Assembly: GCF_000186705.1 (NCBI RefSeq)
Contig: NZ_AEUE01000007.1
Span: 186,001-250,000 of the forward strand
DNA: 64,000 nucleotides
Reading direction: 5' to 3'
DNA from: Citromicrobium sp. JLT1363
GTDB lineage: Bacteria; Pseudomonadota; Alphaproteobacteria; Sphingomonadales; Sphingomonadaceae
Part shown: positions 1 to 64,000 of the stretch, piece after piece
Position numbering within the stretch: the stretch's first letter is position 1
Layout: every line of letters starts with the position of its first letter
The notes under the pieces: generated by a model
Database searches by the model: none
The model's input: the letters and a program-made list of their open reading frames with translations, nothing else
What the model was told of the DNA's origin: nothing
Translations under genes and position numbers: made by a program

Positions 1-1
1 G

Positions 2-457
2 CACGCGCAGGGCCACGCGATCAGCCTGATCGAGACCATGCCGCTGGGCGAAGTCGATGCCGCGCGCGAAGACCACTATCTGCCACTGTCGCAGGTCCGC
101 GCGAAGCTGGAAGCGCGCTGGACGTTGACGCCCAGCGAGGCGCATACCCCCGGCCCATCGCGCTATTTCGACATTGCCGAGACCGGCGGGCGGATCGGCT
201 TCATCACCCCCATGAGCGAAAACTTCTGCGCCGGATGCAACCGCCTGCGGGTGACGGCCACCGGCCAGCTCTACCCCTGCCTTGGCGGGGGCGAGCGGGT
301 AGACCTGCGCGCGGCACTGCGGGGCGACGCGCCCGATCGCGCGGTGGCGTACGCGCTGGACGAGGCCATGGCGATCAAACCCTACGCCCATGATTTCCGC
401 ATCGGCGCGGGCCTTGCGCCCACGCAGCCGCGCCACATGTCTGTTACAGGGGGCTGA
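2..457 (+). CDS. moaA: GTP 3',8-cyclase MoaA, C-terminal part (5' end outside window)
   Basis: MoaA is a radical-SAM enzyme that starts molybdenum cofactor synthesis by rearranging GTP to 3',8-cyclo-GTP. Only the last 151 codons are present; the reading frame is already open at base 2, so the gene enters from the left. The C-terminal Fe-S motif is visible as FCAGCNRLR followed 13 residues after the second Cys by another Cys (C-x2-C-x13-C), which binds the second [4Fe-4S] cluster that holds the substrate. The fragment ends in GG, as MoaA proteins usually do. The stop is one base before the moaD start, indicating one operon with moaD and moaE. Confidence 0.95.
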   Translation, partial: HAQGHAISLIETMPLGEVDAAREDHYLPLSQVRAKLEARWTLTPSEAHTPGPSRYFDIAETGGRIGFITPMSENFCAGCNRLRVTATGQLYPCLGGGERVDLRAALRGDAPDRAVAYALDEAMAIKPYAHDFRIGAGLAPTQPRHMSVTGG

Positions 458-458
458 G

Positions 459-701
459 ATGGCCGTACGCGTCCTCTTTCTTGGTTCGCTCCGCGATTCA
501 GCCGATGCGCCGGAGGCGGACTATCCCGCTCCGCTGGACTGGCAGGGTTTGCTCGCTGCGGTGCCTGCCGCCGTGGCCGAGCAGCTGCGCGAACCGCACG
601 TGCATGTGGCGTGTGCGGGCAAGGTTCTTTCCGACAAGGCCGATCTCGCGGCGCAGGACGGCGACGAGGTGGCGCTGCTGCCCCCCGTGAGCGGGGGCTG
701 A
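459..701 (+). CDS. moaD: molybdopterin synthase small (sulfur carrier) subunit MoaD
   Basis: An 80-residue ubiquitin-like sulfur carrier. It ends in the PPVSGG tail whose terminal glycine is adenylated and then thiocarboxylated, and which inserts into the MoaE active site. The start was set at the ATG one base after the moaA stop; a longer reading upstream would run inside moaA and has no support. It begins MAVRVLFLGSLRD, the normal first beta strand of the fold. It is followed three bases later by moaE, so the two subunits of the synthase are translated together. Confidence 0.95.
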   Translation: MAVRVLFLGSLRDSADAPEADYPAPLDWQGLLAAVPAAVAEQLREPHVHVACAGKVLSDKADLAAQDGDEVALLPPVSGG

Positions 702-704
702 GCG

Positions 705-1172
705 ATGGCCCGGCTCATCATCCAATCGCCCGCCGACGTACGCCTGCTCGATTCGGGCATGTCGGTCGGCGAGGCGCTGGCGGCCTTCAATGCCGCGCAT
801 CCGCAGGCCGGTGGCGTCGCAACCTTTCTGGGCAAGGTGCGCCCGGACGAGGATGTGCGCGTGCTCGAACTCACGCATTACGAACCGCTCACCCTGCCGG
901 GCATGCAGCAGCTTGCGGACAAGGCGCTGCAGCGCTGGCCGCTGGACGGCGTGCTCATGTGGCACCGCGTTGGCGTGATGCATCCGGGCGAATCGATCGT
1001 GCTGGTTGTCGCCGCCGCCCGCCATCGCCGCGACGCCTTTCATGCGGTCGATTTCCTGATGGACTATCTCAAGAGCGCGGCGTGGTTCTGGAAGCGGGAG
1101 AAGCGCCCGGACGGCTGGCACTGGATCGAACCGCGCGCCCAGGACTTTGCCGACCGCAATCGCTGGGTCTGA
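705..1172 (+). CDS. moaE: molybdopterin synthase catalytic subunit MoaE
   Basis: MoaE (155 aa, normal length) forms a heterotetramer with MoaD and converts cyclic pyranopterin monophosphate to molybdopterin. Visible hallmarks are the GGVATFLGKVR segment near residues 36-46, the AARHRRDAF motif around residues 104-112 and the C-terminal YLKSAAWFWKRE block. Lys123 and Lys130 in that block match the catalytic lysines of the family. It directly follows moaD and is the last gene of the operon. An FNR box lies 17 bp beyond its stop, belonging to the next transcription unit. Confidence 0.96.
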   Translation: MARLIIQSPADVRLLDSGMSVGEALAAFNAAHPQAGGVATFLGKVRPDEDVRVLELTHYEPLTLPGMQQLADKALQRWPLDGVLMWHRVGVMHPGESIVLVVAAARHRRDAFHAVDFLMDYLKSAAWFWKREKRPDGWHWIEPRAQDFADRNRWV

Positions 1173-1188
1173 AAATAATCGCCTCGAT

Positions 1189-1202
1189 TTGATCCGGATC
1201 AA
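1189..1202. promoter_or_regulatory. perfect FNR/FixK box
   Basis: The 14 bases TTGATCCGGATCAA are a perfect palindrome with the consensus TTGAT-N4-ATCAA half-sites of FNR/FixK regulators. The centre is about 100 bp upstream of the ATG at 1296, in the gap after moaE. The Fnr-type regulator gene lies 0.6 kb away and has the E-x2-S-R recognition helix that reads this site. The site most likely drives the membrane protein gene at 1296. Confidence 0.8.
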
Positions 1203-1295
1203 GGTACGGGCGCACGTCAGGGCGCAATACGCTTCTCGAACACAGGGAGGAGCAGGGCCAAAAGCCGCTCCTCAGTGACGATGAGGAGCGAAAGA

Positions 1296-1814
1296 ATGTC
1301 CGAACGTCTGAACAGCGCCGCCGTCGCCGAAAAGGCGATTGTCCATGCCGAGCTGCCCGCAATGCTCCGCGACCCGCGCGAGCAGGTCGAAAAGCCGAGC
1401 ATGAAGCTGGTCGAAGCGCTGGCACCGGTCGAGGCCGAGCCGGCGGTCATTCGCCAGGATGTGGACCGCACCTTCGAAATGCCCACCATGCTCTACGGCG
1501 CGACGGTGGCCCTCTATCTCGGTTTCATTGCCATGCTCGGGATCGGCCTTTCCACGCCCGAACTGGCGCTGCCCATGGCGATCTTCGCCATCTTCATCGT
1601 CGGCCTGTTCGCCGCACCCGCGCTGTGGCTGGGCCTCGGGCGCAAGCCGCAGGCGCGGGCAAAGACCTTCGGCGAGCTGGCGCAAGGCGGAATCCAGACG
1701 CACACGGGCCTGCTCCAGGGCAGGGATGCGGTCATCCAGATGATGATCCTGCCCACGCTGATCGTGATCTGGGCGATGACGGTGCTGGTGATCGCCGGGG
1801 TTGTCGCGGCCTGA
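1296..1814 (+). CDS. hypothetical membrane protein downstream of an FNR box
   Basis: A 172-residue protein not assigned to a family. The first 60 residues are hydrophilic and charged. They are followed by two closely spaced membrane segments (about residues 70-115, containing YLGFIAMLGIGL and AIFAIFIVGLFAAPALWL), a basic loop with GRKPQARAKTFGEL, and a final membrane segment at the C terminus (LIVIWAMTVLVIAGVVAA). The ATG at 1296 was chosen because GAGGAG lies 7-8 bases before it; a GTG 21 bases earlier is possible. The gene follows a perfect FNR box and ends one base before the stop of the convergent fnr gene, so a role in low-oxygen physiology is likely but unproven. Confidence 0.75.
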   Translation: MSERLNSAAVAEKAIVHAELPAMLRDPREQVEKPSMKLVEALAPVEAEPAVIRQDVDRTFEMPTMLYGATVALYLGFIAMLGIGLSTPELALPMAIFAIFIVGLFAAPALWLGLGRKPQARAKTFGELAQGGIQTHTGLLQGRDAVIQMMILPTLIVIWAMTVLVIAGVVAA

Positions 1815-2504
1815 TTATCCGGCCGCAAGATCGGAAAGTTGCGCGGGGTCGACCAGTTCGATCCCGCGTTTTCCTGTGCGAACGATGGCGCCCATCTTCT
1901 CCAGCGCGGTGATCTTTCGGCTGACCGTCTCGATGGTCAGGCCAAGCATGTTGGCGCAGTCCGCGCGGCTGAGCGGCAGTTCGAATTTCTGGGCCGGGTG
2001 GCAGGGCGAATCGCTGGCAGCCTGCGCAAATCCCATGATCAGACCCGCCACCTGCGCCTGCGCATCCGATTTTCCGGCCAGCGCAAGCAGGCTGCGGCTG
2101 GCATGAAGATCTTCCTGCACGCGGCGCAGCAGGGCGCGCGCCAGTGCGGGATATTCATCCATCGCCGATTCGATGTCCGGCCCGTTGAACAGGCATACCT
2201 GCGATTGCGTCAGCGCCACGATCTCGTGATCGTCGAAGGGCTGGAAGAATTCGCCGATGAAGCCTGCCGGGTGAACCAGCGCAAGGATATGTTCCTGCCC
2301 GTCGGCATCGATGGACGTGACCTTGAGCGCCCCAGTGGTCAGCGTGGCGCAGGCATTGACCTTTTCGCCCGCGCGAAAGAGCACTTCGCCCGCTTCGAGC
2401 GTGCGATGATGGCCACGACGGGCGAGGTTTTCGCGCTCGCTATCGTCGAGCACGGAACAGGCCGCACGGTCGCGGACGGGGCAGGTGGCGCAGGCAAGGT
2501 TCAT
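1815..2504 (-). CDS. fnr: oxygen-sensing Crp/Fnr-family transcription regulator (FnrL type)
   Basis: A 229-residue regulator with a cAMP-receptor-like effector domain and a C-terminal winged helix. Cys5, Cys8 and Cys16 (CATCPVRDRAAC) plus Cys104 in SQVCLFNG sit where FNR proteins hold the ligands of the oxygen-labile [4Fe-4S] cluster. The helix-turn-helix spans about residues 179-203 and carries ETVSRK, the E-x2-S-R signature that contacts TTGAT half-sites. Its start codon overlaps the stop of the upstream lipoprotein gene (shared bases 2501-2504), so the two are probably cotranscribed. An FNR box sits beyond its convergent neighbour. Regulation of anaerobic or microaerobic genes is inferred from the family. 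Confidence 0.93.
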   Translation of the reverse strand: MNLACATCPVRDRAACSVLDDSERENLARRGHHRTLEAGEVLFRAGEKVNACATLTTGALKVTSIDADGQEHILALVHPAGFIGEFFQPFDDHEIVALTQSQVCLFNGPDIESAMDEYPALARALLRRVQEDLHASRSLLALAGKSDAQAQVAGLIMGFAQAASDSPCHPAQKFELPLSRADCANMLGLTIETVSRKITALEKMGAIVRTGKRGIELVDPAQLSDLAAG

Positions 2505-3052
2505 GAGTTCGGCGCCAGCTCTACCAGCACGGCGTCTTCCTGTTCAACCAGCTGCGCTACGGCATCGCGCGCCGCTACGATCCGGTCGACGGGCTGACCC
2601 GCAACCGATCGGGTGGCAACCAGCGTATCGAGATCGGCCAGAGGAATCGCGGTTTGCCCGCGCAGCGAGCGCAGGTTGGCGTAGGCGACCTCCGCTCGGC
2701 CCCAGCTCTTGGAACCGACCGCGCCAGCCCCGCGCACAGCTGCGCGGGTGGCAGGCACGGCGCGTTCGAAATCGGCGTGGGCCGCGCGTGCCTGCGCCTC
2801 GAGCTGCGATGCCTGCTCCATTAGCCTGGCAGGGATCGAGGGCGGCGGGGGCGGTACGGGTGGAGCGGGCTGCAACGGCCCCCCGGCGTCGGGGCTCTCC
2901 ACCGCGCAATCGCCCTGGGGGACCGGATATTGCCCGCTCGCGCGTTCCGCATCGCGGATGGCGAGCGAGGGATAGGGGGTGTCGGGTGTGCTTGCGCAGG
3001 CGGCAAGCGCTGCGGCGGAAGTGGACAGGATCGTCAGGCGCAGGGCATTCAT
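2501..3052 (-). CDS. hypothetical lipoprotein
   Basis: A 183-residue protein with an N-terminal hydrophobic segment followed by a lipobox (ALAACAST), so it is probably lipidated at Cys19 and anchored in the envelope. A Pro-rich linker (PAPPVPPPPPS, about residues 62-72) precedes a mostly helical, Ala-rich region. No enzyme motif is visible. It lies directly upstream of fnr with a 4-base overlap and is divergent from rplU. The family is not recognised; comparable small lipoproteins are common in Sphingomonadales. Confidence 0.75.
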   Translation of the reverse strand: MNALRLTILSTSAAALAACASTPDTPYPSLAIRDAERASGQYPVPQGDCAVESPDAGGPLQPAPPVPPPPPSIPARLMEQASQLEAQARAAHADFERAVPATRAAVRGAGAVGSKSWGRAEVAYANLRSLRGQTAIPLADLDTLVATRSVAGQPVDRIVAARDAVAQLVEQEDAVLVELAPNS

Positions 3053-3127
3053 CCCCGGCTCTTAGCATGCGCGGCCGATGGTGGTAGGGGCTGTGCGCAA
3101 GATACGCCAGAATCCGCCATCCCGGCG

Positions 3128-3156
3128 TTGACTTATCGCCAACCATCCCGTAAGCG
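3128..3156 (+). promoter_or_regulatory. candidate promoter for rplU-rpmA
   Basis: TTGACT at 3128-3133 followed after 17 bp by TAAGCG at 3151-3156 resembles a housekeeping promoter with a degenerate -10, as is usual in alphaproteobacteria. It lies about 95 bp upstream of the rplU ATG, in the 197-bp gap shared with the divergent lipoprotein-fnr unit. Confidence 0.35.
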
Positions 3157-3249
3157 CGCCGTTCTTTGGGGGGCGCACCATGGTGTCGCCCGTCGATACG
3201 GTGTTCCATATGGGGCAGCGTCACAGCAAAACGATTGAAAGTTGAACCG

Positions 3250-3780
3250 ATGTTCGCAGTGGTGCGCACGGGCGGCAAACAATACCGGGTTGCCGCCGGA
3301 GACAAAATCGCGGTCGAGAAGCTTGCTGGTGAAGCAGGCGATACGATCACTCTGGGCGATGTCCTGCTTGCAGGCGAAGGCGACAGCCTGGCCGATGCTG
3401 GCAAGGTGTCCGTTTCGGCAGAGATCATCGCTCAGGCCAAGAGCGAGAAGGTGGTGGTCTTCAAGAAGCGCCGCCGTCACAATTATCGCCGCAAGGCCGG
3501 CCATCGCCAGCAGATGACGCTGCTGCGCATCACCGATGTGGGCGAAGGCAGCAAGAAGGCTGCGGCGAAGCCCGCCGCCAAGAAGGCGGACGCCGCGCCT
3601 GCGGAAGACAAGGCTGCGGACGCGAAGCCTGCTGCGAAGAAGGCCCCGGCCAAGAAGGCCGATACCGCCGACAAGCCCGCAGCCAAGAAGGCCGCGCCGA
3701 AGAAGACCGCCGCGACCAAGGCTCCGGCCAAGAAGGCTCCCGCCAAGAAGGCGGCGGACAAGGATTCGGGCGACGCGTAA
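3250..3780 (+). CDS. rplU: 50S ribosomal protein L21 with long Lys/Ala-rich C-terminal tail
   Basis: Residues 1 to about 100 are a normal L21 (starts [14 protein letters not shown], contains [17 protein letters not shown]), which binds 23S rRNA in the large subunit. L21 is usually about 103 residues, but this protein is 176. The extra 75 residues are a low-complexity tail built from repeats such as KKAPAKKAD and PAAKKAA, resembling the C-terminal domain of eukaryotic histone H1. The tail is in frame with no frameshift. The ATG at 3250 starts the conserved domain exactly. It forms an operon with rpmA 34 bp downstream. Confidence 0.95.
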
Positions 3781-3814
3781 GCGCGCGGCCCACGACAGGT
3801 AAGGACCAGGACCA

Positions 3815-4084
3815 ATGGCACATAAGAAAGCAGGCGGCTCTTCGCGTAACGGTCGCGATTCGGCAGGCCGCCGCCTCGGCGTGAAGAAGTTCGGCAGCGA
3901 AGGCGTTGTCGCGGGCAACATTATCGTGCGTCAGCGCGGGACCAAGTTCTATGCGGGCAGCAATGTCGGCATGGGCAAGGATCACACCCTCTTTGCGCTT
4001 ACCGACGGTATTGTACGCTTCCACGACGGGAAGCTCGGCCGCAAATACGTATCGGTCGACATGCTGGCGCAAGCGGCAGAATAA
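3815..4084 (+). CDS. rpmA: 50S ribosomal protein L27
   Basis: An 89-residue L27 of normal length. It begins [16 protein letters not shown], the flexible N-terminal arm that reaches towards the peptidyl transferase centre, and contains the conserved [10 protein letters not shown] and RQRGTKF segments. It has no N-terminal extension of the kind cleaved in Firmicutes. It is the second gene of the rplU-rpmA operon, with AAGGACCAGG shortly before the ATG, and is followed by an intrinsic terminator about 70 bp after the stop. Confidence 0.97.
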
Positions 4085-4150
4085 GCGGACGGTTCACGAA
4101 CAGGGCCGTCCAACGAGGCGGCCCCGCCGGAGGTAGCATCCGGCCATCGA

Positions 4151-4182
4151 GGGAGAGGGGGCCGGCCCCGTCTCCCTTTTTT
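4151..4182 (+). terminator. Rho-independent terminator of rplU-rpmA
   Basis: GGGAGA at 4151 pairs with TCTCCC at 4171-4176, with a further GGGG/CCCC pairing inside. The stem is followed immediately by six T residues (4177-4182), the classic intrinsic terminator layout. Confidence 0.85.
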
Positions 4183-4232
4183 CGTCTCCCTTGGAACCCG
4201 GCCCCGCAAGGGCCGTGCGCGGGGGAAGTACG

Positions 4233-4784
4233 ATGTTTCACAGAAGCGAACGGCTGCTGTTGCGGCCACCCTGGCCCGAAGACTGGTGCGCGGTGCGTGC
4301 GGGCATCGCGGACGAAGGCATCGTGCGCAATCTCGCCACCGCGCCGTGGCCCTATTCGGATGCTGACGCGCAGGAATGGTGCGCCCAGCCGCAAGATCCC
4401 TACGCCCCCCGCTTCCTGGTCACTCTGGCCGATAGCGGCGAGGTGATCGGCTGCATCGGTATCGGTCCGCTGCCCGCCCAGGACGGCGGCGGGGATGGCA
4501 CGATGGAGCTGGGCTACTGGATCGCGCGCCCGCATTGGGGCCGCGGCTATGCGAGCGAGGCGGCGCGCGCCGTCGTCGAGATCGCCCGCGCGACCGGGCA
4601 TCCGCGGATCGTTGCCAGCCATTTTCTGGACAATCCCGCTTCGGGCAGGGTCCTGCGCAAGGCGGGCTTCATGCCGACCGGCAAGGTCGGGCGCCACCGC
4701 AGCCTGGCGCGCGGCTACGAAGCGCAGACGATAGGATATGAACTCGATTTCCTGAAAGAGGAGGCACTGCCGGCGGCGGCGTGA
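4233..4784 (+). CDS. GNAT-family N-acetyltransferase (RimJ/RimL-like)
   Basis: A 183-residue acetyl-CoA-dependent acetyltransferase. The order of motifs fits the RimJ/RimL type: an N-terminal SERLLLRPPWPEDW segment, ELGYWIARPHWGRGYASEA in the middle (the RGYASEA turn binds the CoA pyrophosphate), and NPASGRVLRKAGF near the C terminus, where the Asn-x-x-S pattern is typical. The substrate cannot be read from the sequence; it could be a protein N terminus or a small amine. The ATG at 4233 has a purine-rich GGGGGAAG in front. It stands alone between the rpmA terminator and a convergent gene. Confidence 0.88.
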   Translation: MFHRSERLLLRPPWPEDWCAVRAGIADEGIVRNLATAPWPYSDADAQEWCAQPQDPYAPRFLVTLADSGEVIGCIGIGPLPAQDGGGDGTMELGYWIARPHWGRGYASEAARAVVEIARATGHPRIVASHFLDNPASGRVLRKAGFMPTGKVGRHRSLARGYEAQTIGYELDFLKEEALPAAA

Positions 4785-4817
4785 TCGCGCCGCCGCCGGA
4801 GTGCTGTTCGCCGGGCC

Positions 4818-5666
4818 CTACGCGGGCAGCAGGGCGTCCTCGTAGTCGCCCTCGTACTTGCCGATGAGCGCGCGGTCGTCGTGGTCCCACGGGTGGAAGC
4901 CGGGCTTGAAATAGCTCAGCCAGGCCGGGAAGCAGCGGCGCAGCACGCCGGGCGTGCCGAACAGGTATTTCGCCAGCCCCCAATGCGCGCGCCAGCCGGT
5001 AATTCCGTCCTGCGCGAGCAGCTCGGTCGCATCGACCCAGCGGTTATTGAGGAAGCGCCGGGTCACTTCGAGCATGATGACGCTGCGGCGCAGCCAGCGC
5101 TGGAAGCCGCTCCAGTCGCGCGTCGCGTGGTTCCACACGTCGTAGGCGACGCCCTTGTGCTCGATCTCCTCGACCGCGTGCCATTCCCACATCTTGCGAA
5201 CTTCGGGGTCCGAATCGGCGAAATGCTGCGGATTGGCGAGGAATTCGTGCGCCATCATCGCGGTATAGTGCTCCAGCGCCATGGTAATGCCCAGCTTGGC
5301 GATAGCGGGCCGGCCGTTGGCCAGTTCGAGCAGTTCCTTCGTGCGCCGGTCGATCATGTCCATGTCGTAGCCCGCATCCGCAGCCAGCCGGTTGAAGGCG
5401 ATATGTTCGCGCGTGTGGTTGATCTCCTGCTTCACGAAAGCGCGGATTTCCGCGGCCAGCCTGGCGTCGGTGCCTTCGCGGAAGGCCTTGACCGATTCGA
5501 TGAAGAAGGCCTCGCCGCGCGGGAAGGTGCCCGATAGCGCATTGTGCCAGGCGGTGCCGAAGGGCTCTCCGGCCCACCAGCGCGACGGGGTGTTGCTGCG
5601 ATTGAAGCGTTCGTCACGCACGGTGATGGCGGGCTCTGCCGCAAGGGCTGAATCGCGTGCGGTCAT
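4818..5666 (-). CDS. predicted metal-dependent hydrolase (PF10118-type)
   Basis: A 282-residue protein resembling the bacterial 'predicted metal-dependent hydrolase' family. Histidine- and glutamate-rich helices are visible: KQEINHTREHIAFN, MALEHYTAMMAHEF and EWHAVEEIEHKGVAYD, which probably bind a metal pair in a ferritin-like helical arrangement. The start at 5666 was chosen for the AGGAG 9 bases before it; an upstream reading would overlap the divergent TetR gene. A palindrome lies in the gap between the two start codons, so the TetR regulator very probably controls this gene. The substrate is unknown; relatives are often found with lipid or sterol metabolism genes. Confidence 0.8.
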   Translation of the reverse strand: MTARDSALAAEPAITVRDERFNRSNTPSRWWAGEPFGTAWHNALSGTFPRGEAFFIESVKAFREGTDARLAAEIRAFVKQEINHTREHIAFNRLAADAGYDMDMIDRRTKELLELANGRPAIAKLGITMALEHYTAMMAHEFLANPQHFADSDPEVRKMWEWHAVEEIEHKGVAYDVWNHATRDWSGFQRWLRRSVIMLEVTRRFLNNRWVDATELLAQDGITGWRAHWGLAKYLFGTPGVLRRCFPAWLSYFKPGFHPWDHDDRALIGKYEGDYEDALLPA

Positions 5667-5709
5667 GATGACAACTCCTGTGTCGTCCTGTGTCTTGCGT
5701 GCAATATAA

Positions 5710-5729
5710 CTTACACCAATGTCAGTAAG
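5710..5729. promoter_or_regulatory. candidate TetR operator (20-bp palindrome)
   Basis: CTTAC at 5710-5714 and GTAAG at 5725-5729 form a symmetric 20-bp site with a 10-bp centre in the 125-bp gap between the hydrolase and TetR genes. TetR regulators usually bind palindromes of this size between divergent genes, including their own. Confidence 0.5.
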
Positions 5730-5791
5730 ATGAACGGCAATGGCGCTTATAGGTTCCTTGCTGCGCAGGCCCCGGCGCACTACGAAGCCGC

Positions 5792-6400
5792 ATGGCAACT
5801 CGTCGTAAACGCTTGAGTCCCGAGGAATCGCGCGCCGGGGCGCTGGAAGCTGCGCGCGATCTGCTGATCGAGGCGGGGCCGCAGGCGGTCACGCTGAAAG
5901 CGGTGGGATCACGGGTCGGCCGGACCCACGCCAACCTGCTGCACCATTTCGGCTCCGCCGCCGGCTTGCAGCATGCGCTGGGCACCTATCTGGCCGAATC
6001 GGTATGCGAGCGGATTGCCGCCTCGATCCGGGCGAGCCGCGAAGGCGCGGCCTCGCCGCGCGTGATCGTGGACCAGGCCTTCGATGCCTTCGATCACGAA
6101 GGCGGCGGCGCGCTGGTCAGCTGGTTGCTGGCGACGGGGCAGGAGGATGCGCTGGAACCCTTTACAAGGGCGATCCACCAGATGATCGAGCAGGTTCACC
6201 GCGAGGAGCAGGGCGCAGACCATCCGGCGGATCACGATGCCCTGCAATCCACGCTGATCGTCGTGCTGCTGGCCCTGGGCCAGTCGCTGATCGGCCACCC
6301 GCTTTCGTCGGCCCTGAAATTACCCGCGAACACGGCGCGCGATATTGCCGAGCGGTTCGTGGTCGATTCGCTGGAGCAGGCGGGCCGCAGCGCGCCCTGA
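5792..6400 (+). CDS. TetR/AcrR-family transcription regulator
   Basis: A 202-residue protein with a basic N terminus and a TetR helix-turn-helix over about residues 15-60 (ARDLLIEAGPQAVTLKAVG, then VGRTHANLLHHFGS). The C-terminal two-thirds is the helical ligand-binding and dimer domain and is not diagnostic of a ligand. It is divergent from the metal-dependent hydrolase gene, with a palindromic candidate operator between them, the usual arrangement for a local repressor. Confidence 0.88.
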   Translation: MATRRKRLSPEESRAGALEAARDLLIEAGPQAVTLKAVGSRVGRTHANLLHHFGSAAGLQHALGTYLAESVCERIAASIRASREGAASPRVIVDQAFDAFDHEGGGALVSWLLATGQEDALEPFTRAIHQMIEQVHREEQGADHPADHDALQSTLIVVLLALGQSLIGHPLSSALKLPANTARDIAERFVVDSLEQAGRSAP

Positions 6401-6408
6401 ACCGCCGA

Positions 6409-7515
6409 TCAGTCCCGTCGCGGATGCTTCCACTGCGGCAGAGCGACCTCTCCGTTGCGCACTTTTGCCCGCAGGCCCGCCAGTTTCTCCCTGCGGTCGG
6501 CATCCCCGGTTTCCCCGGCAATCCGTTCCAGCGCCATGGCGAGGCCGGTCTGCAGCGCCTTGTCGGCAGCAACCGGATGATCGGGTGCAACCCCTGTGCC
6601 TTCCCAGTTCGTCCCGGTGATCGGGTTGATCGCCCGGCCGGTGGGGATGAAGGCGATCATGCCGTGGCCGATCTGCACCATCGCGCCGGGATTGGCCCCG
6701 CCACCGGTGGTCTCGCCGATCAACGTGCCCCGGCCATGGGTCTGCATGTCGTAGGCGAATTCCTCTCCGCCGGAGAAAGTGACATCCGAGGTGAGCACGT
6801 AGACCGGGCCGGTGAAACGGGTTTCCACGGTCTTGTCGTTCCAGAATTCCCGCGTGGAATCCTCGGGGCGGTCGTAAATGCTGTTGATCAGCAGATCGGT
6901 GCCGAAGGGCAGGAAATGGCTCATCAGCTGGGCGACGCTCTGTGGGTCGCCACCCCCGTTCGACCGCATATCGACGATGATTGCTTCGCTGCCATCGAGC
7001 AGCTGCATGGCGGCTTCGTAGGCGGGCGCGGCAAATTCGGGCTGGATGAAGGCCCGCACGTCCAGATAGCCGACATTGCCGGGCAGCCGTTCGATCCGGG
7101 CAATGCCATAGCCATGGCGCGCGCTCTCCCGGCGCATCTCCGCAATTTCGGCGGCATCGGGCACGCCGGTTTCGTCGGGCTCGTAGGGTTCGAAACCGGG
7201 GCGGTAGCGCACGCTGAAGTGCCCATCCTTGCCGATTTCGCGCAGGTCTTCGTGCAGGGATGAGGCAAGGGCCCGGGCGGTGGTAGCCGAATCGTATGCG
7301 CCTGCATCGGCACGCGCGCGAAGCTCGGTAGCGACACGGCCCGCCACCTCGGGAAAGACGTAGTTTTCGCGCAGTTCGGCGCTCAGCGTCTCGATCACCC
7401 CGTCGCGCGCCTGCGCGTCGATGGCCCGATCAGATGCATCCTGCGCCGCTATCGCAGACGGCGCGAGCAGGGCGATGGCAAGAAACATCGCGCGGATTTC
7501 ACGAAGCACGGTCAC
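6409..7515 (-). CDS. S41-family serine peptidase, exported
   Basis: A 368-residue protein with an N-terminal signal sequence (hydrophobic segment about residues 9-24, ending AIAAQ). The architecture is an N-terminal helical region, then the tail-specific-protease fold: GYLDVRAF around residue 149, IIVDMRSNGGGDPQSV at 179-194 and TFSGGEEFAYD with the probable nucleophile Ser248. A GETTGGGANPG loop follows. No PDZ domain is obvious, which fits the interphotoreceptor-retinoid-binding-protein-like branch of S41. It acts in the periplasm or is surface-exposed; the substrate is unknown. The gene is convergent with the TetR gene. Confidence 0.88.
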   Translation of the reverse strand: MTVLREIRAMFLAIALLAPSAIAAQDASDRAIDAQARDGVIETLSAELRENYVFPEVAGRVATELRARADAGAYDSATTARALASSLHEDLREIGKDGHFSVRYRPGFEPYEPDETGVPDAAEIAEMRRESARHGYGIARIERLPGNVGYLDVRAFIQPEFAAPAYEAAMQLLDGSEAIIVDMRSNGGGDPQSVAQLMSHFLPFGTDLLINSIYDRPEDSTREFWNDKTVETRFTGPVYVLTSDVTFSGGEEFAYDMQTHGRGTLIGETTGGGANPGAMVQIGHGMIAFIPTGRAINPITGTNWEGTGVAPDHPVAADKALQTGLAMALERIAGETGDADRREKLAGLRAKVRNGEVALPQWKHPRRD

Positions 7516-7577
7516 GCAGCCTCCCGGTCATGTCTTGTTTTGGCAACTCTAGGGCCCGGGCGTGCAGTGCTTATCGA

Positions 7578-8321
7578 CTATTCGACCAACGGCTGATCGA
7601 GCCAGTCTGGCATCAGGTCCCCGGGTATGTCGGCCACGCGCAGGTGATCGACCGCGTAGCCCTGTTCGGGATATTCCGCCTTGCGGCGCTTCTCCTCGGA
7701 CCGGTCCAGCGGCACCACCACCAGCCGCCGGTTGACCTTCTGCCGCCAGTTCATCCGCGCGGTGTTTTCCTGCCCGATATAGCAGCCCTTGTTGAAGCTG
7801 ACCCCGTTCAGCTCGACCGCGTTGGTCTCCAGCCACAGGATGTCGCCCAGCTCGGCCTGGCCTTCGGGCACGCCGAGCGAGAGGCGATGGGCGAGCCAGG
7901 CATCGTCTGCGGCCTCGCCCTCATCCGCCTCCGCGAGCCAGCGCTGACCCAGCGCGGGCAGGCGCGGGTCGACCGGGTGTTCGCCATCGCTCCGGGCGAT
8001 CCAGTGCACCGACAGGCTCTCGTCGCGGGCGATCTCGATCTTGCGGCGCAGGCGATAGAGAGACAGGCGTTTGACCAGATCGTCCGCCACCGCCGCCTCG
8101 CAATCGAGCAGCATGGTTTCGCCGTATTCGCAGGGGCGGCCGGGCCAGACGATCATGTCGAACATGGTCTTGCCCTGCGCGCTCAGCAGCGCGGCATAGG
8201 CGGGAAGTTCTCCGGTGACGTCGTTCGTCAGCAGGCCCTGGAGGAATGCGGAGACGCTTTCTCCCTCTTCCAGCGGGGCGAGGCGGACGAGAGCGCGGTT
8301 GGCGAGGCGGGTTGCTGTCAT
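7578..8321 (-). CDS. ygfZ: YgfZ/GcvT-domain folate-binding protein
   Basis: A 247-residue tetrahydrofolate-binding protein needed for maintenance of certain Fe-S enzymes, including MiaB in E. coli. The signature K-G-C-[FY]-x-G-Q-E is present as NKGCYIGQENTAR, with the conserved Cys at position 180. The N-terminal FLQGLLTNDV and LLSAQGKTMFD segments match the GcvT-like fold. The start at 8321 gives the normal N terminus; longer readings run across the intergenic repeat and have no support. It is divergent from pyrC. Confidence 0.93.
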   Translation of the reverse strand: MTATRLANRALVRLAPLEEGESVSAFLQGLLTNDVTGELPAYAALLSAQGKTMFDMIVWPGRPCEYGETMLLDCEAAVADDLVKRLSLYRLRRKIEIARDESLSVHWIARSDGEHPVDPRLPALGQRWLAEADEGEAADDAWLAHRLSLGVPEGQAELGDILWLETNAVELNGVSFNKGCYIGQENTARMNWRQKVNRRLVVVPLDRSEEKRRKAEYPEQGYAVDHLRVADIPGDLMPDWLDQPLVE

Positions 8322-8461
8322 GCCTGCGCAGATAGGGGCGCGGCGCAGGCCATGCCAGTGGGGGCGCTGTCCTACATGACGGTGTGCGGCTAACGTGCCG
8401 CACATGCGCCGCACTGCCCAGCTATCTCCGCCAGCCGAAAGAGAGGCCGTGGGGCGGCAGA

Positions 8462-8498
8462 GTTTTTCGGCCCAGGACACTGTGTCAGGTGTGTCAGG
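8462..8498 (+). repeat. dispersed intergenic element, copy 1 (upstream of pyrC)
   Basis: GTTTTTC at 8462-8468, then a 6-base gap, then a 24-base core at 8475-8498 that starts GGACACTGTGTCAGG. The same core, base for base, and the same GTTTTTC occur at 32160-32197 on the other strand. The core contains the perfect palindrome GACACTGTGTC followed by a second GTGTC. It lies 38 bp before the pyrC ATG and points towards it. Confidence 0.75.
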
Positions 8499-8536
8499 GC
8501 TCCCCTCCGCGGCGCTGTTGGGGTAGGGCGCGCGGC

Positions 8537-9574
8537 ATGACAGACACGCTGACGATCCGCCGCCCCGACGACTGGCATGTGCACCTGCGCGATGGCGCAA
8601 TGCTGCAAAGCGTGGCGGGTGCCACCGCACGCCAGTTCGGGCGCGCGATCGTGATGCCCAACCTCACGCCGCCGGTGACGACGGCGGATGCCGCACGCGC
8701 CTATCGGGAGCGGATCATGGCGGCGCTGCCGCAGGGTGCGGACTTCGCTCCGCTGATGACCGCCTACCTGACCGACGATACCGACCCGGCCGATCTGATC
8801 GGCGGTTTCCGCGACGGCGTGTTTACCGCAGCCAAGCTCTACCCCGCCAATGCCACCACCAATTCGGCGCATGGCGTGACCGATATCGGCAAGCTGCGCC
8901 CGGTGTTCGAGGCGATGGCCGAGGCGGGCATGGTCCTATGCGTACATGGTGAAGTGACCGATGCGGAAATCGACATTTTCGACCGGGAAGCGGTGTTCAT
9001 CGAGACCGTGCTCGCGCCGCTGCACCGCGATCTGCCGCAGCTGAAAATCGCTTTCGAGCATATCACCAGCCGCCACGCGGTCGATTTCGTGGAAGGCGCG
9101 GGGGAGAATGTGGGCGCGACGATCACGCCGCATCACCTCCACATCAACCGTAATGCGATGCTGGTGGGCGGAATGCGCCCGCATGCCTACTGCCTGCCCG
9201 TCGCCAAGCGCGAGGAGCATCGGCTGGCGCTGCGGGCGTTTGCCACCTCGGGCTCGGCCAAGGTGTTCCTCGGCACCGACAGCGCGCCGCACGAACAGCA
9301 TGCTAAGGAAAGCGCGTGCGGCTGCGCGGGCATCTACAACGCGCCCCATGCGCTGGAGGCCTACGTGCAGGTGTTCGACGAGGAAGGCGCGCTCGACAGG
9401 TTCGAAGCCTTCGCCTCGCTCAACGGGCCTCGCTTCTACGGCCTGCCGGTGAACGAGGGCACGGTGACGCTAGTTCGGCGGGATCAGGCGGTGCCAGAGA
9501 GCATTCCGGCAGCCGATACACAGGTGGTGCCCTTCATGGCCGGCAAGACGATTGTGTGGAGTTTGGAGGACTAG
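8537..9574 (+). CDS. pyrC: dihydroorotase PyrC (type II)
   Basis: Catalyses reversible cyclisation of carbamoyl aspartate to dihydroorotate in pyrimidine synthesis. The 345-residue length is typical of type II enzymes. Metal-binding residues are visible: His14 and His16 in DWHVHLRDG, the carboxylated Lys100 in [14 protein letters not shown], His137 and His175 (AFEHITS), and the catalytic Asp248 in LGTDSAPH. The ATG at 8537 was chosen because the conserved domain starts there. The gene lies 38 bp after the dispersed 24-bp element and overlaps the convergent rarD by 4 bp at the 3' ends. Confidence 0.96.
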
Positions 9575-10479
9575 CTGACCGGGGTCGGCTTGCGCGGCTT
9601 CCGCCTCGCCAGCAGATCCCACACGAAGATCGCCGCGGCCAGCCAGATGCAGCCGAAGCAGAAGGCCTGCGCCGGGTGCAGCTCTTCCCCGAAGACGGTC
9701 AGGCCAAGGATGAAGACGATGCTGGGCGCGAGGAACTGGACGAAGCCGAGCACCGAATAGTCCATCCGCCGCGCGGCGATGGCGAACATCAGCAGCGGTA
9801 CGGCGGTGAAGAGGCCCCCGAGCATGATCGCAAGGCTGAGGCCCAGGCTCACCTCGAAGGAGGACCCCTGCGGGCTGGCCCAGAACCACGCCGCGACGCC
9901 CAGCGCGGGGAGCAGCAGGATGGCGCTTTCGATCGTGAGGCCGGGCAGCGCGCCCACCGTCACCTGCTTGCGCAGCAGGCCGTAGGTGCCGAAGCTGAAT
10001 GCCAGCGTCAGGCTGATCCACAAGGTGGTCAGCGCGCCGGCGGCAAGCACGGCGATGCCCACGCCCGCCAGCGCGACAGCGATCCACTGCGCGCGGCTCA
10101 GCGTCTCCTTGAGGATCAGCGTGCCGAGCAGGATGTTGACCAGCGGGTTGATGTAATAGCCAAGGCTGGCCGCGTAGACCTCGCCCTGCTGGATCGCCCA
10201 TACATACACCACCCAGTTGACCGATATCAGCATCGCGCTCGCCGCCAGGACCAGCAGCGCGCGCCCGTCGGCCAAAGCTTGGCGAATGTCTGGGAACTGG
10301 CGGCGGAAGGCGACGATCAGCAGACACACCGGCAACGTCCACACGATCCGCCAGCCGACGAATTCGAACGCGGGCACCTGCCGCACCAGCAGCAGATAAA
10401 GCGGCATGAACCCCCACATCACGTAGGCGCCCAGTGCCTGCGGCAAGCCTGAGGGTGCGGGGGATTTCGGGGCGTTCAC
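9571..10479 (-). CDS. rarD: RarD-type EamA-family permease
   Basis: A 302-residue inner-membrane protein with about ten hydrophobic segments in two EamA-like repeats. It begins with the RarD-typical [14 protein letters not shown] and contains [27 protein letters not shown] in two short parts around residues 103-130, the RarD hallmark region. RarD was named for chloramphenicol sensitivity, but its transported substrate is not established. The start is GTG at 10477-10479. No strong ribosome binding site is visible. Its stop overlaps the pyrC stop by 4 bp. Confidence 0.9.
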
Positions 10480-10519
10480 GCGATGCCCCTAGGCCTGCAC
10501 ATTACCCTGCACAAGCGTT

Positions 10520-10700
10520 GCTGATCGTTCATGTAAGAGGCGCTATTTATGAACGCATAGACGATTCGGGGGCAACGCAAGGCTGGCTTCGATCGCCGAA
10601 ACACCAGACGATCTTTGGTCTGTCCTCGAGGCAGGCCGAGGCGCAGCGTCCCACCAGCGCTGTGGAAGGCGCCCCGGCAATAGTCTTGCCGGGGCGTTTT
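10520..10700 (+). ncRNA. candidate small RNA between astD and rarD
   Basis: The 236-bp gap between astD and rarD (both on the minus strand) contains plus-strand RNA-like structure and no reading frame. From left to right there is CGTTCAT/ATGAACG (10526-10532 with 10549-10555), a short CAGAC/GTCTG hairpin near 10600, a GGCGC/GCGCC-bounded element near 10650-10675, and a strong terminator followed by Ts on the plus strand only. No plus-strand gene lies upstream that would need this terminator, which suggests an independent short transcript. It does not match 6S, SRP, RNase P or tmRNA features that I know. Confidence 0.3.
10670..10700 (+). terminator. orphan intrinsic terminator, plus strand
   Basis: CGCCCCGGCAA at 10670-10680 pairs perfectly with TTGCCGGGGCG at 10686-10696 around a 5-base loop, followed by TTTT. 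The T run is on the plus strand only. Read on the minus strand (after astD) the stem is followed by CCTTCC, a poor terminator. Confidence 0.7.
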
Positions 10701-10715
10701 CATGCTGGGCCCCGA

Positions 10716-12131
10716 TCAGTCCACCTTGAACCCGACGCCGAGGCTCGCGCGCGGTTGCCCGATCTCGCTGCTGGCGACCGGATAGGCGCAGTAATCGGCG
10801 GCGTAGTAGGCGGCGGGGCGGTGATTGCCGGACAGGCCCAGCCCGCCGAAGGGCGCCTTGGACGATGCCCCGTTGGTCGGCTGGTTCCAGTTGACGATGC
10901 CGGCGCGGATATTGGCCCAGAAATGGTTGAAGTCGTCCGGAGAGCCGCCCACCAGCGAGGCGGAGAGGCCGAACCGGGTGTTGTTGGCCTCCACAATGCC
11001 CGCGTTCAGATCCGGCACCTTGATGACCTGCAGCAGCGGGCCGAACAGTTCCACATCGGGGCGTTCCTCCATCGCGGTCGTGTCGATCAGGGCGGGGGCC
11101 ACGAAGGGGGCGTCCTCGCTCAGCCGCCGCAGGTGGCGGATCGCCTTGCCGCCATTGGAGAGCAGGTAGAGGAAGCTCTCGGTCAGCTGGTCGGCCGCCT
11201 GGTTGTCGATCACGGTGCCCATGAAAGGCTGCGGATCGGCGAAGGGTTCGTCGACGATGATCTTGCCGATCAGCGTCTTCACTGCCTCCACGGTCTCGTC
11301 GTACATATCTTCGGTCACGATCAGCCGCCGTGCGGCGGTGCATCGCTGGCCCGCAGTCGTGAAGGCGGAGCGCGCGATGATCAGCGCAGCATCTTCGACC
11401 TTGGGCGTGCGCGTGACGACGATGGGGTTGTTGCCGCCCATTTCGAGCGCGAGGATCTTGCCCGGATTGTTCGCGCATTTGCGGTTGATCGCGATGCCCG
11501 CCTGCGCGCTGCCGGTGAACAGGATGCCGTCTACTTCGGGGTGCGCCACCAGCGCCTTGCCTTCGTCCGGCCCGCCGATCAGCACTTGGACGACATCCTT
11601 ATCGATGCCCGCGCGGTGGAAGCATTCGACCAGCATTGCGCCGACGGCAGGGGTCTTTTCCGATGGCTTGAAGACCACCGTATTGCCCGCGATCAGCGCG
11701 GGTGCGATATGGCCGTTGGGCAGGTGCGCCGGGAAGTTATAGGGGCCGAGCACGGCCATCACGCCATGTGGCTTGTGCCGCACGGCCGAGGTGCCGCCCA
11801 GCGCGCTTTCGAGCTTCTTCTGCCCCGTGCGCTCCATGTAGGCGGAGATGGATATCTCCACCTTGTTGATGACCGCTTCGACTTCGGTCTTGGCTTCCCA
11901 CAACGGCTTGCCGGTCTCGCGCGCGATCAGTTCTGCGAAATCATCCGCCGCAGCCCTTACTTCGTTGGCGAAGCGGCGAACCATTTCCATCCGGTTGGCA
12001 ACGGGGCGCGAAGCCCAGCCGGGGAAGGCTTCGCGCGCGCGCGCAACGGTTTCGTCCACATCACCGATTGGCGCACGAAACAGTTCCTGCCCGGTGGCAG
12101 GTTCGTAAGATACGATCTGTGAAATTGGCAC
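10716..12131 (-). CDS. astD: N-succinylglutamate 5-semialdehyde dehydrogenase
   Basis: An aldehyde dehydrogenase (471 aa) that oxidises succinylglutamate semialdehyde in the arginine succinyltransferase pathway. Family motifs: GPYNFPAHLPNGH near residue 129, LEMGGNNP with general-base Glu230, and TTAGQRCTAARR with nucleophile Cys264. The NFPAHLPNG and PTNGASSKAPFGG segments separate AstD from other ALDH subfamilies. No other ast genes are adjacent, so the pathway role is inferred from the enzyme type. It follows selO in the same direction with an 86-bp gap. Confidence 0.93.
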   Translation of the reverse strand: MPISQIVSYEPATGQELFRAPIGDVDETVARAREAFPGWASRPVANRMEMVRRFANEVRAAADDFAELIARETGKPLWEAKTEVEAVINKVEISISAYMERTGQKKLESALGGTSAVRHKPHGVMAVLGPYNFPAHLPNGHIAPALIAGNTVVFKPSEKTPAVGAMLVECFHRAGIDKDVVQVLIGGPDEGKALVAHPEVDGILFTGSAQAGIAINRKCANNPGKILALEMGGNNPIVVTRTPKVEDAALIIARSAFTTAGQRCTAARRLIVTEDMYDETVEAVKTLIGKIIVDEPFADPQPFMGTVIDNQAADQLTESFLYLLSNGGKAIRHLRRLSEDAPFVAPALIDTTAMEERPDVELFGPLLQVIKVPDLNAGIVEANNTRFGLSASLVGGSPDDFNHFWANIRAGIVNWNQPTNGASSKAPFGGLGLSGNHRPAAYYAADYCAYPVASSEIGQPRASLGVGFKVD

Positions 12132-12217
12132 TCCTGGCAGTTCCTCAATTCCCTTGGACGCTGCGACCCCCTCGGACCGGGTGTAGCGCAGCGCATTAGC
12201 GCCAAATTTTCAGCGCG

Positions 12218-13618
12218 TCACCTGTCGCTGGCGGCGGGCTGTGGCGGATCGCCGTGCGCTTTCCCCATCCGTCGCAATGCATCGACCTTTTCCATGAGCG
12301 GAGCCCAATCGTCGCGTTCGTCTATCGCGGACCAGATCGTTTCCACTTCGTCTATCAGCATGCTCTGTGGCGTTCCCTCGTCCCAGTAAGGGTCGTCAGG
12401 TCCGACGGCGCTGTAATCTGCGAAGGCACCGGCCAGTTCCCCTTCCGCGCCGCGTCCGCCGCGATGGGCATGGAAGAAGGCCTCGGGCTGCATCGCGTTT
12501 TCGTGCATGTGCCGTTCGCAAGCCGCGATCAGGGCAGCATCGCGCTGCTCGTCGAGCGGTTCGAGCCCAAGCCGCCACAGCCAGCGCCGTCGCAGGTGAT
12601 GGCCATAAAGCGGGCCGAACCGCTCCAGCGCGGCGACAAGGCCGTCCGACGGGGCGATGAGCCTGAGGGCGGTGGCGAGTTGGGCGCAGTTCCAGCCGAG
12701 CGCCTCGGGCTGACGACCGAATGCGTACAGGCCCGCGTGGTCGAAATAGGCGGCAGTGAAGCCAGGCTCCCACTTCGGCAACCAGCGCCACGGGCCGTAG
12801 TCGAAGCTTTCGCCCGAGACGTTCATATTGTCGGTATTGAGTACACCGTGGACGAAACCGGCCACCATCCAGCTTGCCGCGAGGTCCGCCAGCCGTTCGA
12901 CCACCTGGTGCAGCAACTGCACCGCCGGATCGTCCCGGTCGGGGGCATCCGCGGGCGGCGGCGGGCCGGGAAATTGCGCGAGGCAGTAATCCACAAGTTC
13001 GCGCATGTGGCCGGCTTCGTCGAGCGCAAGCAGGCGCTGAAAGCTGCCGATGCGGATATGGCCATGGCTCAGCCGGGTGAGGACGGCGGAACGGGTGGGC
13101 GAAGGTTCGTCCCCGCGCATCAATTCCTCGCCGGTCTCGATAATGGAGAAGGTCTTCGAGGTATCGACCCCGAGCGCCTCGAGCATCTCTGTCGCCAGCA
13201 ATTCGCGCACTGCGCCCTTGAGTGTAAGCCGTCCGTCGGCAGTGCGGCTGTATGGCGTCTGCCCCGATCCCTTGGTGCCCAGATCCATCAGGCGACCGTC
13301 GGCAGCGCGCATTTGCGCGAACAGGAAGCCGCGCCCATCGCCGATTTCGGGATTGTACACGCGGAACTGGTGGCCATGGTATCGCAGTGCCAGCGGGCGC
13401 TCCAGATTATCGGGTAGCGGTTCGAACCGGCCGAAATGGGTGACCCATTCGATATCCGAGAGATGATCCAGCCCCACGCTGGCCGCCGCCCGATCATTGC
13501 GCCAGCGCAGCTTGGTCTGAGGGAATTTCGCCGGGTCGACCGGGTCGCCCAGCCAATCGGCGAGGGCCAGAATGGGCGGCGCAGTATCCTGTGCGTATGG
13601 TTGCGGTTTATCGGCCAT
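12218..13618 (-). CDS. selO: SelO/YdiU-type protein adenylyltransferase (AMPylase-like pseudokinase)
   Basis: SelO proteins transfer AMP from ATP to hydroxyl side chains of target proteins. Family blocks are clear: RYHGHQFRVYNPEIGDGRG, LGTKGSGQTPYSRTADGRLT, GAVRELLATEMLEALG, GHIRIGSFQ and GVLNTDNMNVSGESFDYGPW (metal-binding loop). Length is 466 aa versus 478 in E. coli. The C-terminal part diverges: the usual last module ending in a Cys-Ser-Ser tail, whose Cys is redox-active in E. coli, is not present, and this protein ends ASDR without a nearby cysteine. The catalytic core looks intact. It is divergent from an alpha/beta hydrolase gene. Confidence 0.9.
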   Translation of the reverse strand: MADKPQPYAQDTAPPILALADWLGDPVDPAKFPQTKLRWRNDRAAASVGLDHLSDIEWVTHFGRFEPLPDNLERPLALRYHGHQFRVYNPEIGDGRGFLFAQMRAADGRLMDLGTKGSGQTPYSRTADGRLTLKGAVRELLATEMLEALGVDTSKTFSIIETGEELMRGDEPSPTRSAVLTRLSHGHIRIGSFQRLLALDEAGHMRELVDYCLAQFPGPPPPADAPDRDDPAVQLLHQVVERLADLAASWMVAGFVHGVLNTDNMNVSGESFDYGPWRWLPKWEPGFTAAYFDHAGLYAFGRQPEALGWNCAQLATALRLIAPSDGLVAALERFGPLYGHHLRRRWLWRLGLEPLDEQRDAALIAACERHMHENAMQPEAFFHAHRGGRGAEGELAGAFADYSAVGPDDPYWDEGTPQSMLIDEVETIWSAIDERDDWAPLMEKVDALRRMGKAHGDPPQPAASDR

Positions 13619-13689
13619 CGCGGCAATAAGTGGCGACGCGCGCCGCCGTGCGCAACCGAACTGCCCCTGCCGAACTCGAAAAGAGAGCC

Positions 13690-14580
13690 ATGGATCAGCG
13701 CTTTACCGATGGCTTCTGGCATAGCGCCGACGGCCTGAAACTGCATTACCGCGACTATCCCGGCCCATCAGACACTGACCAGCCGCCAATCCTGTGCATG
13801 CACGGGCTGACACGCAATGCGCGCGATTTCACGCTTCTGGCAGAGCGTCTTTCGCCCGAATGGCGCGTGATCGTGCCCGAGATGCGCGGACGCGGCGACA
13901 GCGACTATGCGGACGACGCAGGCACCTATGACGTTTCCCAGTATGTGGCGGATGTCGAAGCCCTGCTGGCCGAGCTCGGGATTGAACGCTTCGTCGCCAT
14001 TGGCACCTCGCTGGGCGGATTGATGACGATGATGTTGGCACAGCGCGGGGCAGAGCGAATCGCGGGTGCGGTGCTCAACGACATCGGCCCTGCGATCGAG
14101 CCTGGCGGGCTGGAAAAGATCCGCAGCTATGTCGGTCAGGGCCGCAGCTTTCCCACCTGGATGCATGCAGCGCGCGCCCTGCAGGAAACGCATAGCGATG
14201 CGCATCCCGGCTATCAGCTGGAGGACTGGCTGCAGGCTGCCAAGCGGGTCATGGTGCTGGGCCAGAACGGGCGCATCAGCTTCGATTACGACATGGCGAT
14301 CGGCGATACGTTCCGGGAGGGCGAAGACGCGGGCGGCGCACCTGCCGACAACCTGTGGCTGGCCTTCGAATCGCTTGCCGATACGCCGCTGCTGCTTGTG
14401 CGGGGCGAGCTTTCCGACCTGCTTTCGCCCGATACGGTGCGCCAGATGAAGACGCGCAATCGCGCAATGGAGATCGCTACCGTGCCGAAAACGGGCCATG
14501 CCCCGACTCTCGATGAGCCTGAGGCCGTCGCCGCGATCGACGCGCTGCTCGCGCGGGTGCGGACGCAGGAGAACGCGTGA
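13690..14580 (+). CDS. alpha/beta hydrolase
   Basis: A 296-residue alpha/beta-fold hydrolase. The oxyanion-hole region CMHGLTRNARDF is followed by the nucleophile elbow GTSLGG with Ser107, and the catalytic histidine is in KTGHAPTL near residue 271. The start at 13690 (MDQRFTDGFW) was chosen over a TTG-type reading further upstream because the family domain begins here and AAAGAGAG precedes it. The substrate is unknown. The stop overlaps the start of the downstream glycosyltransferase gene, so the two form a translationally coupled pair. Confidence 0.88.
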   Translation: MDQRFTDGFWHSADGLKLHYRDYPGPSDTDQPPILCMHGLTRNARDFTLLAERLSPEWRVIVPEMRGRGDSDYADDAGTYDVSQYVADVEALLAELGIERFVAIGTSLGGLMTMMLAQRGAERIAGAVLNDIGPAIEPGGLEKIRSYVGQGRSFPTWMHAARALQETHSDAHPGYQLEDWLQAAKRVMVLGQNGRISFDYDMAIGDTFREGEDAGGAPADNLWLAFESLADTPLLLVRGELSDLLSPDTVRQMKTRNRAMEIATVPKTGHAPTLDEPEAVAAIDALLARVRTQENA

Positions 14581-15734
14581 TGAGCAGCAAACAGCGCGAC
14601 GGGGCACCGCGCGTGCTCCATCTCCATTCCACTTTCGCCGCGGGCGGGAAGGAGCTGCGCAGCGTGCAGCTCATCAATGCGTTCGGCAGCAAGCTGGCCC
14701 ATTCGATCGTGTCGGCAGACCGCAACGCCTATGGCGCCGCCGAACATATCGCGAAGGGGCGGACGGTGCGCTATCCGCGCAAGTTCCCTCCGCTCAAGGG
14801 CAAGCCGTGGCCCAGGCGGCTGCGCGAGCTGGCAATCGCGATGAAGCCCTACGACCTCGTGCTGACCTACAACTGGGGCGCCATGGATGCGGTGATGGCG
14901 CACACCTTGTTCAAGGATGCGCTGGGCCTGCCGCCGCTGATCCACCACGAGGATGGCTTCAACGAGGACGAGCGGCGAAAGCTCAAGGCCAGCCGCAACT
15001 GGTATCGCCGGATTGCGCTGGGCAAGGCGAGCGGGCTGGTGGTGCCATCGGAGGTGCTGGAGGGCATCGCGCTGGAGGTATGGCACCAGCCGATCGGGCG
15101 GGTGAAGCACATTCCCAACGGCATCGACACAAAGGGGTTCAAAGCCAACCCGCCCCCCGATGCGCTGCGCGGCGTTATCAAGCACGAAGGGGAGAAATGG
15201 GTCGGCACCCTGGCCGGTCTGCGTCCGGTCAAGAACCTCACCGCGCTGGTGCGCGCCGTGTCGCACCTGCCGGAAGACTGGCAACTGGTGATCGTGGGGG
15301 ACGGGACCGAGGGTGAGGCTATCCGCGACGCGGCCGAGGAGGCCGGAATTGCGCACCGCGTCCACCTGCCCGGCTTCGTCTCCAACCCGAAAGCCTTCCT
15401 GGCCCTGTTCGATATTTTTGCGCTATCCTCGCACTCCGAACAGTTTCCGCTGTCCGTTGTCGAGGCAATGGCGGCAGGCCTGCCGGTGGCAGCGCCGGCG
15501 GTGGGCGACATCGCGTCGATGGTGGCGAAGGAAAACGCCCATTACATCGCCCGCCCGAACGACGAGAATTCTCTGGCGGAAGCCTTGCGGGCATTGTCCC
15601 TCGACGCGGATCTTCGCGCACAGATCGGCGCGGCCAACCGCGCAAAGGCGCGCGCGCAGTACGACGAGGCCAAGATGATCGCGTCCTACAGGCGGCTTTA
15701 CGACAGCGCGCTAGGCGGCGGTGTGCTGGGCTAG
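14580..15734 (+). CDS. glycosyltransferase family 4 protein
   Basis: A 384-residue GT-B-fold, cytoplasmic or membrane-associated glycosyltransferase. The N-terminal domain contains LHLHSTFAAGGKELRS; the C-terminal nucleotide-sugar domain contains HIPNGID near 180, LAGLRPVKN around 213, GDGTEG, and ALSSHSEQFPLSVVEAMAAG, including the E-x7-E type region of GT4 enzymes. Donor and acceptor cannot be told from the sequence. The ATG at 14580 shares its first base with the stop of the upstream hydrolase gene; a GTG three bases earlier is also possible. No other polysaccharide genes surround it. Confidence 0.9.
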   Translation: MSSKQRDGAPRVLHLHSTFAAGGKELRSVQLINAFGSKLAHSIVSADRNAYGAAEHIAKGRTVRYPRKFPPLKGKPWPRRLRELAIAMKPYDLVLTYNWGAMDAVMAHTLFKDALGLPPLIHHEDGFNEDERRKLKASRNWYRRIALGKASGLVVPSEVLEGIALEVWHQPIGRVKHIPNGIDTKGFKANPPPDALRGVIKHEGEKWVGTLAGLRPVKNLTALVRAVSHLPEDWQLVIVGDGTEGEAIRDAAEEAGIAHRVHLPGFVSNPKAFLALFDIFALSSHSEQFPLSVVEAMAAGLPVAAPAVGDIASMVAKENAHYIARPNDENSLAEALRALSLDADLRAQIGAANRAKARAQYDEAKMIASYRRLYDSALGGGVLG

Positions 15735-15842
15735 GACCAGCGTGCCTTCACGCCCGGTTCACCCGCGCTCCTATTGAACTCGGCGCAACATGGTTTAAAG
15801 ACCCGCGCCAATCCCGGCAGTCTCAAGGAAAGTCCCTCAGGC

Positions 15843-16640
15843 GTGGCCCTGTTACCCAACCGCAACAGCGAAAAAGCAGCCGACCGAAAGGCCAAGACCG
15901 CAGTCGCGCAGGACGAAGCGCTCCTGCGGGAGGTGGATGATGCTGTCCGTACCGATCAGTATCGCGATATCTGGCAGAAGTACGGCCTGATCATCGTCGG
16001 CGTCGTCGTCGTGGCGCTGCTGGCATTCGCCGCCTATCTGTTCTTCACCAGCCGCAGCGATGGCGACCGGGAACGTGATTCCGAAGTCCTGGTCCAGGCG
16101 ATCGACCAGCTGGAAGCCGGAAACCTGAAGCAGGCGGACGAAACTGCCGCTCCGTTGGCGCAGGATGGCGCAGGCGGTGCGCAGGCGCAGGCGCAGATGC
16201 TGCGCGGCGGAATCGCGCTGGAGCAGGGCGACAACGAAAAGGCGGCGGAATTCTTCGAGCAGGTCGCAGCAAAAGGGGATATCCCGGACTCGTTGCGCGA
16301 CCTGGCCGAACTGCGCGCGGTGGTTGCCGCCTATGATTCGCTGGAACCTTCGGAGGTGATCCGCCGGCTGACCCCGCTGGCACAGGAGGGCGAGCCCTAC
16401 TACGGCAGCGCGGGCGAGATCCTGGGCATGGCCTATCTCGACGCGGGCCAGGAGGAAAAGGCGGGCAAGTTGTTCGCCCAGATCGCCAAGGACGAGGATG
16501 TGCCCGAAACGATCCGCGGGCGCGCACGCCAGATGGCGAGCGTGCTGGGGATCGACGCCGTGGGCGATGTCGACGAACTGATCGAGAGCATGCGCGCGGC
16601 TCAGGCCGCCGGTCGGCCCGCTGGCCGACGCCCGCAATAA
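15843..16640 (+). CDS. YfgM-like tetratricopeptide-repeat membrane protein
   Basis: A 265-residue protein with one membrane helix at about residues 48-70 (YGLIIVGVVVVALLAFAAYL), a short cytoplasmic N terminus and a periplasmic region of helical TPR-like repeats (for example GIALEQGDNEKAAEFF and GMAYLDAGQEEKAGKLF). This matches YfgM, an ancillary SecYEG/chaperone protein encoded next to bamB in many proteobacteria, and bamB is the next gene here. The GTG at 15843 was chosen because AAGGAAAG lies upstream; a TTG 69 bases earlier would add a poorly conserved stretch. Confidence 0.85.
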   Translation: MALLPNRNSEKAADRKAKTAVAQDEALLREVDDAVRTDQYRDIWQKYGLIIVGVVVVALLAFAAYLFFTSRSDGDRERDSEVLVQAIDQLEAGNLKQADETAAPLAQDGAGGAQAQAQMLRGGIALEQGDNEKAAEFFEQVAAKGDIPDSLRDLAELRAVVAAYDSLEPSEVIRRLTPLAQEGEPYYGSAGEILGMAYLDAGQEEKAGKLFAQIAKDEDVPETIRGRARQMASVLGIDAVGDVDELIESMRAAQAAGRPAGRRPQ

Positions 16641-16678
16641 CAGACACATGAGGCCCGAGAGGGCGTATTTTTCGGAGG

Positions 16679-18019
16679 ATGACCTTGCGAGCCACTGGTG
16701 CGATCCCGCTTCTACTTCTGACGCTGGTCGTCACGGGCTGCTCTGGCGGTCTGTTCGGCGGGGGCGGAGACAAGAACGTCACGCCTACGGTCGGCAACCG
16801 TGTTCCCGTCCTCTCGCGCATCGAAAGCGGCGCGAACGTGGACCCGGACCTGGCCGGCGTATCGGTCGTCCTGCCGCCCGCGCGGGTCAATGACAGCTGG
16901 GCCATGGCCAGCAACACGCCGAGCAAGAGCTACGGCCACCTGTCGCTGGCAGCCAATCCCACCGCAGTATGGTCTCAGCGGATCGAGGGTTCGACCAGCA
17001 GCCGCAGGCTGGGCGCTGCGCCCGTGGTGGCGAACGGCACGCTGTACGCGGTCGATACCTCCGGTACGGTCCACGCCATGAATGCGGAGACGGGCGCGCG
17101 CCTGTGGCAGTATAGCCCGGACATCGCGTCCGATATGCGTGGCACCGTCTACGGCGGCGGGATCGCGGTGGCAGGCAATCGTCTGTTCGTGACCAGCGGT
17201 ACGGGCCGGGTGGTCGCGCTGGATACCGCCAACGGCGCGGAGGTCTGGAGCGCAAATCCGGCAGGTCCGCTACGCGACGCACCCACGCTGGCCTTCAACC
17301 TCGTGCTGGTGATGACGCAGGACAACCGCATCATCGCCCTCAACCAGAACGACGGCGAGATCGCGTGGCAGGAATCGGGTTCGCTTGCGCAGGCGGGCGT
17401 TTTCGGAGTCGCCTCTCCGGCTGCGGGCCAGGGCACGGTGGTTGCCGGATACAGCTCGGGCGAGCTGGTGGCCTATCGCTACGAGAACGGACGCGTTTTG
17501 TGGGCCGACGCGCTTGCCCGCACGTCCATCTCGACCGAGGTCGGCAGCATTTCGGATATCGATGCCGATCCGATCATCGACAATGGCCGGGTCTATGCAC
17601 TGGGGCAGGGTGGCCGCATGGCCGCCTACGAACTGGTGACGGGCCAGCGTATCTGGGAGCTCAACCTTTCCGGGATTTCCACCCCGGCGCTGGCTGGCGA
17701 ATGGCTGTTCACGCTGACCAGCGATGCCCGGCTGCTCGCCATCGCTCGCTCCACCGGCAAGGTCCGCTGGATCACGCAGCTGCGGCGCTATCGCGACGCG
17801 GAAGACCGCAAGGGCGAGATTTTCTGGACCGGCCCCGTGCTTGCCAACAACATGCTCTACATCGCCAACTCGCGCGGCGAGCTGTGGCAGGTGAGCGTGG
17901 CGGAAGGTTCGGCGAACATGCTGACCGAATTGAAGGATTCGGTCAGCCTTCCGCCGATCGTGGTCAACAACACGCTCTACGTGCTGGACGATGGCGGCAC
18001 GATCACCGCTTTCCGGTGA
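16679..18019 (+). CDS. bamB: outer membrane assembly lipoprotein BamB
   Basis: BamB is an outer-membrane lipoprotein of the BAM complex that inserts beta-barrel proteins. The 446-residue protein has a signal sequence with lipobox VVTGCSGG and an eight-bladed beta-propeller of PQQ-like repeats, visible as recurring AVDTSGTVHAMNAETGARLW, VALDTANGAEVW and IALNQNDGEIAWQ units. GGAGG directly abuts the ATG at 16679 but lies at ideal distance from the TTG at 16685, so the true start may be that TTG, six bases downstream. It follows the yfgM-like gene; the der GTPase gene that often comes next is not here. Confidence 0.94.
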   Translation: MTLRATGAIPLLLLTLVVTGCSGGLFGGGGDKNVTPTVGNRVPVLSRIESGANVDPDLAGVSVVLPPARVNDSWAMASNTPSKSYGHLSLAANPTAVWSQRIEGSTSSRRLGAAPVVANGTLYAVDTSGTVHAMNAETGARLWQYSPDIASDMRGTVYGGGIAVAGNRLFVTSGTGRVVALDTANGAEVWSANPAGPLRDAPTLAFNLVLVMTQDNRIIALNQNDGEIAWQESGSLAQAGVFGVASPAAGQGTVVAGYSSGELVAYRYENGRVLWADALARTSISTEVGSISDIDADPIIDNGRVYALGQGGRMAAYELVTGQRIWELNLSGISTPALAGEWLFTLTSDARLLAIARSTGKVRWITQLRRYRDAEDRKGEIFWTGPVLANNMLYIANSRGELWQVSVAEGSANMLTELKDSVSLPPIVVNNTLYVLDDGGTITAFR

Positions 18020-18087
18020 TCGCCGCCCGGCGCGCCACGAAGAGGGCGTTACCGAGCATTTAACCCTTTGCGGCCTAAGGCGGCGTC

Positions 18088-19440
18088 ATGCGCGATGCCG
18101 CCACCAGTTCCGATTGTCCGCGTAGCGATGTTTCCGCTGCGGTGGGACTTGTCGGCCTTGCGGGCCTGCTCGGCTGGATCGCGTTCTGCCGCGCGTTTCC
18201 TGATATCTCCGCCGCGCTCGACCTGCCGGGCCCGCGCGCCCGGCTGGACGGGCCCTATGCCGCGCTGCTGGGCCTCGTGGCGAGCGGCCTGCCCATGGTC
18301 GTGTGGTCGGTTTTCGTCGACAGGGTCCATCGCAATCCTTCGACCGGCCTGAGCTGGAGCGGGACGCAAGATCCCGGCGCAACACGCAGCGTTTCCTTCA
18401 CCAAGCTGACGGGCCTTTGGGCGACATGGGCGGTGCTCGCCGCGCTTTATGCGATCGGGCGCTGGTACTGGGATGGGCAGTACCTGTTTGCCATGAAGGT
18501 GCTCGGCTTTGCGGCGGTGCCTGCACTCGTTCTCTCGATTCCCTACATCTTGTGGCTCGACCGGCGGATGGAAAATCCGCGCGATGCGACCTGGCATTTC
18601 GGCGCCTTTCTCCTCAACCGCGAGGCATGGGACAAGGACCGGGTCATCGCCCACTGGCGCGCGTGGATCATCAAGGGATTTTTCGGCGCCTTCATGATCT
18701 CGATCCTGCCCGGCGGTTTTGCCGAGGTCGTGAACGCCAACCCGGGCGAATTGGCTAGCCAGCCGGGTGCGCTGGCGGTTGCGATGATAAGCCTGCTTTT
18801 CGTGATCGACGTGCAGATCGGCACGGTCGGCTACGTCATGACGCTGCGTCCGCTCGACAGCCATATCCGCAGCGGGAACCCTTTTCTTGCAGGATGGGTT
18901 GCGGCGCTGCTGTGCTACCCGCCCTTCGTCTATGGTGTGATGAATGCTGGCGGCCTGCTGGCTTACGAAGCGAATGCGCCCGGCTGGCGCCACTGGATGG
19001 CCGATAGCCCGCTGCTGCTATCGGTATGGGGTGGCTGGCTGGTGATGCTGACCGGCGTGTATGCCTGGGCGACCGTCGCCTTCGGCCTGCGTTTCTCGAA
19101 CCTCACCTATCGCGGGGTCATCACCCACGGGCCGTACCGCTTCACCCGGCACCCGGCCTATCTTTCGAAAAACCTGTTCTGGTGGAGCGCCTCTCTGCCC
19201 TTCCTCGTCACCGATGGCGGCCCGATGGAGGCTATCCGGAACGTGGTCGGCCTGTCACTCGTCTCGGCGATCTATTACTGGCGCGCCCGGACCGAGGAGG
19301 CGCACCTGCTGGGCGAGGATGCGAAGTACCGCGAATATCACGCATGGATGGCGCGGCAGGGCACGATCACCGCGCCGCTGGGCGCGCTGACGCGGGCTCT
19401 CGGCCGGGGCCGGAGCGAATCGCTGCAACCGGCGGAATAG
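18088..19440 (+). CDS. isoprenylcysteine carboxyl methyltransferase-like membrane protein
   Basis: A 450-residue polytopic membrane protein with about nine hydrophobic segments. The last third carries the ICMT/PEMT-type signature: HGPYRFTRHPAYLSKN, then YYWRARTEEAHLLGED and KYREYHAWM. In characterised relatives this region binds S-adenosylmethionine at the membrane interface. The large N-terminal membrane region (about 300 residues) is longer than in typical bacterial ICMT-like proteins of 150-200 residues and has no assigned role. The methyl acceptor is unknown. It follows bamB with a 68-bp gap and converges on gshA. Confidence 0.8.
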   Translation: MRDAATSSDCPRSDVSAAVGLVGLAGLLGWIAFCRAFPDISAALDLPGPRARLDGPYAALLGLVASGLPMVVWSVFVDRVHRNPSTGLSWSGTQDPGATRSVSFTKLTGLWATWAVLAALYAIGRWYWDGQYLFAMKVLGFAAVPALVLSIPYILWLDRRMENPRDATWHFGAFLLNREAWDKDRVIAHWRAWIIKGFFGAFMISILPGGFAEVVNANPGELASQPGALAVAMISLLFVIDVQIGTVGYVMTLRPLDSHIRSGNPFLAGWVAALLCYPPFVYGVMNAGGLLAYEANAPGWRHWMADSPLLLSVWGGWLVMLTGVYAWATVAFGLRFSNLTYRGVITHGPYRFTRHPAYLSKNLFWWSASLPFLVTDGGPMEAIRNVVGLSLVSAIYYWRARTEEAHLLGEDAKYREYHAWMARQGTITAPLGALTRALGRGRSESLQPAE

Positions 19441-19447
19441 CCCGCAG

Positions 19448-20818
19448 CTAGAAGCTGTACTTGTAGACCCGGCTGATATCGCCGCCCCATTCGCCATGAT
19501 AGCGATCGAGCATGCGCTGCGCGGGCGACTTGCCGCTCTCGACAATCTCGTCGAGCGTCTGGAGAAAACCGGTCTCGTTGTCGCCGCCGGTATTGAGGAA
19601 TCCGCGTGCGGTAAGGCCTGCGCGTGCGATATCCAGCACTTCCTTGCCCAGATCCTGCAGCGTGCGCCCGCCGGGAATGCGCGCCGCCAGCCCTTCCTTC
19701 GGCACGGCATTTCGCAGGGCTTCGCGCTCTTCCATCGACCAGTCCTTGACCACGTCCCACGCGGCATCGAGCGCGGTCTGGTCGTATAGCAGGCCGACCC
19801 AGAAGGCGGGCAGGGCGCAGATGCGGCTCCACGGGCCGCCATCCGCGCCGCGCATTTCGAGGAAGCTCTTGAGGCGCACTTCGGGGAAGGCGGTGCTCAG
19901 GTGATCCCACCAGTCGCTCTGCGTCGGTTTCTCTCCGGGAAGGATGCTTAGCTTCCCTTCCAGAAAATCGCGGAAGCTCAGGCCCGCCGCATCGAGGTAT
20001 TTCCCGTCGCGGAAGACGAAGTACATCGGCACGTCGAGCATGTAGTCGACCCAGCGATCGTAGCCGAAGCCGTCTTCGAACACGAAGGGCAGCATGCCGG
20101 TGCGCTGCGGGTCCGTGTCGGACCAGATATGGCTGCGGTAGGAGAGGTATCCGTTGGGCTTGCCCTCGGTGAAGGGCGAATTGGCGAACAGCGCGGTTGC
20201 CAGCGGCTGCAGCGCGAGGCCGACGCGGAACTTCTTCACCATGTCGGCTTCGCTGCCATAATCCAGGTTCACCTGGATCGTGCAGGTGCGCAGCATCATG
20301 TCGAGGCCCAGCGTGCCCACCCGCGGCATGTGCCGCATCATGATCTCGTACCGGCCCTTGGGCATCACCGGCAGCTCTTCACGGGTCTTGTCGGGCCACA
20401 TGCCGAGGCCGAGGAAACCGACTCCGCACCGCTCGCCGATCTCCTTCACCTGCGCGAGATGACGCCCCGCTTCGTTGCAGGTTTCGTGCAGCGTCCTGAG
20501 CGGCGCACCGGAGAGTTCGAGCTGGCCCGCGGGTTCAAGGCTGACCGTCCCGTCATCGCCTGCCATGGCGATGACCTTGCCACCCTCTTCGACCGGCTCC
20601 CATCCAAAATCCTTCAGGGACAGGAGGATATCGCGGATACCTCCCTCTTCGTCGTAGGAGGGCGCATGGAAGTCGTCGCGTTTGTAGACGAGTTTCTCAT
20701 GCTCGGTGCCGATTTGCCAGTCGGACTTCGGCTTCTCGCCCTGCTGCATCGGCGCGACCAGCTGGTCGCGGCTTTCGATCACGGGATCGTCTTCGTTCGA
20801 TGCGTTGCGCGTGCTCAT
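19448..20818 (-). CDS. gshA: glutamate-cysteine ligase (plant/alphaproteobacterial type)
   Basis: Forms gamma-glutamylcysteine from glutamate, cysteine and ATP, the first step of glutathione synthesis. The 456-residue sequence has IGTEHEKLVYKRDD near the N terminus, SLEPAGQLELSGAP around residue 95, MMRTCTIQVNLDY-type segments near 180, and the C-terminal NTGGDNETGFL. It resembles the redox-regulated plant GSH1 class, not the gammaproteobacterial GshA. It is monocistronic on present evidence, convergent with the ICMT-like gene and next to rsmE in the same direction, 42 bp away. Confidence 0.93.
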   Translation of the reverse strand: MSTRNASNEDDPVIESRDQLVAPMQQGEKPKSDWQIGTEHEKLVYKRDDFHAPSYDEEGGIRDILLSLKDFGWEPVEEGGKVIAMAGDDGTVSLEPAGQLELSGAPLRTLHETCNEAGRHLAQVKEIGERCGVGFLGLGMWPDKTREELPVMPKGRYEIMMRHMPRVGTLGLDMMLRTCTIQVNLDYGSEADMVKKFRVGLALQPLATALFANSPFTEGKPNGYLSYRSHIWSDTDPQRTGMLPFVFEDGFGYDRWVDYMLDVPMYFVFRDGKYLDAAGLSFRDFLEGKLSILPGEKPTQSDWWDHLSTAFPEVRLKSFLEMRGADGGPWSRICALPAFWVGLLYDQTALDAAWDVVKDWSMEEREALRNAVPKEGLAARIPGGRTLQDLGKEVLDIARAGLTARGFLNTGGDNETGFLQTLDEIVESGKSPAQRMLDRYHGEWGGDISRVYKYSF

Positions 20819-20860
20819 GCAGGTGGCGTTAGGAAACCCATCCGCGTGAGGAAAGGGATT

Positions 20861-21616
20861 TTATCGATCCGTAGCCCAGTCGCCGGCTGCGGCCATCCAG
20901 ACGGCGACCGCAGCCTGGGCCGCGGTTTCGCCGCGAAGGATGCGCGGGCCAAGAGTGATCGGGACGGCCTGGGGTAGCGCGCGAATCTTATCGCGCTCCG
21001 CATCGTCGAAGCCGCCTTCGGGGCCGGTCAGGATTGCCGCAGGGCCACCATGCGCAGCAAACTGGCTGGCAGCCGCGCTGCCTCCTTCCTCGTCGGCAAA
21101 GAACAGCGCGCGATCGGGTGGCCACGTGGCCAGCAATGCGTCCAGCCTCACAGGATCGGCCAGTTTCGGCAGCGCGGTGCGCGCGCATTGCTCAGCCGCT
21201 TCGGTCACGATGGTACGCGCCCTTTCCGGGTTCAGCTTGTCCGCCACACAGCGGCGTGTAACGACCGGATGAATGGCCGAGACGCCCAGTTCGGTCGCCT
21301 TTTCCAGCACCAGATCGAAGCGATCCTTCTTGAGCAGCGCCGGGCACAGCCACAGGTCGGGCACCTCCTCGCGCGGGCGCAGGCGCTCGGCAACCGTCAC
21401 ATCGACTCGCCGCTTGTCGACCTGGCCGACCCGGGCTGCCCATTCGCCGGTGATGTCGTCGCACAGGATCACGATGTCGCCTTCCGACACGCGCATGACC
21501 TTGCCCAGGTAGTGCGCCCGATTGCCGTCGAGAGCGAACGTGCGCCCTTCGCTCAACTCGTCGTCGAGGAACAGGCGCGGCGCGCTTTTCGGGGGCCAGG
21601 CAGGGGTGGCGGGCAT
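20861..21616 (-). CDS. rsmE: 16S rRNA m3U1498 methyltransferase
   Basis: RsmE methylates N3 of U1498 in 16S rRNA using S-adenosylmethionine. The 251-residue length is normal. A small N-terminal RNA-binding domain (about 1-75) precedes a SPOUT knot domain with KKDRFDLVLEKATELGV, AILTGPEGGFDDAE and TLGPRILRGETAA, the last two forming the trefoil knot and cofactor pocket. The start at 21616 gives the usual MPATP... N terminus; longer readings would run into the divergent ubiA. Confidence 0.95.
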   Translation of the reverse strand: MPATPAWPPKSAPRLFLDDELSEGRTFALDGNRAHYLGKVMRVSEGDIVILCDDITGEWAARVGQVDKRRVDVTVAERLRPREEVPDLWLCPALLKKDRFDLVLEKATELGVSAIHPVVTRRCVADKLNPERARTIVTEAAEQCARTALPKLADPVRLDALLATWPPDRALFFADEEGGSAAASQFAAHGGPAAILTGPEGGFDDAERDKIRALPQAVPITLGPRILRGETAAQAAVAVWMAAAGDWATDR

Positions 21617-21656
21617 GGCTGGGCAGGTGGCACGCGCCGCGCTAGGGAGCAAGTCC

Positions 21657-22580
21657 ATGAGCAGCAGCGACTCCGCAGATACCATCGTTCCCGACAGCGA
21701 GCACCGCGGGCTGATAGCCAGGCTTCCGCAGCTTCCGCGTGATCTTGCCCAGCTGGCCCGGTTCGACCGGCCGATAGGCTGGTGGCTGCTGTTCTGGCCT
21801 TGCGTGTTCGGCGTGTGGCTGAGCGGCGCCGGTTGGCAGTGGGGCCTGCTCGCATGGCTGCTGGTGGGTGCCATCGCCATGCGCGGGGCGGGCTGCGTCT
21901 ATAACGATATCACCGACGCCGAACTGGACAGGAAGGTGGCACGCACCGCCAGCCGACCGATTGCGAGCGGGCGCGTTTCCAAACGGGCCGCGTGGATATG
22001 GCTCGGTGCGCTCAGTCTGATCGGGCTGGTCGTGCTGCTGCAATTGCCGCTGCAGGCGCAGGTCGTCGCCTTGGCAAGCCTGCTGCTGGTCGCCGCCTAT
22101 CCCTTCATGAAGCGGATTACCTGGTGGCCACAGGCCTGGCTGGGGCTGACCTTCAACTGGGGCGTACTGGTCGGCTGGGCTACGCTGGTGGGCGAGAACT
22201 GGGGCGTGGCCCTGGCGGTCTATCTCGGCTGTGCGCTGTGGACCGTCGGCTATGACACGATCTACGCGGTGCAAGACCGCGAGGACGATGCTCTGGTGGG
22301 AATTCGGTCGAGCGCGCTGCGAATGGGCGGCAAGGTGAAGCAGGGCGTGGCGCTATGCTATGGTGGCGCGATCTTCCTGTGGGGCCTTGGTTTCTGGCTG
22401 CTGCGAGAGGATTGGGTTTCCTGGATCACGCTGCTGCCCGTCGGCTGGCATCTTGCGTGGCAGGTGGTGACGCTTGACGAGAGCGATCCCGACAATCCGC
22501 TCGCGCGTTTCCGGTCGAACCGCTGGGCGGGCTTCCTGCTGGCGGCGGCGTGCTTCGTGGTGGGCAACGCCGGGGTTTAG
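21657..22580 (+). CDS. ubiA: 4-hydroxybenzoate polyprenyltransferase
   Basis: UbiA attaches the polyprenyl chain to 4-hydroxybenzoate in ubiquinone synthesis and sits in the inner membrane. The 307-residue protein has about eight to nine hydrophobic helices and the two Asp-rich motifs that bind Mg-diphosphate: NDITDAELDRK (Asn83, Asp84, Asp87, Asp91) and YDTIYAVQDREDD near residue 205. The start at 21657 follows AGGGAGC. It is divergent from rsmE with only 40 bp between the starts, so the promoters must overlap. Confidence 0.95.
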   Translation: MSSSDSADTIVPDSEHRGLIARLPQLPRDLAQLARFDRPIGWWLLFWPCVFGVWLSGAGWQWGLLAWLLVGAIAMRGAGCVYNDITDAELDRKVARTASRPIASGRVSKRAAWIWLGALSLIGLVVLLQLPLQAQVVALASLLLVAAYPFMKRITWWPQAWLGLTFNWGVLVGWATLVGENWGVALAVYLGCALWTVGYDTIYAVQDREDDALVGIRSSALRMGGKVKQGVALCYGGAIFLWGLGFWLLREDWVSWITLLPVGWHLAWQVVTLDESDPDNPLARFRSNRWAGFLLAAACFVVGNAGV

Positions 22581-22628
22581 CTCCTCCTCGCTGTTTACTT
22601 TTCGTTCCGCGCACCCGAAAAGGCCGCG

Positions 22629-25400
22629 ATGGCCGCGCCGACGCCCGAACCGCCTGCCTTGCCCGCGCTCCATGCCAGCCATGCGGGGCTGTGGCTGGGC
22701 ACGCCCGATGGCACCACGCAGGAGATCGGCAAAGGGCAGGCGATCAATGCCTGCGCCGATACGCCGGTGCTCATGCTCAATGCGCCGCTGGTGGCCGCGC
22801 GGCTGGGCTATCCGGATCTCTCCGGGCTCGATCTGCTCGAGCTTTATGCTTTTCTGCATCCCGCGCAGTTTTGCGTGCCCACACCGAAGGGTCTTGCTGC
22901 CGCGCTCGATATCGAGCCGCCGCAGGATGATGCCGCGACCCCCGCCTTCCTGCGCGACGCGCTGGCCGCGATGCTGGCCGTGTGCGGGCGTGACGACTGG
23001 GCGGAGCGGCATGGCGCATGGAGCACGCTGCAATCGCTCGCCCGCGCGCGCTGGCCCTGGGCACAGGTATTGGCGCCCTTTGTGGCCAAGCCGAACAAGG
23101 CGGAACGCTGGCTGTTTGCGACCCTGCCGGAATGGGAAGAAACGCCCGAGCGCCCGCAACCTGCGCAGGTCTCCATTGGTGAGGAAGAGGTGCAGGCGCA
23201 GCTTGCCCGGCTGACCGGCGAAGGCGCGGAAAAGCGCGAGGGGCAGCGGGCCTACGCCGCCGAAGTTGCGCGGATATTCGCGCCGCGAGAGAAAAGGGCC
23301 AAGCCGCAATTGCTGCTCGCGCAGGCGGGTACGGGGATCGGCAAAACGCTGGGCTATCTGTCGCCCGCCAGCGTCTGGGCAGAGCGTGCGCAGGGCACGC
23401 TCTGGGTCAGCACATATACCAAGAATCTCCAGCGCCAGTTGCGGCGCGAAAGCCGCCGTGCCTGGCCCGAAAAGCGCGCCGACGGCTCCGCACCGGTCGT
23501 GGTCCGCAAGGGGCGCGAGAACTACCTGTGCCTGCTCAACCTCGAGGACGCGATGCAGGGCGGTTTTGCGGGACGCGGGGCGGTGCTCGCCCATCTTGTA
23601 TCCCGCTGGGCGCAGTACACGCGCGATGGCGACATGATCGGCGGCGATCTGCCCGGGTGGCTGGGTACGCTGTTCCCCCGGCGAGGGATCACCGCGCTGA
23701 CCGACCAGCGCGGTGAATGCGTCTACGCCGGGTGCCCGCATTACCGGAAGTGTTTCATCGAACGGGCGGCGCGTACCTCCGCCCAGGCCGACCTCGTGAT
23801 CGCTAACCACGCGCTGGTGATGATCAATGCTGCTCGCGGAAGGCACCACGGCCATCCGCCCACGCGGATGATCTTCGACGAGGGCCATCACGTGTTCGAC
23901 GCTGCCGACAGCACCTTTGCGGCCGCGCTGACCGGGCAGGAGGCGATCGAACTGCGCCGCTGGATCATCGGGCCGGAGCGCAACACGCGCGGTCGCAGAC
24001 GTGGGCTGGCCGCCCGGCTTGCCGACGTGTCCTCGTATGATGATGCTGGCGGGGAAGCGGTCGAGGCCGCGATCGAGGCAGCACAGGCGTTGCCTGCGGA
24101 CGGCTGGCTTGGCCGGATCGGCGAGGGCGCCCCTTCGGGTCCGCTGGAAGAACTGCTGGCACAGGTTCGCGCCACGGTGTTCGCCCGCGACGAGAGCGGA
24201 GGCTCCGAAGCGGGATACGGGATCGAAACAGAGATCGCCGATCCGCCCGGCGCGCTGGTCGATGCGGCGCAGGACGCACAGGCTGCGCTGGCGGACCTGC
24301 GCAAACCGCTGCTCAGGCTTGGTCAGCGGCTCGAGGCGGTGATGGAGGATGCGCCCGACTGGCTCGACTCGCAGGGCCGGGCGCGGATCGAGGGGGCGCG
24401 CCATTCGCTGGCGTGGCGGGTGGATCTGATCGCGGCATGGGAAGCCCTGCTGGCCCGCATCGGCGGACCCGCAGACGCGGATTTCGTCGACTGGCTGGCC
24501 GTCGACCGGTTCGAATCGCGCGAATACGATATCGGCCTGCACCGGCGCTGGCTCGACCCCATGAAGCCCTTCGCGAAGGTCGTGCTCGAACCGTCTCACG
24601 GCGTAATGCTCACCAGCGCGACGCTGGCCGACCGCGATTCCGAAGGCGAGGTCGACTGGACCCGCGCCATCGCGGCCAGCGGTGCCGATCATATCGGGCT
24701 CGCACCCCATCTCACCAGCCAGCCAAGCCCGTTCGACTACGCGAGTAACGCCGAGGTGCTGATCGTCACCGACATCAAGCGCGGCGACATTGCCGGCCTG
24801 GCTGGCGCTTACGCCCGTCTGATCGAGGCTTCGGGTGGCGGCACGCTGGGCCTGTTCACCGCGATCAAGCGGCTGCGCGCGGTTCATGCGCGCATTGCAG
24901 ATCGGCTCGCCCGGGCGCGCCTGCCCCTGTACGCCCAGCATGTGGACCCGATCGATACCGGCACGCTGACCGACATTTTCGGCGATGATCCGCGCGCCAG
25001 CCTGCTGGGCACGGATGCCCTGCGCGATGGGATCGACGTTCCGGGCGAGAGCTTGCGAAGCGTGGTGCTGGAAGCGGTCCCATGGCCGCGCCCCACGATC
25101 CTTCACCGCGCACGGCGCGCTGCCTTTGCGGAAGCGGGAGGCGGCGGTGGAGCCTACGACGACCGGATCATCCGCGCGCGACTGGCGCAGGCCTTCGGGC
25201 GGCTGATCCGTTCGCGTGAGGACAGCGGGCATTTCGTCGTCTTGTCCGCCGCATTCCCAAGCCGCCTGCTCAGCGCCTTCCCCAAAGGCACGCCGATCCA
25301 CAGGGTCACGCTGGACGAAGCCGTTTCCCGCCTTGCCGCCGGGCCGCCGGCAGGGCAGGGACGCAACCTGTCCGCCGCGCTCGACGCGACAGCGGGTTGA
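22629..25400 (+). CDS. DinG/XPD-like Fe-S DNA helicase
   Basis: A 923-residue superfamily 2 helicase. Walker A is AQAGTGIGKT (Lys239), the DEAH-type box is IFDEGHHVFD, and the C-terminal motor has LLGTDALRDGIDVPGE and QAFGRLIRS. Cys301, Cys364, Cys369 and Cys375 (C-x62-C-x4-C-x5-C) match the spacing that holds the [4Fe-4S] cluster in DinG (C-x73-C-x4-C-x5-C in E. coli). The first 200 residues resemble a degenerate version of the region that holds an exonuclease domain in some DinG proteins, but no catalytic acidic residues are obvious. A role in unwinding damaged or structured DNA is inferred from the family. Confidence 0.88.
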   Translation: MAAPTPEPPALPALHASHAGLWLGTPDGTTQEIGKGQAINACADTPVLMLNAPLVAARLGYPDLSGLDLLELYAFLHPAQFCVPTPKGLAAALDIEPPQDDAATPAFLRDALAAMLAVCGRDDWAERHGAWSTLQSLARARWPWAQVLAPFVAKPNKAERWLFATLPEWEETPERPQPAQVSIGEEEVQAQLARLTGEGAEKREGQRAYAAEVARIFAPREKRAKPQLLLAQAGTGIGKTLGYLSPASVWAERAQGTLWVSTYTKNLQRQLRRESRRAWPEKRADGSAPVVVRKGRENYLCLLNLEDAMQGGFAGRGAVLAHLVSRWAQYTRDGDMIGGDLPGWLGTLFPRRGITALTDQRGECVYAGCPHYRKCFIERAARTSAQADLVIANHALVMINAARGRHHGHPPTRMIFDEGHHVFDAADSTFAAALTGQEAIELRRWIIGPERNTRGRRRGLAARLADVSSYDDAGGEAVEAAIEAAQALPADGWLGRIGEGAPSGPLEELLAQVRATVFARDESGGSEAGYGIETEIADPPGALVDAAQDAQAALADLRKPLLRLGQRLEAVMEDAPDWLDSQGRARIEGARHSLAWRVDLIAAWEALLARIGGPADADFVDWLAVDRFESREYDIGLHRRWLDPMKPFAKVVLEPSHGVMLTSATLADRDSEGEVDWTRAIAASGADHIGLAPHLTSQPSPFDYASNAEVLIVTDIKRGDIAGLAGAYARLIEASGGGTLGLFTAIKRLRAVHARIADRLARARLPLYAQHVDPIDTGTLTDIFGDDPRASLLGTDALRDGIDVPGESLRSVVLEAVPWPRPTILHRARRAAFAEAGGGGGAYDDRIIRARLAQAFGRLIRSREDSGHFVVLSAAFPSRLLSAFPKGTPIHRVTLDEAVSRLAAGPPAGQGRNLSAALDATAG

Positions 25401-25434
25401 GGATAAGCAGTCTGGCGGGAAAGGCGCAAAATCG

Positions 25435-25962
25435 ATGAAACATCTCGGCCTGTTCCGCCATGCCAAGTCCGATTGGGGCGACCGCGACCAGCGCGATTTC
25501 GATCGCGGACTGAACGAGCGCGGGCGGCGCGGCGCGGCATTGATGGGGCGCCACATCCGCAGCCAGGAACCGAAGTGGGACATCGTGCTGGCGAGCCCGG
25601 CGGAACGCGTTCGCCTGACCCTCGATGCCGCGAAGCTGGGGGTGGAGACGCAGTTCGATCCGCGCCTCTACCTTGCGGGAACGGAAACGCACTTCGATCT
25701 GGTCAAGGAACTGGCGGGCGATGCCGATTGCGTGCTGATCGCGGCGCATAATCCGGGATTGCAGGACGTTTTGCTGGCGCTCGTCTCGCCGGACGAGGAG
25801 ACGGCGGATTTCCGGGAGGCGATGGTCAAGTTTCCCACCGCGTCCTTCGCCGTCCTCCAGCTGCCGATCGACGACTGGGCTGAACTCGGCCAGAGCAATG
25901 GCAAGCTGATCCACTTCAAGCGCCCGCGCGACCTCGACGAAACTCTGGGCCCGGCGGACTAG
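25435..25962 (+). CDS. SixA-like histidine phosphatase
   Basis: A 175-residue member of the histidine phosphatase superfamily. The RH catalytic motif is at the N terminus (LFRHAKSDWGD), a second catalytic region is LASPAERVRLTL, and the second histidine is in IAAHNPGLQDVL. The short length and RHAKS motif place it with SixA-type phosphohistidine phosphatases. Its target protein is unknown; E. coli SixA acts on the nitrogen phosphotransferase system. The ATG at 25435 begins the domain; GCGGGAAAGGCG lies upstream. Confidence 0.88.
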   Translation: MKHLGLFRHAKSDWGDRDQRDFDRGLNERGRRGAALMGRHIRSQEPKWDIVLASPAERVRLTLDAAKLGVETQFDPRLYLAGTETHFDLVKELAGDADCVLIAAHNPGLQDVLLALVSPDEETADFREAMVKFPTASFAVLQLPIDDWAELGQSNGKLIHFKRPRDLDETLGPAD

Positions 25963-26013
25963 CTACGGCTTCGCGCTTGCAACATCGCGCGCAACACAGC
26001 ACATGCGCGTGCC

Positions 26014-27660
26014 ATGAGCATGCAAGATCTGATCGCCGCCGCCCGCACCTCCAAGGCCTGGCCGTTCCAGGAGGCGCAGAAGCTGCTCAAGCGCTATCCC
26101 GATGGCGCGAAACCCGACGGTTCGCCGATCCTTTTCGAAACAGGTTATGGCCCCTCAGGCCTGCCGCATATCGGCACGTTTCAGGAAGTGCTGCGCACCA
26201 CGCTGGTACGCCGCGCGTTCGAGGCGCTGATCGGCGCGCGGCCCGAGGACGGCAAGACGCGGCTGGTGGCGTTTTCCGACGACATGGACGGGCTGCGCAA
26301 GGTGCCGGACAACGTGCCCAATGCAGACCTGCTCCAGGCGAACCTGCACAAGCCCCTGAGCCGCATCCCCAATCCGTTCGCCAGCGATCATCCCAGCTTT
26401 GCGCATCACAACAACGCCAAGCTGCGCGAATTCCTGGACCGTTTCGGGTTCCAGTACGAATTCGTCGCTGCGCATGACCGGTACAATTCGGGCGCCTTCG
26501 ACGATGCGCTGAAGGGCGTGCTCGCCAATAATCAGGCGATTCTCGACATCATGCTGCCCACGCTGCGGGAGGAGCGCCGCAAGACCTATTCGCCCATCAT
26601 GCCGATCAGTCCCGTCACGGGCCGGGTGTTGCAGGTGCCGGTCGAGGTGGTCGATGCCTCCGCGGGCACGATCCGCTTCACCGACGAGGACGGAACCGTG
26701 GTCGAGCAATCGGCGCTGGGCGGCATGGCCAAGCTGCAGTGGAAGGTCGATTTCGCGATGCGCTGGGTGGCGCAGGGCGTCGATTACGAAATGTACGGCA
26801 AGGACCTGACCGATACCGGCGTGCAATCCGGCAAGATTGCCAAGGTGCTGGGCGGCAGGAAGCCCGAGGGGCTGATCTACGAGCTGTTCCTGGATGAAAA
26901 GGGCGAGAAGATCAGCAAGTCCAAGGGCAACGGCCTGACGATCGACGAATGGCTGACCTATGGCAGCGAGGAATCGCTGGGCTTCTACATCTTCCCCAAT
27001 CCCAAGAGCGCCAAGCAGCTGCATGTCGGCGTGATACCGCGCGCGGTGGACGATTACTGGCAGTTCCGGGAGCGTCTGCCCGACCAGCCGCTCGACAAGC
27101 AGCTCGGCAATCCGGTGTGGCACCTGCTGCGCGCCAATGGCGGATACACGGCAGAGGAAGCACCCGGCGCCGGCGACAGCCTGCCGGTCACCTATGGCCT
27201 TCTGCTCAACCTCGTCGGGGTCATGGGTGCGACCGCCACGCGCGATCAGGTCTGGTCCTATCTCGGCAACTACATCGACGATCCCGATCCCGCGAAGCAT
27301 CCCGAACTCGATGCGCTGGTCGGCACTGCGCTCGCCTACAACCGCGATTTCATTGCCCCGACGCTCCAGCGCCGGGCGCCGACGCCGAACGAGGCTTCGG
27401 CGCTCGCCGCGCTCGACGGAGAATTGTCGCAGGTGGCCGCGGACATGAGCGCGGAGGATCTGCAGACGATCGTGTACGAAATCGGCAAGCGCGAGGAATT
27501 CGGCTTCGAGAGCCTGCGCGACTGGTTCCGGGCCTTGTACGAGACGCTGCTGGGGTCCGAACAGGGGCCACGCATGGGCAGCTTCATCGCGCTTTACGGC
27601 ATCGCCAACACACGCACGCTGATTGCAGAGGCGCTGGCAAAGGCGAACGCGGCAGGCTGA
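26014..27660 (+). CDS. lysS: class I lysyl-tRNA synthetase
   Basis: Charges tRNA-Lys with lysine. This is the archaeal/alphaproteobacterial class I enzyme, unrelated to the common class II LysRS. The HIGH-type motif is in GPSGLPHIGTFQEVLRT near residue 49, and the KMSKS-type motif is KISKSKGNG around residue 299. Length (548 aa) is typical. No zinc-binding insertion is obvious. It is convergent with the prolyl-hydroxylase-like gene, 29 bp apart. Confidence 0.96.
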   Translation: MSMQDLIAAARTSKAWPFQEAQKLLKRYPDGAKPDGSPILFETGYGPSGLPHIGTFQEVLRTTLVRRAFEALIGARPEDGKTRLVAFSDDMDGLRKVPDNVPNADLLQANLHKPLSRIPNPFASDHPSFAHHNNAKLREFLDRFGFQYEFVAAHDRYNSGAFDDALKGVLANNQAILDIMLPTLREERRKTYSPIMPISPVTGRVLQVPVEVVDASAGTIRFTDEDGTVVEQSALGGMAKLQWKVDFAMRWVAQGVDYEMYGKDLTDTGVQSGKIAKVLGGRKPEGLIYELFLDEKGEKISKSKGNGLTIDEWLTYGSEESLGFYIFPNPKSAKQLHVGVIPRAVDDYWQFRERLPDQPLDKQLGNPVWHLLRANGGYTAEEAPGAGDSLPVTYGLLLNLVGVMGATATRDQVWSYLGNYIDDPDPAKHPELDALVGTALAYNRDFIAPTLQRRAPTPNEASALAALDGELSQVAADMSAEDLQTIVYEIGKREEFGFESLRDWFRALYETLLGSEQGPRMGSFIALYGIANTRTLIAEALAKANAAG

Positions 27661-27689
27661 AGCTCAGCCTGCGGCACTTGCCGTCGAAC

Positions 27690-28361
27690 TCAGCCCCACT
27701 GGCGGGTGCGATACCACCGCGTAATCACGTATTTCGCGCCTTCCTCCACCGGCGTACCGGCGTGCAGCGTGCACTCGTTGGGCGTGCCATCGGGCTTGGC
27801 GTTGTTCCAGGTCAGCAGGACGCCCGCCTTGGGCTCGATCCGCAGGCCCAGTTCGGGGAATGAGGTCGCGCCCCCAGCCTTCACGTTGTTGAGGAACAGC
27901 ATCGCGGTCCAGCTGCGCTGGCCGCCATTCTTGCGCTCCATCTTCCAGTACTCTTCTTCCGGGTAGAAGTAGTCGTGATGGTCCTTGAACTGCTGGCCCG
28001 GCAGGTAGCGTTGGCCCTGCATCGTCTCGCCGATCTTGCCGGGCAGGCCCAGCGCGTCGTCCATCCGGCGGCTGATCATCTTCACCATCGGATCCTGCGA
28101 ATCGAAGTTGCCCGAATAGGACGTGCGAAAGCCGTCCTTGTAGGTGCCTTCGTACAGCGTGCTGGGGCGGGCGACCATGTCGATCATCCCTGCCAGCTTG
28201 CGGCATTCGTTGGAGGTCAGGAATTCGCCGATGGCATAGATTTCCGCCTTCTCGGTCGGGATCTTGTAGGCCTTGGGATCGGCTTCAAGCCGGTTCCTGA
28301 CCAGCTTGCCGACGCGCTCCAGCGCGTTCTTGTCGGGGGGTCTGCTACTCACGCTCGCCAT
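27690..28361 (-). CDS. 2-oxoglutarate/Fe(II) dioxygenase, prolyl-4-hydroxylase type
   Basis: A 223-residue enzyme of the P4Hc domain class. The iron facial triad is visible: His and Asp in KDHHDYFYP and the distal His in CTLHAGTPV. The KYVITRWYR segment near the C terminus holds the basic residue that anchors 2-oxoglutarate. The N-terminal 60 residues are helical with no recognised domain. The protein substrate is unknown; bacterial relatives can hydroxylate proline in EF-Tu or in exported peptides. The start at 28361 gives a compact protein; further upstream the frame runs through the terminator of the neighbouring gene. Confidence 0.88.
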   Translation of the reverse strand: MASVSSRPPDKNALERVGKLVRNRLEADPKAYKIPTEKAEIYAIGEFLTSNECRKLAGMIDMVARPSTLYEGTYKDGFRTSYSGNFDSQDPMVKMISRRMDDALGLPGKIGETMQGQRYLPGQQFKDHHDYFYPEEEYWKMERKNGGQRSWTAMLFLNNVKAGGATSFPELGLRIEPKAGVLLTWNNAKPDGTPNECTLHAGTPVEEGAKYVITRWYRTRQWG

Positions 28362-28425
28362 GCGAAAGCCCCTAGCAGCGCCCGCCGCGCCGTTCCAGTC
28401 CGTTAGCGTCTGCGGGTTGCACGGG

Positions 28426-28456
28426 AAAAGCCCCGCCGACCGGAAGTCGACGGGGC
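28426..28456 (-). terminator. intrinsic terminator of the RcnB-like gene
   Basis: Read on the minus strand, GCCCCGTCGAC (28456-28446) pairs with GTCGGCGGGGC (28440-28430) around TTCCG, with one G-T wobble, and is followed by TTTT. It lies 25 bp after the stop of the gene at 28481. Confidence 0.8.
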
Positions 28457-28480
28457 CATTCTTCGCGGTCAAGCCGCAGC

Positions 28481-29440
28481 TTACCAGAAGAAGTCGTAGA
28501 TCACATCGACCACTTCGCCGCTGTAGGTGTTCACCAGCAACACGTCGTCGTAATAGCGGACCCACTTGTAGGGGCCGTAGACCTGCGGCAGGCGATAGCT
28601 CCACGGATCGTTGATCCAGTAGCGGTTGCCGAAGAACAGGCTGCCCAGCGTGAAGCCGATGCTCAGCCGGCGATAGCTGTAGTTCCGGTAAGGCGCATAG
28701 TACCGGCCGAGATTGTAGTGACGGCGGTTCTGCGCCCGGTAATGGCGCCAGTTATAGCGGTTGTTGTTCCGCCAGCTGCGGTTCCACCGGCGATAATCGC
28801 GGCGCGCCTCGCGCCTTTGATCCCGGCGATACTCGCGACGCGCTTCGCGGCGCTGGTCGCGACGATATTCGCGGCGGGCCTCACGACGCTGATCCCTGCG
28901 GTACTCGCGGCGAGCCTCGCGTCGCGCTTCGCGGCGCTGATCGCGGCGGTAGTCGCGCCGCGCCTCCCTGCGGTCCTGCCGGGTCTCGCGGCGCTGGTCG
29001 CGGCGGTAGTCACGGCGCGCTTCGCGGCGATCCTGACGAGCTTCGCGGCGTTCGGAACGGCTCTGCTGGGCGCGGTAGTTTTCACGAGCCTGGCGGCGGG
29101 CTTCCCAAGTGCGCTCGTAAGCGTTGGACGGCTGCGAAGCGCGACGCTGCTGTTGCCTGGCCTGTTGCCGCTGCTGCTGGCGTGTCTCGCGCCTCTGTTG
29201 CTGGCGCGCTTCCCGTCGCTGCTGACGGCTTTCCCGGCGCAATTCGCGGCGATTGCCGCGATTCTCGCTGCGCTCAGCGGGTTGCTGCATGGCGCCGGCG
29301 TCGGCCATGCCGAGGAAGGTGGTCACCTTGGCGGGCTGGGGCTGGGTGACGGCGGCGCTGGCGGGCAGGCCGGTGGCGGACAAGGCCAGCCCTATCGCGC
29401 TAAGCCCGCCGTAGCGGAAAAGGTCTGAAAGATCGTACAT
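28481..29440 (-). CDS. arginine-rich RcnB-family exported protein
   Basis: A 319-residue protein with a signal sequence (about residues 10-30, ending ASAA). Roughly residues 55-235 are extraordinarily rich in Arg, Gln and Glu, made of imperfect 12-residue repeats such as RREARREYRRDQ. The C-terminal 60 residues match the RcnB domain: RLPQVYGPYKWVRYYDDVLL then GEVVDVIYDFFW. E. coli RcnB is a small periplasmic protein affecting nickel/cobalt export, but such a long basic domain is not part of that protein. No transporter gene is adjacent. It may bind a polyanion such as cell-surface polymer or nucleic acid; that is speculation. Confidence 0.82.
   Translation of the reverse strand: MYDLSDLFRYGGLSAIGLALSATGLPASAAVTQPQPAKVTTFLGMADAGAMQQPAERSENRGNRRELRRESRQQRREARQQQRRETRQQQRQQARQQQRRASQPSNAYERTWEARRQARENYRAQQSRSERREARQDRREARRDYRRDQRRETRQDRREARRDYRRDQRREARREARREYRRDQRREARREYRRDQRREARREYRRDQRREARRDYRRWNRSWRNNNRYNWRHYRAQNRRHYNLGRYYAPYRNYSYRRLSIGFTLGSLFFGNRYWINDPWSYRLPQVYGPYKWVRYYDDVLLVNTYSGEVVDVIYDFFW
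28800..29045 (-). repeat. 36-bp imperfect tandem repeats inside the RcnB-like gene
   Basis: About six imperfect units of 36 bp encode 12-residue RREARREYRRDQ-like blocks. Some units are shortened or carry QDRREARRDYRR variants. Third-codon positions vary between units, so the amino acid pattern looks maintained by selection. Confidence 0.75.
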
Positions 29441-29604
29441 GAGTTTCTGCGGCTCCCTTGGTTGCAATGGACCAATGCGCCGCGCCCACCATGCGGCCCC
29501 GTTGTCCCGAGGTGATACATGCACGATACGCACTGACACGTTTCTGAACATTTCGTAAGGGTTTTTGTTAATCTTTCCGCCCAAATTGATGAATGATAGG
29601 CGCT

Positions 29605-29621
29605 GTGTCACGGATTGACAC
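29605..29621. promoter_or_regulatory. inverted repeat GTGTCA-N5-TGACAC
   Basis: A perfect 6-bp inverted repeat with a 5-bp centre lies in the 210-bp gap between the RcnB-like gene and the oxidase-fold gene, 30 bp before the latter's ATG. A further TGACAC is at 29534-29539. The size and position fit an operator; the binding protein is unknown. Confidence 0.4.
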
Positions 29622-29650
29622 GCGCGCGTTTACAGGGCGTGGGAGCGTTC

Positions 29651-30220
29651 ATGTTCGAAACCCTCGATGATGTCCGCAAGGATGCGCAGACGCGTCTTGC
29701 CGGCGCGATGGAGGATCGCCGGTCCCCCATGCATACACCGGTGGTGGCAACGGCCGATGCCGATGCACGGGTCATGGTGCTGCGCCATTTCGCCCCCTGG
29801 AGCCTGCGCTTCCATACGGACACGCGCGCGCCCAAGGTGGCGGTGATTGCACGCAATCCGCAGATCGGCGTGCTGTTCTACAACAAGGCCGAGAAGGTGC
29901 AGATTCGCGTGCGCGGCCAGGCGCGGGTCGAAAGCGAGGGCGCGGTGGCGCAGGCGGCGTGGGAGGCGAGCGACAACTTCGCGCGTCGCTGTTACCTGGG
30001 CGATGGGCCGGGTACTCTCGCCGCCGGACCGGCCTCCGGCCTGCCCGAGGCTTTCGAAGGCGTGGAGCCCAGCGACGCGGAACTGGCACCGGCGCGCGCC
30101 AACTTTGCAGTGCTGCTGGTCCAGATCCATCAGCTCGACTGGTTCCACCTGGCGCATGACGGCCACCGGCGCGCCGTGTTCGATCTTGCCACCGGCGCCG
30201 CGCAATGGTTGACGCCCTAG
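29651..30220 (+). CDS. pyridoxamine 5'-phosphate oxidase-like FMN-binding protein
   Basis: A 189-residue split-barrel protein. The segments DADARVMVLRHFAPWSLRF (early, flavin phosphate region), VAVIARNPQIGVLFYNKAEKVQIRV and the C-terminal DWFHLAHDGHRRAVFD follow the PNPOx-like pattern. True PdxH enzymes are longer and carry a C-terminal RL-P motif, not seen here, so vitamin B6 oxidase activity is unlikely; a flavin- or heme-linked reductase is a better guess. The ATG at 29651 follows GGGAGCG; an earlier in-frame start would lie in the inverted repeat region. Confidence 0.82.
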   Translation: MFETLDDVRKDAQTRLAGAMEDRRSPMHTPVVATADADARVMVLRHFAPWSLRFHTDTRAPKVAVIARNPQIGVLFYNKAEKVQIRVRGQARVESEGAVAQAAWEASDNFARRCYLGDGPGTLAAGPASGLPEAFEGVEPSDAELAPARANFAVLLVQIHQLDWFHLAHDGHRRAVFDLATGAAQWLTP

Positions 30221-30253
30221 ACCGCGTGTTCCGCTTGCCATAGGGGGAGGGCT

Positions 30254-31591
30254 ATGAAGCGCCCCCGCCTGCCTGCCAGAGATCTGTTGCCTGGCATGGG
30301 CGAGGAACTGATCAGCCCCAGCGACTGGAGCCGCCGCGCCGCGACCTTGCTGGGTGCGCTGCTGATCGGGCTGGTCGCGATCGGCTTCGCGGTTGCGGGC
30401 GATCACGCGACCACCCTGTTCGACCGCGTGACGCGCGCGCATCCCTGGGTGCATCTGGTTTCGGCGCCTCTGATCTTCGTCGCCATCGTGGCCATTACCA
30501 GCCGGGTGGCACCCGACGCACGCGGATCGGGCATCCCGCAGGTCATCGCGGCCAGCCGCAGGCCCGGCGACGTGGCGCTGAGGGGACTGGTGTCGATCCG
30601 GACTGCGCTGTTCAAGGCGGCGTTGACGGTGGCGGCCCTGTTCGGCGGCGGCTCGGTCGGGCGCGAAGGGCCGACGGTGCAGCTGGGTGCAGCCATCATG
30701 GTCCAGGTGCACCGCCTGTTCCGCGTCAACGTGACCGCAGGTGTGTACATTGCGGGCGGCGCTGCGGGCGTGGCGGCGGCGTTCAACACTCCGCTTGCCG
30801 GGATCGCCTTTGCTATCGAGGAACTGGCGGTCGCCTACGAACAGCGGGTGGCGGTGATGGTGATGGGCGCGGTGATGATCGCCGGGCTGACCGCCCAGGG
30901 CATTGCGGGCGACTACGTCTATTTCGGGCAGCTCAGCGGCAGCCTGCCCATCGTGACCGTGCTGGTGGCCGCGCCGATCGCCGGGCTCGCGGGCGGCGCG
31001 GCGGGCGGCCTTTTCGCGCGCATGGTGCTGGCATTGCGCGGGCCGGGCGGGCGCTTCGCGGCGCGGCTCAAGTCCCGGCCGCTGGTCACCGCGCTGGTGT
31101 GCGGGATCGCGGTCGGACTGCTCGGCTTCGTTACCTCCGGCGCGACCTCGGGCACCGGGTACGAGGCGACGCGCGACCTGCTGTCGGGCGGGGCGAGCGA
31201 ATACTGGTTCGGCCCCGCCAAGTTCCTCGGCGCGCTGGCGACGACCGCCAGCGGCATTCCCGGCGGGATCTTCGCCCCCTCGTTGGCGGTGGGCGCGGGC
31301 TTCGGAGAGCTGCTGACCCCGCTCTTCCCGCCGGAACAGGCCGGACTGATCATCCTGATCGGCATGGGCGGGTACTTCACGGGCGTGGTCCGTGCGCCGC
31401 TGACCGCCGTCATCATTCTGAGCGAGGCGACCAGTTCCACCCACGCGATCCTGCCCTTGTTCGCCACCGCACTGATCGGCGACTGGGCGGGCTCCATCGT
31501 CTGCAAGGATCGGCTCTACCACGCCTTGTCGCGGGACTTCCTGCCCGCGAGCCGCGACGGTGCAGAGGGCGACGCTCGGGATGACCGCTAG
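30254..31591 (+). CDS. ClC-family chloride/proton antiporter
   Basis: A 445-residue ClC protein with about a dozen or more hydrophobic helices. All three anion-binding segments are visible: GSGIPQV, GGSVGREGPTVQLGA with the gating glutamate (equivalent to Glu148 of ClC-ec1), and GIPGGIFAPSLAVGAGFG. The AFAIEELAV segment keeps the acid at the inner proton position (Glu203 of ClC-ec1), which argues for a proton-coupled antiporter and against a channel. No CBS domains follow. It begins 33 bp after the oxidase-fold gene and may share its transcript. Confidence 0.93.
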   Translation: MKRPRLPARDLLPGMGEELISPSDWSRRAATLLGALLIGLVAIGFAVAGDHATTLFDRVTRAHPWVHLVSAPLIFVAIVAITSRVAPDARGSGIPQVIAASRRPGDVALRGLVSIRTALFKAALTVAALFGGGSVGREGPTVQLGAAIMVQVHRLFRVNVTAGVYIAGGAAGVAAAFNTPLAGIAFAIEELAVAYEQRVAVMVMGAVMIAGLTAQGIAGDYVYFGQLSGSLPIVTVLVAAPIAGLAGGAAGGLFARMVLALRGPGGRFAARLKSRPLVTALVCGIAVGLLGFVTSGATSGTGYEATRDLLSGGASEYWFGPAKFLGALATTASGIPGGIFAPSLAVGAGFGELLTPLFPPEQAGLIILIGMGGYFTGVVRAPLTAVIILSEATSSTHAILPLFATALIGDWAGSIVCKDRLYHALSRDFLPASRDGAEGDARDDR

Positions 31592-32092
31592 CTAGACGTT
31601 CTCTCCCGGCGTGATGTGCGACACGATCGAGCGGATCGTCATGAACACGATGGTCACGCTGGCCGCGGCGAGGGCCACCATCACCACGGTCAGTGCAAAC
31701 AGCGCGGTGTAGAGGTAGTTGTACCAGCCGCTCGGCAGATTCTCGAACTCGCCGATCGGCAGGGTAAAGGCCAGCAGCACCAGGAAGCTGAGCATCAGCG
31801 TGGCGGTCGAGATCACGGCGATGCGCGTCACCTGCTTGTAGGTCTTGCGGTCGAAGTCGGTCTCGATGCGCCGGATCATCCCGATCAGCGTCAGCATCAG
31901 CGCGAGCGTGGTGGCCGACGCGGTGGCTATGGCCGAGCCGAGGTAGAGCCCGGCGCGGCTCAGGGCTTCCAGCAGGTCGCGCGCCTCCGCAGCGCCGTAG
32001 ACCGTGCCGATCGCCTCGCGCGCGCCGAGGCCGATCAGGCAGAAGACGGAGAAGGAGAGGGCGGGCCAGAGAAGGGTGTGTTTGTACTGCAT
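31592..32092 (-). CDS. hypothetical four-helix membrane protein
   Basis: A 166-residue protein with four hydrophobic segments: about residues 5-25, 45-65 (ATASATTLALMLTLIGMI), 80-105 (ISTATLMLSFLVLLAFTL) and 120-148. Charged loops include RRIETDFDRKTYKQ. No family was recognised. The start at 32092 (MQYKHTLLWP) begins the first membrane helix; readings further upstream would translate the dispersed 24-bp element. The stop is adjacent to the end of the convergent ClC gene. Confidence 0.7.
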   Translation of the reverse strand: MQYKHTLLWPALSFSVFCLIGLGAREAIGTVYGAAEARDLLEALSRAGLYLGSAIATASATTLALMLTLIGMIRRIETDFDRKTYKQVTRIAVISTATLMLSFLVLLAFTLPIGEFENLPSGWYNYLYTALFALTVVMVALAAASVTIVFMTIRSIVSHITPGENV

Positions 32093-32408
32093 GGCCCCGC
32101 AGCGCATGGGGCGGCGGGAAGCTCCGAAACCGACAATTGTGGGTCCGCAAATCGGCAGGCCTGACACACCTGACACAGTGTCCAGGGGGTGAAAAACCGC
32201 TTCATCTCGACGCGCAATTCGCGCGTGCGACCCGGCAGGAACCACGTTGGGAAAGAGCGGCTATCGTCCTAGCTTCCCGGCGCAATGTAGGAAAGTCACC
32301 GGCATTTGGCTGGCCCGGGGCAGGATGCCGTAGGGGAACCTAACGTGCGCATGGTCATACTATTATTACAAGCACCGATGTTCCACGAGCAACCGAGGGA
32401 CTTTCGCC
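32093..32408. other. 316-bp intergenic region with repeat element and AT-rich promoter-like stretch
   Basis: This gap separates the four-helix membrane protein from the small peptide gene. It holds copy 2 of the dispersed element (32160-32197) and, near the right end, an AT-rich stretch around 32357-32372 with TACTATTATTAC that could be the -10 region for the small gene. I saw no tRNA, terminator or convincing reading frame in the middle part. Confidence 0.5.
32160..32197 (-). repeat. dispersed intergenic element, copy 2
   Basis: On the minus strand GTTTTTC (32197-32191), a 7-base gap, then the 24-base core (32183-32160) starting GGACACTGTGTCAGG, identical to the core at 8475-8498. It ends 67 bp before the ATG at 32092 and points towards it, the same orientation relative to its gene as copy 1. 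Confidence 0.75.
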
Positions 32409-32558
32409 ATGACCACTCGCATCTGTCTTATTGCCGGTATTTCGATCTTTTCGCTGACGGTTCTTACGCTCGTCGCCCGTTCTCAGGCCGAGGCGGAAGC
32501 CGCGAGCGCCGAAAGCCTTGCCGCGCAGTTCGACGAGATGGGGCCGGTGGCGAAATGA
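32409..32558 (+). CDS. small predicted membrane or secreted peptide (49 aa)
   Basis: A 49-codon frame starting MTTRICLIAGISIFSLTVL, that is, a short basic start followed by one hydrophobic helix, then an Ala/Glu-rich tail (QAEAEAASAESLAAQFDEM). GAGGGAC lies 7-8 bases before the ATG and an AT-rich promoter-like region is upstream. It could be a single-pass membrane peptide or a small exported protein. Absence of family recognition and small size keep confidence moderate. Confidence 0.5.
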   Translation: MTTRICLIAGISIFSLTVLTLVARSQAEAEAASAESLAAQFDEMGPVAK

Positions 32559-32667
32559 CCCGCCGACCGCGCGATATACTCAAGCGCGGGGGGCACCGAT
32601 GCAGCTCCATACGCGCCCCCATGATCCCTTTGCCCGGGGTGCTCGCGGAGCGATGGGGCAGGGGAAG

Positions 32668-32934
32668 CTAGCGACGTTCGAAGCTCTGAAAGGCCTGGGG
32701 CGCGGCATCGTGCTGCTCGATCCGGTCGACACGGGCGCGTGGCGGGCCATCGTGCATAGCCTCGATCATCCGCGCCACCTTGCCTTCGTCACCCTCCAGA
32801 TGCGCTTCCACAGTGCCATCGGCCAGGTTGCGGACCCAGCCTGCAAGGCCGAGCGATCGCGCGGTCTCCACCGTCCAGTCGCGGTAGAATACGCCCTGGA
32901 CCTTGCCGTGCAGGATGAGGTGACGTGCAAGCAT
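32668..32934 (-). CDS. acyP: acylphosphatase
   Basis: An 88-residue acylphosphatase, hydrolysing carboxyl-phosphate bonds such as acetyl phosphate. The active-site block GKVQGVFYRDW (residues 10-20), with the Arg that binds phosphate, and the GWVRNLADGTVEAHLEG segment with the catalytic Asn are both intact. Length is normal. It stands alone between the small peptide gene and the chemoreceptor gene. Confidence 0.95.
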   Translation of the reverse strand: MLARHLILHGKVQGVFYRDWTVETARSLGLAGWVRNLADGTVEAHLEGDEGKVARMIEAMHDGPPRARVDRIEQHDAAPQAFQSFERR

Positions 32935-33008
32935 CCTGCAAGTCTAGCGCAACCGTGCGCGGATTGCATGGCCGACTGTGCCGGTGCGATCCCTTGCCCC
33001 GATGGCCC

Positions 33009-34772
33009 CTAGTGGAGTGAGGCCGACTGGGCCTGGTGCACAAGCGGGATGGTGTGGGCGGCAGCCGGGCCGGTACGGAAGTGCGCCGCCTCTTCGGCCA
33101 GAACGGTCACTTCCGACGCCAGCTGGCGCGATGCGGCGGACGTTTCCTCGACCATGGCCGCATTCTGCTGGGTGGACCTGTCCATGTCGCTGACCGCCGT
33201 GACGATTTCCGCGATGGCCGACGCCTGGGCCTGATTGTCCGCAGCCATCGTGTCGAGCAGCTGGTTTACATTCCCGACGCTCGACGAAATCTGTTCCAGC
33301 GCCGCATCGACGCGCTGCACTGTGCCGACGGCGTTGCCGACCTCTTCCTGCGTGGTGGTCAGCTGCTCTCGCGCCGAACCTGCCTCTTCCTCGGCCCGCA
33401 TGGCAAGCGCGGAGACCAGATCGGCGACCACCGCGAACCCGCGACCCGCCTCGCCCGCGCGGCCGGCTTCGACCGCGGCGTTCATGGCGAGCACGCGCGT
33501 CTGGAAGGCGATCTTGTCGAGCCCCTCGATCACGGTGTCGATGCCCTCGGCGCTTTCCTGCACCCGGCCCATGGCCTGCATAGCCTGTTCGGCAAGGGAG
33601 CGGCCATCACGCACGACGCTGTTGGCCTGATTGGCGCTTTCGGCGGTATCCTTTGCTGCCGAGGCCCCGCGAGAGATCCGGTCGTTCATCTGCGCGAGCG
33701 CTGCCGAGGTCTCTTCGAGGCTGGCCGCATTCGCTTCCGTGCGGCGGGCGAGCGACTCGGAACTCTGCGCGATCTCGCTGGAGCTTCCGCGGATCGTCTC
33801 CGTCCCCCGGGCCACGCTTTCGATCAGCGTGCGCAGCGATTTGACGGCGTCGTTATAGTTGGATTTCAGGCCCGCATAGGCAGGCGGGTAGGCGGCGGTC
33901 ACTTCGACCGTCAGGTCCCCGGCGGCGAGCGCGGAGAGGCCTTCGGCGAGCGTGTCGGTCACCATCTTCTGTTCGCGCGCGGTGATGGCGGCGGCAGCGC
34001 GTTCCTTCTCCAGCACGGCGTTGAGGAAGGCGTCGATCGCGCGGGCCATGTCGCCGATCTCGTCCTTCTGCTCCAGATGGGGCAGCTGCCCGTCGCCCGA
34101 CTTCGCGAGATCGTGGACGACGCTCGACAGGTTTGTGATCGGGCGAACGACCTTGCGGGTGACGATGAAGATCGACAGGGCGATGGCGGCCACCGCCAGA
34201 ATGGCGAGCACCACCACGATGGTCAGCGCGACGTTCGTGTCCTTCAGCGCTTGCTGGGTGACCGAGCTTGCGATGTCGATCTGCATTGCGGAGAGGGCGG
34301 TGATCGTTTCCGACAGCGGATCGATGGTCTGATAAAGATCGCGTTCGACGAACCGCTCCAGTGCGGCGGCGTCGCCCGAATCGAGGATCGCTTCCAGCCG
34401 TATGACAGCCGCATCGGCGGCGGCCATCTGCGTTTCGGCCTGCTGCGCCAGCTGTTCCTCTTCGCCCTCGATTTCGGTCGCGCGATAGGACTGCCAGGAT
34501 TCGTCGATAGCGGCGGCGCCTGCGCGCACGTTGTCGGCCGCTTCGCGGTAGCCGACATTGCCGTTCAGCGCCTTGTGCGCGTTGTCGACGATCAGCACCG
34601 CATAGGTATCGGCGACCGTCTTCAGGTCCTCCAGCGGCTGCACGCGGTCCACCAGGATGGTGGACAGCGCGGCCTCATTGGTGCGCGCGGTGTGATAGAA
34701 TGCACCGGCGAGTGCGAGCAAAGCCGCGCTCAATATGGCCAGGCAGACGAAGAGCTTGAGCTTGAGGGTCAT
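33009..34772 (-). CDS. methyl-accepting chemotaxis protein (4HB-HAMP-MCP)
   Basis: A 587-residue chemoreceptor. One membrane helix near residues 7-28, a periplasmic four-helix-bundle sensor (about 30-180), a second membrane helix (IVVVLAILAVAAIALSIFIV, about 185-205), HAMP segments to about residue 325, and a signalling hairpin. The tip reads IAFQTRVLAMNAAVEAGRAG then EAGRGFAVVAD, slightly different from the enterobacterial consensus but with the key NAAVEA and GRGFAVVA elements. There is no C-terminal CheR-binding pentapeptide. No che genes are nearby, so it must feed a signalling array encoded elsewhere. The ligand is unknown. Confidence 0.93.
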   Translation of the reverse strand: MTLKLKLFVCLAILSAALLALAGAFYHTARTNEAALSTILVDRVQPLEDLKTVADTYAVLIVDNAHKALNGNVGYREAADNVRAGAAAIDESWQSYRATEIEGEEEQLAQQAETQMAAADAAVIRLEAILDSGDAAALERFVERDLYQTIDPLSETITALSAMQIDIASSVTQQALKDTNVALTIVVVLAILAVAAIALSIFIVTRKVVRPITNLSSVVHDLAKSGDGQLPHLEQKDEIGDMARAIDAFLNAVLEKERAAAAITAREQKMVTDTLAEGLSALAAGDLTVEVTAAYPPAYAGLKSNYNDAVKSLRTLIESVARGTETIRGSSSEIAQSSESLARRTEANAASLEETSAALAQMNDRISRGASAAKDTAESANQANSVVRDGRSLAEQAMQAMGRVQESAEGIDTVIEGLDKIAFQTRVLAMNAAVEAGRAGEAGRGFAVVADLVSALAMRAEEEAGSAREQLTTTQEEVGNAVGTVQRVDAALEQISSSVGNVNQLLDTMAADNQAQASAIAEIVTAVSDMDRSTQQNAAMVEETSAASRQLASEVTVLAEEAAHFRTGPAAAHTIPLVHQAQSASLH

Positions 34773-34929
34773 CCGGAACGATCTTCTCTCGGAGGGAATG
34801 GAAATGTCACCCCATTCTAGAAGAGACGCGCCGATGGCGGCGCGAGGGCGCCGGTTTATTCGGTCGGAGCCGGGTTCCGACGCCTTGGCGCCATTGCATT
34901 GCCGCCGGTCGCAGCGCTCCGCGCGTGGC

Positions 34930-35508
34930 TTACCCGCCGAGCATCCCGGCCGCCTCCGCGATGACCCACAGCCCGATGAGCAGGAACAGCAGCGCGGCGA
35001 CGATCCGCACGGCTTTCAGCGAAACGCGCTCGATAATCGCATTGCCGAACCACACCGCAGGCACGTTCGCCAGCATCATGCCAGCCGTGGTGCCGATGGT
35101 GACCAGAGCCACGTTGCCGAACTGCGCACCCAGCGCGATGGTGGCGATCTGCGTCTTGTCGCCGATCTCGACCAGGAAGAAGGCGATTGCTGTGGTCAGG
35201 AACGCGCCGAAGCGGCCCGTCTTGGGCTCGTCGTCGTCATCGAATGTGTCGGGCACCAGCGTCCACGCCGCCATCGCGACGAAGCCGATGCCCACCGCAT
35301 AGCGGAACCACTGCCCGTCGAGCAGGCCCGCGATCGTGTGCCCGAGAAACGCGGCAATGCCATGGTTGGCGAGCGTGGCGACAAGAATGCCAAGGATGAT
35401 CGGCACCGGCGCACGAAACCGCGCGGCGAGCACGATGGCGAGCAGCATGGTCTTGTCGCCGATCTCGGCCAGAGCGACCACGGCGGTAGAGGTGAGGATG
35501 GCGTCCAC
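34930..35508 (-). CDS. manganese exporter of the GDT1/UPF0016 family
   Basis: A 192-residue membrane protein with six hydrophobic helices in two repeats. Each repeat carries the E-x-G-D-K-T signature of cation exporters: ALAEIGDKTMLLAI near the N terminus and LVEIGDKTQIATI in the second half. Members export manganese (and calcium in eukaryotes). The GTG start at 35508 gives the normal N terminus with CGGAG 9 bases before it; another GTG 42 bases upstream lies within the leader hairpin. The transcript leader contains a yybP-ykoY manganese riboswitch, which independently supports manganese as substrate. Confidence 0.9.
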   Translation of the reverse strand: MDAILTSTAVVALAEIGDKTMLLAIVLAARFRAPVPIILGILVATLANHGIAAFLGHTIAGLLDGQWFRYAVGIGFVAMAAWTLVPDTFDDDDEPKTGRFGAFLTTAIAFFLVEIGDKTQIATIALGAQFGNVALVTIGTTAGMMLANVPAVWFGNAIIERVSLKAVRIVAALLFLLIGLWVIAEAAGMLGG

Positions 35509-35522
35509 TTGGTAAATCTCCG

Positions 35523-35568
35523 GGCCGGGCGAACAAGACTGCAACGGCACATGACCTCCCGCCCGGCC
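35523..35568 (-). promoter_or_regulatory. leader hairpin next to the ribosome binding site of the Mn exporter
   Basis: GGCCGGGCG (minus 35568-35560) pairs perfectly with CGCCCGGCC (35531-35523). The CGGAG ribosome binding site follows at once, so this 9-bp stem is the likely expression platform of the riboswitch upstream, acting on translation initiation. Confidence 0.5.
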
Positions 35569-35577
35569 AGGCGAAAG

Positions 35578-35700
35578 TCAGGTGCCATTGGTCTTGCCCG
35601 TGCGGATCACTCCGCGCCCCTGCGCCACGACCTCTCGGCCGAGTATGTTGACGCGAGGGAACCGCTGCGCGTGGGCGACGGCGGGCTACTCCCCAGATGA
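35578..35700 (-). ncRNA. yybP-ykoY manganese riboswitch
   Basis: On the minus strand the leader contains GGGGAGTAGCC (35694-35684), then CGTCAACATACTC (about 35653-35641), a purine-rich middle, and GGGCAAGACC (35599-35590). These are the conserved loop elements L1 and L3 that bind Mn2+ in the yybP-ykoY aptamer and its closing part. It precedes a GDT1-family exporter, one of the gene families this riboswitch controls. Exact boundaries are approximate because the outer stem is imperfect. Confidence 0.82.
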
Positions 35701-35831
35701 CGGGCGCTGGTTAGCGGAGGGGAGGGGGTGGTGCAAGGCTGGGGGAGGCGGAAGTAACGCGACGAGAATATCTTGAGCACCGTCAAAAGGGATGCCCGAT
35801 AAGCATATAATTTTTCTTCGAAACACGACGA

Positions 35832-37292
35832 TCAAAGTTTCGAGACACCCACGGCGCGTTCGATCTGCTTGCTGAGATTTTTTTGTCCTCGTGAGTCAGA
35901 AGGAGTTTTGGGAACGGTGATTGAACCTGTTCCCTCAAATCCGTCCTGAGGCTCTAGGCGAATGTGCTTATTATCGGATTTTTCTTGGTATCCATGCCTG
36001 ATCATCAATGACGTAACTTCATTTGCAAGTCGTTTCGGATCCTTTGTCGCCCGCCTAAGATCTTTTTTGAATTCTGTTAAGGCCGGCGAGGGTGGAATAC
36101 GTTCGAGTAGGCGGGCAAAAATTTCTCCCGAACGATCATCTAAGCCGAGATTTTCGGAGGCATCAAGGGCGATGCGAGCAGCGTAGCGAATTCTGTCAGA
36201 AACTTCGCCAGAATATAACTCAGGACCTATTAATTTTACCAGATTCGTATCTCTAAATTCGTCGTCGTCTGAGACCCGATTGCTTATGTCTTGCGTATCA
36301 GACAATCGCCTTTCTAGATCCTTCTTCTCGGAATTGAGATCATTTATCTGTTTTGAATACTCATTGAGTAGGTCATTGATCTCATCATCCGACCGATTGC
36401 CCTTTAGGGCACTTCTTTGCGCACGGAGAGCGCCGTCTTGGAGGTCGGACCAGTCCCATCCAAACGACGGCATCTGTGAGCGAATTGACGTTGCTATTTT
36501 TTTGGCGGTGTTGGCGAGATCGATGCTATTTTGAATTTGCCAGCTAAAGAATAGCCGTCGAATAAAGCCCCGATTTGGAAGCGCTATCCCAACAGTGCCG
36601 CCATAGACATTTTTCCCTCCGGAGAATTCTCTGAGTCTTGCGGAAAAATCACGACTGGGTTCGACTACCACGTGCGCGATACCCCCAAGGTCATAGGCTA
36701 GCTTTTCGATTTGTTGCGGGCTCAGTAACCAGCCCCCATTGTCGTCAGCGGAGATGTAGACGACGGGTAGCCAACGCGTCGCATCTCCCGCTGCAATTTT
36801 TGCTGCAATCTCAATTCCTGCTTCGTCATCAGTCAACAGCTTGGGTTTGTCCGAAACTGAGCAAAGATGATCTCTGCCCCCCCAATCGCTTTTCAATAAG
36901 GCTTTTATGAGATAGGTTTTTTTCGGATACTCAAGTCTAGCACCGGGTTGTAGAGCTAGGCACTGGCTTCGCACCCTCAGGATGCTCTGACTCTTGTCTT
37001 GAATATCTCGCTTTAGAATTCCTTCGGTGCGCCAAAGTCTGCCAAATTCGTCGGGCACCTCATGCCGAAAACCAATAGCTGACCAATCTTCTCCTTCCTT
37101 TAATTCTCTAAGCCTTAGTTCTTCTCCAGTTTCCGATAAAAAGTGGGCATTCTCTCGTTCTACATCGCTCGCTGCTTCGGCATAAAGCACTGTGCTACTC
37201 TTCATTCCTCGAAGCCAAGCGATGACCTCGGCAAGAAATGCCGCATTGTTCTTACACGAAGAGGTTGGGAACTCAGTTGCAAACATTGCCAT
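35832..37292 (-). CDS. AT-rich orphan gene of unknown function, likely horizontally acquired
   Basis: A 486-residue cytoplasmic protein I cannot assign. Residues 1-150 are mixed; a beta-strand pair LPVVYISADD and LGGIAHVVVEPSR frames an alpha/beta core near 180-215; VYGGTVGIALPNRGF follows; residues about 305-350 (NDLLNEYSKQINDL and similar) are predicted coiled coil; the C terminus is hydrophilic. There is no signal or membrane segment. Base composition is unlike everything around: 27 of 60 G+C at 36001-36060 and 22 of 60 at 36301-36360, with AT-ending codons. GGAGG lies 9 bases before the ATG. It sits alone between the riboswitch leader and ettA. Such single-gene islets are often phage-defence or mobile cargo, but no motif proves that here. 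Confidence 0.75.
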   Translation of the reverse strand: MAMFATEFPTSSCKNNAAFLAEVIAWLRGMKSSTVLYAEAASDVERENAHFLSETGEELRLRELKEGEDWSAIGFRHEVPDEFGRLWRTEGILKRDIQDKSQSILRVRSQCLALQPGARLEYPKKTYLIKALLKSDWGGRDHLCSVSDKPKLLTDDEAGIEIAAKIAAGDATRWLPVVYISADDNGGWLLSPQQIEKLAYDLGGIAHVVVEPSRDFSARLREFSGGKNVYGGTVGIALPNRGFIRRLFFSWQIQNSIDLANTAKKIATSIRSQMPSFGWDWSDLQDGALRAQRSALKGNRSDDEINDLLNEYSKQINDLNSEKKDLERRLSDTQDISNRVSDDDEFRDTNLVKLIGPELYSGEVSDRIRYAARIALDASENLGLDDRSGEIFARLLERIPPSPALTEFKKDLRRATKDPKRLANEVTSLMIRHGYQEKSDNKHIRLEPQDGFEGTGSITVPKTPSDSRGQKNLSKQIERAVGVSKL

Positions 37293-37356
37293 GGACCAAA
37301 TTCCTCCGCCCGAAGAGTTGTCTACATGACCGTACCGAAACTCTCTTGCAAGACAA

Positions 37357-39030
<1,674 letters not shown>

Positions 39031-39144
39031 CGGGCGGTCCTTCGGATCAAACTGTATGGTTCGGGAATTGGGCGGTGAGATAGGCGCGAAGCGGCACAGG
39101 GGCAAGCGTCCCGCCCGCTCTCACACCGATACACAGGATGTTCT

Positions 39145-40074
39145 ATGCAGGTTGCAATCATCGGGGCCGGAATGGCCGGGCTTACATGCGCCTCTCGTCT
39201 GGCGGACGCGGGGCACGTGGTGTCCGTGTTCGACAAAGGTCGCGGACCGGGCGGGCGCATGGCAACCCGCCGCGTGGAGCATGAGAGCGAGACCTACGCC
39301 TTCGATCACGGCGCGCAATATTTCACCGCGCGCGAACTGGCCTTCCAGGCACAGGTTCGTGCGTGGGAGGGAGATGGAATCGTCGCGCGTTGGCCCGCCG
39401 CCAAAGAGGATGCGTGGGTCGGTACGCCCGGCATGAACGCACCCATCCGCGCAATGTCGGAAGCCTTGGACGTGCGCTTCGGCACGCGGATTACGGGGCT
39501 GCTTGCCGAACGCGGTGGCTGGCTGCTCGAAGGTGAGGGCGTGCCTGAAAATCGCTTCGATACGGTCGTGGTCGCGGTTCCCGCCGAACAGGTCGCGCCG
39601 CTGCTTGGCACGCATGCCCCCGATTTCGCCGAGGATGCGCGCGACGTTACCAGCGAACCATGCTGGACCGCGATGGTGGCCTTCGAAGGACGGGTCGATG
39701 CGCCCGATACATTGACCGACGAAGGCGCGATCGGCTGGGCGGCGCGCAACTCGGCCAAGCCGGGCCGTGATGCGGATCAGGAATGCTGGGTCATTCAGGC
39801 GAGCCCGCGCTGGTCGCGTGCGCAGCTTGAGCGCGAGGCGGAGAATGTGGGCGAGGAACTGCTCGCGCACTTCGCCCGCGCGGTCGGTGATCTGCCGCCG
39901 GTGCTGTTCAGCACGGCGCATCGCTGGCGCTACGCCATGTGCGAGAAGAACGATGCGGGCGCCCGGTGGGACGGTTCGCAGCGGATCGGTGTGTGTGGAG
40001 ACTGGCTGTCGGGCCCGCGGGTGGAGAATGCGTTCCTCTCCGGGCTGGAGCTGGCCCGGCTTATCGAAGGCTAG
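39145..40074 (+). CDS. FAD-dependent amine oxidase-like (renalase-like) protein
   Basis: A 309-residue flavoprotein. The N-terminal dinucleotide-binding motif is AIIGAGMAGLTCASRLADAG, followed by the FDKGRGPGGRMATRR segment characteristic of the renalase-like branch and FDHGAQYFTAR. The C-terminal flavin region has GVCGDWLSGPRVENAFLSG. It is shorter than monoamine oxidases (about 450 aa). Bacterial relatives oxidise abnormal NAD(P)H isomers, but the substrate here is not known. It has its own start just after ettA's divergent promoter region. Confidence 0.87.
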   Translation: MQVAIIGAGMAGLTCASRLADAGHVVSVFDKGRGPGGRMATRRVEHESETYAFDHGAQYFTARELAFQAQVRAWEGDGIVARWPAAKEDAWVGTPGMNAPIRAMSEALDVRFGTRITGLLAERGGWLLEGEGVPENRFDTVVVAVPAEQVAPLLGTHAPDFAEDARDVTSEPCWTAMVAFEGRVDAPDTLTDEGAIGWAARNSAKPGRDADQECWVIQASPRWSRAQLEREAENVGEELLAHFARAVGDLPPVLFSTAHRWRYAMCEKNDAGARWDGSQRIGVCGDWLSGPRVENAFLSGLELARLIEG

Positions 40075-40112
40075 TCGGGGAACGGCTTGTGCGCGGGCAC
40101 CGTTCGGGTGGC

Positions 40113-41183
40113 ATGACACATCATCGCTTGCTAGCCCCGCTCGTCGCCGCCGCCATGCTTGCCGCATGCGGCTTCCAGGGCACCGATTCCCCCGAAGCGG
40201 ACAGCGACCGCGCCGAAAGCGCGGCGCAGCCCGGCTCCGATGGCTACGACGACCCGCGCACCGCCTCTCAGGAGGAGGCACGCTTCGCCAATGGCAAGGT
40301 GGAACTGACGCTGCCCGATGGCGTAACCGACGAGATGATGGGCGAGCGCACGCCCACGATGCTCGCGGTACAGGTGATGCTTGACCGCAGTCGCCACTCG
40401 CCCGGCGTGATCGACGGGCGCGGCGGCGGGAATACGGACCGCGCAATCCGCTATTACCGAGAGGCGCACGGATTGAGCGGTGGGTCCGAAGTCGACCGGG
40501 CGCTGCTCGAATCGCTGTTCGAGAACGAGCGTGGAGACGTCTTCCGCACCTACACCGTGACCGAGGCCGATGCGCAGGGGCCGTTCTACGATGTGCCCGA
40601 ATCCTTTGCCGCGATGTCCGACCTTGAAAAGCTGGGTTACGAAACCCCGCTCGAAATGCTGGCAGAGCGGTTTCACATGGACCAGGATTTCCTCCGCGCG
40701 CTCAACCCCGATGCCGATTTCGGCAAGGCGGGCACCAAGCTGGTCATCGTGAGCCACGGCAACGGCGCGATCGATGGCGAGATCGCCCGGATCGAAGTGC
40801 GTAAGGGCGACGACAGCCTGGTCGCCTTCGACGAAGCGGGCGACATCGTCGCGAGCTATCCGGCAACCATCGGCAGTTCGCGCTTTCCCAGCCCCAGCGG
40901 CACGATGGACGTGCTCGCGGTGGCGCCAGAGCCCAACTACACCTTCACCAGCGAAGGGCGCGAGTGGGGGCCCGAGGGCACCTATATCCTGCCGCCGGGG
41001 CCGAACAATCCCGTCGGCGGAACGTGGATCGATCTCGCCAAGGAAGGCTACGGCATTCACGGTTCGCCCGATCCCGAGCTGATCGCCAAGAGCAACAGCC
41101 ACGGCTGCGTGCGGCTGACCAACTGGGACGCGGCGGCGCTGGCCAAGGCAGTCGGGCAGGGCGTGACGGTCGAGTTCGTCTAA
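40113..41183 (+). CDS. L,D-transpeptidase lipoprotein (YkuD domain)
   Basis: A 356-residue protein with a lipobox signal (AAAMLAACGFQG), so it is probably an envelope lipoprotein. A peptidoglycan-binding-like helical domain lies at about 80-125 (MLDRSRHSPGVIDGRGGGNT), a LysM-like segment around 165-200, then the YkuD catalytic domain at the C terminus with HGSPDPELIAKSNSHGCVRL. The H-x(n)-S-H-G-C-x-R motif supplies the catalytic cysteine. It forms 3-3 crosslinks or attaches proteins to peptidoglycan. The start at 40113 puts the signal sequence at the N terminus. Confidence 0.9.
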   Translation: MTHHRLLAPLVAAAMLAACGFQGTDSPEADSDRAESAAQPGSDGYDDPRTASQEEARFANGKVELTLPDGVTDEMMGERTPTMLAVQVMLDRSRHSPGVIDGRGGGNTDRAIRYYREAHGLSGGSEVDRALLESLFENERGDVFRTYTVTEADAQGPFYDVPESFAAMSDLEKLGYETPLEMLAERFHMDQDFLRALNPDADFGKAGTKLVIVSHGNGAIDGEIARIEVRKGDDSLVAFDEAGDIVASYPATIGSSRFPSPSGTMDVLAVAPEPNYTFTSEGREWGPEGTYILPPGPNNPVGGTWIDLAKEGYGIHGSPDPELIAKSNSHGCVRLTNWDAAALAKAVGQGVTVEFV

Positions 41184-41227
41184 GGCCCGTATCGCCGGGC
41201 GGGGACGGGCAGGCTAGTTGAAAACAT

Positions 41228-41725
41228 ATGCAGCGACCCGATCCGATACCGCCCGGCCCGGGGCAGGAAAGCGTGTGGGACTATCCGCGCCCCGCGATTG
41301 CCGAGCCGACCAGCGCGCACATCGTGATCGAGCATCGCGGGATCACGATCGCGGATACGCGCCGCGCGGTCCGCGTGCTCGAAACCAGCCACCCGCCGCA
41401 GTACTACCTGCCGCCCGAGGATATCACGCCGGGCGTTCTCGAACATGCGCCGGGCAAATCGCTGTGCGAATGGAAGGGCCAGGCCCGGTACTGGGATGTC
41501 GTTGCCGGAGGGGACCGGCTTGCGAAGGTCGGCTGGAGCTATGCCGAGCCAACCGCGCCGTTCCGCATTCTGGCGGACTATGTCGCCTTCTACCCTGCGC
41601 CGTTCGACCGGATCACGCTCGATGGCGAGGTGGTCCAGCCGCAACCGGGCGAGTTCTACGGCGGCTGGATTACCAGCGCGGTGGTCGGCCCTTTCAAGGG
41701 CGTTCCAGGCAGCCGCTTCTGGTGA
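41228..41725 (+). CDS. DUF427 family protein
   Basis: A 165-residue member of the DUF427 family: the HIVIEHRGITIADTRRAVRV segment leads to PPQYYLPPEDI, CEWKGQARYWDV and DYVAFYPAPFD, typical of this small beta-rich fold. The biochemical role is not established. It is a cytoplasmic protein, with the start at 41228; only a weak ribosome binding site is visible. It lies 44 bp after the L,D-transpeptidase gene and 40 bp before the peptidase gene. Confidence 0.85.
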   Translation: MQRPDPIPPGPGQESVWDYPRPAIAEPTSAHIVIEHRGITIADTRRAVRVLETSHPPQYYLPPEDITPGVLEHAPGKSLCEWKGQARYWDVVAGGDRLAKVGWSYAEPTAPFRILADYVAFYPAPFDRITLDGEVVQPQPGEFYGGWITSAVVGPFKGVPGSRFW

Positions 41726-41765
41726 GGCTTGGCAGGGCGGGGCGGGGGCGCTAGCCACCGCGCCC

Positions 41766-43160
41766 ATGAAGACAAAGCTCCTCGCGCTCGCCGCATCCGC
41801 CGCCTTTTTCGCAACCCCCGCCGCCGCCCAGCTCGGCCCCGGACCGTGCGAGGGCGCGCTGGCCTGCGCTGCCGACGCCGCGCTGGAAAGCGATACCATC
41901 GCCTGGGATTTCGTCGAAGGCATCACGACCGAGGTCGGGCCGCGTCAGGCGGGCACCGAGGCTGAGAAACGCGGGCGCGACTGGGCGGTGCAATGGCTGC
42001 GTGCCAATGGCTTCCGCAACGTGGCGGACGAGCCTTTCCGGATGGAAACATGGGTGCCCGGCGACAACGCGACCGCCCGGGTCACCGCGCCCTATGCACA
42101 GGACCTGATGATCGTGCCGTTGGGCAACAGCGCCAGCACGGGCGAAGCGGGGATCGAGGCCGAAGTCGTCTATTTCCCCAGCTACGCCGATCTCGCAGCG
42201 GCGCCTGCGGGCAGCCTGAAGGGCAAGATCGCCTTCATCAGCCACGATATGCGACCGACGCAGGATGGTTCGGGTTACGGCTTTGCAGGCCCCGCGCGCT
42301 GGACGGGGGCCGGCCTCGCGGCGAGCAAGGGGGCGGTCGCCACGGTGATCCGCTCTATCGGTACGGAGACCGAGCGCACGCCGCACACGGGCGGCACCAG
42401 CTTTCCCGAGGGCGTCGCGCCGACGCCCGCAGGTGCGCTGTCCAACCCCGATGCGGACAATCTTGAGCGCATGTTCGCGCGGGCCGGCGATACGCCGATC
42501 CGCATGAAACTGGTGCTCACCCCGCGCAGCCTTGGCGAGACGACCAGCGGCAATGTCGTCGGCGAGGTGGTGGGGCGCGATCCCTCGCTCCCGCCGGTGC
42601 TGCTGGCCTGCCACCTGGACAGCTGGTGGAACGGCACCGGCGCGTTCGACGATGGCGCAGGCTGCGGAATTGCCGCCGCCGCGGCGCTCAACGTCGCCAA
42701 GGCGGGCCAGCCGCTGCGCACGATCCGCGTCCTTTTCGCCGGAGCGGAGGAGACGGGCCTGTGGGGCAGCAAGGCCTACAGCGAAGCGCATATCGACGAA
42801 CCGATGGCCGCGGGCATCGAAAGCGATTTCGGCGCGGACCGGATCTGGCGGATCGATACCAACTTCGCGGCCTCGGACCCCGAGCTTGCCCGTGAGCTGG
42901 CTCAGGCCGTCGCCCGCTTCGGCGTCGCCCCCTCGCGCGAAATCGCCACCGGCGGTGCGGACCTCAACATCATCCGCGACCAGGGCGGTGCGCTGGTCGA
43001 CCTGCAGCAGGACGGCACCCGCTATTTCGATCTGCACCACACCAACAACGACACGCTCGACAAGATCGACCCGGCGCAGCTGCGCCAGAACGTGGCGGTG
43101 TGGACGCAGGTGGTCGGCATCCTGGCCAACGAGCCGGATGCGTTCGGCCCGGCGAAGTGA
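41766..43160 (+). CDS. exported M28-family zinc aminopeptidase-like protein
   Basis: A 464-residue protein with a cleavable signal sequence (KLLALAASAAFFATPAAAQ). It has a protease-associated domain insert (about 120-235) and an M28 catalytic domain. The zinc ligands fit HLDSW, DDGAG, the AEETG motif (general base and bridging ligand) and the distal His in HHTNNDT. It acts in the periplasm or outside the cell; the peptide substrate is unknown. The ATG at 41766 begins the signal sequence. A tRNA pair follows on the opposite strand. Confidence 0.9.
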   Translation: MKTKLLALAASAAFFATPAAAQLGPGPCEGALACAADAALESDTIAWDFVEGITTEVGPRQAGTEAEKRGRDWAVQWLRANGFRNVADEPFRMETWVPGDNATARVTAPYAQDLMIVPLGNSASTGEAGIEAEVVYFPSYADLAAAPAGSLKGKIAFISHDMRPTQDGSGYGFAGPARWTGAGLAASKGAVATVIRSIGTETERTPHTGGTSFPEGVAPTPAGALSNPDADNLERMFARAGDTPIRMKLVLTPRSLGETTSGNVVGEVVGRDPSLPPVLLACHLDSWWNGTGAFDDGAGCGIAAAAALNVAKAGQPLRTIRVLFAGAEETGLWGSKAYSEAHIDEPMAAGIESDFGADRIWRIDTNFAASDPELARELAQAVARFGVAPSREIATGGADLNIIRDQGGALVDLQQDGTRYFDLHHTNNDTLDKIDPAQLRQNVAVWTQVVGILANEPDAFGPAK

Positions 43161-43185
43161 GCGGGGCGGTATAACCGGGAAAAAC

Positions 43186-43262
<77 letters not shown>

Positions 43263-43291
43263 ACACTGATTTGCGATGACGGCCCCTCCGG

Positions 43292-43364
43292 TGGGCCCGG
43301 CAGGATTCGAACCCGCGACCTAGCCGTTATGAGCGGCCAGCTCTAACCGCTGAGCTACAGGCCC
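43292..43364 (-). tRNA. tRNA with CAT anticodon, most likely tRNA-Ile2 (lysidine type)
   Basis: Acceptor GGGCCTG/CGGGCCC (one G-T pair), D-arm AGCTCAGCGGTTAGAGC, anticodon loop CTCATAA (CAT) on a GGCCG/CGGCT-like stem, T-arm GCGGG-TTCGAAT-CCTGC (one wobble). The D-loop and variable loop resemble tRNA-Ile(CAU), which TilS modifies to read AUA, more than elongator tRNA-Met. CCA is not encoded (CCG follows). Confidence 0.85.
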
Positions 43365-43434
43365 CCGGAACGGATGCCATCGCAAGGCGTGCCGCTAGCC
43401 GCCAATACGCGCCGCCGCAAGCGGGCAGTGGCCA

Positions 43435-44424
43435 TCATCCCGCATTTGCCGCTGCCAGGGCTTGCGCGATGGTGGAGGGAGTGACACCGCGCCGAGCCAT
43501 GTGAGCATAGACGCCGTCGAGCCAGGCGTAGAGGCGGTCCACCTCTTCTTCCGTCTCCGTGTAGGGCGTGTTGCCCGGCGCGAGCGAGGGGCTGTGGAAG
43601 GACAGCACGATCACCGGCAGATTTGCGGCGAGCGCCGCGTCGATGCCCTTGATCGCGTCCGAAAGCGGGGTCCCCTCCGGCGTCAGCCTGACCCGTTCGA
43701 GCAGGCCCGTACGCGATGCGACGCCCGGCGCGCGCGGAATGCGCGCCAGCTTGGGAAAGAGCTGCGGCCCCGCGCTGGCGAGCAGGCCGCGATACACGCT
43801 GGTCACCGGCAGTTCGAGCAGCGGCGTCTCTCCCGCCACCCAGTAGGGGTGATTGGGGAAATCCTCGTAATTCGGGCCGTCCTGGTGCGAATAGTCGAAA
43901 TAGGCACGCACCGATGTGTCGACCTTGATGCCCATGTCGTACAGCAGGGACTTTGTTGCCGGGCCAAGGCCGTAACGGCCCGCGCGGTAGGATATCGGCG
44001 GCGTGCCGAATGCCTCTTCGATCGCATCGCGCAGCCGCGAGAACTTGGCGCGTTCCAGCTCGGGCGGCAGGTTGCCCGCGAAACTGTTATGGGTGTTCAC
44101 TTCCTCCTCGAACGGAGGGTTCACCCAGGGGTGGAGCTGCACGCCGACTTCGGCCGCACCGCGAGAGACCGCATCGCCGATGATCTCGCGCGCCTTTGCC
44201 GACTGCACGATAGGCCAGTCGACCAGATAGACCGGCGCAACCCCGATCCCTTCGCAAAAGCTCTGGAAGCGGGCAATTCGATCGACATGGGTCAGATCGT
44301 GCTGGTCGCGAGTGAAGGGCTTGTCCCAGTCGAAACCTTCTTCGGTATCGACCGTCAGGATCGAGGCTGGGGCGAAACCGGAGGCAAAATGCGCGGCCTG
44401 ATCGGCCTGCGGCAGAGTTAGCAT
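43435..44424 (-). CDS. WalW-like polysaccharide deacetylase-fold protein
   Basis: A 329-residue protein of the NodB-like deacetylase superfamily. SILTVDTEEGFDWDKP near the N terminus holds the metal/catalytic Asp pair region, VQLHPWVNPPFEEE the histidine motif, and ISYRAGRYGLG the Arg/Gly motif; VLSFHSPSLAPG is the distal histidine motif. It resembles WalW proteins found in sphingomonad exopolysaccharide contexts. No signal peptide is seen, so it probably works in the cytoplasm. The gene is next to the kinase-like gene in the same direction, with a 52-bp gap, and near a tRNA pair. Confidence 0.82.
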   Translation of the reverse strand: MLTLPQADQAAHFASGFAPASILTVDTEEGFDWDKPFTRDQHDLTHVDRIARFQSFCEGIGVAPVYLVDWPIVQSAKAREIIGDAVSRGAAEVGVQLHPWVNPPFEEEVNTHNSFAGNLPPELERAKFSRLRDAIEEAFGTPPISYRAGRYGLGPATKSLLYDMGIKVDTSVRAYFDYSHQDGPNYEDFPNHPYWVAGETPLLELPVTSVYRGLLASAGPQLFPKLARIPRAPGVASRTGLLERVRLTPEGTPLSDAIKGIDAALAANLPVIVLSFHSPSLAPGNTPYTETEEEVDRLYAWLDGVYAHMARRGVTPSTIAQALAAANAG

Positions 44425-44476
44425 ATCGTCCTGGTCCCCGTAGCCAGAGGCTTTTCTGGAGCCTCGGCACGAGCAT

Positions 44477-46453
44477 CTAGGCCGCGTGTTCGCGTACTCC
44501 GTGTCTTTCGGTAGCGGCAGGCTCCTGCGCGGTCAAAGCGGGGAGCGTCAATATCAACCGCCGGTTTTCCCGCCGCAGGCTGCCACCGATCGCGCGCGCT
44601 TCCGCGCGCGCCAGCCGCAGCGCGAAGCCGGGGCCGAACGGCCCCGCGCTGATGGCGACCGAAAGCGGCTTGCCCCGGGCCGCGAAGATATCCTCGCTGC
44701 CATTGAGCGAGGCGGGCAGATCGGCCACGAACTGCGCGGTATTACCATTGGGGCCGGCCTCGTGATCGAGGGTGAGCGCCAGCTTCTCGCTCGGCGCGGC
44801 GGCGGAGCCCAGCGTGGCGAGGATGCGCCAGCTGAGCAGTTCGGCATCCGGCTTGGCGAGGTCCACCCGGCAGGTGCCGCCCAGCGTGGCGACGAAGCCC
44901 GCGTTGCGCGGCTGGAGCAGCGGAACGAGCTGTCCCAGGTGCTGGCGGAAGATCGCGGCGAGGTCCGCATCGCCGCCGGTGGGGCGCAGGCGCCCGCTTT
45001 CGAGACGCGAAAGCCGCTCCAGATCGTCGAACCCGGCCAGCATGCGCGCGCTGTCGCCCGCAATGCCCGCCGCAAGCGCGCGGTAATCGTGCGGCACGGG
45101 GCCCACGACCTGCTGCTGGATCACCTCCGCGAAGCCCTGGATCGCGTTTACCGGGGTGCGCAACTCGTGAAGCAACTGGCGCAGACGGTCGCTCTGCTGG
45201 CCCGGTTCTTCGGCTTCCAGCGCCCGGCGCATGCCCCCTGCGAAGCCGAGAAAACGCCCGTCGGGGCTGGAAAAGCGCGGGTTGGCATCGAGAATCCAGC
45301 TCCCCGTGATGGCCGGGCCGCCCTCCAGCGTCACCTGCACGCCATGCATCGGCTGCTGGCGTTCGATCGCTTCGGAATATTCCTCGGGCAGGATCGTCTG
45401 CAGCGAAAGGTACAGCACGCGCGAGGCGGCGAAGCTGTCCGCCCAGTCGATCACGCCGCTGGTATCGGTGGAAAACCCGAAACCGGTCAGTTCCTCCTGT
45501 GCGGTGCTGGCATCGCTGAAGGGCAGGGTGGGCGCGGTCTGATCCGCTTCAGGCTCGGCGGCTTCTGAGCGGTTGTTGCGCTCGCTCTCTCGGGCGCGCT
45601 GGAAGGCGTCAATCCGCTGGCGCAGCGCCGCAATGTCGTTGCCGGGTTCGGCGGGCGCCTGTTTATCGGTGTCGGCCTCGGGACGATCCGTGGCAGCGGC
45701 AATGGCGGCGCCCAGGCCGGCCGCGCCTGCGGCCAGCATCCCGTCATCCGTCTCCCGAGCGGGTTCGGGGGCCGGTTCTTCCGGAGCACCATCATCTTCC
45801 GGCGCGTCATCGTCTACCTCGGTAAATTCGCCGTCGACGATATGATCTTCATTCGGCCCTGGCTCGGGCTCATGCTGCGGCTCGGTTTCGGCTTCGTGCT
45901 CCAGCGCAGGGGTATTCTCTTCGTCCGAATCGTCGACCAGCGGTTCAGGCGTGGGCGGCAAGGGCAGTGCGCGGTCGCGCACGCCCAGCCGCTCCAGCAG
46001 CGCCTCGACCGGTTCGGACAGATCGCGGCGAAGGCGCAGGAAGCCGCGTGCGCGCACGGGCAGTTCGGGGATGAGCGCCAGCCAGTCGCCCTCGCTCAGC
46101 CGCGCGGTGGACAGCGCGGCACAGGCGATATCGGGTTCGGCTTCCGCGAAATGCGTGACGAGCGCGGGGTCGTTGATCCTGCGGCCCTGCTCACGAATGA
46201 TCTCCGCGCGCTCTCGCACCGAGATAACGTCGGCCAGCGATTCGAGCCGCAGCCGCGCGGCGGCCAGCAGGCTGGGATCGCGCCCCGGCTGCGGACGACC
46301 GAGCAGGTCCAGCAGCTGGCGATACTGGGTACGCGCACCCGCTTGCGCGCCGGCCTTGTGGCGCAGGACTGTGGCGAGGCGATCGTCGAACTGCATGGCG
46401 GGGAGGGGCGCAAACTCCGGCGGTGAGGCTGTGGCGTTACGCCGAACCCCCAT
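44477..46453 (-). CDS. orphan histidine-kinase-like protein with weak ATPase domain
   Basis: A 658-residue soluble protein. Residues about 1-165 are a helical domain (FDDRLATVLRHKAG, RLRLESLADVIS). A long acidic linker rich in Glu, Pro and Asp follows (about 170-320). A PAS-like segment precedes the dimerisation helix LLHELRTPVNAIQGFAEVI with His429, the usual phosphorylation site. The C-terminal domain has GPFGPGFALRLARAEARAIG as a G-box-like motif, but no N-box asparagine is apparent (the region reads LATLGSAAAPSEKL). No response regulator or membrane helix is present. Activity as a kinase is uncertain; it may be a phosphotransfer or scaffold protein. Confidence 0.78.
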   Translation of the reverse strand: MGVRRNATASPPEFAPLPAMQFDDRLATVLRHKAGAQAGARTQYRQLLDLLGRPQPGRDPSLLAAARLRLESLADVISVRERAEIIREQGRRINDPALVTHFAEAEPDIACAALSTARLSEGDWLALIPELPVRARGFLRLRRDLSEPVEALLERLGVRDRALPLPPTPEPLVDDSDEENTPALEHEAETEPQHEPEPGPNEDHIVDGEFTEVDDDAPEDDGAPEEPAPEPARETDDGMLAAGAAGLGAAIAAATDRPEADTDKQAPAEPGNDIAALRQRIDAFQRARESERNNRSEAAEPEADQTAPTLPFSDASTAQEELTGFGFSTDTSGVIDWADSFAASRVLYLSLQTILPEEYSEAIERQQPMHGVQVTLEGGPAITGSWILDANPRFSSPDGRFLGFAGGMRRALEAEEPGQQSDRLRQLLHELRTPVNAIQGFAEVIQQQVVGPVPHDYRALAAGIAGDSARMLAGFDDLERLSRLESGRLRPTGGDADLAAIFRQHLGQLVPLLQPRNAGFVATLGGTCRVDLAKPDAELLSWRILATLGSAAAPSEKLALTLDHEAGPNGNTAQFVADLPASLNGSEDIFAARGKPLSVAISAGPFGPGFALRLARAEARAIGGSLRRENRRLILTLPALTAQEPAATERHGVREHAA

Positions 46454-46642
46454 GGTGCGACGTAAAAGGTTCTTAACCCTTTATCACGGCTCTGGAATGA
46501 CAGTCAGTCCTCACGTTGCAAAGCGGGACAATCGCTGTCATGAACAATAATGTTAGCTGCGCGAAGCATTAACTAAGGTGCTCCTTTCATGAATCGCCCC
46601 CGCGCCGGCTGATATGAAGGTTTGTTGCGAGAGAGGTGGTCT

Positions 46643-47107
46643 TTGGCCAATCTGGATGAGATCGATCGGCAGCTTCTGCAGGAACTGCAGGCCGAAGGGC
46701 GCGTCACCAATGTCGAACTGGCGCGGCGCGTCGGGTTGACCGCACCGCCCTGCCTGCGGCGCGTGCGCGCGCTGGAGGATATGGGGGTGATCCGCGGCTA
46801 TCACGCCGATCTGGAGCCGTCCAAGCTGGGCTTCGCGATCATCGTGTTCGCCATGGTGAGCCTGAAGAGCCAGGCCGAATCGGCGCTGCGCGAATTCGAG
46901 GAAGCGATGCAGGATCTGCCCGAGGTGCGCGAGGTGCACATGCTCAATGGCGAGATCGACTTCATCCTCAAGATCGTCAGCCGCGACCTGCAGAGCTTCC
47001 AGGAATTTCTGACCAGCAAGCTGACCCCCGCACCCAACGTGGGCAGCGTGAAGACCTCGCTGACCATCCGCACCAGCAAGCACACGCCGGGCGTGCCGCT
47101 GAAGTGA
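46643..47107 (+). CDS. Lrp/AsnC-family transcription regulator
   Basis: A 154-residue regulator with an N-terminal winged helix (DEIDRQLLQELQAEGRVTNV, then VGLTAPPCLRRVRALEDMG) and a C-terminal RAM ligand-binding domain (HMLNGEIDFILKIV). Family members sense amino acids and form octamers. The TTG start at 46643 was chosen because GAGAGG lies 6-7 bases before it and the protein then begins ANLDEIDR as family members do. Its target is not evident; the gene faces away from the kinase-like gene. Confidence 0.9.
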   Translation: MANLDEIDRQLLQELQAEGRVTNVELARRVGLTAPPCLRRVRALEDMGVIRGYHADLEPSKLGFAIIVFAMVSLKSQAESALREFEEAMQDLPEVREVHMLNGEIDFILKIVSRDLQSFQEFLTSKLTPAPNVGSVKTSLTIRTSKHTPGVPLK

Positions 47108-47262
47108 GCGAGGCGGGCGCACTGTCGGGGCATTAGCCGTCCGGCAGGGTCCCGGATTGCGCTTGTCGATCCCCGGGGCCAGCCCTTGCCACAAAAGCTG
47201 CGGTTGGGCCGAGGGGCCGGCCGTTTCTCGAAAAACCGAGTGACGAGCCGGGTTGGTAATGA

Positions 47263-47276
47263 TATACTGTACCCTA
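47263..47276 (+). promoter_or_regulatory. -10 element placing transcription start at the methyltransferase ATG
   Basis: TATACT at 47263-47268 is a near-consensus -10 hexamer whose expected transcription start, 6-8 bases downstream, falls on or beside the ATG at 47276. No Shine-Dalgarno sequence precedes that ATG. A leaderless transcript is likely. Confidence 0.45.
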
Positions 47277-47983
47277 TGGCAGAACATGCGAGCTTCACCC
47301 CGGCGGACTTTTTCAACAAGGAAATGGCCCAGGCCTACGATCAGCGAAACAGCGGGCTCAGCCCGATATCCGATAACCTGCATTTTCTCATGCGACTGTC
47401 ACTCGCATCTCTTCCGCAGGACGCCACGGTCTTGTGTGTCGGAGTGGGTACGGGTGCGGATGTCTTCGCCTTGGCAAACGAGCGGGCAGATCTGCGCTTT
47501 GTCGGGGTCGATCCTTCGGCGGAAATGCTCGAGGTGGCATCGGCCCGTCTGGAAGAAGCCGGCATCGTGCACCGCTGCCACCTGGTGCATGGCTATGTCG
47601 AGGATGTGGCGCAAAACGATTTCGACGCGGTACTGAGCCTTCTCGTCGCGCACTTCGTGCAGCGTCCAGACCGCCCGGCCTTCTACCGTGCCATACATGA
47701 TCGGCTGAAGCCCGGCGGCAGCTTCGTCAGCGTGGAGATCAGCGGCGATCTGGATGCGCAGACATTCCCCGGCATGCTCGAAGACTGGAAGCAGGTGCAC
47801 AAGCTGATGGGCGCGAGCGAGGAATCGCTTGCCTCGCTGGGCGAGACCCTGCGCGATGGGCTTTGCGTACTGTCCTACGCCGAGACCGAAGAACTATGGC
47901 GTGCCGCAGGCTTCCCCGTGGCGGTGCCGTTCTTCCAGGCTTTCATGATCCGCGGCTGGCACGCTCGCAAGCCGTCCACGTAG
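47276..47983 (+). CDS. class I SAM-dependent methyltransferase
   Basis: A 235-residue Rossmann-fold methyltransferase. Motif I is VLCVGVGTGADVF, followed by FVGVDPSAEMLEVA (acidic residue contacting the ribose), VLSLLVAHFV, and RLKPGGSFVSVE as motif VI. The substrate is unknown; the helical N terminus beginning ADFFNKEMAQAYDQRNSG is typical of small-molecule methyltransferases. The mRNA may be leaderless. The gene converges on accC with 15 bp between the stops. Confidence 0.88.
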   Translation: MAEHASFTPADFFNKEMAQAYDQRNSGLSPISDNLHFLMRLSLASLPQDATVLCVGVGTGADVFALANERADLRFVGVDPSAEMLEVASARLEEAGIVHRCHLVHGYVEDVAQNDFDAVLSLLVAHFVQRPDRPAFYRAIHDRLKPGGSFVSVEISGDLDAQTFPGMLEDWKQVHKLMGASEESLASLGETLRDGLCVLSYAETEELWRAAGFPVAVPFFQAFMIRGWHARKPST

Positions 47984-47998
47984 CAAGAAGGAAAGCGG

Positions 47999-49348
47999 TC
48001 AGCTTTCCCGCTCCGCCAGCCACGCCTCCAGCCACTTGATCGAGTAGTCCCCGTTGAGGATATCCGGCTCGGCCAGCAGCGCCTGGTGCAGCGGGATGTT
48101 GGTCTTCACGCCTTCCACCACCATTTCGTCCAGCGCGCGCTTGAGGCGCATGATGCAGCCTTCGCGCGTGCGGCCATAGACGATCAGCTTGGCGATCATG
48201 GAATCGTAGTACGGCGGGATCGAATAGCCCGCGTAAATCCCTGAATCGACGCGCACGTGCATGCCGCCTGCCGCGTGGTAGTAGCTCACCTTGCCCGGCG
48301 AGGGTGCGAAGGTGAACGGGTCTTCGGCGTTGATCCGGCATTCGATCGCGTGGCCTTCGAAGCGGATATCCTCCTGCTTGACGGACAGCGGCCGTCCTTC
48401 GGCAATGCGGATCTGCTCGCGCACAAGATCCACGCCGGTGATCGCTTCCGTCACCGGGTGTTCCACCTGCAGGCGGGTGTTCATCTCGATGAAGAAGAAC
48501 TCGCCGTTTTCCCACAGGAATTCGATCGTGCCGGCGCCGCGATAGCCCATCTGCGCCATTGCATCGGCGCAGACCTGGCCCATGCGGTTGCGCTCTTCGG
48601 TGGAGAGCACGGGAGAGGGCGCTTCTTCCAGCACCTTCTGGTGGCGCCGCTGGAGCGAGCAGTCACGCTCGCCCAGATGGATCGCATTGCCATTGCCGTC
48701 GCCGAACACCTGAAATTCGATGTGGCGCGGATTGCCGAGATATTTTTCCAGATAGACCGTGTCGTCGCCGAAGGCGGATTTCGCCTCGGACTTGGCCTGG
48801 CTCATCAGCCCTTCGAGCAGGTCTTCGCTGGGCACGACCTTCATGCCGCGCCCGCCGCCGCCGCTGGCGGCCTTGACCAGCACCGGATAGCCGATTTCGG
48901 CGGCAATCTTCTTCGCCTCTTCCACGCTGCCGACCGCGCCGGGGCTGCCCGGCACCAGCGGCAGGCCCAGGTCGCCCGCGGTGGTCTTGGCGGTCACCTT
49001 GTCGCCCATCGTGCGGATATGTTCGGGCTTGGGCCCGATCCACGCGATGTCGTGCGCTTCCACGATCTCGGCGAACTTGGCGTTCTCGGAAAGAAAGCCA
49101 TAGCCGGGATGGATCGCATCCGCATGGCTGACTTCGGCGGCCGAGATGATGTTGGCGACGTTGAGGTAGCTGTCCGTCGCGCTCGGCGGGCCGATGCACA
49201 CCGCATGATCGGCGAGCCGTACGTGCATCGCGTCGGCATCCGCAGTGGAGTGCACCGCGACCGTTTCGATTCCCATCTCGTGGGCGGCACGGTGGATGCG
49301 CAGAGCGATTTCGCCGCGATTGGCGATCAGGATGCGGGTAATGGCCAT
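47999..49348 (-). CDS. accC: acetyl-CoA carboxylase biotin carboxylase subunit
   Basis: Carboxylates the biotin on AccB using bicarbonate and ATP, the first half-reaction of fatty acid synthesis. The 449-residue enzyme shows [16 protein letters not shown] at the N terminus, [14 protein letters not shown] (ATP-grasp glycine loop), HIEFQVFGD, and [14 protein letters not shown] with the metal-binding and catalytic residues. It is the last gene of the aroQ-accB-accC operon, 11 bp after accB. Confidence 0.97.
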
Positions 49349-49359
49349 TGCTTGCGTCC

Positions 49360-49848
49360 TCAGTCGATGATGACCAGCGGCTGGTCGAACTCGACCGGCT
49401 GGGCATTGTCGACGAGGATGGCCTTCACCGTGCCGCTGCGCGGAGCGGTGATCGGGTTCATCACCTTCATCGCCTCGACGATCAGCAGCGTCTGGCCTTC
49501 CTTCACGCTGGCGCCGACCGAGATGAAGTCCGCGGCGCCGGGCTCGGGCGCCAGGTAGACGGTGCCCACCATGGGGGAGGGGACGGCGTTGGTCATGTCC
49601 GGTCCGCTGTCGGTGGCGGGCTGCGGGGCGTCACCGGCAGCCGGGGCAGCGGCGGGGGCGGCCTGCGGCGGCGGTGCGGCGTAGCTTGCCGCCTGCATCT
49701 GCCGCGCGACGCGCAGCTTGCGATCGCCGTCTTCGACCTCGATTTCGGAAAGTCCGGTGTCGGAGAGGAGTTCGGCCAGCTCGCGCACCAGCTCGATATC
49801 GACGTTCATCTGCGACTTGCGACCGGAATTGTGGCTCTTTTCTGCCAT
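49360..49848 (-). CDS. accB: acetyl-CoA carboxylase biotin carboxyl carrier protein
   Basis: Carries biotin between AccC and the AccAD transferase. The 162-residue protein has an N-terminal helical domain (about 1-50), a Pro/Ala linker ([19 protein letters not shown]) and the C-terminal biotinyl domain with VEAMKVMN, whose Lys is biotinylated. The upper thumb loop near 105-112 (AADFISVG) is kept. It lies between aroQ and accC in the order usual for alphaproteobacteria. Confidence 0.97.
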
Positions 49849-49913
49849 GTGCGACCTTGATCGATGAAAAGGGGAAGGGCGCGTATGCTCTCGCGCCCGC
49901 GTTCATGCAAGGT

Positions 49914-50348
49914 TTAGAGCGCCGCCGCCGCCTCGATCGCTTCGAGATAGGAGGCGAGGCCCTTGCCCTTGAAGCAGGCCACCGCGGCCTGCCCGATATG
50001 CGACTGGTGGCGGAATTCCTCGCGCGTATGCGGGTCCGACAGGTGCACCTCGATCACCGGCGGAGTGATCGCCTTCGCCGCGTCGAGCAGCGCGATGGAG
50101 GTGTGGGTGTAAGCGGCTGCGTTGATGATGATCGCGCGCGCCTTCGCCTTGTGCGCCTGGTGCATCCAGTCGACCAGCACGCCTTCGTGGTTGCTCTGGC
50201 GGAAGTCTGCCGACAGGCCGAGCTCGCGCGCCTTGGCCGCGCACGCTGCGTCGATCTCTGCCAGAGTGGTGGTGCCGTAAATCTCGGGCTCGCGTGTGCC
50301 GAGCAGGTTGAGGTTGGGGCCGTTGAGGATGAAGAGAGGGAATGACAT
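49914..50348 (-). CDS. aroQ: type II 3-dehydroquinate dehydratase
   Basis: Catalyses the third step of the shikimate pathway. The 144-residue enzyme forms dodecamers. Visible are LNGPNLNLLGTREPEIYG with the active-site Arg and Tyr, the QSNHEGVLVDWMH segment with the glutamate that polarises the tyrosine, INAAAYTHTS, and HLSDPHTREEFRHQS. It is the first gene of the aroQ-accB-accC operon. The common grouping with accB is conserved in many proteobacteria. Confidence 0.96.
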   Translation of the reverse strand: MSFPLFILNGPNLNLLGTREPEIYGTTTLAEIDAACAAKARELGLSADFRQSNHEGVLVDWMHQAHKAKARAIIINAAAYTHTSIALLDAAKAITPPVIEVHLSDPHTREEFRHQSHIGQAAVACFKGKGLASYLEAIEAAAAL

Positions 50349-50408
50349 GAGTTCGGCTTACGGCGGGCCCGCCGCCCTGCCAAGATCGTCTGGTGCTTCG
50401 TCGACGGC

Positions 50409-51254
50409 CTATTTTTGACCAGGCGCGGGCGGCTGCAGCACACCCGGCTGGACCGGCCCGCGATAGGCCTCTTGCCGCGCTCGGCACCATTCCAGCGCCT
50501 CTGTCGTCACCCACCTGTGACTGGGCGGTTCGGAAGCGTCTGTTCGATTGGTAACGAAACAACCGCTTCGGGCGAGTGGCCCGCCATAACCGATTTTGAT
50601 CGAGACCCCCCAATCTCCCCGCTCGTCGCGGATGTAAGAGATTTTGTCGTACATACTGGGCAGTGCATTTCGTGGAAACGGGAGCACACCGACAAATAAC
50701 GGAGCGCTGTCAATTCCCTTGGGCAGTGCCGGAAGGAATGCACTGGTGTTGGTGACATGGAAGATCGTCAACTGCTTGCCGTCCGGCGTCGTGTAACTCA
50801 TCGACTCGCCGACCTCCGGCCCCACATGCTCGGCAGGATATACCCTTCTGGGGTCCCTGCTCTTGCGCGGGATGAGGTTTTCTCGCTCACATAACAGGCC
50901 GAGCTTGGCGAGAGCTGCGTCGCCATCGTAATTGCTGTCCATCGCTGGCGGCCCGTCGAACGAGACCTTGCACACGTATTTCACTTCGGCGGCGTCTTCG
51001 TCCACCAGAACGAAGTAGACCTGCCGGTCCGGGTAGTGGCGCAGGTATATCGTCGACGAAATCCAGCCCTCGAGCAGCGGCGGCGAAGAGGGCCAACCGA
51101 TATCTGCCAGGGCGCGCCGGACCGCGGGGCCGCCGTCCGCTTCCTCAAAGTTCCAATCCGAACTTTGCGGAAGAGGCTCGTAATGCGCTTGAGGGCGGGT
51201 GGTGCCTGAAGCTTGAAGCAGAAGTGCGGGCAACAATACCGAAAGCAGGCCCAT
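50409..51254 (-). CDS. hypothetical exported protein
   Basis: A 281-residue protein with a short N-terminal signal sequence (LLSVLLPALLLQASG). The rest is a mixed alpha/beta domain with no recognised motif; segments such as WISSTIYLRHYPDRQVYFVLVDE and RDERGDWGVSIKIGYGG suggest beta strands. Four cysteines (in KYVCKV, LLCEREN, SGCFVT and EWCRARQ) could form disulfides in the periplasm. GC content is slightly lower than neighbours but not AT-rich. The family is unknown. It lies between aroQ and a holin-like gene, on the same strand. Confidence 0.65.
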   Translation of the reverse strand: MGLLSVLLPALLLQASGTTRPQAHYEPLPQSSDWNFEEADGGPAVRRALADIGWPSSPPLLEGWISSTIYLRHYPDRQVYFVLVDEDAAEVKYVCKVSFDGPPAMDSNYDGDAALAKLGLLCERENLIPRKSRDPRRVYPAEHVGPEVGESMSYTTPDGKQLTIFHVTNTSAFLPALPKGIDSAPLFVGVLPFPRNALPSMYDKISYIRDERGDWGVSIKIGYGGPLARSGCFVTNRTDASEPPSHRWVTTEALEWCRARQEAYRGPVQPGVLQPPAPGQK

Positions 51255-51324
51255 ACAGGCTTCCTAGTCATTATTCAGTGGTCTGAGATTACACCTGCCT
51301 TGCCTATCGTTCCAGCGAAATCGC

Positions 51325-51738
51325 CTACCGCTCCACGCCCTTGATCTTCCCCCACTGGCGGGCGGCGGTGTAGCCGAGGTAGCCCGTGCCGAAGAGCGCG
51401 TAGAGTTCCTCGGGCAGGCCGCGCAGGTAGGCGGTGATGCCGTTGCCGATATTCGCCGCCATGCGCGGATCGAAGGCGGAGAGCACGCCCATCGGCAGCG
51501 CGAACAGGATCATGGCGTACATCACATAGAGGAATGAGGGGCGTGCGCGGCTGGTCCAGGGGTCGGGCGACTGCGCCTCGGCGATGATCGCGGCCATCTG
51601 CGCCTCGATCAGCTTCAGCTCCTGCGATCCCTCCAGCGCGAGCAGTTCGAGCTTGGCCTTCGCCCGCGCCTCCTTGTCGGGAATGATCTTGTCGATGATC
51701 GAGGCGATGGGTCCGATCAGGCTGTCGATGAGGGGCAT
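51325..51738 (-). CDS. GTA-type 3TM holin-like protein
   Basis: A 137-residue protein resembling the 'holin of gene transfer agent' family (PF11351): an N-terminal amphipathic helix IDSLIGPIASIIDKIIPDKE, a charged helical middle, and hydrophobic segments PSFLYVMYAMILFALPMGVL and GNGITAYLRGLPEELYALFG followed by GYTAARQWGKIKG. In gene transfer agents the homologue helps release particles by membrane permeabilisation. No other GTA or phage gene is within this window, so it is an orphan. The start at 51738 has GGAG 8 bases upstream. Confidence 0.78.
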   Translation of the reverse strand: MPLIDSLIGPIASIIDKIIPDKEARAKAKLELLALEGSQELKLIEAQMAAIIAEAQSPDPWTSRARPSFLYVMYAMILFALPMGVLSAFDPRMAANIGNGITAYLRGLPEELYALFGTGYLGYTAARQWGKIKGVER

Positions 51739-51865
51739 GGGAACGACTCCGGAATGTTGGAGTGTGTTCATGTAACCAGATCGGTTCGTGTAGGAAAATG
51801 GTTTGCGGCATTACAGCCCGCCGCTACCCCGTCCACCAACACACACAAGCAATGGAGAAACGCAC

Positions 51866-52324
51866 ATGGCCGGGATCTGGTTCGACGATATGGAAGTGGG
51901 GCAGGTGATCGATCACCCGATCCGCCGCACGGTGACGGAAACGGACAATGTCATGTTCACCTGCATGACGCACAATCCGGCTCAGTTGCATCTCGACGAG
52001 GAATACATGAAGGGCACCGAATTCGGGACCCGGATCGTCAATTCGTGCTTCACCCTCTCCGTGATGGTCGGCATCTCGGTCAACGACACCACGCTGGGCA
52101 CGGCTGTCGCCAACCTGGGGTGGGACGAGGTGCGCTTCCCCAAGCCGCTGTTCCACGGCGACACGATCCGCGTGGAGACCGAAATCGTGGCGCTGCGTGA
52201 AAGCAAGAGCCGCCCGCAAGCGGGCATCGTCACCTTCGAACATCGCGCCTTCAACCAGCACGGGGATATCGTTGCGACATGCAAGCGCAGCGGATTGCAG
52301 ATGAAGCGCCCGACCGACGGCTGA
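51866..52324 (+). CDS. MaoC-family dehydratase
   Basis: A 152-residue hot-dog-fold protein. The hydratase 2 motif is seen around the segment NVMFTCMTHNPAQLHLDEEY with the conserved Asn/His pair near residues 35-42, followed by GTRIVNSCFTLSVMVGIS and FPKPLFHGDTIRV. Relatives include mesaconyl-CoA hydratase and enoyl-CoA hydratases. The substrate cannot be fixed. The ATG at 51866 follows AATGGAGAAACGC. It is divergent from the holin-like gene. Confidence 0.88.
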   Translation: MAGIWFDDMEVGQVIDHPIRRTVTETDNVMFTCMTHNPAQLHLDEEYMKGTEFGTRIVNSCFTLSVMVGISVNDTTLGTAVANLGWDEVRFPKPLFHGDTIRVETEIVALRESKSRPQAGIVTFEHRAFNQHGDIVATCKRSGLQMKRPTDG

Positions 52325-52467
52325 ACGCGGCCGTCCCGGCAGAAGAACGCGGTCGGCCAGTCGTCAGACGCGCCTCACATGATGACACGGCTGTAACATT
52401 TCCTTCATCCGGTAATCGGCGCGTTTCCGGGGTTTTTCCGGAGTCGTCATTACGGAAAAAAGACAAT

Positions 52468-52486
52468 ATTGCAGTTTTGTTGCAAT
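52468..52486. promoter_or_regulatory. inverted repeat ATTGCA-N7-TGCAAT overlapping a -35 element
   Basis: ATTGCA (52468-52473) and TGCAAT (52481-52486) form a perfect 6-bp inverted repeat whose right arm covers the -35 of the promoter at 52480. The position is right for a repressor or co-activator site; the regulator is unknown. Confidence 0.35.
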
Positions 52487-52509
52487 CTGCGGTCAAAAGT
52501 GCATAATGC
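52480..52509 (+). promoter_or_regulatory. promoter of the small TPR-like gene
   Basis: TTGCAA at 52480-52485 and TAATGC at 52504-52509 with an 18-bp spacer form a plausible housekeeping promoter, about 25 bp before the ATG at 52536. AAGGAGAG follows at good distance from the ATG. Confidence 0.5.
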
Positions 52510-52535
52510 TCTCCACAGAACAAGGAGAGTGAACA

Positions 52536-52859
52536 ATGATGATCCAGGCAATCATCGCCAGCGCAATGATGTTGCAAGGCGTACCGGCAGACGGCCAGGT
52601 GCAGGTTCAGCCGGTCGCCATGATCGAGTCCCAGCAGGACCCGGCCGCGCTGATCAATCTCGGCGTGGAGCTGGCCCAGGCAGGCGAGACCGAGGCAGCG
52701 CGCAAGGCTTTCGAGAAGGTGATCCAGATGCGGGTCGCCTACACGCTGCAGACGACCGACGGGCGCTTCGTCCATCCGTCCGATCTTGCGCGCCAGGGTC
52801 TTCAGATGCTGGACAGCGGCGCGTTTGCCGCCAAGCCGGATCAGATCGCCGCCCGCTGA
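52536..52859 (+). CDS. small exported TPR-like protein
   Basis: A 107-residue protein with a hydrophobic N terminus (IQAIIASAMMLQGVPA) that is probably a signal sequence. The middle has one TPR-like helix pair (AALINLGVELAQAGETEAAR, then KAFEKVI), followed by MRVAYTLQTTDGRFVHPSDL. No family name can be given. The start is ATGATG with AAGGAGAG in front. It has its own promoter and a stem-loop 17 bp after the stop, so it is probably separate from the type IV secretion unit that begins 205 bp downstream. Confidence 0.72.
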   Translation: MMIQAIIASAMMLQGVPADGQVQVQPVAMIESQQDPAALINLGVELAQAGETEAARKAFEKVIQMRVAYTLQTTDGRFVHPSDLARQGLQMLDSGAFAAKPDQIAAR

Positions 52860-52875
52860 CCGGATAGGCCATCGC

Positions 52876-52898
52876 CCGCTCCGCGCACTGCGGAGCGG
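52876..52898 (+). terminator. stem-loop after the TPR-like gene (no T run)
   Basis: CCGCTCCGC and GCGGAGCGG form a perfect 9-bp stem with a GCACT loop, 17 bp after the stop at 52859. TCAAAAA follows, not Ts, so it is a weak intrinsic terminator at best, or an RNA-stabilising 3' end. Confidence 0.4.
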
Positions 52899-52917
52899 TC
52901 AAAAATACGAAATATCC

Positions 52918-52968
52918 TGCCGCCGCAGGTGCTTTGGGATGTCGTCCACAAGGCACTTTGCGGCGGCA
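52918..52968 (+). other. long imperfect hairpin upstream of the vir locus
   Basis: TGCCGCCGCA (52918-52927) pairs with TGCGGCGGCA (52959-52968); inside, GTGCTTTGGGA (52929-52939) pairs with TCCACAAGGCAC (52945-52956), leaving a 5-base TGTCG loop, one bulge and a small internal loop. This gives about 21 base pairs in 51 nt. No T run follows, so it is not a normal terminator. Confidence 0.6.
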
Positions 52969-53012
52969 AGCCGTTGCAAATCCGCGACAACGGGCGGGAA
53001 CCTGTTCGAGCC

Positions 53013-53030
53013 ATGTCACTGCGCTGTCAT
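53013..53030 (+). promoter_or_regulatory. candidate PhoB box upstream of virB1
   Basis: ATGTCAC-TGCG-CTGTCAT matches the PhoB direct repeat CTGTCAY-N4-CTGTCAY at 13 of 14 informative positions (Y counted as either pyrimidine). It ends 34 bp before the chosen virB1 start. The downstream unit is followed by ppk and ppx, phosphate-storage genes. Confidence 0.4.
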
Positions 53031-53064
53031 GTATGATGCGCAAGGCGACATGACGGAGGGCTCG

Positions 53065-53706
53065 ATGATTCTCGGGACATCGGGTCGGTTCGCCGCCTTT
53101 TTCGCGGCGCTGACCCTGCTAACGGCCCCGGCGCGGGCCGACGTTATGGAAATTGGCGAAGGTGGCGCGCGATGGATCGCGGGCCAGCAGGCAGGCATGC
53201 CCGCGGGAGACATGGCGATCACGCCCGCGCAGCTCGTCGCGCTCGACAACGCCGAACTGGTCGACGATCTGCCCGATCATGCCACCTCCGATCCGCGCGT
53301 GACTGCGCAGGCCGTGCCCGATGCCTACAAGGCCAAGGTGGCCGAACTTTCCGCGCGGTTCGATCTCAGCCCCAGCCTGATAGAGGCGCTGGTGTGGCAG
53401 GAAAGCCGCTGGCGCGAGAATGCCGTGTCGCCCGTCGGCGCGCGGGGCCTCGCGCAGCTGATGCCCGGAACCGCACGCGATCTGGGTGTCGATCCCAACG
53501 ATCCCTTCGCCAATCTGGAAGGCGGCGCGCGCTACCTGCGCGAACAGCTCGACCGGTTCGATGGCGATCTCGAGAAGGCGCTGGCGGCCTACAACGCGGG
53601 GCCCGGACGGGTGATCCGCGCCAATGGCGTGCCGCGCATCCGCGAAACGCAGCTTTATGTGGCGGCCATCATGGGCCGCCTCGCCAACCATTCCCGGAAC
53701 GAATAA
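53065..53706 (+). CDS. virB1: lytic transglycosylase (VirB1-like)
   Basis: A 213-residue exported muramidase with a signal sequence (FAAFFAALTLLTAPARA). The SLT domain is clear: ALVWQESRWRENAVSPVGARG with catalytic Glu, LAQLMPGTARDLG, FANLEGGARYLREQL and ALAAYNAGPG. In type IV secretion VirB1 opens peptidoglycan for assembly. It is the first gene of the vir unit, four bases before virB2. The ATG at 53065 was chosen for GGAGGG upstream and because it places the signal sequence first; two other in-frame ATGs lie at 53029 and 53050. Confidence 0.9.
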   Translation: MILGTSGRFAAFFAALTLLTAPARADVMEIGEGGARWIAGQQAGMPAGDMAITPAQLVALDNAELVDDLPDHATSDPRVTAQAVPDAYKAKVAELSARFDLSPSLIEALVWQESRWRENAVSPVGARGLAQLMPGTARDLGVDPNDPFANLEGGARYLREQLDRFDGDLEKALAAYNAGPGRVIRANGVPRIRETQLYVAAIMGRLANHSRNE

Positions 53707-53710
53707 AGGT

Positions 53711-54019
53711 ATGAAAATGAAATCGCTTTCCCGGCTTGCTGCGCTGATCGCGCTTGCTTCACCTTCTGCGGTGCTGGCGCAGGTGCAGCAGCAGGACCCG
53801 GCCGGTTCGGGCCCGATCGTCAATGCGCTGGCGTGGCTTCAGGGCACGCTGCTCGGCAATGTCGCCACCGCCGTTGCCGTGATGGCGGTGGCCGCCGTGG
53901 GCTTCATGATGCTGACCGGCCGCCTCAACTGGCGCTTCGGCGCGACCGTGATCATCGGCGTGTTCATCCTGTTCGGCGCGGCCTCGATCGTGTCCGGCAT
54001 TCAGGCCGCAGCAGGCTAG
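53711..54019 (+). CDS. virB2: VirB2/TrbC-family pilin
   Basis: A 102-residue pilin precursor. A signal sequence ends near residue 23 (SPSAVLAQ), followed by two hydrophobic helices (ATAVAVMAVAAVGFMMLTG and ATVIIGVFILFGAASIV) around a short basic loop with RLNWRFG, the normal VirB2 pilin layout. It is the pilus subunit of the machine. The start is ATGAAAATG; the second ATG at 53717 sits better relative to AAAGG and may be the true one. Confidence 0.88.
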   Translation: MKMKSLSRLAALIALASPSAVLAQVQQQDPAGSGPIVNALAWLQGTLLGNVATAVAVMAVAAVGFMMLTGRLNWRFGATVIIGVFILFGAASIVSGIQAAAG

Positions 54020-54044
54020 GGCAGGGGGAGCGAGGGCCGCCATC

Positions 54045-54329
54045 ATGGATCAGCTCGTCCGCCACCCGGTGCACCGCGCACTCACCCGCCCGCAGATGTT
54101 CGCGGGCGTGACGATGAATTACTTCATCATCAATATCGGCGTCACGACAGAGGTTTTCCTCATCACCGGCAGCTGGCTGGCCCTGCCGGTCGCCGTGGCG
54201 ATGCACGGCGTCGGTTATTTCGCCTGCCTGCGCGAACCGCGCATTTTCGATCTGTGGATCACCAAGGTTTCGAAGTGCCCGCGGGTGAAGAATTACAAGC
54301 GGTGGGGCTGCAACAGCTACGCCGCCTGA
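54045..54329 (+). CDS. virB3: VirB3-family protein
   Basis: A 94-residue membrane protein with a short cytoplasmic start (LVRHPVHRALTRPQMFAGV), two hydrophobic helices and a C-terminal region ending LREPRIFDLWITK. This matches VirB3, an inner-membrane component that partners with VirB4. It lies between virB2 and virB4 as in other T4SS operons. Confidence 0.87.
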   Translation: MDQLVRHPVHRALTRPQMFAGVTMNYFIINIGVTTEVFLITGSWLALPVAVAMHGVGYFACLREPRIFDLWITKVSKCPRVKNYKRWGCNSYAA

Positions 54330-54352
54330 CCTCGACCTAGGAGGGTCGACGT

Positions 54353-56779
54353 ATGAGCAAGTGGAAAGGAGCCGCCGCCTGGAGCGCGAAGGAAGCCCGC
54401 GTTGGCGACCGGCTGCCCTATGCCCGGCTGGTGGACGAGAACACGCTGCTGCTGCGCGATGGTTCGCTGCTGACTGCCATTCAGGTGCCCGGCCTCCTGT
54501 TCGAGACCGAGGATACCGAAGCGCTCAACGCCCACGCCGCGACGCGCGAGGTGATGCTGCGCAGCACGCTCGACAGCCGCTTCGTCATGTACCACCACGT
54601 GATCCGCCGCCGGGTCGAGGTGGAGCTGGATGCGGAGTTCGAAGACCCGCTGGCCGGCCATATCGATGCGCGTTGGAAGGAACGGCTGGGTTCGGGCTCG
54701 CTGTTCATCAACGACCAGTTCGTCACGCTGATCCGTCGCCCCGCGCGCGGCAAGGCGGGCTGGGTCGAAAAGGCGAGCAAGGCGCTCAATGCCCGCAAGA
54801 AGGACGCGGTCGAGGTCGATCCGAAAGACCTGCGCTCGCTTCGTGCCGCCGCCACTGGCCTCGTCGCTTCGCTCCAGCCTTACGGCGCGGCCATGCTGGG
54901 TGATTACACCGGCCCCAAGGGCTACACCAATTCCGAAATCCTGGAGCTGCTTTCGGCGCTATACAATGGCGAGATGCGGCCCGTGCGCCGCCCGGCAGAG
55001 GATCGCGACATCGGCCACATGCTGCCCTATCGCCGGGCGAGCTTTGGCATCGACGCGATGGAGCTGCGCGGTTCGGGCGACCCCGATTTCGCCGCGATGC
55101 TCAGCCTCAAGGACTATCCCGACGCGACCAGCCCGGGCCTGCTCGATTCGCTGCTGCGGCTGCCCTACGAAATGGTCGTTTCGGAGAGCTATGCCCCCGC
55201 CGAACGCACCACTGCGCGCGAGCGGATGGACCTTGCCATCCGGCGCCTGCGCTCTGTCGACGAGGAAGCGCAGGCCGAACGCAACGACATGATGGCCGCG
55301 CGCGATGCGCTGGGCAACGGCGCGGTCGGCTTCGGCGATCATCACCTCTCGGTGCTGGTGCGCGAGCGCACGCTCCCCCGGCTCGACGATGCGACCGCCG
55401 CCTGCGCCGCCGCGCTGGCCGATACGGGCGCCATCGTGGTGCGCGAGGATACCAATCTGGAACCCGCCTTCTGGGCGCAGTTCCCCGGCAACGAGCAGTA
55501 TATCGTGCGCCGCGCGATGATCTCTTCTGCCAATATGGCGAGCTTCGGCTCGCTCCACGGCTTCGCGCTCGGTCAGGCCGAGGGCAACCACTGGGGCGAG
55601 GCGGTGACGCTGCTGGAAACGACCAGCGCGACGCCCTTCTTCTTCAACTTCCACAATGGCGATCTGGGCAATTTCTCGGTCATCGGGCCGTCGGGTTCGG
55701 GCAAGACCGTGGTGATGAACTTCCTCGCCGCGCAGGCGCAGAAGTTCAATCCGCGCACGATCCTGTTCGACAAGGATCGCGGCGCGGAGCTGTTCGTGCG
55801 CGGGATCGGCGGGCGCTACGACCGGATCTATGCGGGCGAGCCTTCGGGCTTCAATCCGCTCTCGCTGCCCGACACGCCCGCGAACCGTGCCTTCCTGCGC
55901 GACTGGCTGGGCGTGATGCTGAAGGCCGAAGGGCCCGAGGAACTGCAGACCGTCAGCCACGCGGTCGATGCGGCGTACGAGAACGATGCGAGCCTGCGCC
56001 GGTTGCGCAATTTCCGCGAACTGCTGAGCGGTACGCGGCGCCCCGAACCCGGCGACCTCGCGGATCGCCTGTCGGCCTGGATCCACGGCGGCGAGCACGC
56101 CTGGCTGTTCGACAACGAGATCGACGAGCTGGACCTCGACCGCAAGACGCTCGGCTTCGACATGACCGCGCTGCTCGAAAACCCGCGGCTGCGCACGCCG
56201 ACGATGATGTACCTGTTCCACCGGATCGAGGAACGGCTCGACGGTGAGCCGACCATGATCCTGATCGACGAAGGCTGGAAAGCGCTCGACGATGAAGTCT
56301 TCGCCGCGCGCATCCGTGACTGGCTGAAGACCTTGCGGAAGCGCAACGCGCTGGTCGGCTTCGCGACGCAGAGCGCGCGCGATGCGCTGGAAAGCCGCAT
56401 CTCTACCGCGCTGGTCGAACAGACCGCCACCATGGTGTTCATGCCCAACAGCCGCGCCCGGCCCGAGGATTATTGCGACGGTTTCGGGCTCACCAGCCAT
56501 GAGCTCGCGCTGATCCGCACGCTGCCCGCGCACAGCCGCTGCTTCCTGGTCCGCCAGCCCGATGCGAGCGTCGTGGTCCGGCTCGACCTGTCGGGCGCGC
56601 CCGAAGTGCTCACCATCCTCTCGGGCAGGGAAAGCAGCGTGCGGCGCCTCGATCTGCTGCGCGAAGCGCTGGGTGATGATCCGGCCGACTGGTTCCCCGC
56701 GCTGACCGGTCATGCCTGGCCGGGTGGTAAGAAGGACGATATCGGCGGCGATCTGCCGTTCAGGCAGGCTGCGGAATGA
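54353..56779 (+). CDS. virB4: VirB4-family ATPase
   Basis: The largest and most conserved ATPase of type IV secretion, powering pilus biogenesis and substrate transfer (808 aa). The N-terminal CagE/TrbE region (about 1-400) is followed by the ATPase domain: Walker A GPSGSGKTVV near residue 445, Walker B MILIDEGWKAL near residue 636, and a RecA-like lid region. GGAGGG lies 6 bases before the ATG at 54353, and the stop overlaps the virB6 start by 4 bases (ATGA), so the genes are translationally coupled. Confidence 0.95.
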   Translation: MSKWKGAAAWSAKEARVGDRLPYARLVDENTLLLRDGSLLTAIQVPGLLFETEDTEALNAHAATREVMLRSTLDSRFVMYHHVIRRRVEVELDAEFEDPLAGHIDARWKERLGSGSLFINDQFVTLIRRPARGKAGWVEKASKALNARKKDAVEVDPKDLRSLRAAATGLVASLQPYGAAMLGDYTGPKGYTNSEILELLSALYNGEMRPVRRPAEDRDIGHMLPYRRASFGIDAMELRGSGDPDFAAMLSLKDYPDATSPGLLDSLLRLPYEMVVSESYAPAERTTARERMDLAIRRLRSVDEEAQAERNDMMAARDALGNGAVGFGDHHLSVLVRERTLPRLDDATAACAAALADTGAIVVREDTNLEPAFWAQFPGNEQYIVRRAMISSANMASFGSLHGFALGQAEGNHWGEAVTLLETTSATPFFFNFHNGDLGNFSVIGPSGSGKTVVMNFLAAQAQKFNPRTILFDKDRGAELFVRGIGGRYDRIYAGEPSGFNPLSLPDTPANRAFLRDWLGVMLKAEGPEELQTVSHAVDAAYENDASLRRLRNFRELLSGTRRPEPGDLADRLSAWIHGGEHAWLFDNEIDELDLDRKTLGFDMTALLENPRLRTPTMMYLFHRIEERLDGEPTMILIDEGWKALDDEVFAARIRDWLKTLRKRNALVGFATQSARDALESRISTALVEQTATMVFMPNSRARPEDYCDGFGLTSHELALIRTLPAHSRCFLVRQPDASVVVRLDLSGAPEVLTILSGRESSVRRLDLLREALGDDPADWFPALTGHAWPGGKKDDIGGDLPFRQAAE

Positions 56780-57966
56780 CCGGCGGCGGAACCTGCGATC
56801 TGGCGATGTCCGAAGCCGCCGGCGGCGTTGCCGCCGCGCTGGAAGCGGTCAATTGCGTCGCCGCCGAAGTGACGGGCGCCACCTTCGGTCGGCTCTTCGC
56901 GCCCGGCGGCGTCCTGGTCAGCGCGCTGACCATCATCCTGACGCTGTACGTGGCGTTCTTTGCCATCAACCTGCTGACGGGTCGCTCGGTTCTGGGCGTG
57001 CGCGCGCTTACGCCCCGCATGATCACGCTGGGGCTGGTGCTGACCTTCGCGACCAGCTGGGTCGCGTATCAGTCGGTCGTCTGGGGCGTGTTCGTCGACG
57101 GGCCGGACTGGCTGGCCAGCGTGCTGACGGGGGACAGCGGGTCGGCCACGCAGACCTTCGCCACCAAGGTCGATGTCGTGTTCGCCGCCGTACAGCAGGC
57201 GAGCGAGGGGAAGACCGATATCGAAACCTTCTCCCCCGCCGGGATGCTGTGGATGGGCGCGCTGCTGTTCATGCTCGGCACGGTCGGCCTGCTCGTCACC
57301 ACGCGGATCGCGCTGGCGCTGCTGATCGCGCTGGGGCCGATCTTCGTGGTCATGGCGCTGTTCGATGGGACGCGCGGGCTGTTCGTCGGCTGGCTGAAGG
57401 GCGTCACCATGATGGCGCTGACACCGCTTTTCGCGGTGCTGGGCGGCTCGATCATGCTCGAAATGTCCGTGCCCATCCTTGCCGCCCTGAACCAGGTGCC
57501 GGGCGAGATTCCCGCGCGCGCGGCGATGGCCTTCTTCATGATCGGCGCGGTGCATGTCGCGCTGATGGCCATGGCGCTCAAGGTGATGGGCACCATGGTC
57601 GGCGGCTGGCAGGTCTTCGGCCTTGCCAGCAGTGACAGCGACAAGGGTCGGGGAAGCGTGCCTGCCGCCGCGCCTGCGCCTGCGCCCGCCGCCTCCAATG
57701 CCTATAACGGCGCTGCAGGTTCGCAGCCCGCGCCCTCCAGCGCAGCGCGGCGCACCGCCGTGGTCGCGGCGACCCCGCCGATGGCCGCGAACGACAGCGG
57801 CGCAGGCGGCAGCGCGGGGGCGGGTGGCTCGCGCGTGACCAACGTCTACGCCACCTCTTCAGGCAACGGACAGCAGGGCGAACCTAGCAAGGCGGCTTCG
57901 CGTACCAGCGGGCTCGGTTCCCGCTTCAAGGCGGCACCTGCCCGCCAAACGGAGAAAGTGAAATGA
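56776..57966 (+). CDS. virB6: VirB6/TrbL-family membrane protein
   Basis: A 396-residue polytopic inner-membrane channel component with six or so hydrophobic helices (for example VSALTIILTLYVAFFAINLL and TTRIALALLIALGPIFVVMA). The WLKGVTMMALTPLFAVLGG segment is typical of VirB6. A low-complexity Ala/Ser/Gly tail follows (about 300-396). The start overlaps virB4 and the stop overlaps virB9 by 4 bases, so no room is left for virB8 or virB7 between them. Confidence 0.9.
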   Translation: MTGGGTCDLAMSEAAGGVAAALEAVNCVAAEVTGATFGRLFAPGGVLVSALTIILTLYVAFFAINLLTGRSVLGVRALTPRMITLGLVLTFATSWVAYQSVVWGVFVDGPDWLASVLTGDSGSATQTFATKVDVVFAAVQQASEGKTDIETFSPAGMLWMGALLFMLGTVGLLVTTRIALALLIALGPIFVVMALFDGTRGLFVGWLKGVTMMALTPLFAVLGGSIMLEMSVPILAALNQVPGEIPARAAMAFFMIGAVHVALMAMALKVMGTMVGGWQVFGLASSDSDKGRGSVPAAAPAPAPAASNAYNGAAGSQPAPSSAARRTAVVAATPPMAANDSGAGGSAGAGGSRVTNVYATSSGNGQQGEPSKAASRTSGLGSRFKAAPARQTEKVK

Positions 57967-58742
57967 TCCGCGCGTTTCTACCCGCGCTCGCCATGCTTGC
58001 GGTGCTCGCCGCGAACCCCGCTGCGGCACAGGACCCCCGGCTGGTCGAACGGCTCTACGATCCGGACGAGGTCGTGGTGATCCAGGGCAAGACCAAGGTG
58101 CAGGCGACGATCGAATTCGGCGAGGGCGAGGCGATCGAGAATGTGGCGGTGGGCGATTCCACCGCCTGGCAGGTCACGCCCAACCAGCGCGCCAACCTGC
58201 TGTTCGTCAAACCGCTGAGCCCCAGCGCGCAGACCAACATGACGGTCGTGACCAACCGTCACACCTATCTGTTCGATCTGGTGGCCAGCCCGCGCGCGAA
58301 ACCGCTGTACATGATGCGCTTCACCTATCCCGAGCCGCCGCCCGAAGAGCAGGAAGCCCAGCTGGCCGAGAACGCCGTGGGCGAAGCGAACGCCATCGAA
58401 CTGGCAGCGGCGACAGACCCGCTGGCGGTGGTCGACCCGGCCATGCTCAACTTCAAATGGCAGGCCAAGGGCGAACGGCAACTGCAGCCGGACGAGGTCT
58501 ACGACGATGGCCGCTCCACCTACCTGCGGTGGAATCAGGACCGGCCTGTACCGGCGATCCTCATCGAGAATTACGAGGGCGAGGAAGGCCCGGTAAATTC
58601 CACGGTGCGCGGCGATACGGTGATCGTCGACGGTGTGCCGAGGGAAATTATCCTGCGCTCGGGTCGTGAAAGAGCAACACTGGTGAACAATGGTCCGGCG
58701 CGGGCAACTGCCGCGAGCGGGCCGGTCAGCGGCGGCCGCTAG
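57963..58742 (+). CDS. virB9: VirB9/CagX-family outer complex protein
   Basis: A 259-residue exported protein with a signal sequence (LPALAMLAVLAANPAAAQ). The CagX/VirB9 domains are visible: RLVERLYDPDEVVVIQGKTK at the N terminus and YDDGRSTYLRW plus GDTVIVDGVPREIILRSG in the C-terminal domain that makes the outer-membrane core together with VirB10. It normally contacts VirB7, which is not encoded here. Confidence 0.92.
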   Translation: MIRAFLPALAMLAVLAANPAAAQDPRLVERLYDPDEVVVIQGKTKVQATIEFGEGEAIENVAVGDSTAWQVTPNQRANLLFVKPLSPSAQTNMTVVTNRHTYLFDLVASPRAKPLYMMRFTYPEPPPEEQEAQLAENAVGEANAIELAAATDPLAVVDPAMLNFKWQAKGERQLQPDEVYDDGRSTYLRWNQDRPVPAILIENYEGEEGPVNSTVRGDTVIVDGVPREIILRSGRERATLVNNGPARATAASGPVSGGR

Positions 58743-58769
58743 GCCAGCCTCGAAAGGGAAGCGAATATT

Positions 58770-59921
58770 ATGCGCCTCGCCATGAAAATGCCGCCCAAGA
58801 AGGCTTCGGGCGATTCGAACGCGGCCAATGATGCGCGCGACGACGATCCGCGCGAGAGCGAAAGCGCGGAGATCATCGATCTCGCCAGCCGCAGCGCCTT
58901 CCCGGCGGTTGCGAAGAAGAAGGGCGGCAGCGACAGCATGGGGATGGTCGCAGGGATTGCGATCGTCGCCGCGCTTGGCCTCGTCACGCTGTGGAGCATG
59001 AGCAGTGCGCGGCTGGAGCCGGAGGAGGCGACGCCCGCCGCCGACCCCGCACCCGCTTCCTCCACCGGGCCGGCCCAGATCGCCGTCGATCCCGCGCCCG
59101 AGGCATCGCCCGTCGGCGCGCCTGCGCAGCAGGTGGTGCGGGTCGATCCGGCGCCTTCGCCGGTGCTTTCGAACAATCCCAACCTTGCGCCGGGCACCGC
59201 CGCAAATCCCTATAACAGCCCGACGATCGTGTTCGATTCCTCGGGCAAGGCGGTCGCATCCGTTCCCGCCGCCGCGCTGCCCGAGGGCGCGCGAGCCGGA
59301 GGCGAGGGCGCGACGGGCAGTTCGGCGGGCGATTTCGCCAGCCGTGTCGGCGGTGTCGGCGGCAGCACCGCCCGCGCACAGCCGCTCGCCAACCCGGCGA
59401 CGACGGTTACGCAGGGCACGCTGATCCCCGCCATCCTGGAAACCGCGATCGACACCGACGTGCCCGGCTACGTGCGCGCGGTGGTGAGCCAGGATGTGAA
59501 GAGTTTCGACGGCAAGAACGTGTTGATCCCGCGCTCCAGCCGCCTGATCGGCCAGTACCAGTCGGGTCTGCAGGCGGGCCAGAAGCGCGCTTACGTGATC
59601 TGGACCCGCGTGATCCGGCCCGACGGCGTGAGCGTGAACCTGCAATCGCCGGGTGTCGGCTTCGACGGGACGACCGGGCTGCCTGGCGATGTGGACAGCC
59701 GTTTCTTCCAGCGCTTCGGTTCGGCCATGCTGCTCTCCGTGGTTGGCGGGCTGTCCGCGATCGGCACCGGCGGCGCTTCGGTGGTGATCGGCGGGGGCGG
59801 CCAGGCGGCCGCGGCTGCGGCAGCATCGCAGGACAGCCAGCTCGGCCCGGTGGTGCGCGTGCGTGCGGGCGAGCCGATCCGCGTGTTTACCGCACGCGAT
59901 CTCGGCTTCGCAGGTCTCTAG
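58770..59921 (+). CDS. virB10: VirB10-family scaffold protein
   Basis: A 383-residue protein spanning the envelope: cytoplasmic N terminus, one membrane helix (GMVAGIAIVAALGLVTLWSM near residue 70), a Pro-rich periplasmic linker and the C-terminal barrel. Diagnostic segments are TQGTLIPAILETAIDTDVPG, VKSFDGKNVLIPRSSRLIGQ, AYVIWTRVIRPDGVSVNL and PIRVFTARDLGF. VirB10 links inner ATPases to the outer pore. The start is the ATG at 58770; AGCGAATATT lies before it. Confidence 0.93.
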   Translation: MRLAMKMPPKKASGDSNAANDARDDDPRESESAEIIDLASRSAFPAVAKKKGGSDSMGMVAGIAIVAALGLVTLWSMSSARLEPEEATPAADPAPASSTGPAQIAVDPAPEASPVGAPAQQVVRVDPAPSPVLSNNPNLAPGTAANPYNSPTIVFDSSGKAVASVPAAALPEGARAGGEGATGSSAGDFASRVGGVGGSTARAQPLANPATTVTQGTLIPAILETAIDTDVPGYVRAVVSQDVKSFDGKNVLIPRSSRLIGQYQSGLQAGQKRAYVIWTRVIRPDGVSVNLQSPGVGFDGTTGLPGDVDSRFFQRFGSAMLLSVVGGLSAIGTGGASVVIGGGGQAAAAAAASQDSQLGPVVRVRAGEPIRVFTARDLGFAGL

Positions 59922-59928
59922 GCGCACC

Positions 59929-61005
59929 TTGGCCGACGCCGATCCGCAAACCATGGGCGCAGACCTGCAATCCGTGACATCGGGCAACCCCGCCGAGCCT
60001 GCCGATACGCAGGCTCCGGCGGCTTCGGGTTCGGGTTCGCACAGCGTCTATCTCGAGGCTTATCTGGCGCCGTTCCGCCAGTGGCTGGACCGCGACACGG
60101 TGACGGAGATCATCGTCAACCGGCCGGGCGAGGTCTGGATCGAGGATGCGGCAACCCCCGGCGGGATGCAGCGGATCGAGACCGACGCGATCACCGATAT
60201 CCTCGTCCAGCGGCTGGCCGAACAGGTCGCCCGCGTCAGCCACCAGGGCATCAACCGCGAGCATCCGCTGCTGGGCGCGACGCTGCCCGATGGCGCGCGC
60301 GTGCAGTTCTGCGGTCCGCCCGCCAGCCGCAAGCACTGGGTCATGGCGATCCGCCGCCACCGGCGGCTGGATCTGCCGCTCGATGCGTATGACACCGGGC
60401 CGTTGAAACGTCAGGAGCAGGCGGCAATGCCCGATCCGCAGGCAGAGCCCATCGCATTCCTGCGCGAGGCGATCCTCCAGCGGCAGACGATCCTGATTTC
60501 GGGCGGCACCAGCACCGGCAAGACTACCTTCCTCAACGCGATGCTGGGGGAGATTCCCAAGGACCAGCGCGTGGTTCTGGTAGAAGATACACCGGAATTG
60601 AAGCTGCCGGGGGAGAACGGCGTGGGGCTGGTCGCGGTGAAGGGCGAACTGGGCGAAGCCAAGGTGACGGCCAACGAACTGCTTCAGGCCGCGCTGCGCC
60701 TGCGTCCGGACCGGATCGTGCTGGGCGAACTGCGCGGGCAGGAATCGGTCTCCTTCCTGCGGGCGATCAACACCGGCCACCCGGGCAGCTTCTCGACCGT
60801 GCACGCCAACTCGCTACACGGCGCGCTGGAGCAATTGTCGCTGATGGTGATGCAGACCGGTATCGGCCTCAGCCGCAAGGATATCATCGCCTACGCCGCC
60901 AGCGTGATCGATGTGATCGTCCAGCTGGGCAGGGGGGCTGACGGCAAGCGCGGCATCGCCCAGATCGCGCGCAGTGCAGACCTGTTGAAATCCGACGACT
61001 GGTAG
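59929..61005 (+). CDS. virB11: VirB11-family secretion ATPase
   Basis: A 358-residue hexameric traffic ATPase. The N-terminal domain starts VYLEAYLAPFRQWLDRDTVT; the ATPase core has Walker A ISGGTSTGKTTF (about 190), VVLVEDTPELKLP (Asp box), RLRPDRIVLGELRGQE (His/Glu region) and GHPGSFSTVHANS. It powers pilus assembly and substrate passage. The TTG at 59929 was taken as start, 7 bases after the virB10 stop; the first ATG is at 59953 but has no ribosome binding site. Confidence 0.92.
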   Translation: MADADPQTMGADLQSVTSGNPAEPADTQAPAASGSGSHSVYLEAYLAPFRQWLDRDTVTEIIVNRPGEVWIEDAATPGGMQRIETDAITDILVQRLAEQVARVSHQGINREHPLLGATLPDGARVQFCGPPASRKHWVMAIRRHRRLDLPLDAYDTGPLKRQEQAAMPDPQAEPIAFLREAILQRQTILISGGTSTGKTTFLNAMLGEIPKDQRVVLVEDTPELKLPGENGVGLVAVKGELGEAKVTANELLQAALRLRPDRIVLGELRGQESVSFLRAINTGHPGSFSTVHANSLHGALEQLSLMVMQTGIGLSRKDIIAYAASVIDVIVQLGRGADGKRGIAQIARSADLLKSDDW

Positions 61006-61128
61006 CATCCGTTCGTCCAAAACCGGGCTGGCCTGCCGTGCGCCCACCGGATAGAGAACGCGCGAAACCGCGCACCTGCGCCCTGCGCAGGTCAGACAGT
61101 CGCAACCAAAGCGAGAGCTCAAGACCCG

Positions 61129-63282
61129 ATGGCTTCCCCGCTCAGCGCCGATTCCAGCCGTGATATCGGTTCGCGCTTCTTCAACCGTGAACTAAGCTGG
61201 CTTGCCTTCAACGATCGCGTGCTCGCCGAAGCGTGCAACACGGATTACCCGCTGCTCGAGCGGCTGCGGTTCCTCTCCATCTCCGGAAGCAATCTCGACG
61301 AATTCATGATGATCCGCGTGGCCGGTCTGGTCGGCCAGGTGCAGCGCGGAATCGACAAGCCGTCCGCAGACGGGCTCACCCCCGCGCAGCAGCTGTCCGA
61401 AATTCGCGCCAGGCTCGCCCAGCTCAATGAACGCCAGCAGGGCACCCTGCGCGACCTGCGCGAGATGCTGGCCGATGCGGGCATCCACATGGCGGACGAC
61501 CGGCGGATCGACCGCGAGGCGCATGAATGGCTGCGCAGGCATTTCCTGGACGAGATCATGCCCGTCATCACGCCGCAGGCGCTCGACCCGGCGCACCCGT
61601 TCCCCTTCATCGCCAACGAAGGGCTCGGCGTGCTTTTCACCGTGCGCCGCGAAGACCTGAAGAACCAGGAAACCGAAGACCTGGTCGAGATGGTGCTGAT
61701 CCCCTCGGCCTTGCCGCGCTTCCTGCGCGTGCCGGGGGACGAGGCGATCTATATCGGGATCGAGAACCTGATTACCCGCTTCGCCGAACACCTGTTCCCC
61801 GGCTTCGAGATGCGCGGCAGCGGTGTGTTCCGGGTGCTGCGCGACAGCGATATCGAGATCGAGGAAGAGGCGGAGGACCTTGTCCGCACCTTCCGCAGCG
61901 CGATCCAGCGCAGGCGGCGAGGGCAGGTGATCCAGCTGGAGCTGGAGACCGAGTTCGATCCCACTGCGGAAGCGCTGCTGCGCGAACGGCTGGCGACGCC
62001 GGGCGCATCCTTCGTCAAGATCGATGGAATGCTGGGCATGGCGGGCCTGTCCGACATCGTGAAGGAAGACCGGCCCGATCTGAAGTTCGATGCCTATTCG
62101 CCGCGCTATCCCGAGCGTATCCGCGAACATGACGGGGATTGCTTCGCCGCCATCCGCGAAAAGGACATCATCATCCACCACCCGTACGAAAGCTTCGACG
62201 TGGTGGTCGATTTCATCCGGCAGGCCGCCGCGGACCCCAATGTGGTGGCGATCAAGCAGGCGCTTTACCGCGCAGGCACGCAGTCGGAGGTTATCGAGGC
62301 GCTGGTGGAGGCGGCGGAGAACGGCAAGTCCGTGACCGCCGTTGTCGAGCTGAAGGCCCGCTTCGACGAAGAGCAGAACCTCTACTGGGCCAACAAGCTT
62401 GAGCGTGCCGGCGTTCAGGTGATCTACGGTTTCGTCGACTGGAAAACCCATGCCAAGGCGGCGATGGTCGTCCGGCGCGAGGAAGAGGGCTTCCGCACCT
62501 ATTGCCACTTCGGGACGGGCAATTATCACCCGATCACCGCCAAGATATACACCGATCTCAGCTACTTCACCGCCGATCCGCGGCTGGGCCGGGATGCCGC
62601 GAAGCTGTTCAACTTCGTCACGGGCTATGTGGAGCCGCACGGGACGGAACTGTTGAGCATCAGCCCGATCGACCTGCGCGAGACGCTTTATGCGCGGATC
62701 GATGCGGAGGCCGAGGCGGCGAAACAGGGCAAGCCTTCGGGTATCTGGATCAAGATGAACCAGTTGACCGATACCGGCATGATCGACCGGCTCTATGCCG
62801 CAAGCGAAGCGGGGGTCGAAGTGCAGCTGGTGGTGCGCGGCATCTGCAATCTGCGCCCCGGCGTTCCTGGCCTGTCGGAGAATATCCGCGTCAAGTCGAT
62901 CATCGGGCGTTTTCTCGAACACAGCCGCATCTACGCCTTCGCCAATGGCGCACCGATTCCGGGTGAACAGACGCGGGTGTATATCTCCAGCGCGGACATG
63001 ATGGAGCGCAACCTCGACCGGCGCGTTGAACAGCTTGTGCCGATCGAGAACCAGACGGTACATGACCAGATCTTGCAGCAGGTGCTGCTCGCCAACCTAC
63101 TCGATAATGAAAGAAGCTGGGTTTTGCAGCCGGACGGAACTTACGAGCGTGTCGAAGCGGGCGATGCCAAGCCCTTCAACTGCCATCGCTATTTCATGAC
63201 CAACCCCTCCCTCTCGGGCCGTGGAGGCGCGCTGGAGGCAGGGGCCGTGCCCAAACTGGCTCTGCGGCGGGGGGTTGCGTGA
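61129..63282 (+). CDS. ppk: polyphosphate kinase 1
   Basis: Makes inorganic polyphosphate from the gamma-phosphate of ATP. The 717-residue PPK1 has the SRFFNRELSWLAFNDRVL N terminus, HHPYESFDVVVDFIRQAA (nucleotide region) and the catalytic histidines: His441 in WKTHAKAAMVV and His460 in CHFGTGNYHP, spaced 19 residues apart as in E. coli (His435 and His454). The HSRIYAF segment near residue 600 is the PLD-like C-terminal motif. It follows virB11 by 123 bp and overlaps ppx by one base. Confidence 0.96.
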   Translation: MASPLSADSSRDIGSRFFNRELSWLAFNDRVLAEACNTDYPLLERLRFLSISGSNLDEFMMIRVAGLVGQVQRGIDKPSADGLTPAQQLSEIRARLAQLNERQQGTLRDLREMLADAGIHMADDRRIDREAHEWLRRHFLDEIMPVITPQALDPAHPFPFIANEGLGVLFTVRREDLKNQETEDLVEMVLIPSALPRFLRVPGDEAIYIGIENLITRFAEHLFPGFEMRGSGVFRVLRDSDIEIEEEAEDLVRTFRSAIQRRRRGQVIQLELETEFDPTAEALLRERLATPGASFVKIDGMLGMAGLSDIVKEDRPDLKFDAYSPRYPERIREHDGDCFAAIREKDIIIHHPYESFDVVVDFIRQAAADPNVVAIKQALYRAGTQSEVIEALVEAAENGKSVTAVVELKARFDEEQNLYWANKLERAGVQVIYGFVDWKTHAKAAMVVRREEEGFRTYCHFGTGNYHPITAKIYTDLSYFTADPRLGRDAAKLFNFVTGYVEPHGTELLSISPIDLRETLYARIDAEAEAAKQGKPSGIWIKMNQLTDTGMIDRLYAASEAGVEVQLVVRGICNLRPGVPGLSENIRVKSIIGRFLEHSRIYAFANGAPIPGEQTRVYISSADMMERNLDRRVEQLVPIENQTVHDQILQQVLLANLLDNERSWVLQPDGTYERVEAGDAKPFNCHRYFMTNPSLSGRGGALEAGAVPKLALRRGVA

Positions 63283-64000
63283 TGGCGCGCAAGAAGGGTA
63301 GCGATCGCCGCCGGATTTCGGGCTCCGACCCGCTGGGCGCGATCATCGATATCGGCTCCAACACGGTGCGTCTGGTCATCTATGGCGGGCCGCCGCGTGC
63401 GCCCACCACGCTGTTCAACGAGAAAGTGACCGCCCGTCTGGGGCGCGACCTCGACGAGAACGGCCTGCTTGCCGAGGATTCGATCGATCTGGCGATGGGT
63501 GCGCTGAGGCGCTTCGCGCTGATCCTGGCCGATCTTGAGGTAACGCGGGTCGATACGGTCGCGACCGCAGCCGTGCGCGATGCGAAGAACGGCAAGGATT
63601 TCCTCGCGCAGGTGGAGGCTCTGGGGCTGGAGCCGCGCCTGTTGAGCGGGATCGACGAAGCACGGATAAGCGCCGAAGGCGTGCTGGGCGCCTTTCCCAG
63701 CGCGCGCGGTATCGTTGCCGATATCGGTGGCGGCAGCCTCGAACTGGTACCGGTGGAAGACGGCAAGGTGGGCGAGGGATGCAGCCTGCCCGCCGGGACC
63801 CTGCGGCTGGCCAGAATTGGCGGCGGAGACCGCGACAAACTGCGCGACAAGCTGAAGAAGATGATCGGCAAGGATGCCCCCGCCATGGCGCAGGGCGGCG
63901 ATCTGTACCTCGTCGGTGGCACGTGGCGCGCGCTCGCATCCTTCGCCCGCGCGCAGATCGATTTCCCCCTGACCGACCCGCACGGTTTCACGATGACCCG
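63282..64000 (+). CDS. ppx: exopolyphosphatase/GppA-family phosphatase, 5' part
   Basis: Releases phosphate from polyphosphate or converts pppGpp to ppGpp. Only 239 complete codons lie inside the window; the frame runs off the right edge. The actin/hexokinase-like fold shows LGAIIDIGSNTVRLVIY near residue 20 (phosphate-binding loop), SGIDEARISAEGVLGAFP near residue 127 and the second loop GIVADIGGGSLELVP at about 145. The ATG overlaps the ppk stop (TGATG), so synthesis and degradation of polyphosphate are coupled in one operon. Confidence 0.93.
   Translation, partial: MARKKGSDRRRISGSDPLGAIIDIGSNTVRLVIYGGPPRAPTTLFNEKVTARLGRDLDENGLLAEDSIDLAMGALRRFALILADLEVTRVDTVATAAVRDAKNGKDFLAQVEALGLEPRLLSGIDEARISAEGVLGAFPSARGIVADIGGGSLELVPVEDGKVGEGCSLPAGTLRLARIGGGDRDKLRDKLKKMIGKDAPAMAQGGDLYLVGGTWRALASFARAQIDFPLTDPHGFTMT

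Follow-up and report, generated by a model that had tools for sequence, protein, structure and literature searches.

A type IV secretion locus without VirB8 in Citromicrobium and related Sphingomonadales

Type IV secretion systems (T4SSs) are nanomachines that move DNA or proteins, or build surface filaments, and VirB8 is treated as one of their core parts. The locus at 53065-61005 (+ strand) of the window, the whole 64,000-nucleotide stretch of Citromicrobium sp. JLT1363 DNA analyzed here, raises the question of whether such a machine can do without VirB8 and, if so, what it might be for. We conclude that the locus is a real, widespread, and little-described T4SS variant. "Undescribed," as a sequence-only reading had called it, goes too far, because both the missing VirB8 and the set of genes had been published for this group: "Lacks VirB8" is a footnote to a 2009 table (PMC2702493), and a 2012 paper lists the genes of the Citromicrobium system (PMC3338782). 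Every one of the 14 Erythrobacter in a 2016 comparison is reported to have a first T4SS copy. The available portions of the open-licence literature on this group yielded no comparative or functional work on the lack of VirB8.

Gene content and composition of the locus

The genes of the locus, and the one just upstream of it, are as follows.

52536..52859, + strand: small TPR protein, 107 aa; TPR matches below the Pfam cut-off
53065..53706, + strand: VirB1 lytic transglycosylase; SLT PF01464, E 2.2e-25; dN/dS 0.14-0.19
53717..54019, + strand: VirB2 pilin; TrbC PF04956, E 4.6e-18; dN/dS 0.03-0.23
54045..54329, + strand: VirB3; PF05101, E 1.8e-28; dN/dS 0.05-0.13
54353..56779, + strand: VirB4 ATPase; CagE_TrbE_VirB PF03135, E 4.6e-42; dN/dS 0.07-0.15
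56776..57966, + strand: VirB6; TrbL PF04610, E 7e-38, residues 55-266
57963..58742, + strand: VirB9; CagX PF03524, E 5.3e-52
58770..59921, + strand: VirB10; TrbI PF03743, E 1.1e-47; dN/dS 0.15-0.25
59953..61005, + strand: VirB11 ATPase; T2SSE PF00437, E 6.2e-38; dN/dS 0.08-0.14

Pfam matched all eight of the VirB genes named by the sequence-only reading, with E-values from 4.6e-18 to 5.3e-52. VirB3, VirB6, VirB9, VirB10, and VirB11 stand in the order of VirB-type (MPF_T, type IVA) T4SSs, which is kept in the named related loci where these genes were found, and VirB4 scores as VirB-type against TIGR00929 (725.5 bits; cut-off, 643.1). The locus departs from that type in having no VirB8, and from conjugation systems in having no VirD4 beside it. 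The P-loops of VirB4 (GPSGSGKT) and VirB11 (GGTSTGKT) are intact; VirB11 also scores above the cut-off of TIGR02788 (297.9 bits), and its gene probably starts at ATG 59953, a small correction to earlier coordinates. By eye, VirB2 has a signal peptide and two hydrophobic stretches (53711 is a possible alternative start), and VirB6 ends in a low-complexity C-terminal tail.

The genes are tightly packed: the largest gap between virB1 and virB11 is at most 31 nt, and the predicted 4-base overlaps are present between virB4 and virB6 (56776-56779) and between virB6 and virB9 (57963-57966). Base composition is host-like, as had been proposed, though the locus is the most G+C-rich part of the window (67.5%, versus a mean of 65.3%, a standard deviation of 1.5, and a maximum of 67.4 for equal-sized window stretches). 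Among ten upstream ORFs tested (26014-51254), six matched families (tRNA synthetase, chemotaxis receptor, ABC ATPase, peptidase M28, histidine kinase, and biotin carboxylase) and four matched none; we found no mobile-element family and no relaxase in this set. Downstream lie ppk and ppx, named by reading their translations. Close kin on plasmids were not found: 0 of the 4848 plasmid records matching at the set limit had VirB4 identity of at least 60%.

Search for the missing components

VirB8 gave no PF04335 match at the locus or anywhere in the 3.12-Mb genome, nor did the genome match A1, a narrower profile built from related VirB8s. PF04335 is a broad model, and 74 of the 246 genomes sampled from the order match it. 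Profile A1 is narrow, having overlooked one of two PF04335-type VirB8s in genome G418, and its strong matches in G035, G105, and G432 are no independent control because their VirB8s are rows of A1. Weak A1 matches occurred in G146 (E 0.006 and 0.18) and in G220, G182, and G079 (0.2-0.65). As far as these two profiles reach, a VirB8 encoded elsewhere in the genome is ruled out. A VirB8 domain fused into one of eight other proteins was also rejected: hhalign of the VirB8 profile against alignments of VirB1, VirB2, VirB3, VirB6, VirB9, VirB10, VirB11, and the TPR protein gave probabilities of at most 1.3%, versus 95.2% for the control.

The same genome has no PF07996 (VirB5) match and no VirB-type VirD4. 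A single protein matches PF02534, an F-type TraD-like coupling protein encoded on a different contig; the window itself has no VirD4, bearing out the earlier remark that a coupling ATPase is absent from the context. For VirB7, we found four small ORFs with a lipobox-like motif on the + strand at 52400-61300; inspected by eye, none of them showed a hydrophobic signal sequence. The VirB9 sequence has no cysteine.

Conservation in relatives and order of loss

The slot that virB8 would occupy, between virB6 and virB9, is closed by overlap in the window and is also closed in all 77 measurable related loci (gap −4 to +59 nt), among the 80 named loci kept as the closest of 231. In this same set, the 4-base overlap is the commonest arrangement for both gene pairs (the gap is −4 in 73 of the 76 virB4/virB6 pairs that could be measured and in 57 of the 77 virB6/virB9 pairs), with start codons picked by nearness to the window's start. 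The stretches examined of these 80 orthologous loci contain neither VirB8 nor VirD4, and VirB1 is present at 77. Of the 246 genomes drawn from the order, 68 have this VirB4 type (at least 62% identity), which makes the machine a common one; 49 of the 68 have no PF04335 match anywhere. A local deletion is therefore rejected, given the uniformly closed slot and the many carrier genomes without VirB8. Among these closest 80 of 231, loci from many genera share the same gene set, and more distant loci have it too; the VirB8-less type reaches other families. Values of dN/dS from 0.03 to 0.29 across the eight genes indicate purifying selection, and those of the ATPases are near that of ppk in Citromicrobium-type loci. 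The proposal that the locus dispenses with VirB8 is supported, and the machine is conserved and under selection. Within the reach of the profiles, neither outcome that the sequence-only reading had named as refuting it appeared: the genome showed no VirB8, and the examined stretches of the orthologous loci carried neither VirB8 nor VirD4.

In a class-wide draw outside the window's family, 68 of 72 VirB4-bearing genomes also hold VirB8. One of these, G418, has VirB8 only away from its VirB8-less locus; in its order, the VirB8-less type occurs in 4 of 82 genomes (3.5-9.7 Mb, one family), all of one genus. Two of the four exceptions, G513 and G677, have compact VirB8-less loci resembling the window's. 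Caulobacter vibrioides, a control genome, has a VirB4-family match and no VirB8-family match. In the available text of PMC2529317, the VirB-type systems listed for Phenylobacterium zucineum include VirB8.

In the VirB4 tree, the loci without VirB8 group in a single clade (99/94; 21 of 35 rows). The adjoining clade has VirB8, with VirB5 and VirD4 both missing from the locus. VirB5 had no match in six VirB8-positive sister genomes (G035, G105, G140, G164, G244, and G126), and VirD4 had none in the examined stretches of 12 sister loci, while outgroup loci do match; outgroup loci G171:C2 and G432:C15 carry VirB5 and VirD4 beside VirB8. This careful tree omits 13 of 48 rows, represents no more than 11 of the 80 named loci, and retains three long branches (L142, L161, and L137). 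A quick tree of 48 rows, which includes very long branches and loci of genomes with VirB8 elsewhere (G546, G457, G354, and G435), gives four changes of VirB8 state; one of 24 rows, with G677 and G645 added, gives two. We read these trees as pointing to stepwise loss with VirB8 going last, once or perhaps twice. A windowed comparison of VirB4 constraint between 14 VirB8-less and 12 VirB8-bearing sequences showed no clear pattern.

The sister T4SSs of Sphingomonadales (L123-L134, and one on Sphingomonas aerolata plasmid NZ_CP098765.1) comprise the same families, with VirB4 of L123-L134 52-56% identical to the window's. Unlike the window, they keep virB8 between virB6 and virB9; VirB1 was found at 1 of the 12 loci, and in many cases virB2 has a different place within the locus. 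A full alphaproteobacterial VirB/VirD4 system (MPF_T) on Bosea sp. AS-1 plasmid NZ_CP022370.1, typed as conjugative with a MOBP relaxase, has the same families and order (VirB4, 43.6% identical) but differs in having VirB8, extra genes between virB4 and virB8, and a VirD4-type coupling protein.

Possible function of a VirB8-less apparatus

We tentatively favor, at somewhat less than even confidence, a VirB-type apparatus reduced stepwise from a full VirB/VirD4 system and working as a VirB2 pilus or pseudopilus machine at the cell surface, because the locus retains, under purifying selection, the pilin together with the two pilus ATPases; we infer that such VirD4-independent service is its most likely function. 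The chromosomal apparatus would descend from a full VirB/VirD4 system, having lost VirD4 (the coupling protein) and VirB5 (the pilus-tip/stalk protein), and then VirB8. What remains is an outer-membrane core (VirB9 and VirB10), a reduced inner-membrane platform (VirB3, VirB4, and VirB6), the VirB2 pilin, the wall-opening enzyme VirB1, and the ATPases VirB4 and VirB11. The two ATPases may extract VirB2 from the inner membrane, and a pilus or pseudopilus may be pushed through the VirB9/VirB10 channel without a VirB8 ring, serving attachment, biofilm, or contact rather than DNA transfer via a coupling protein. According to the available text of PMC9259494, pilus biogenesis needs only VirB2-VirB11, so VirD4 would be dispensable in this mode; VirB8 is among the proteins needed, its ring being thought to guide the pilus, and a VirB8-less pilus is therefore not expected, which counts against our reading. 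Bartonella Trw offers a VirD4-less precedent, its proposed role being to build adhesive pili that bind host cells (PMC12857230, in the part available). Trw has several variable VirB2/VirB5 copies; the window has one VirB2, not diversifying, in a genome without VirB5, and this too counts against our reading. Trw also has a VirB8 homologue.

DNA uptake, by a ComB-like retractable pseudopilus reaching the periplasm with standard competence proteins for the inner-membrane step, is unlikely: it has been suggested for Citromicrobium (PMC3338782), and Helicobacter ComB, which imports DNA, likewise has no VirD4 or VirB5, but the ComB pattern (VirB2-4 and VirB6-10, no VirB11) is the opposite one, with VirB7 and VirB8 kept and VirB11 missing (PMC12857230, in the part available), where the window has VirB11 and no VirB8. 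We consider equally improbable a two-step exporter in which a VirB2 piston pushes folded periplasmic or lipidated proteins out via VirB9/VirB10, as proposed for Ptl, which also lacks VirD4 and VirB5 (same source). In relatives, probable lipoproteins do adjoin the locus: 60 of the 80 focal loci (the closest of 231) have one of ∼550 aa, and 6 loci (five in other families, one in G213) have a dioxygenase-like one. Neither, however, turned up in the window or at the Citromicrobium-type loci L043-L045. Ptl retains VirB8, which counts against the exporter as well.

A conventional machine, one that draws VirB8 and other parts from unrelated or highly divergent proteins encoded at other sites, seems less likely still. 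Unrelated replacements would be invisible to profile searches, A1 is narrow, and the TPR protein encoded beside virB1 is conserved and, to judge by eye from its signal sequence, probably exported; yet the broad PF04335 finds nothing here despite its many matches in the order, and hhalign detects no similarity of the TPR protein to VirB8. The stepwise loss of parts might suggest a decaying conjugation-system remnant, but low dN/dS in all eight genes, intact P-loops, and a gene set unchanged in many genera (closest 80 of 231) and beyond largely refute it, making it very improbable.

Whatever the function, we judge it slightly more probable than its opposite that a Gram-negative T4SS lineage assembles and works without VirB8 (with no periplasmic arches and no VirB8 tails on VirB4), and that earlier loss of VirD4 and VirB5 made VirB8 dispensable, perhaps repeatedly (G677). 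If so, VirB8 would be needed for substrate translocation or VirB5-led pilus initiation and not for the basic envelope machine. A stable lineage lacking VirB8, set beside a sister lineage that has it, offers a natural experiment on the role of the arches, and a form kept by many bacteria could test what VirB8 is really for. Mycoplasma ICE conjugation systems are reported, in the available part of PMC12857230, to lack VirB8-like and VirB1-like parts. These systems keep VirD4, unlike the window. Mycoplasmas have no cell wall or outer membrane.

The TPR gene upstream of virB1 is part of the conserved neighborhood: a homologue is present at 65 of the 80 loci (closest of 231), with or without ppk downstream. 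Its dN/dS is 0.23-0.39, and D35, N41, G50, A55, L71, and other residues are invariant in 21 sequences.

Gene content and conservation of the virB locus

Pfam models bear out the eight-gene set that a sequence-only reading had assigned to 53065 to 61005 on the plus strand: VirB1, VirB2, VirB3, VirB4, VirB6, VirB9, VirB10, and VirB11 are each supported, VirB4 and VirB11 pass NCBIfam cutoffs, and VirB3, VirB9, and VirB10 have NCBIfam matches below cutoff. The reported 4-base overlaps are present at both junctions, virB4/virB6 and virB6/virB9. Six of 10 upstream open reading frames tested belong to ordinary chromosomal families; four have no family match. A GTA_holin_3TM gene (PF11351) lies nearby (51325 to 51771, minus strand); among the best 80 of 231 loci, it is a neighbor only in the Citromicrobium-type loci L043 to L045.

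Our named-locus set comprises the best 80 of 231 VirB4 relatives from a genome scan, of which the nearest to the window are Citromicrobium and Alteriqipengyuania (96% VirB4 identity). In these 80 loci we detected virB4 in 80, virB3 and virB6 in 79 each, virB1, virB2, virB9, and virB10 in 77 each, and virB11 in 71; many of the undetected genes sit close to contig ends. Comparison with these relatives upheld the proposal that the virB8 slot is closed: virB6 and virB9 are separated by −4 to +59 nt in 77 of 77 measurable loci, and virB4 and virB6 overlap in 76 of 76. Among more distant VirB8-less loci, nine have a separation of −4 to +110 nt, depending on the start chosen; in these and two others, the virB9 frame runs without a stop codon over the end of virB6. 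For the eight virB genes, dN/dS was 0.03 to 0.29 and dS 0.36 to 1.30 (four comparisons, with loci L043 to L046); that of virB4 was 0.07 to 0.15, versus 0.06 to 0.08 for ppk, the gene downstream in the window (compared in three of these loci).

In a draw of 246 genomes from the order, 68 carry the window's VirB4 type (≥62% identity); the broad VirB8 model, PF04335, matched in 19 of the 68 and not in the other 49. In the four of those 19 that were inspected (G161, G184, G164, and G244), VirB8 belongs to a second T4SS.

Searches for VirB8, VirB5, VirD4, and VirB7

Absences throughout are profile based; the window's own genome, G000, has 26 contigs and a listed completeness of 100. The sequence-only reading held that the locus lacks VirB5, VirB7, VirB8, and VirD4, and genome-wide searches of G000 agree for VirB8 (no PF04335 match) and VirB5 (no PF07996 match). 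Profile A1, built from 16 related VirB8s and searched against 42 genomes, found nothing in G000 at E values up to 1; its strong matches were in G035, G105, and G432, whose own VirB8s are rows of the profile. G418 gave a genuine but partial match, and four further genomes gave weak matches (E = 0.006 to 0.65). Nor did we find a hidden VirB8 domain: hhalign gave 0.1 to 1.3% probability for a VirB8 profile against the alignments of VirB1, B2, B3, B6, B9, B10, B11, and a neighboring TPR protein, while control plasmid-type VirB8s scored 95.2% against A1. No plausible VirB7 candidate was seen on the plus strand of 52400 to 61300.

VirD4 is likewise missing at the locus. Queries from loci L142 and L182 (E = 1e-3) had no match in the window, the stretches of the 80 named loci (best 80 of 231), or 12 sister loci; the same queries matched in L142, L161, and L182. 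The single PF02534 coupling protein of G000, on a contig other than that of the T4SS, best fits the F-type TraD model TIGR02759 (374.5 bits, below cutoff). It lies at 178 to 2631 of stretch L042 (contig C23); several relatives have partial PF02534 matches of similar size.

Distribution and apparent order of losses

Among 337 genomes drawn across the class, Pfam models found VirB4 in 76 and VirB8 in 74. The VirB4 model probably misses some members, since five genomes with VirB8 gave no VirB4 match. Of the 72 VirB4-bearing genomes from other families than the window's, 68 have VirB8 too. Two of the four exceptions (G513 and G677) carry compact VirB8-less loci; in the others (G282 and G334), profiles found only VirB4 in the stretch fetched, plus a weak VirB2 match in G282. 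The Caulobacter vibrioides control genome also had a VirB4-family match and no VirB8-family match. No plasmid record had a VirB4 ≥60% identical to the window's; the nearest is on a Sphingomonas aerolata plasmid typed as nonmobilizable, with VirB8 annotated. An RHS-repeat gene lies upstream of this VirB8-bearing, sister-type T4SS (L181, 3360 to 6233, minus strand).

In a careful 35-row VirB4 tree with two VirB8-bearing outgroups, 21 VirB8-less loci form one clade (support 99/94) beside 12 VirB8-bearing loci; the clade spans family codes f1, f3, f5, and f8 within the order, plus f58 from another part of the class. Not every tree yields a single change of VirB8 state: the first, which included long and doubtful rows, required four. 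In G677 (f70), the compact locus, L177, includes virB1, and the genome as a whole gave no VirB8 match. In a quick tree the L177 VirB4 is placed with the VirB8-bearing sisters, a group with support 91; this placement would require a second loss of VirB8, which is possible.

Outgroup loci G171:C2 and G432:C15 have VirB5 and VirD4 as well as VirB8. VirB5 had no match in six sister genomes tested. Of 12 sister-bearing genomes tested, PF02534 was absent from five (G105, G126, G140, G164, and G244), matched only partially (about 45 bits or less each) in four (G035, G161, G184, and G222), and matched fully, away from the T4SS locus, in three (G044, G175, and G198). Because the outgroups have both components and the sister loci tested lack them, VirB5 and VirD4 appear, on these profile matches, to have been lost from it before VirB8. 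The VirB8-less genomes show a similar mixture. PF02534 was absent from G019, G025, G050, G068, G077, G079, G100, G137, G149, G177, G181, G187, G206, and G218; others have partial or distant matches, and G002 is a fragmented draft in which nearness cannot be judged.

Putative function and neighboring genes

The suggestion that this system is undescribed did not hold. A footnote in PMC2702493 records the lack of VirB8 in Erythrobacter litoralis HTCC2594 and Erythrobacter sp. NAP1, and PMC3338782 lists virB2B3B4-virB6-virB9B10B11 for Citromicrobium, suggesting DNA import. PMC4919336 describes a first T4SS copy that every strain in its comparison carries and that coevolved with the strains' genomes. 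Our searches, confined to an open-license library, found no study addressing the missing VirB8.

Because the pilin, both ATPases, and VirB1 are kept, we infer that the locus may encode a VirB2 pilus or pseudopilus machine, which would serve the cell surface. Systems without VirD4 are known (Ptl, Brucella VirB, ComB, and Bartonella Trw; PMC12857230), and R388 needs VirB2 to VirB11, but not VirD4, to make its pilus (PMC9259494). A pilus machine working without VirB8 would go against the R388 picture: there, VirB8 attaches to the outer VirB4 subunits through its tails, and its periplasmic domains form a ring (the arches) that the authors believe directs the pilus (PMC9259494).

A small TPR protein is encoded upstream of virB1 in 65 of the 80 loci (best 80 of 231); its retention with or without ppk downstream makes it a candidate accessory part of the T4SS. 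Also upstream, in 60 and 59 of these 80 loci, respectively, and absent from L043 to L045, are genes for a probable lipoprotein of about 550 amino acids and a TonB receptor. The lipoprotein gene (L046, 6429 to 8195, minus strand, and homologues) adjoins that of the receptor; the members tested matched no Pfam or NCBIfam family and no PDB sequence. Near the VirB8-less T4SS of L135, L136, L138, L159, L160, and L180 are an OmpR-like regulator, an EnvZ-like kinase, and a dioxygenase-like probable lipoprotein; a related kinase also occurs near the VirB8-bearing sister locus L134.
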